Source: Gemmatimonadota bacterium (GTDB lineage: Bacteria; Latescibacterota; UBA2968; UBA8231). From it: DNA of 14,671 nt. This document shows, piece by piece, positions 1 to 14,671 of the stretch. Under the pieces are notes generated by a model, which was not told the origin of the DNA, made no database searches, and saw only the letters and a program-made list of their open reading frames with translations. A program made the translations under genes and the position numbers. Within the stretch, counting starts at the first letter, position 1; every line of letters begins with the position of its first letter. The stretch is taken from contig PATE01000054.1 of NCBI GenBank assembly GCA_002712305.1, positions 12,083-26,753 of the forward strand, read 5' to 3'.

Positions 1-521
1 GTGACGTGAAGATCCGCATCCTCCACGACCCCGGTCGGATCGTACAAGAAGGCTCGTCGTACCGCCCGACGGAGGCTGGCCAGATGCACGGCATCGTAGG
101 ACGTGGCCTCCGCAGCCTGGACAGATAGGGGCGCGGTGGGCAGCAGGAGTGTGTGTGGCGAACGGTCGATGACGGCCTGCCCAAGGCAGGGGTGGGGAGC
201 CTGGATTTCAACATCCTTGTGATCCGGCCAGATATCCAGCATACCATAGGCAGCTCGTGGCGCTTCGAGTTGCAGACTGTAGAAGTCGGGATAGGTCCGC
301 CACGTCGTGTCGTTGGCGTCGGTACTGGCACGTACGGCGTCGTAGAAGGCGGTCACCGAGGCGAGGATCAAGGCTGTCGCACCGAGCCCATCGAGGGGAG
401 CTCTCGTCACCACTCCCAGACGATCCGTTTCGGATGTACCGTGGAAAAACACGGGATGGGAGATCTCTTCATCGCCCTGGCGAACACTGAAATCATCACC
501 GCGTAGTTGGCTGGAATGCAT
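1..521 (-). CDS. Hypothetical protein, N-terminal part only (cut by left edge)
   Basis: The minus strand is open from an ATG at 521-519 to the window edge, giving 173 codons without a stop. The protein begins MHSSQLRGDDFSVRQGDEEI. I do not recognise the family. No signal peptide is visible. Residues around 45-65 form a mildly hydrophobic helix-like stretch (LGATALILASVTAFYDAV). It is followed by a segment rich in aromatic residues and prolines (WRTYPDFY, MLDIWPDHKD) and an Arg-rich helix (SLRRAVRRAFLYD), which suggests a soluble globular protein. No convincing Shine-Dalgarno precedes the ATG, so the start could lie elsewhere. It is divergent from the GntR/ABC unit and shares its 174-bp intergenic region, so co-regulation is possible but unproven. 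The plus-strand frame opposite it looks like a shadow. Confidence 0.62.
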   Translation of the reverse strand, partial: MHSSQLRGDDFSVRQGDEEISHPVFFHGTSETDRLGVVTRAPLDGLGATALILASVTAFYDAVRASTDANDTTWRTYPDFYSLQLEAPRAAYGMLDIWPDHKDVEIQAPHPCLGQAVIDRSPHTLLLPTAPLSVQAAEATSYDAVHLASLRRAVRRAFLYDPTGVVEDADLHV

Positions 522-574
522 CTTGGTGGTGGTCTTTCTGCCTCGAGTGTTCCGTAAGGCCACAGAGATAGGCC

Positions 575-632
575 TTGACAGAAGGGTTGACAAGGTCCGC
601 ATCGGTGTAGTAGGTAACTCGTACAGTATGTA
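575..632 (+). promoter_or_regulatory. Putative promoter/operator of the GntR-ABC operon
   Basis: Two perfect -35-like boxes TTGACA lie at 575-580 and 587-592, 12 bp apart in direct repeat. The second has TAGGTA at 611-616 (18-bp spacer) as a weak -10 candidate. Just downstream, at 622-632, is a short inverted repeat TACA-GTA-TGTA. Six GTA triplets fall between 607 and 632. YtrA-type GntR proteins usually repress their own operon by binding a short dyad at the promoter, so this dyad is the best operator candidate here. The boxes are seen directly; their function is inferred, and the -10 is poor. Confidence 0.35.
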
Positions 633-695
633 AATAGGGCACGTGATGCTCCGAGCGTGTCCGAGAGAAGATTCAGGGGACAGGAGAGAAGCCAC

Positions 696-1073
696 GTGGA
701 ATTCGACCCGACCCGACCGATCTACCTGCAGATCATGGAGGAGGTCAAGAAACGAGCCGTTCGAGGCGACTACAGCGTGGGTGAGCAATTGCCTTCCGTA
801 CGCGACATGGCCTCGCAGATGGGCGTGAATCCCAATACGATGTCCCGCGCCTACCAGGAACTTGAGCGTGAAGGGTTTCTACATACCCGCAGAGGTGAGG
901 GTTCCTTCCTCACGCACGAAACCGAGCGGGTCGAGCAGGAGCGTACGGCGTTGGCACAGGCGGCATGCACCGCGTTTATCGCACAACTGCGCGATCTGGC
1001 GTTCGATGCAGCTAGGACAAGCCGTCTCTTGAGACAAGTCGAGGAGGAGGTGAACGAAGATGGCGACCGTTGA
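696..1073 (+). CDS. GntR-family (YtrA subfamily) transcriptional regulator
   Basis: This is a 125-residue DNA-binding protein. The N-terminal winged helix-turn-helix covers about residues 1-72: the start PTRPIYLQIMEEV, then LPSVRDMASQMGVNPNTMSR, then the wing around GFLHTRRGEGSF. Only about 45 residues follow. This short helical tail is typical of the YtrA subfamily, which regulates adjacent ABC transporter genes, often in response to cell-envelope stress. I chose the GTG at 696 because AGGAGA lies about 8 nt upstream and because family members begin just before the PIYxQI motif. A GTG at 657 in the same frame would add 13 residues but lacks a comparable site. The 3' end overlaps the ATPase gene by 14 nt, so the two are co-transcribed, and self-repression of the operon is expected. 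Confidence 0.9.
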   Translation: MEFDPTRPIYLQIMEEVKKRAVRGDYSVGEQLPSVRDMASQMGVNPNTMSRAYQELEREGFLHTRRGEGSFLTHETERVEQERTALAQAACTAFIAQLRDLAFDAARTSRLLRQVEEEVNEDGDR

Positions 1074-1755
1074 GATCATCGATCTGGTGAAACGCTACCG
1101 CAGCACCCAGGCCCTGCGGGGGATCGATCTGAGATTCGAACCCGGGCGTGTCAGCGGTGTCCTTGGGGAGAATGGGAGCGGCAAAAGCACGCTCTTTCGT
1201 ATTCTGGCGGGTGTGACACGACCCACGCGGGGATCGGTCCTGATCGACGGAGAGAATGTGGGCGTGGAGACGCGGCGTATGAGCGCCTACCTGCCGGAGA
1301 TCGATTCATTCTACACCTGGATGTCGATCGAGGAGCAACTGAAATTCATCGGCAGTTTCCATCCCGGCTGGAACGCGGCCAAGGCACGCGAACTGACCCA
1401 CTTCATGGGGTTGGATTCCTCGGCCCGGATCGGGGAACTGTCGAAGGGCCAGAGGGCGCGACTGAAGTTCATCGTAGCCTTTTCCTGGCCCAGTCGCCTG
1501 GTATTGATGGACGAACCCCTCGGCGGGATCGATCCGCCCTCGCGAACACGAATCCTACGAGCGATGATGCAGGAGTTCCGAGCCGAAGAGCAGACGATTC
1601 TCATCTCCACCCATCTGGTCAACGAGATCGAGGAGTTCGTCGATGATGTCGTGTTTCTGCACGATGGAGAGATCGCCCTGCAAGGCAACGCCGACGCCCT
1701 GCGAAATGATCGTGGGGCATCCCTTTCACAGATGTTCGAGGAGGTGCTGTCGTGA
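1060..1755 (+). CDS. ABC transporter ATP-binding protein (YtrB/BcrA-like)
   Basis: This 231-residue nucleotide-binding subunit powers the permease encoded next to it. It has Walker A GENGSGKST at residues 36-44, a signature LSKGQ at 127-131 (a variant of LSGGQ), Walker B LVLMDEP with Asp151 and Glu152, a D-loop in LGGIDPPSR, and the switch His185 in STHLV. The Q-loop position reads YLPEID, with Glu where Gln is usual; this is common in BcrA/YtrB-type ATPases. A strong ribosome site (GGAGGAGG) precedes the ATG. The gene overlaps the regulator upstream by 14 nt and the permease downstream by 4 nt (GTGA). By family, this is an exporter or envelope-remodelling ABC-2 ATPase; the substrate is unknown. 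Confidence 0.93.
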   Translation: MATVEIIDLVKRYRSTQALRGIDLRFEPGRVSGVLGENGSGKSTLFRILAGVTRPTRGSVLIDGENVGVETRRMSAYLPEIDSFYTWMSIEEQLKFIGSFHPGWNAAKARELTHFMGLDSSARIGELSKGQRARLKFIVAFSWPSRLVLMDEPLGGIDPPSRTRILRAMMQEFRAEEQTILISTHLVNEIEEFVDDVVFLHDGEIALQGNADALRNDRGASLSQMFEEVLS

Positions 1756-2513
1756 ACGATTTCATCACCCTCTACATGAAAGAGCTTCGCGCTCAGCGAA
1801 TGGTCATCGGTGTACTGCTGTTAGGGACGCTCGGTCTGTCCATCTACGCGCTCACCGGTCTCGGTGATGTACCCCAGCCACGCCTTGCCCTCATCATCCT
1901 CCCATACGCCAGCGCGCTTGGGCTGCCTTTTCTGCTCATCCACGCGATTTCGAGTGAGTGGTCGGCGCAGACGCACTACCAGATTCTGGCTTTGCCCGTG
2001 CCTCGATGGCTCGTACTGCTGTCGAAGGTGGCGGTCGTGTTGAGTCTCGGTGTCGTCATCTACCTGTGCAGCACCGTCTTTCTACAGGTCATCGCAGACC
2101 GAATGACGGCGATGATGCTGGCTCAGGATGGTTCGGGGGACAGTTTTCGCATTGAGCCTCACATGGACGGTTCCACCGTATGGGCTGTGTCGGGCATCGT
2201 ATACGGCGTGCTGCTGCTGCCGCTGCTGGGCATCGCCTGCGCTGCCTCTGGTGTGCGCGTGATGGCGCAGCGGTTCAAGGGATTGTCCACGCTCGGCGTC
2301 TTTGTCGCCGGCGCGTATCTCTACGGAAAGCTCCAGATCCCCATCGTCCACGCCCTGGAGAAAATCTTCGGCAAATGGGAGCTCGATCTGCCCATCCATC
2401 ACGGTACCGCGACGGCGTCGGATGTGCACCTGCTGCTGATGTACTCGGTGTTGTTTGCCGCCCTCGGGGTCGGTGTGGGCGCCGTGCTCTTCGAGAAGTA
2501 CGTGGAAGCTTGA
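1752..2513 (+). CDS. ABC-2 type transporter permease
   Basis: This 253-residue integral membrane protein starts with GTG inside the ATPase stop (GTGA overlap), so translation is coupled. About six hydrophobic segments are visible: residues about 17-36 (VIGVLLLGTLGLSIYAL), 44-65, 86-112 (LVLLSKVAVVLSLGVVIYL), 143-167 (WAVSGIVYGVLLLPLLGIA), 178-194 and 226-248. The polar loop of about 30 residues between segments 3 and 4 is probably extracytoplasmic. The early MKELRAQR stretch resembles the amphipathic elbow helix of ABC-2 permeases. It is the last gene of the unit and converges on the kinase gene, only 17 nt away; I see no clear hairpin terminator in that gap. The transported substrate cannot be told. 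Confidence 0.88.
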   Translation: MNDFITLYMKELRAQRMVIGVLLLGTLGLSIYALTGLGDVPQPRLALIILPYASALGLPFLLIHAISSEWSAQTHYQILALPVPRWLVLLSKVAVVLSLGVVIYLCSTVFLQVIADRMTAMMLAQDGSGDSFRIEPHMDGSTVWAVSGIVYGVLLLPLLGIACAASGVRVMAQRFKGLSTLGVFVAGAYLYGKLQIPIVHALEKIFGKWELDLPIHHGTATASDVHLLLMYSVLFAALGVGVGAVLFEKYVEA

Positions 2514-2530
2514 GCCGTGGCTGAGACGGA

Positions 2531-3982
2531 CTAGGACTCGGCGGGCGGGTCCTGGTGGCACTGCCTGCCGAACAGGTCCCATGCATCGGCAACGGTATCC
2601 GCTCGGCCCGCCGCACGCAGGGCGAGCGCTCGCAATCCCAGCAGTGACTCGTCGAGATCTGCCGCCGGCGTCGTCGAATAAGACGTCAGCTCAGCGAGTA
2701 TCTGCTGCAGTTGTGGCAGTTGACGTGCGATTCCTCCGGACAGAATGAGGCGGCGCAACTGTGTCTGGGGATCGAGTTCGGCCAGCACATCCACGTATTG
2801 CTGCACAAAGGCCCCAAGAACCCCAGCCAGATACGACTGCACAGTGAGGCTGCCCTCGGTGATGCCTGCGATGCTGCCACCGTTTCTCCAGCCACGGGCG
2901 CCTTCGAAAACCGACAGATCCATCTGCAGGTGTGCCTGGCTGATCTGCTGGGGTGTCACCGAACCAAGAGCCTGCCAGAAGTCACCTGTGGTGCCGGCAA
3001 AATGGGCGATGTCTTCGAGGAATCCGATGAACTCGTTCAGCGCCCGGCCGGCGGGGATGTGGGTCACCGCTGTGAGCATCCGACCCTCGAAATAAGGGCG
3101 GCGCTCAAAAGCTTGGCTTACCGGGCCGTCGATGATGCTGACCTGGGATCCGGTTCCGAGATTCAGATTGGCATCGAGTATGGGAAACGGCCCCGCGCCC
3201 AGGACCGAACACTGGTGATCGCCTACACCCGCATAGATCGGCACCAGACCCTGTGGACCCGGCCAGTGCCCGGAAATGGTCGCTTCCGTACAGGGCGTCC
3301 CGAGCTGAATCTGGCACCCGCCGATCACCCGGATGCACTCGAGCAGGGGATCGGACGGGATCGAGCCAGACTCCACATCGGCCATGGCCATGGCTGCCAG
3401 CATCGTGGGATGTTCGACCAGATCAGCGCCTGCGAATCCGTCGTGGCTCAGTCGTGCCAGTGCCAGGGGGAGAGAAAGGGCCCACGCCTCCTCGACCGAG
3501 ACCTCTCCTGTACGGCATGTGTGGGCGATGTTCAGCAGGGGGAAGCCCGGCCGTGGCCGCATGCCTGTCAGGGATCGAAAGAGATCTCCCAGTCGCTCGA
3601 TGACCAGATCGTGGGTGGAATCTCCGTCGATCCGCTCCAAGGAGCGCGCATCCAACCACGAGACATAGTTGGTCTGCGGTGTACCGTCGGGGCCGACCAG
3701 CACAAAGCCGTGCATCTCGCTGCACAGTACGATGCCGTCGAATTCGTGGGTCTGCCATGCAGCGTGACAGATGGCGTCGAATCGTCTGAGAAGCTCATCC
3801 AGCGACAACTCATGACGTCCCGAAACGTCGTGTGCAGCTGTGACAGTTTGGGTCTTCGTCGGGGCAGGCGCGGATTGGGGTGTACGGCGGTCGACACCGA
3901 CGAAGGTGCCGCACTCGAGGTCGATGAGGGCAGACTTGGTACTGGTCGTGCCAAAGTCAATGGCGAGAAAATGGCTGCTCAC
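2531..3982 (-). CDS. FGGY-family carbohydrate kinase (sedoheptulokinase-like)
   Basis: This 483-residue sugar kinase should transfer the gamma-phosphate of ATP to a sugar hydroxyl in the cytoplasm. The N-terminal phosphate-binding motif is DFGTTSTK (residues 9-16). The CSEMHGFVL region corresponds to the GQMHG motif of sedoheptulokinase and xylulokinase. YAGVGDHQCSVLGA carries the likely catalytic base Asp255, and LNLGTGSQVS and LILSGGIARQ follow as the phosphate-2 and adenosine loops. The length fits the FGGY family (about 450-520). The ATG overlaps the stop of the beta-helix gene by 4 nt, so it is the last gene of the six-gene minus-strand operon. My subfamily guess rests on motif spacing; xylulose, ribulose or another ketose could equally be the substrate. 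Long frames on the opposite strand are shadows. Confidence 0.87.
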   Translation of the reverse strand: MSSHFLAIDFGTTSTKSALIDLECGTFVGVDRRTPQSAPAPTKTQTVTAAHDVSGRHELSLDELLRRFDAICHAAWQTHEFDGIVLCSEMHGFVLVGPDGTPQTNYVSWLDARSLERIDGDSTHDLVIERLGDLFRSLTGMRPRPGFPLLNIAHTCRTGEVSVEEAWALSLPLALARLSHDGFAGADLVEHPTMLAAMAMADVESGSIPSDPLLECIRVIGGCQIQLGTPCTEATISGHWPGPQGLVPIYAGVGDHQCSVLGAGPFPILDANLNLGTGSQVSIIDGPVSQAFERRPYFEGRMLTAVTHIPAGRALNEFIGFLEDIAHFAGTTGDFWQALGSVTPQQISQAHLQMDLSVFEGARGWRNGGSIAGITEGSLTVQSYLAGVLGAFVQQYVDVLAELDPQTQLRRLILSGGIARQLPQLQQILAELTSYSTTPAADLDESLLGLRALALRAAGRADTVADAWDLFGRQCHQDPPAES

Positions 3983-5220
3983 GACGCGGTCAGGTCGACG
4001 ACGTCCTGTTCCAGATCGGAGAAACGATTCCCCGCCAGCTGGGTACCACGGGACTGTTCGCTGATGCGGACGCCGATCTGCTGCCGTGCCTGGCCACTGG
4101 CGCCATCAAAATGGCAATCGTGGATCGTCGTGTCGTGGGTCGAACCGCGGATGTCGATGCCAACGCCGTCTTCGGCGAAGCCATTGTCCGAAAAGGAGCA
4201 GCCCTCGATCACATTGCGGTGACCACCGCGGTAGACGTGGGACGGTTCGCGAAACCGCAGACCCGTCTTGTGGTTGCCGGAGAATCGGGCGCCTTGTATC
4301 CGATTGTCAGTGTCCCGATGACCGATGGAGATCCCATAGTCCGTGTTGTCACAGAATTGCCCGCCTTCTACAAGGCCATCGGTGACACCCCAGCAGAAGA
4401 AGATGCCCTGGCCATTCCCGTCTCCGATACACTCGCTGAAGACGGGTCGCTGAGATCCCGAGCCCGGGTGGAATCCGAGATTCGAGTTGTCCAGTGCCTG
4501 ACACGACTCAAAGCGGACATCATCACAGATCTGAAAGCTGAAGCCATCGCCGTGATAACTGCGTGAAGTGACCTTGCGGAAGAGGTATCGATGGCATTGC
4601 TGGAGGAAAACGCCGCCAGAGTAGTTGCCGTTGATCTCTTCATTGGCGTCGCGGTGACCGTCCAGGACCAGGTGTTCTACCGTGACATCACAGACCCCTT
4701 CCTCGGCAGTGAGAACGGGAAAGAGGGTAGATGCGGTCGCTTGGTCTTCACACCAGAAGTTTTTCTCCGGCCGGCGGCTGAGGTAGACCTCCTTTCCCTC
4801 CACGCCCACGACGGTGTCGCGTACGACCTCCCGCAGACTACCGGAGTCGGTGTAGGAACGCAGCATGATTCCACAACCGGGCGCAAAACCGGAAGAGTCT
4901 TCAACGGTCACCCGATTCTCATACCAATCGGACTCGCGGGTGATCGTCGAGGTGTGACTCGGCAACTTGTGCAGAACCGTATCACTGCCGGCGCCGCGAA
5001 CCGTGATCCCCGTTCGCAGATACAGTGCGTTGGCCATCTCGTAGTCGCCGGGCAGGATCTGCAACGTTCCCGGACCACCCAGACGGGCCAGGTAATCGAT
5101 TCCCGCCTGCAAGGCCCGGTCATCACATCCCTCCAGATCGCCACCGCGACCGACGGTCAGGGTCAGGCCCTGCGGCAGCGAGCGGGTCCGATTGTCGGTA
5201 TCTGGTGATAGATGGCTCAT
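3979..5220 (-). CDS. Right-handed parallel beta-helix repeat protein (pectin-lyase fold)
   Basis: This protein has 413 residues from the ATG at 5220. The N-terminal part reads as an entry strand and cap (LQILPGDYEMANALYLRTGITVRGAG), as in pectate-lyase-fold proteins. Successive beta-helix turns of about 22-25 residues follow, such as VTVEHLVLDG, HRYLFRKVTSRSYHGDGFSF, VRFESCQALDNSNLGFH, LVEGGQFCDNTDYGISIG and VIEGCSFSDNGFAEDGVGIDI, to the C-terminus. The fold occurs in polysaccharide lyases, glycosidases, C5-epimerases and scaffold proteins; I cannot assign a catalytic site. No signal peptide is visible, which is odd for a polysaccharide lyase. An in-frame ATG at 5289 would add 23 residues but would overlap the ABC gene by 26 nt. 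Neither start has a good ribosome site. The 3' end overlaps the kinase start by 4 nt. Confidence 0.85.
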   Translation of the reverse strand: MSHLSPDTDNRTRSLPQGLTLTVGRGGDLEGCDDRALQAGIDYLARLGGPGTLQILPGDYEMANALYLRTGITVRGAGSDTVLHKLPSHTSTITRESDWYENRVTVEDSSGFAPGCGIMLRSYTDSGSLREVVRDTVVGVEGKEVYLSRRPEKNFWCEDQATASTLFPVLTAEEGVCDVTVEHLVLDGHRDANEEINGNYSGGVFLQQCHRYLFRKVTSRSYHGDGFSFQICDDVRFESCQALDNSNLGFHPGSGSQRPVFSECIGDGNGQGIFFCWGVTDGLVEGGQFCDNTDYGISIGHRDTDNRIQGARFSGNHKTGLRFREPSHVYRGGHRNVIEGCSFSDNGFAEDGVGIDIRGSTHDTTIHDCHFDGASGQARQQIGVRISEQSRGTQLAGNRFSDLEQDVVDLTAS

Positions 5221-5263
5221 GGCGCGATGAAGGTGGGATGCCCCTTGTGCCGGCGCAAGCTCG

Positions 5264-7036
5264 TCAGCCGGCGGCGTTGGCCTCTGCATCGCCGGGTGCG
5301 ACCCATACGTCAGCGAGAAGCTGCTGGGCCTCGATCATCTTGTGGTAGGCTCCGCCAGCGGCCAGGAGATCTTCGTGCCGGCCCCGTTCGACGATACGGC
5401 CCTGATCGAGGACGATAATGCAGTCCGCATGGCGGACCGTAGACAGACGGTGGGCGATGACGAGGGTTGTTCGCTGACGCATCAGACGCCGCAAGGCTTC
5501 CTGGATCAGCAGTTCGGTGTGTGTATCCACCGCAGAGGTCGCCTCGTCGAGAATCAGGACGGGCGCATCCTTCAACAAGGCTCGGGCGATGGCCAGTCGC
5601 TGCTTCTGGCCGCCGGACAGGCGAACCCCTCGCTCGCCGATGAGGGTGTCGTAGCCTTCGTCCAGTCCGTCGATGAACTCACTGGCATTGGCCGCTTCGG
5701 CAGCGGCACGTATCTGAGTGTCATCGGCATCAGGCCGTCCGAAGCGGATGTTGTCGGCAATGGTCCCGTGGAAGAGAAAGACATCCTGCTCGACGGCCGC
5801 CATCTGACTGCGCAACCAGGACACAGGGACCTGGCGCACATCCTCGGCGCCGAGGTGAATCGACCCGTGTTGGGGGTCGTCATAGCGGGGCAGCAGGTGA
5901 GAGATCGTCGTTTTGCCTGCTCCGGTATGACCGACGAGTGCGACGATCTGCCCCTCTGGCACCTCAAAGCTGATCTCGTGGAGGACGGGCTTGTCGACAT
6001 CGTATCCAAAGGTGACCGAATCGAATTGAATACTGTAGCGGGGTGCCGTTGGGACCTGCGCATCAGGCGCATCGACGATATCTGACTCGATGGCCAGCAA
6101 CTGAAAGACCCGATCCGTACTGACCGAAGCCTTCTGCAGCACATCGTTGATCGACGCCAGTGTGAGGAAGGGTTGATAGATGTGGGCCATGTAGACGATG
6201 AAGACGAACAAGTCTGCCACACCGATACGTTCGGCCATAGCGGCACTGCCACCGGCCCAGATCACCAACACGATGCCGATTCCGCCCGCTGCTTCCACCA
6301 GACCTGCTGGCATGAGGGAGACGGAGTTGGCCTCGATGGAGGCGTCTCGAAATGCGGCCGATCGCGAGGTGACACGCCGTGTGGCGGCGTCCTCCTGCAC
6401 AAAAGACTTGATCACACGAATGCCGGCGAACTGGTCATGTACGACGGCAACCAACTCTGACAGTCGCGAGCGAACGTCCCGCCACATCTGGCGAACTCGT
6501 CGGACGAAACGGTATACGAGAAAACCCGCAATCGGAATCGGAAGCAGTGTGATCAATGTCAGCTGAGGATCGATGCTGAGCAGAACACCGATCATCGCCG
6601 TGGGAATCACGAAAGCGAGGATCGTCTCGGGGACACCGTGGGCGATGAAGTCTTCCACCGCTTCGATGTCGTTGACAGACCTGGAGATCAGACTTCCCGT
6701 CCGTTCGCGGGCGAAGAACCGATGCGGCAGCCCCTGCACGTGGCGGTAGACTCTCACCATCAGATCGTCCATCACTCGATAAGCGGCGGCATGGGAAAAA
6801 CGACCGTATCCATATCGGGTGAGTCCGCGGAACAGATACACGCCCAACAGGGCCGCTGTCAGCTGTAGCAGTTCGATGGACGATCCTCCACCTTCGGTGA
6901 TCCAGAGGATCAGCTCACGGATCAACAACGGTGGAAGAAGATTGGCTCCGGCAAACACGAGACCGCACATCACAGACAGGCCCAGGAGCCGGCGACAATC
7001 GCCCAGAAGATGCCAGAACTGGCGCAGGAAACCCAT
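5264..7036 (-). CDS. ABC exporter, fused transmembrane and ATPase domains (MsbA-like half-transporter)
   Basis: This 590-residue type IV ABC exporter half is expected to work as a homodimer in the inner membrane. The first ~310 residues are the six-helix transmembrane domain (for example LLGLSVMCGLVFAGANLLPPL near the start). The ATPase follows: Walker A GHTGAGKTT with Lys375, Q-loop EQDVFLF, signature LSGGQ at 473-477, Walker B VLILDEATS with Glu498, and His529 in VIAHRLSTV. All catalytic residues are intact. I chose the ATG at 7036 because it lies 5 nt after the deacetylase stop; an in-frame ATG at 7147 would run 106 nt into that gene. Its place inside the sugar-enzyme operon suggests it exports a lipid-linked or glycan product, but MsbA-like sequences do not reveal substrates. 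Confidence 0.93.
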   Translation of the reverse strand: MGFLRQFWHLLGDCRRLLGLSVMCGLVFAGANLLPPLLIRELILWITEGGGSSIELLQLTAALLGVYLFRGLTRYGYGRFSHAAAYRVMDDLMVRVYRHVQGLPHRFFARERTGSLISRSVNDIEAVEDFIAHGVPETILAFVIPTAMIGVLLSIDPQLTLITLLPIPIAGFLVYRFVRRVRQMWRDVRSRLSELVAVVHDQFAGIRVIKSFVQEDAATRRVTSRSAAFRDASIEANSVSLMPAGLVEAAGGIGIVLVIWAGGSAAMAERIGVADLFVFIVYMAHIYQPFLTLASINDVLQKASVSTDRVFQLLAIESDIVDAPDAQVPTAPRYSIQFDSVTFGYDVDKPVLHEISFEVPEGQIVALVGHTGAGKTTISHLLPRYDDPQHGSIHLGAEDVRQVPVSWLRSQMAAVEQDVFLFHGTIADNIRFGRPDADDTQIRAAAEAANASEFIDGLDEGYDTLIGERGVRLSGGQKQRLAIARALLKDAPVLILDEATSAVDTHTELLIQEALRRLMRQRTTLVIAHRLSTVRHADCIIVLDQGRIVERGRHEDLLAAGGAYHKMIEAQQLLADVWVAPGDAEANAAG

Positions 7037-7041
7037 TGCTC

Positions 7042-8529
7042 TTACCCGTAATGCAGCAGAGCCGGCTTCAGGGTCCATGCCTGAAGCCGAGCCAACTCGA
7101 TCAGACCCGGTGCATCGAAGTCTTTGGCAAAGACGACCCAGTTCCATACATCATCGTGCACATGTCGTTCGCTATCGAGATGTCCTGTCCGAAGTGGAAT
7201 CGTGCTGGGCAGCGTGACCTGTCGACTGCGTTGGGCGGCTGCCATCTTGCGCAACAGATCTGCAGCGGTGATGAGAAAGTCCGCTGGTGCGATGGCCTCG
7301 GAGCCCAACCAGATTGCGTCGGGCATTCGTCCATGATGCTGGAGGTATCGATCCACATCGATCGCGGCCTCCAGCAGCTGGTCGCTCGCCAGGGGCGCAT
7401 CAGGCTGGAGTGTCGTTGCCTGACGGTGCACCGGTCCCAGCGGCGTGTCCTGGCCGACAACGACGCGTATCTGAGTCAGGTCCAGTGCCGTGTCAGCGCT
7501 ATTCTCCGTCTCCTCATCGGTGATGGTGAGCATGATCTGCAGCAGCGCCTCGACGACGAGGGCGAAGATTTCAGAGGGGGCCAGCACCGTATCCGCATCG
7601 ACAAACCGGTGTTCGATGGCACCCGACGAGAACGTGAGCATGTCGGCTAGTTCGGCGATGCTGAACACGCGGTCGGCGGCGTTGTCCGGCAGAAGGTTGA
7701 GGAGCTGGCGGCCTGTGAGCACTTCCACACCGGGTTGGGCGACGATATGCCCCAGGTAGCGGTCGAACAGTTCGAGTCCTGCTGCCATCTGCTGGGCGCC
7801 GCGAAGCGGTGCCGGTTTCCATTGTGGTCGAGGGGGTTGTTGGCCGCGGGCGAAGTTGACCCCATCCCAGAAAGCGAGAGTGGCAAACTCGCATGGGTGA
7901 TAGTAGATGCTGATTAATCCGCCGCCGTCATCCACAACATCGCGATGGATCTCGTCGAATCGGCCGATGCCCTGTCGGAGTCCCTTTTCGCCTGCTTCAA
8001 AGTCCATACGCGTGACCCGCGTCTCCAAGCGATTGATATGGGGGACGTTGCAGTACCAGAAAGGGGCCCCATCGAGGCCGATGTGGGAGGCCTCGTCCAT
8101 GAAGAGGGGAATCCCCGCATCTCGCATGAACGGGTAGATCTGAGGGGCCCAGGAGCCACCCGCCTGGCCGAAGGTGGAGGAAGGGCCCAGGATTCGTACC
8201 GTGTCTTCGTACCCCGGTCGCTCGCGCCGGATGATCTCCTCGACGCCGTCCTCCCACCCGGCCGAGCGCAGATACTCTGCCAGGACGGGATGCTGCGAGT
8301 GAGTATCGGTGTGATAACCGATGTCCTGGCGCTGTAGAGCGCGGATGACATCCTCTCGTCCGCGTTCTTCCAGTACGCGCGCTTTTTCGGCGACGACCTT
8401 CCACGTTCCTTGCACGCCCTGGCGCTCGAAGCAGTCGAGCAGGCCAAGCAGCGCGTCGTCGCTCTCCGGGGTCAGGTAGTCTTCGACATCGAACCAGAAC
8501 AGAACATGAACCGGGGGCACTTCACTCAC
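7042..8529 (-). CDS. Polysaccharide deacetylase (NodB-like) with extra C-terminal domain
   Basis: This 495-residue protein begins directly with a NodB-type catalytic domain and shows no signal peptide, so it is probably cytoplasmic. Motif 1 is WFDVEDY (Asp14 and Asp17), of the DVEDY form also found in exopolysaccharide-linked deacetylases. Motif 2 is HTDTHSQHP with His73 and His77 as metal ligands. ISIYYHPCEF (about residue 210) is the later His-bearing strand. The fold fits zinc-dependent N- or O-deacetylases of sugars. Residues about 290-495 form a second region with two segments (EHRFVDADTVLAPSEIFALV and DRYLQHHGRMPDAIWLG) that resemble pseudomurein-binding repeats: a short strand, a Pro turn, then a helix. 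I hold this second assignment loosely. The ATG overlaps the aldolase stop by 4 nt, and the exporter starts 5 nt after it ends. Confidence 0.85.
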   Translation of the reverse strand: MSEVPPVHVLFWFDVEDYLTPESDDALLGLLDCFERQGVQGTWKVVAEKARVLEERGREDVIRALQRQDIGYHTDTHSQHPVLAEYLRSAGWEDGVEEIIRRERPGYEDTVRILGPSSTFGQAGGSWAPQIYPFMRDAGIPLFMDEASHIGLDGAPFWYCNVPHINRLETRVTRMDFEAGEKGLRQGIGRFDEIHRDVVDDGGGLISIYYHPCEFATLAFWDGVNFARGQQPPRPQWKPAPLRGAQQMAAGLELFDRYLGHIVAQPGVEVLTGRQLLNLLPDNAADRVFSIAELADMLTFSSGAIEHRFVDADTVLAPSEIFALVVEALLQIMLTITDEETENSADTALDLTQIRVVVGQDTPLGPVHRQATTLQPDAPLASDQLLEAAIDVDRYLQHHGRMPDAIWLGSEAIAPADFLITAADLLRKMAAAQRSRQVTLPSTIPLRTGHLDSERHVHDDVWNWVVFAKDFDAPGLIELARLQAWTLKPALLHYG

Positions 8530-9425
8530 GCGACCTCGAATTCCAGGGCCTCTATGTCGGCCCGCAGTTGCTTGTCAGCGGCTGAACTCAAGGGCTCCAC
8601 CAGTCGAGGTGGGCCCACCGGTGTCCCACGCCAGCCGAGTATGGCTTTGACGCTGGCCAGCACGCCGTGCTCGATCAGAATCCGAATCACCTGATTGGCC
8701 TGCCGCTGGCACTGCCTGGCTTCGTCTAACTGTCCCGCGTCAAATGCGGCCCGCATCTGCAGATAGAGCTTGGGCATGATGTTGTACGTGGTACCGATCG
8801 CGGCCTCGGCACCCATGACCATCGCGGGCAGAGCCATCTCGTCGGGACCACTGATCGCATTGATCGAACCCTTCGAGCGATCGATGAGCTGGCCGAACAG
8901 GTAGAGATTGTGATCGGTGAACTTGATACCTGTGAAATTCGGTACCTGCTGCATCGCCTCGAGAAAGCCGTCAGCCGTGACGCGGCGGTCCGCTTCTCCC
9001 ATCAGCCAGTAGACGTAAAAAGGCAGGTTGCTGGCGCCGCCGATGGCTGCGTAATGCTCGATGGCAGCGTCCAGGTCATTGGGGCGATCTGCAGGCGCCA
9101 CCGAGGCCACGGCATCGATCCCCTGTACGTGGGCCGCATGCTGCGCCAGTTCGATGGCATCTTCCGTCGTCGTGCCTCCCACCTGCAGAATGAGGGGGAC
9201 GGCGCCCGCCACTTCATCGGCCAGCAATTCAGCCATGTTCATCCGTTCCGGAACACTCATGACACGGCCTTCACCTGTGCCACCACAGACGAAGAATCCC
9301 TGTGCCCCCGCATCGAGTAGAGAGCGTACCAGAACACGGACACGTTCGACATCTACCCCTTCGGCGCTGTCGTCGAAAGCCGTGCAGAGAGCGGGCCAGA
9401 TTCCATGAGCAATCTTCGTCGTCAT
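8526..9425 (-). CDS. DHDPS/N-acetylneuraminate lyase family aldolase
   Basis: This 299-residue class I aldolase makes or cleaves a 2-keto acid through a Schiff base. Lys168 in GIKFTDHNLY is the imine-forming lysine and Tyr139 in FYVYWL the catalytic tyrosine. The carboxylate-binding loop is CGGTGE at residues 47-52. AIGTTYNIMP and GIKFTxxxLY are closer to N-acetylneuraminate lyase (AIGSTYNI) than to lysine-pathway DapA, so I favour a sialic-acid-type or keto-deoxy-sugar substrate. The loop has Gly49 where NanA has Ser47 (GGSTGE), which may change substrate binding. I chose the ATG at 9425 because GGTGGAGAG lies just upstream and an earlier in-frame ATG at 9467 would overlap the previous gene. 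It lies 19 nt after that gene and overlaps the deacetylase by 4 nt. Confidence 0.9.
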   Translation of the reverse strand: MTTKIAHGIWPALCTAFDDSAEGVDVERVRVLVRSLLDAGAQGFFVCGGTGEGRVMSVPERMNMAELLADEVAGAVPLILQVGGTTTEDAIELAQHAAHVQGIDAVASVAPADRPNDLDAAIEHYAAIGGASNLPFYVYWLMGEADRRVTADGFLEAMQQVPNFTGIKFTDHNLYLFGQLIDRSKGSINAISGPDEMALPAMVMGAEAAIGTTYNIMPKLYLQMRAAFDAGQLDEARQCQRQANQVIRILIEHGVLASVKAILGWRGTPVGPPRLVEPLSSAADKQLRADIEALEFEVA

Positions 9426-9444
9426 CGTATCTGTCTCTCCACCA

Positions 9445-10203
9445 CTAGAATTTCGTGTCGCCGTCAATGGCTGGGAATGCCAGGGGAGATCGATTGCCGA
9501 CGAATGGGGGCCGCAAAAGGTCTCGTTGGGTGTCGTCGGTGGCCGACTCGAGATACTTGTCGTTGTTCGACGGCGACGACCAGCTGGAATACCCTGGCGA
9601 GTATTTGTAGAGCAGGGAGCGCCGTCGCTGTTGCGACGTCCAACAGCGCGTGCCGTGAACGAGGGCCTCTGTGAAGATCAGCATGTCACCGGCCTGCAGC
9701 GTCGGATTGACCACCAGATGGGAGTGTACGTCGGGTTTGTAGGTGTCGAACGACGCTTTGTGCGACCCTGGAACCAGCACAAAACCACCATCGCCGGGAT
9801 TCACATCCTCCAGGGCATACATCACGACGATCAGACCATTCCACATCTTCCCATTTGCCCACTGATACTGATGTTCGCCCTGGTCGGCGCGCAGACCACC
9901 ATGCAGATTCTCCCGTGTCTGCTGGTCCGTCGTCATCTGAATTCCATAGGCATGGTCGTGACGTAACCAGTCGCCGATGATCGTGCGCATGGCCGCCAGG
10001 GTTCGCGGATGGGCCATGAGTCGCATGAAGACGGGGTCGAGTTCGACAAAGCTGAAACGACTCGGATTCTCTCCGGCGAGGTGGTCGTCGATGAGTGTAT
10101 TCATTGCTGTCAGATCGTCGCTACCTATGAGGTTCCGATAGACGATGTATCCATTGAGATCGAATTCGTAGATTTCGGCTTCGGTCACGCGCGTCTCCGC
10201 CAT
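9445..10203 (-). CDS. Phytanoyl-CoA dioxygenase (PhyH) family protein with HxG in place of HxD
   Basis: This 252-residue protein has the double-stranded beta-helix fold of non-haem Fe(II)/2-oxoglutarate enzymes. The family hallmark MYALEDVNPGDGGFVLVPGSHK (about residues 129-150, shown here only as landmarks) is present. The distal iron ligand His183 sits in ALVHGTRCW and an Arg-rich segment follows (QQRRRSLLY), as expected for 2-oxoglutarate binding. The proximal motif, normally HxD, reads NLHGG: His101 with Gly103 where the carboxylate ligand should be. It is the first gene of the six-gene operon. The ATG at 10203 has no clear ribosome site. A TTG at 10230 in frame would add nine residues, and the GTG six codons into the gene is another option. 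The substrate is unknown; the context suggests a sugar-derived molecule. Confidence 0.87.
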   Translation of the reverse strand: MAETRVTEAEIYEFDLNGYIVYRNLIGSDDLTAMNTLIDDHLAGENPSRFSFVELDPVFMRLMAHPRTLAAMRTIIGDWLRHDHAYGIQMTTDQQTRENLHGGLRADQGEHQYQWANGKMWNGLIVVMYALEDVNPGDGGFVLVPGSHKASFDTYKPDVHSHLVVNPTLQAGDMLIFTEALVHGTRCWTSQQRRRSLLYKYSPGYSSWSSPSNNDKYLESATDDTQRDLLRPPFVGNRSPLAFPAIDGDTKF

Positions 10204-10218
10204 GCAGCAGGTGTTTAT

Positions 10219-10244
10219 CAGGTCGCGCAAAGCAACGGGACCTG
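10219..10244. promoter_or_regulatory. Inverted repeat in the divergent promoter region
   Basis: CAGGTC (10219-10224) and GACCTG (10239-10244) form a perfect 6-bp inverted repeat with a 14-bp spacer. It lies in the 93-bp gap between the divergent PhyH-like and M24 peptidase genes. The centre-to-centre distance is about two helical turns, as for a dimeric regulator. No regulator gene is next to it. Such short arms can occur by chance, and the repeat would fall partly inside the coding region if the TTG at 10230 were the true start. Confidence 0.22.
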
Positions 10245-10296
10245 CGAAGTTTCGTCAACGAGATCGACACTCCGGACCCACGACAAGAAACGTCTG

Positions 10297-11424
10297 ATGC
10301 CACCATCCTTCCCATCACGGCGGCAACGACTGGCCGCAGCTGCCGCCATGCGAGGTGCCGAGATCTTTGTCGCCACGCAGCGGCCAAACCAGCTGTATCT
10401 GCTGGCTGGAGCTCAGCATGAGGATCCGAGTTGTGTGATCAGCCGAGGCACCTGCGCGGCCATCCTCTTCCACCACCGTGGGGGTGAAGTGGCCGAGACG
10501 GTGGTGTTCCCCGGGATCTGGATCAGCAATGCGTGCCGCGACCTGTTGCACGACTGTGAGGTCGTGGAGAACGGCCTCTCCGATCCGACAGCCGAGGAGC
10601 AACTGGCGCATCGATTGGCCTCGATGGCCCCGCGGCGTGTGTTGTTTGATCAACTGTCTGATTCTCTGGGACAAAGCATCGCCAAGGTGGCACCGTCGAT
10701 CGAACTGGTGGTCGACGACTTTGTCACGACTCTGCTACGACGCTGCAAGGACGAGGCCGATCTGGTTGGCTTGAAGCGGGCGGCTCAGGTGGCCGATCTG
10801 GGTATGCAGACGGCTTTTGCGAACGTGCGCCCCGGTGTGTCATGTGCCGACGCGATTGCCGTGGGCACGGCAGCCATGCTCGCCGCTGGCGCCGAGAGTG
10901 TCGCCATGGCACCAGCCTCAGGCATTGGTACGGGATACCTCGACAGCGGTGAAGACCCTCGGCGGCGGATCGAGGAAGGAGACATGGTCTTCATCGATAT
11001 GGGGATCTGGGTTCATGGCTATCTCGGCGACATGACGCGAGCGGCCATTGTCGGTACCGGGTCGGCGGAACAACAGGACCTTCTTGCCACGGTTCAGGAG
11101 GCCTATCAACGGTCAAGCTCGCTGATGGTGCCCGGAGCCCGTGGGGAGGAGATCTATCAGACCGTGGTCGATTTGTATGCGCCGAAGGGATGGGCACCCT
11201 ACTTCGTTCACCATCTGAGCCATGGGCTGGGTCTGGGGGGCGACGTGCCGCGTGTGGCGGCAGATCATGCCGAGATCCTGCACGTGGGCGACGCGCTCTC
11301 CTGCGAGCCCGGGTGTTACATCCCGGGACTGGGGGGTGCCCGTGTGGAGAATATGATCTATGTCGGCGACAGTGGACCGGTTGAACTGACAAAGACCCCC
11401 ATAGATCCGGAGCTCGCCTCGTGA
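10297..11424 (+). CDS. M24-family metallopeptidase (Xaa-Pro aminopeptidase-like)
   Basis: This 375-residue protein has an N-terminal creatinase-like domain (about residues 1-145; start RRQRLAAAAAMRGAEIFVAT) and a C-terminal pita-bread domain. All five metal ligands of active M24 enzymes are present: Asp234 (VFIDMG), Asp245 (GDMTR), His309 (LSHGLGL), Glu337 (CEPG) and Glu351 (RVENM). It should therefore bind two metal ions and cleave the N-terminal residue before proline, or act as a related creatinase-type hydrolase. I chose the ATG at 10297 because the creatinase domain begins right there; the open frame upstream lies over the PhyH gene on the other strand. The ribosome site is weak. The stop overlaps the acyltransferase start by 4 nt, coupling the two genes. 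Confidence 0.9.
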   Translation: MPPSFPSRRQRLAAAAAMRGAEIFVATQRPNQLYLLAGAQHEDPSCVISRGTCAAILFHHRGGEVAETVVFPGIWISNACRDLLHDCEVVENGLSDPTAEEQLAHRLASMAPRRVLFDQLSDSLGQSIAKVAPSIELVVDDFVTTLLRRCKDEADLVGLKRAAQVADLGMQTAFANVRPGVSCADAIAVGTAAMLAAGAESVAMAPASGIGTGYLDSGEDPRRRIEEGDMVFIDMGIWVHGYLGDMTRAAIVGTGSAEQQDLLATVQEAYQRSSSLMVPGARGEEIYQTVVDLYAPKGWAPYFVHHLSHGLGLGGDVPRVAADHAEILHVGDALSCEPGCYIPGLGGARVENMIYVGDSGPVELTKTPIDPELAS

Positions 11425-12254
11425 GTGGATCAGATCGACCTGAAGGCGACGGCCCAGTCCTCGGGTCACCCGGGGTCGATCGGGTCCTCTACGAAGGCGG
11501 CGTGTATCGAACGCCCTCCACAAAGGTCGGACTGCTGGGCACGGTTTCGCCCACGGCCTGCGTCTATCCATCCTTCATCAGAAATGTGTGGCAATCCAGC
11601 GCGCTGGCCCGAAAGGGGTGTTACGGATTCGAAGATTGGATCGATAGCAGCATGAGAGTCCTGCGCGCACTGGAGAGGGTCGGTATCGACGTCGAGGTGA
11701 GTGGGGCCGAACACCTGCAGGAGCTGGACGGTGGCGCCGTGATCATCGGCAACCACATGAGCACCATGGAGACGGTCATTCTGCCGGCTCTGATCGGTAC
11801 GATCCGACCGGTCACGTTCATCATCAAGGACAGCCTGTTCCGCACGCCCATATTCCGCGACATCGTCGAGACGATCGATGCGATCGGTGTTACGCGAACC
11901 CAACCGAGGCAGGATCTGAAAACCGTGCTGCAGGAAGGGGGCGACCGATTGGGCAAGGGGACGTCCATCGTCGTCTTTCCACAGACGACACGAGCGCTGG
12001 ACTTTGATCCGGAACAGTTCAGCTCGATCGGGGTCAAGCTGGCGCAGCGGGCCAAGGTCCCCATCATTCCACTGGCGCTCAGCACACAGGCGTGGGCCAA
12101 TGGCAGGTGGCTGAAGGATTTTGGCGGTATCGACCCATCATGCCCCGTGCGCATCGCCTTCGGTGCGCCCATCGATGTCGAAGGGCGGGGCCAGGCTGAG
12201 CATCAACAAGTTGTCGACTTCATCGCCCGTCATCTGGCGAACTGGTCGTCCTGA
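11421..12254 (+). CDS. PlsC-like 1-acylglycerol-3-phosphate acyltransferase family protein
   Basis: This 277-residue protein is of the lysophosphatidate acyltransferase superfamily. The acyltransferase block spans about residues 95-250. Motif I reads NHMSTMET with His112; the position five residues on is Glu117, where PlsC has Asp (HX4D). Motif III reads FPQTTR (186-191), with Gln188 in place of Glu in FPEGTR. VPIIPLAL is motif IV. The changes are conservative, and I recall NHMSTxET/FPQTTR homologues in other bacteria, so this looks like a distinct subfamily rather than a broken enzyme. No strong transmembrane helix is apparent, so it may bind the membrane peripherally. The GTG start lies inside the peptidase stop (GTGA). 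The acyl acceptor is unknown. Confidence 0.84.
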   Translation: MSGSDRPEGDGPVLGSPGVDRVLYEGGVYRTPSTKVGLLGTVSPTACVYPSFIRNVWQSSALARKGCYGFEDWIDSSMRVLRALERVGIDVEVSGAEHLQELDGGAVIIGNHMSTMETVILPALIGTIRPVTFIIKDSLFRTPIFRDIVETIDAIGVTRTQPRQDLKTVLQEGGDRLGKGTSIVVFPQTTRALDFDPEQFSSIGVKLAQRAKVPIIPLALSTQAWANGRWLKDFGGIDPSCPVRIAFGAPIDVEGRGQAEHQQVVDFIARHLANWSS

Positions 12255-12305
12255 GCGACATGGACCTTCGCGATCCACCGCCGGATGGTTCCACCACAAC
12301 GTGCC

Positions 12306-12791
12306 CTATCGGACCTCGATCCATTGCTCGAGCCGCTCCGCTTCTTTCGCCGTCAGCCCGTAGAGGGTCATTCGATCGGTCACCGTGGAGAGGAGGGGAC
12401 TCACATCTGCCCAACGTTCATCGATGCGCAATGCTAGGGGCGCCTTCAGCCGAGCTTCATCGGCACCGTAGGCCTTCATCTTCTGTTGCCCGTAGGCATT
12501 GAGGCGGATGCTGATGGCTCGACTGCCATCGGTCTCCTCGGCGACGCGGAGGGCGACGATGTTCCAACCTGTCAGCAGAGGTTCGTCACTCACCAGAACC
12601 GCGACCGGTCGTGAACGAAGATTGCCTTCGAAGCTGACCCTCTGCCAACCCTCTGGTGGCGGCGCCTCAGGGGCCGTGTCGTAGGTGGCGGTGAAGAACT
12701 GAAGTTCGATGCCTTCGTCCTGCGGGGCACAACCGCCTCCCACCACGACGAGGAGGGCGACGAACGGGACGATGCGAAGAGACCTGATCAT
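12306..12791 (-). CDS. Putative lipoprotein with SecD P1-head-like domain
   Basis: This 161-residue protein starts with a charged, then hydrophobic leader (MIRSLRIVPFVALLVVVGGG) and Cys21, which fits a lipoprotein signal, although GGGC is a loose lipobox. The C-terminal part, from about residue 90 (SIRLNAYGQQKMKAY, then LALRIDERWADVSPLL and MTLYGLTAKEAERLEQWI), has the order of strands and helices of the SecD periplasmic P1 head subdomain. No SecD transmembrane helices are present. By inference it is an exported, membrane-anchored protein of unknown role; it need not act in secretion. GAGG sits about 10 nt before the ATG. It converges on the acyltransferase gene, 51 nt away, where I see no clear terminator hairpin. 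Confidence 0.75.
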   Translation of the reverse strand: MIRSLRIVPFVALLVVVGGGCAPQDEGIELQFFTATYDTAPEAPPPEGWQRVSFEGNLRSRPVAVLVSDEPLLTGWNIVALRVAEETDGSRAISIRLNAYGQQKMKAYGADEARLKAPLALRIDERWADVSPLLSTVTDRMTLYGLTAKEAERLEQWIEVR

Positions 12792-12862
12792 GTGATGTAA
12801 TCCTCGAGCTAAGGTTCAAGTTCGAAGATACGCACAGGCCTCACGATTTCGCTCGCCGGTTT

Positions 12863-13969
12863 TCAGTCTCCGCCACTCCATGCGAGTCGACCCGCCTGTT
12901 GGGCGTCGAGTGTCAGGTCCTGGTCAGCGTCTTCGGGAGGCAGACGGGATCGCCATTCGTCAAGGAATTCGACGAGTTCGCCGAGATTCGGCGTCGTCAG
13001 CAAACGTGTGCGCTCGTCAGAGCCCCGCTCAAGGTCACGGAAGTAATGGACGAGGTGTTTACGCGTTTCAGGCACGCCCACACGTTCGCCCTTGTACTGA
13101 ACCATCAGGCGTAGCTGCTCGATGGCCAGACGCAGGCGCTCCTGCAGGGGAGCGCCGTTGCGCCCGGCAAAGATCCAGGGATTGGCGATGGCCGCTCGCC
13201 CGATCTGCACAGCGTCACATCCGGTCTGCTCAACCATGGCCACGGCGTCTTCGAATCGCCGGATGTCGCCATTGCCGATCAAGGGCACCGTCGACGCCTC
13301 AGCGGCTCGACGGATCCACTCCCAGCGTGCCTTGCCCCCATACTTCTGCATGACCGTGCGAGCATGCACGGCGATCGCCTTTGCGCCCGCCTTCTGCGCT
13401 CGTTCGACGACTTCGACGATATTGATCGAATCCTCATCCCAGCCGATGCGTGTCTTGATGGTCACCGGCACCGTGCACGCTTCGACGGTGGCTTGCACGG
13501 CATCATAGAAACGGTCGAGGTCCAGCAGGTAGGCGGCACAACTGCCCTTGCGGGTGATCTGCGGTACGGAGCAGCCGAAGTTGATGTCCACCACCTGGCT
13601 TCCGCGGCGCTCCAGTTCCTGTGCACCGGCTGCGAGCAGGCCAATATCATTGCCGTAGATCTGAGCCGCCAGCAGGCTGTGCCCACCATCCTCATAGACC
13701 TGCGCATCGGTGAAGTCGAGCAGTCGCTCGATGCGGTGGCCCTTGTGATGGACGACGCGACAGTTGATGAACTCGACACCCACGATTCGGGCTCCGAGAC
13801 TGGCGCAGATCAGCCGGAACGCCCAATTGCCGACACCTGCCATCGGTGCCAGGGCCATGACGGGCATGTTGGGGGCCAGAGGTGCAATGGGCAAATGGCC
13901 AATGTGGAAGGCAGGCTCGGACGGAGAGAGACTGTCCTGGGCGGAACCAGAGTGGATCTCGGCTGGCAC
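12863..13969 (-). CDS. tRNA-dihydrouridine synthase, DusB-like
   Basis: This 368-residue FMN-dependent enzyme reduces uridine to dihydrouridine in tRNA. It is a TIM barrel with ALAPMAGVGNWAFRL at the first strand, INFGCS carrying the catalytic Cys133 (usually followed by Pro, here Ser), VTIKTRIGW with the FMN-binding Lys, AIAVHART, LIGNGDI, and the phosphate loop VQIGRAAIANPWIF. A C-terminal helical domain follows, as in DusB. The start is uncertain. The open frame extends to 14074, deep into the TPR gene. I chose the GTG at 13969, 17 nt after the TPR stop, which gives a short leader before the FHIGHLPI segment that matches the usual DusB beginning; no ribosome site supports it well. It is probably co-transcribed with the TPR and adenylate kinase genes. 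Confidence 0.9.
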   Translation of the reverse strand: MPAEIHSGSAQDSLSPSEPAFHIGHLPIAPLAPNMPVMALAPMAGVGNWAFRLICASLGARIVGVEFINCRVVHHKGHRIERLLDFTDAQVYEDGGHSLLAAQIYGNDIGLLAAGAQELERRGSQVVDINFGCSVPQITRKGSCAAYLLDLDRFYDAVQATVEACTVPVTIKTRIGWDEDSINIVEVVERAQKAGAKAIAVHARTVMQKYGGKARWEWIRRAAEASTVPLIGNGDIRRFEDAVAMVEQTGCDAVQIGRAAIANPWIFAGRNGAPLQERLRLAIEQLRLMVQYKGERVGVPETRKHLVHYFRDLERGSDERTRLLTTPNLGELVEFLDEWRSRLPPEDADQDLTLDAQQAGRLAWSGGD

Positions 13970-13986
13970 GACAGCGTCAGCGGCGT

Positions 13987-14325
13987 TCAGATGGCGCCGT
14001 CTTGCTCGTGTTGCAGTTGGGTGGCCTTCGCCTTGGCGTCCTCTGCTTCGGTGATCAGACCCTTGCGCATGCACATGACCGACAGTGTGGTGTAGGCGAG
14101 GATTTCATCAGGACTCAATTCAACTGCCCGCCGCGCACTGGCCAAGGCTGCGTCGACCTCATCGAGTTTGTCGAACACATGGGCCAGGGAGTGGTGAACG
14201 TCTCCAAATTTGGGATCGATGGTCAGGGCCTGCTCAAAGTCTGCCCGAGCGCCTTCGAAATCCTGCTGCGCATACTTGGTCATGCCGCCGCGATACAGGG
14301 CGAATTTGTCTGCGACGTTGCTCAT
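13987..14325 (-). CDS. Small tetratricopeptide-repeat (TPR) protein
   Basis: This 112-residue protein is made almost wholly of three TPR units, at about residues 7-40 (YRGGMTKYAQQDFEGARADFEQALTIDP), 41-74 (VHHSLAHVFDKLDEVDAALASARRAVELSP) and 75-108 (AYTTLSVMCMRKGLITEAEDAKAKA); the first of these is given only as landmarks. The alternating small and large residues and the Pro at repeat ends are typical. Such domains mediate protein-protein contact; there is no signal peptide or other domain. The ATG overlaps the adenylate kinase stop by 4 nt and the stop is 17 nt before the chosen dihydrouridine synthase start, so the three form one transcription unit. Its binding partner is unknown. Confidence 0.82.
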   Translation of the reverse strand: MSNVADKFALYRGGMTKYAQQDFEGARADFEQALTIDPKFGDVHHSLAHVFDKLDEVDAALASARRAVELSPDEILAYTTLSVMCMRKGLITEAEDAKAKATQLQHEQDGAI

Positions 14326-14671
14326 GTACCCTCGGTGACACTCGACAACTCTCGTTGGACGCGCTCGAAGACCTCATCGGGTGCTCCGGACCCATCGACC
14401 TCGACCAGATTACCCATGCGACGATACTGGTCGATCACCGGTTCGGTTTCGGCACGATAGGTATTGAGTCGCTGCTGGATCACGCTGGGCCGGTCGTCGT
14501 CACGCTGAACCAGTCGCTCCATGATGTCGAGGGACGGCCAGTCGGCCTTGAGATTCAGATTGTAGATCCGGCCCGTGTCGGGGTCGATGCGTCGGTTGGC
14601 CATGCGACTGATGACGGCTACGTCCGGCACGTCGATACGAATCACGGCGTCAAGGCGGCGGTCACGAACCT
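14322..14671 (-). CDS. adk: Adenylate kinase, C-terminal part (cut by right edge)
   Basis: The frame stays open to the window edge, giving at least 116 residues with no need of a start; the GTG at 14645 is an internal Val (LDAVIRIDVPD). Adenylate kinase (ATP + AMP to 2 ADP) is recognised from DAVIRIDVPDVAVISRM, the LID segment RRIDPDTGRIYNL, and RLVQRDDDRPSVIQQRLNTY, which holds the Arg/Asp residues that close over ATP, then TEPVIDQYRRMGNLVEVDG. The LID lacks the four zinc-binding cysteines of Gram-positive enzymes. It also lacks the DDVTGEEL stretch of the E. coli LID, resembling the shorter form in some plant-type enzymes. The Walker A region lies outside the window. It heads the unit with the TPR and Dus genes. 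UMP-CMP kinase is a less likely alternative. Confidence 0.85.
   Translation of the reverse strand, partial: VRDRRLDAVIRIDVPDVAVISRMANRRIDPDTGRIYNLNLKADWPSLDIMERLVQRDDDRPSVIQQRLNTYRAETEPVIDQYRRMGNLVEVDGSGAPDEVFERVQRELSSVTEGT

Follow-up and report, generated by a model that had tools for sequence, protein, structure and literature searches.

A contiguous block of six genes

The window, i.e. the whole 14,671-nucleotide stretch of DNA that was analysed, comes from an uncultured Latescibacterota-type bacterium and carries six open reading frames on its minus strand between positions 2531 and 10203. All are free of internal stops, and they are six real genes in one contiguous block. In the direction of transcription, they encode a PhyH-family 2-oxoglutarate/Fe(II) dioxygenase (252 aa, positions 9445-10203; PF05721, E=8e-14), a NAL-type class I aldolase of the DHDPS superfamily (299 aa, 8526-9425; PF00701, E=1e-49), a NodB/CE4-like deacetylase with an extra C-terminal region (495 aa, 7042-8529; recognized by alignment and predicted structure), an MsbA-like ABC exporter (590 aa, 5264-7036; PF00664 and PF00005), a right-handed beta-helix protein lacking a signal peptide and with a predicted AlgE-epimerase-like fold (413 aa, 3979-5220; PF13229, E=2e-14) and a divergent FGGY-family carbohydrate kinase (483 aa, 2531-3982; PF00370 (FGGY_N), E=6e-7). 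The assignments are based on tblastn, Pfam and genome searches, because the ORF caller used in our maps picks some shadow frames.

Coordinates and an ORF check confirmed the six minus-strand genes and the junctions described in an earlier sequence-only reading of this DNA. The PhyH gene ends at 9445, leaving a 19-nt gap to the aldolase ATG at 9425; the aldolase gene (end 8526) overlaps the NodB gene (GTG at 8529) by 4 nt; and 5 nt separate the end of the NodB gene (7042) from the ABC exporter ATG (7036). The ABC gene ends at 5264, and the next junction depends on where the beta-helix gene starts: the ATG at 5220 gives a 43-nt gap and the one at 5289 a 26-nt overlap; an alignment of 13 orthologues favours 5220. 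Finally, the beta-helix gene (end 3979) overlaps the FGGY gene (GTG at 3982) by 4 nt. A site scan found no promoter-like sites in any of these junctions, and terminator-like matches on the minus strand all lie inside genes, in numbers near chance level. The uninterrupted tight junctions, together with the gene order kept in relatives (see below), support the earlier proposal of an operon.

Upstream of the PhyH gene, a 93-bp divergent intergenic region (10204-10296) likely holds the promoters of both the operon and the gene on its other side; no sigma-70-like site was found in this region. That gene, on the plus strand (10297-11424), encodes an M24 metallopeptidase-type protein (PF00557, E=7e-39). 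It is likewise the divergent neighbour of the PhyH-aldolase pair in three other genomes (G006, G007 and G019), and in G001 it lies divergently next to the aldolase gene; the conserved block may extend to include it.

Features of the encoded proteins

None of the enzymes of the block has a characterized close relative. The five soluble proteins have no strong N-terminal hydrophobic stretch, which agrees with the earlier view of cytoplasmic enzymes, without signal peptides, that act on sugars or keto-acids.

The best curated matches to the aldolase are N-acetylneuraminate lyase (NanA) models, all of which fall below their cut-offs (TIGR00683, 142 bits with 382 needed; PRK04147, 174 bits with 281 needed), and a match to 8u8w (E=2e-37) likewise places it closest to N-acetylneuraminate lyase. 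In an alignment with Escherichia coli NanA, the protein carries the Schiff-base lysine, in GIKFTD, as well as GGTGE and GPDE, corresponding to the (G/S)xTGE and GxDE segments of NanA, and these are kept in orthologues. However, the substrate loop that follows the catalytic tyrosine is replaced, with YWLMGEAD in place of the YNIPALSG of NanA, so that the NIPxxxG pattern is absent, in the orthologues as well.

The PhyH protein clearly passes the PF05721 cut-off (52.9 bits versus 22). At its iron site, HGG replaces HxD in every close orthologue, and the distal histidine and arginine are retained. The closest solved structures are 4xcb and 4xc9, annotated ‘oxidase/hydroxylase’; we take 4xc9 to be HygX, the oxygenase that forms the orthoester of hygromycin B and thus a sugar-modifying antibiotic enzyme. 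PhyH genes are abundant in the genomes of this phylum, with dozens of candidates in each. Given the HGG iron site and the aldolase without NIPxxxG, the chemistry encoded here could be new.

The kinase just passes the FGGY_N cut-off (29.7 bits versus 28.8). Its motifs FGTTSTK and GVGDHQCSVLG are intact, with FGTTSTK and GVGDHQ invariant in an alignment of seven sequences. A single-sequence search found no solved relative, and such relatives emerged only with a profile search, which matched gluconate, xylulose and glycerol kinases.

No Pfam deacetylase model, PF01522 included, matches the NodB protein even at E<=1, although PF01522 reaches E=0.19 with a relative (locus L022). For this protein, searching Pfam and the solved structures by sequence was uninformative, and insight came only from the predicted fold. 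The model (pLDDT 91) matches polysaccharide deacetylases in both Foldseek and VIA comparisons (best Foldseek match 3rxz, E=9e-8; VIA Z 18.9, rmsd 3.3 over 234 residues) and is thus predicted to have the deformed (beta/alpha) barrel of the CE4/NodB type, with GH57 enzymes scoring similarly to CE4 in this comparison. The FDVED segment (D14 and D17), H73-x3-H77 and H211 are invariant across 12 aligned sequences, and presumably represent the metal triad and catalytic acid/base of NodB/CE4 enzymes.

For the beta-helix protein, whose orthologues are 55-76% identical, the predicted structure resembles the A-module of AlgE6 (5lw3; VIA Z 36.6, rmsd 2.1 over 298 residues), with other beta-helix enzymes scoring Z 30-35 against the same model; the fold is modelled as the right-handed beta-helix of AlgE-type A-modules. 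AlgE-type mannuronan C5-epimerases have a catalytic DPHE/DPHD motif. Among the orthologues of the beta-helix protein, a GFHPGSGSQ segment is conserved. The exporter misses the MsbA cut-off (TIGR02203, 452 bits versus 602).

Conservation of the cluster and its link to an importer

The sequence-only reading had noted that the arrangement would be fortuitous if the six genes were never found together elsewhere and RNA-seq showed separate promoters. In fact, all six occur together in a genome of another genus (G012), and five of the six, without PhyH, are present in the same order in a genome of the same genus (G001: aldolase, NodB, ABC, Gfo/Idh, beta-helix and FGGY). The PhyH and aldolase genes adjoin in seven of the seven genomes that have strong matches to both, and the beta-helix and FGGY genes adjoin in five genomes. 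The gene order kept in relatives thus indicates more than a chance arrangement. A literature search for this gene combination found no paper.

In G012, the six genes are interleaved with those of a carbohydrate ABC importer, which encode a binding protein and two permeases. Two further PhyH genes lie in this cluster too, as do genes for a Gfo/Idh oxidoreductase, an SDR and a DUF3604 protein. The same importer lies between the PhyH and FGGY genes in four genomes of genus g4. The genome from which the window derives has an importer operon on another contig (C9, 20485-23590) that is 76-83% identical to that of G012 (76% for the binding protein). As the importer is found neither in the window nor in the same-genus cluster, its link to the six genes is indirect.

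Of the two roles considered in the sequence-only reading, a catabolic pathway, there the alternative, fits these observations best, since orthologous clusters contain an importer. Published genomes of the phylum have also been described as degrading polysaccharides of algae, along with uronic and sialic acids (PMC4454575). We consider it likely that the six genes are part of a cluster for carbohydrate uptake and catabolism, not of a make-and-export pathway, and the best overall explanation, held with similar confidence, is that the block is a compact, rearranged part of a cluster spread through one Latescibacterota-type family.

The earlier primary proposal, that an unusual acidic or deoxy sugar is built or remodelled by the operon and exported by the MsbA-type protein, does not hold up well and is now quite improbable. 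The exporter gene does lie in the middle of the operon, following a 5-nt gap, and near cluster genes in five genomes (G001, G012, G007, G013 and G019), and a presumed antibiotic enzyme, HygX, is the nearest solved PhyH relative. However, relatives carry a carbohydrate importer inside their clusters, the assigned genes of the orthologous clusters include no glycosyltransferase or nucleotide-sugar gene, and a NeuB search of the host genome gave no match, for which reason sialic-acid-type biosynthesis was set aside. Moreover, although the exporter is within the cluster in three genera of family f1, its orthologues occur throughout the class and have unrelated gene contexts in sister families. We therefore set aside the exporter as pathway outlet; it is probably a syntenic core gene or neighbour with a separate envelope role.

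The block could also be a composite neighbourhood rather than one pathway, in which two conserved pairs, PhyH-aldolase and beta-helix-FGGY, have been brought together with a NodB gene that is mobile and an exporter that belongs to the core. Consistent with this idea, the two pairs lie apart in several genomes (G013, G007 and G015), the exporter is widespread alone, the beta-helix gene is found across the class without the other genes of the block, and only genera g1 and g5 have close NodB orthologues, which means that NodB is no core step. However, the junctions are tight, with 4-nt overlaps, the same elements are assembled in G001, G012 and partly G019, and the Gfo/Idh, ABC and beta-helix genes remain linked in G007 and G013. 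We therefore regard a composite origin as unlikely.

A proposed catabolic route

Under the favoured catabolic reading, the imported substrate is probably an N-acetylated or uronate-type sugar. We infer its nature, the order of steps and each exact reaction as follows. The ABC importer (encoded on contig C9 in this genome) would probably bring in a modified sugar or short oligosaccharide, from which the cytoplasmic NodB protein may remove acetyl groups. The beta-helix protein could isomerize or cleave a uronate-like unit, and the PhyH enzyme could carry out a hydroxylation or an oxidative demethylation. Retro-aldol cleavage of a 2-keto-3-deoxy acid by the NAL-type lyase would yield pyruvate plus an aldehyde sugar, and phosphorylation by the FGGY kinase would ready the product for central metabolism. 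More specifically, and tentatively, this might be a new catabolic route for a modified keto-sugar acid, one that carries O-methyl, N-acetyl or other decorations. An HGG-type PhyH oxygenase, together with an AlgE-fold protein inside the cell, would make this substrate ready for an FGGY kinase and a NAL-type lyase whose specificity is new.

A narrower form of catabolism would have a nonulosonic (sialic-acid-like) acid as substrate, with the deacetylase, NAL-type lyase and kinase replacing the NanA-NanE-NanK-NagA route. The aldolase is indeed closest to N-acetylneuraminate lyase and retains the K, T and GxDE segment of NanA, and NodB relatives in Cohnella adjoin ROK kinase and NagA-like genes. 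In addition, members of the phylum are reported to degrade sialic acid (PMC4454575). However, the aldolase scores below the NanA cut-offs, its NIPALSG substrate loop is swapped for WLMGEAD, and no sialidase or NanE-type epimerase was recognized in the clusters; this narrower form is thus rather doubtful.

The conserved block links one type of PhyH protein with a lyase, a kinase and also an importer, giving that PhyH a concrete, assayable context, and it points to an uncharacterized sugar acid in the organic matter of seas or lakes.

Comparison with known systems

The nan operon (NanA lyase, NanK kinase, NagA deacetylase and importer) likewise encodes a NAL-type lyase, sugar kinase, deacetylase and importer together, the last being present here in relatives, and the central step expected in both is a retro-aldol reaction that releases pyruvate. 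In contrast to the nan operon, the block has an FGGY rather than a ROK kinase and a NodB rather than a NagA deacetylase, adds the PhyH and beta-helix proteins, has an altered substrate loop in the lyase, and has no recognized NanE.

Clusters for alginate and uronates (lyase/epimerase, the SDR-type DEH reductase, KDG kinase, KDPG aldolase and importer) share with the block a beta-helix protein of predicted AlgE-type fold and an aldolase whose substrate is likely a 2-keto-3-deoxy acid, and an SDR gene lies beside FGGY in G012 and G005. However, the beta-helix protein of the block lacks a signal peptide, its aldolase belongs to the NAL/DHDPS type, and an FGGY kinase takes the place of a PfkB one; these clusters have no counterpart of NodB and PhyH.

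HygX shares the HGG segment at the iron site with the PhyH protein, but the similarity is low (E=5e-15) and the block has no antibiotic biosynthetic context.

Finally, NodB relatives in Paenibacillaceae and Anaerolineae mostly have sugar importers or glycosidases nearby, along with genes of the Gfo/Idh, ROK kinase, NagA-like or GH42 kinds. The chance baseline in Paenibacillaceae is appreciable, as a 7-Mb genome there has from 88 to at least 150 permeases. In Cohnella and Paenibacillus, amino-sugar-type importer operons (L026, L028 and L096) encode members of the same NodB subfamily, with 34-38% identity to the window protein, beside sugar ABC importers, Gfo/Idh proteins and kinases; unlike in the block, no NAL-type aldolase, PhyH, FGGY or beta-helix gene was recognized near NodB at these loci. 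Through the conserved block, a NodB subfamily that has no Pfam model gains a probable function in taking up and breaking down sugars.

Conservation of the gene block

The sequence-only reading had described an operon of six minus-strand genes, and rechecking of the coordinates found all six open reading frames and every junction: PhyH (9445-10203), aldolase (8526-9425), NodB (7042-8529), ABC exporter (5264-7036), beta-helix (3979-5220) and FGGY (2531-3982). For the beta-helix protein, alignment of orthologues favours the later ATG, at 5220. Signal peptides appear to be absent as claimed, as all five soluble proteins lack a strongly hydrophobic N-terminus, such as was detected in a control, a related genome's binding protein. 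The window is part of contig C75 in a draft genome of 4.77 Mb, and its nearest public contigs are from a MAG labelled Gemmatimonadetes SI074_bin69 (locus L020, same genus) and from Latescibacterota UBA8231 (L021).

The gene block is real and very likely an operon, and its arrangement is beyond chance, since the gene order recurs in related genomes of the 64 compared in the phylum. In a genome of the same genus (G001), the order is aldolase, NodB, ABC, a Gfo/Idh-type oxidoreductase, beta-helix and FGGY, with flanking genes as in the window; PhyH is missing from this block. In another genus (G012) all six genes are present, and others lie among them: NodB and ABC are separated by a further PhyH gene, a DUF3604 protein and a carbohydrate importer's binding protein and two permeases, ABC and beta-helix by one more PhyH gene and a Gfo/Idh gene, and an SDR lies beyond FGGY. 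In each of the seven genomes with a strong match to both, PhyH and aldolase are neighbours (the window's own genome G000 and also G006, G007, G009, G012, G013 and G019), and so are beta-helix and FGGY in five (G000, G001, G005, G012, G015). The genes of G009 lie at contig ends, in a placement compatible with this order. Only genera g1 and g5 have close NodB orthologues.

Two neighbours are also conserved. A divergent M24 metallopeptidase-like gene (10297-11424, plus strand), kept beside PhyH-aldolase in three genera, could be part of the pathway. The genes at 657-2513 (plus strand), for a GntR regulator and for an ABC ATPase and permease, converge on the operon; they have the same position in G001 and in part in G012 and G015, and are probably a separate unit.

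Predicted activities of the enzymes

Pfam matches cover PhyH, DHDPS/NAL, ABC exporter, beta-helix and FGGY_N. Aligned with E. coli NanA, the aldolase retains the (G/S)xTGE, Tyr, Lys-x-Thr and GxDE segments and has WLMGEAD in place of the NIPALSG loop, where orthologues have yet other sequence; it therefore likely cleaves a 2-keto-3-deoxy acid by a retro-aldol reaction, and the substrate is probably other than plain sialic acid.

The NodB protein has no deacetylase match in Pfam, even at E<=1, so its assignment rests on motifs and predicted fold. The fold predicted for it (pLDDT 91) resembles that of polysaccharide deacetylases as well as the related GH57 barrel, and the protein's metal and catalytic residues are invariant in the alignment, which makes deacetylation likely; it may instead be an amidohydrolase like PuuE. 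The model of the beta-helix protein (pLDDT 87) has its best structural match in AlgE epimerases (Z 36.6), and many beta-helix enzymes score almost as high. In the divergent FGGY protein the phosphate-binding and catalytic motifs are intact.

In PhyH (9445-10203) and all close orthologues at the compared loci, HGG replaces the usual HxD iron motif. 2-Oxoglutarate halogenases have a vacant carboxylate site at the iron, and HGG could be such a site, or the ligand could be supplied from elsewhere.

Direction of the pathway

The earlier reading favoured synthesis and export of an unusual acidic or deoxy sugar, with catabolism as the main alternative. The exporter fits poorly as a pathway outlet: at the threshold used, its orthologue occurs in 31 of the 64 genomes, one copy each, shares about 60-65% identity with it beyond the nearest genera, and in families f3 and f4 adjoins unrelated genes. 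The exporter's score falls short of the MsbA cut-off. We infer that the exporter is more probably a conserved envelope gene which, in family f1, sits in the block.

The main new evidence on direction is a carbohydrate importer. In G004, G008, G009, G011, G012 and G014 (two genera) its binding protein is encoded at most 4 kb from an orthologue of PhyH or NodB; in G000, G001 and G019 it is encoded on a different contig. An intact importer operon, coding for a binding protein and two permeases, is present on contig C9 of the window's own genome and shares 76-83% identity with that of G012. NeuB was not found in this genome, which is 91% complete. The importer genes near orthologues and the absence of NeuB argue against biosynthesis.

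On C9, a second locus (L106/L107) carries the importer operon with paralogues of NodB (divergent, about 26% identical) and of the beta-helix gene, and also a PhyH gene; on C95 of G001, NodB and beta-helix paralogues occur together without the importer. At L109:7639-10290, in the same-genus genome, the importer operon lies downstream of a candidate GH38 alpha-mannosidase gene, judged by eye.

Beyond this phylum, relatives of NodB in Cohnella and Paenibacillus have sugar importers as neighbours, together with genes for a xylose-isomerase-like protein, Gfo/Idh, NagA-like proteins and ROK kinase; in Anaerolineae the neighbour is a GH42 beta-galactosidase or an importer. These contexts are no more than suggestive, since each Paenibacillaceae genome encodes 88 to at least 150 permeases of this kind. 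Next to the Paenibacillaceae relatives of NodB there is often a protein of NAT_N/GNAT_C acyltransferase type (L028:8845-10005, L030:11397-12566, L102:7987-9159), a possible acylation/deacylation pair.

Proposed pathway

The enzyme classes are observed; the substrate and order of steps are probably as follows. The importer would take up a decorated sugar or short oligosaccharide, NodB would deacetylate it, the beta-helix protein would isomerise or lyse it, PhyH would oxidise or demethylate it (with the Gfo/Idh enzyme in relatives), the aldolase would perform retro-aldol cleavage, and FGGY would phosphorylate. The block is of modest interest, greater if PhyH or lyase chemistry turns out new. A study of Poribacteria reports that PhyH genes, mostly of unknown function, are abundant there (PMC3909097), and a single-cell study of the phylum described wide-ranging degradation of algal polysaccharides, uronic acids and sialic acid (PMC4454575).
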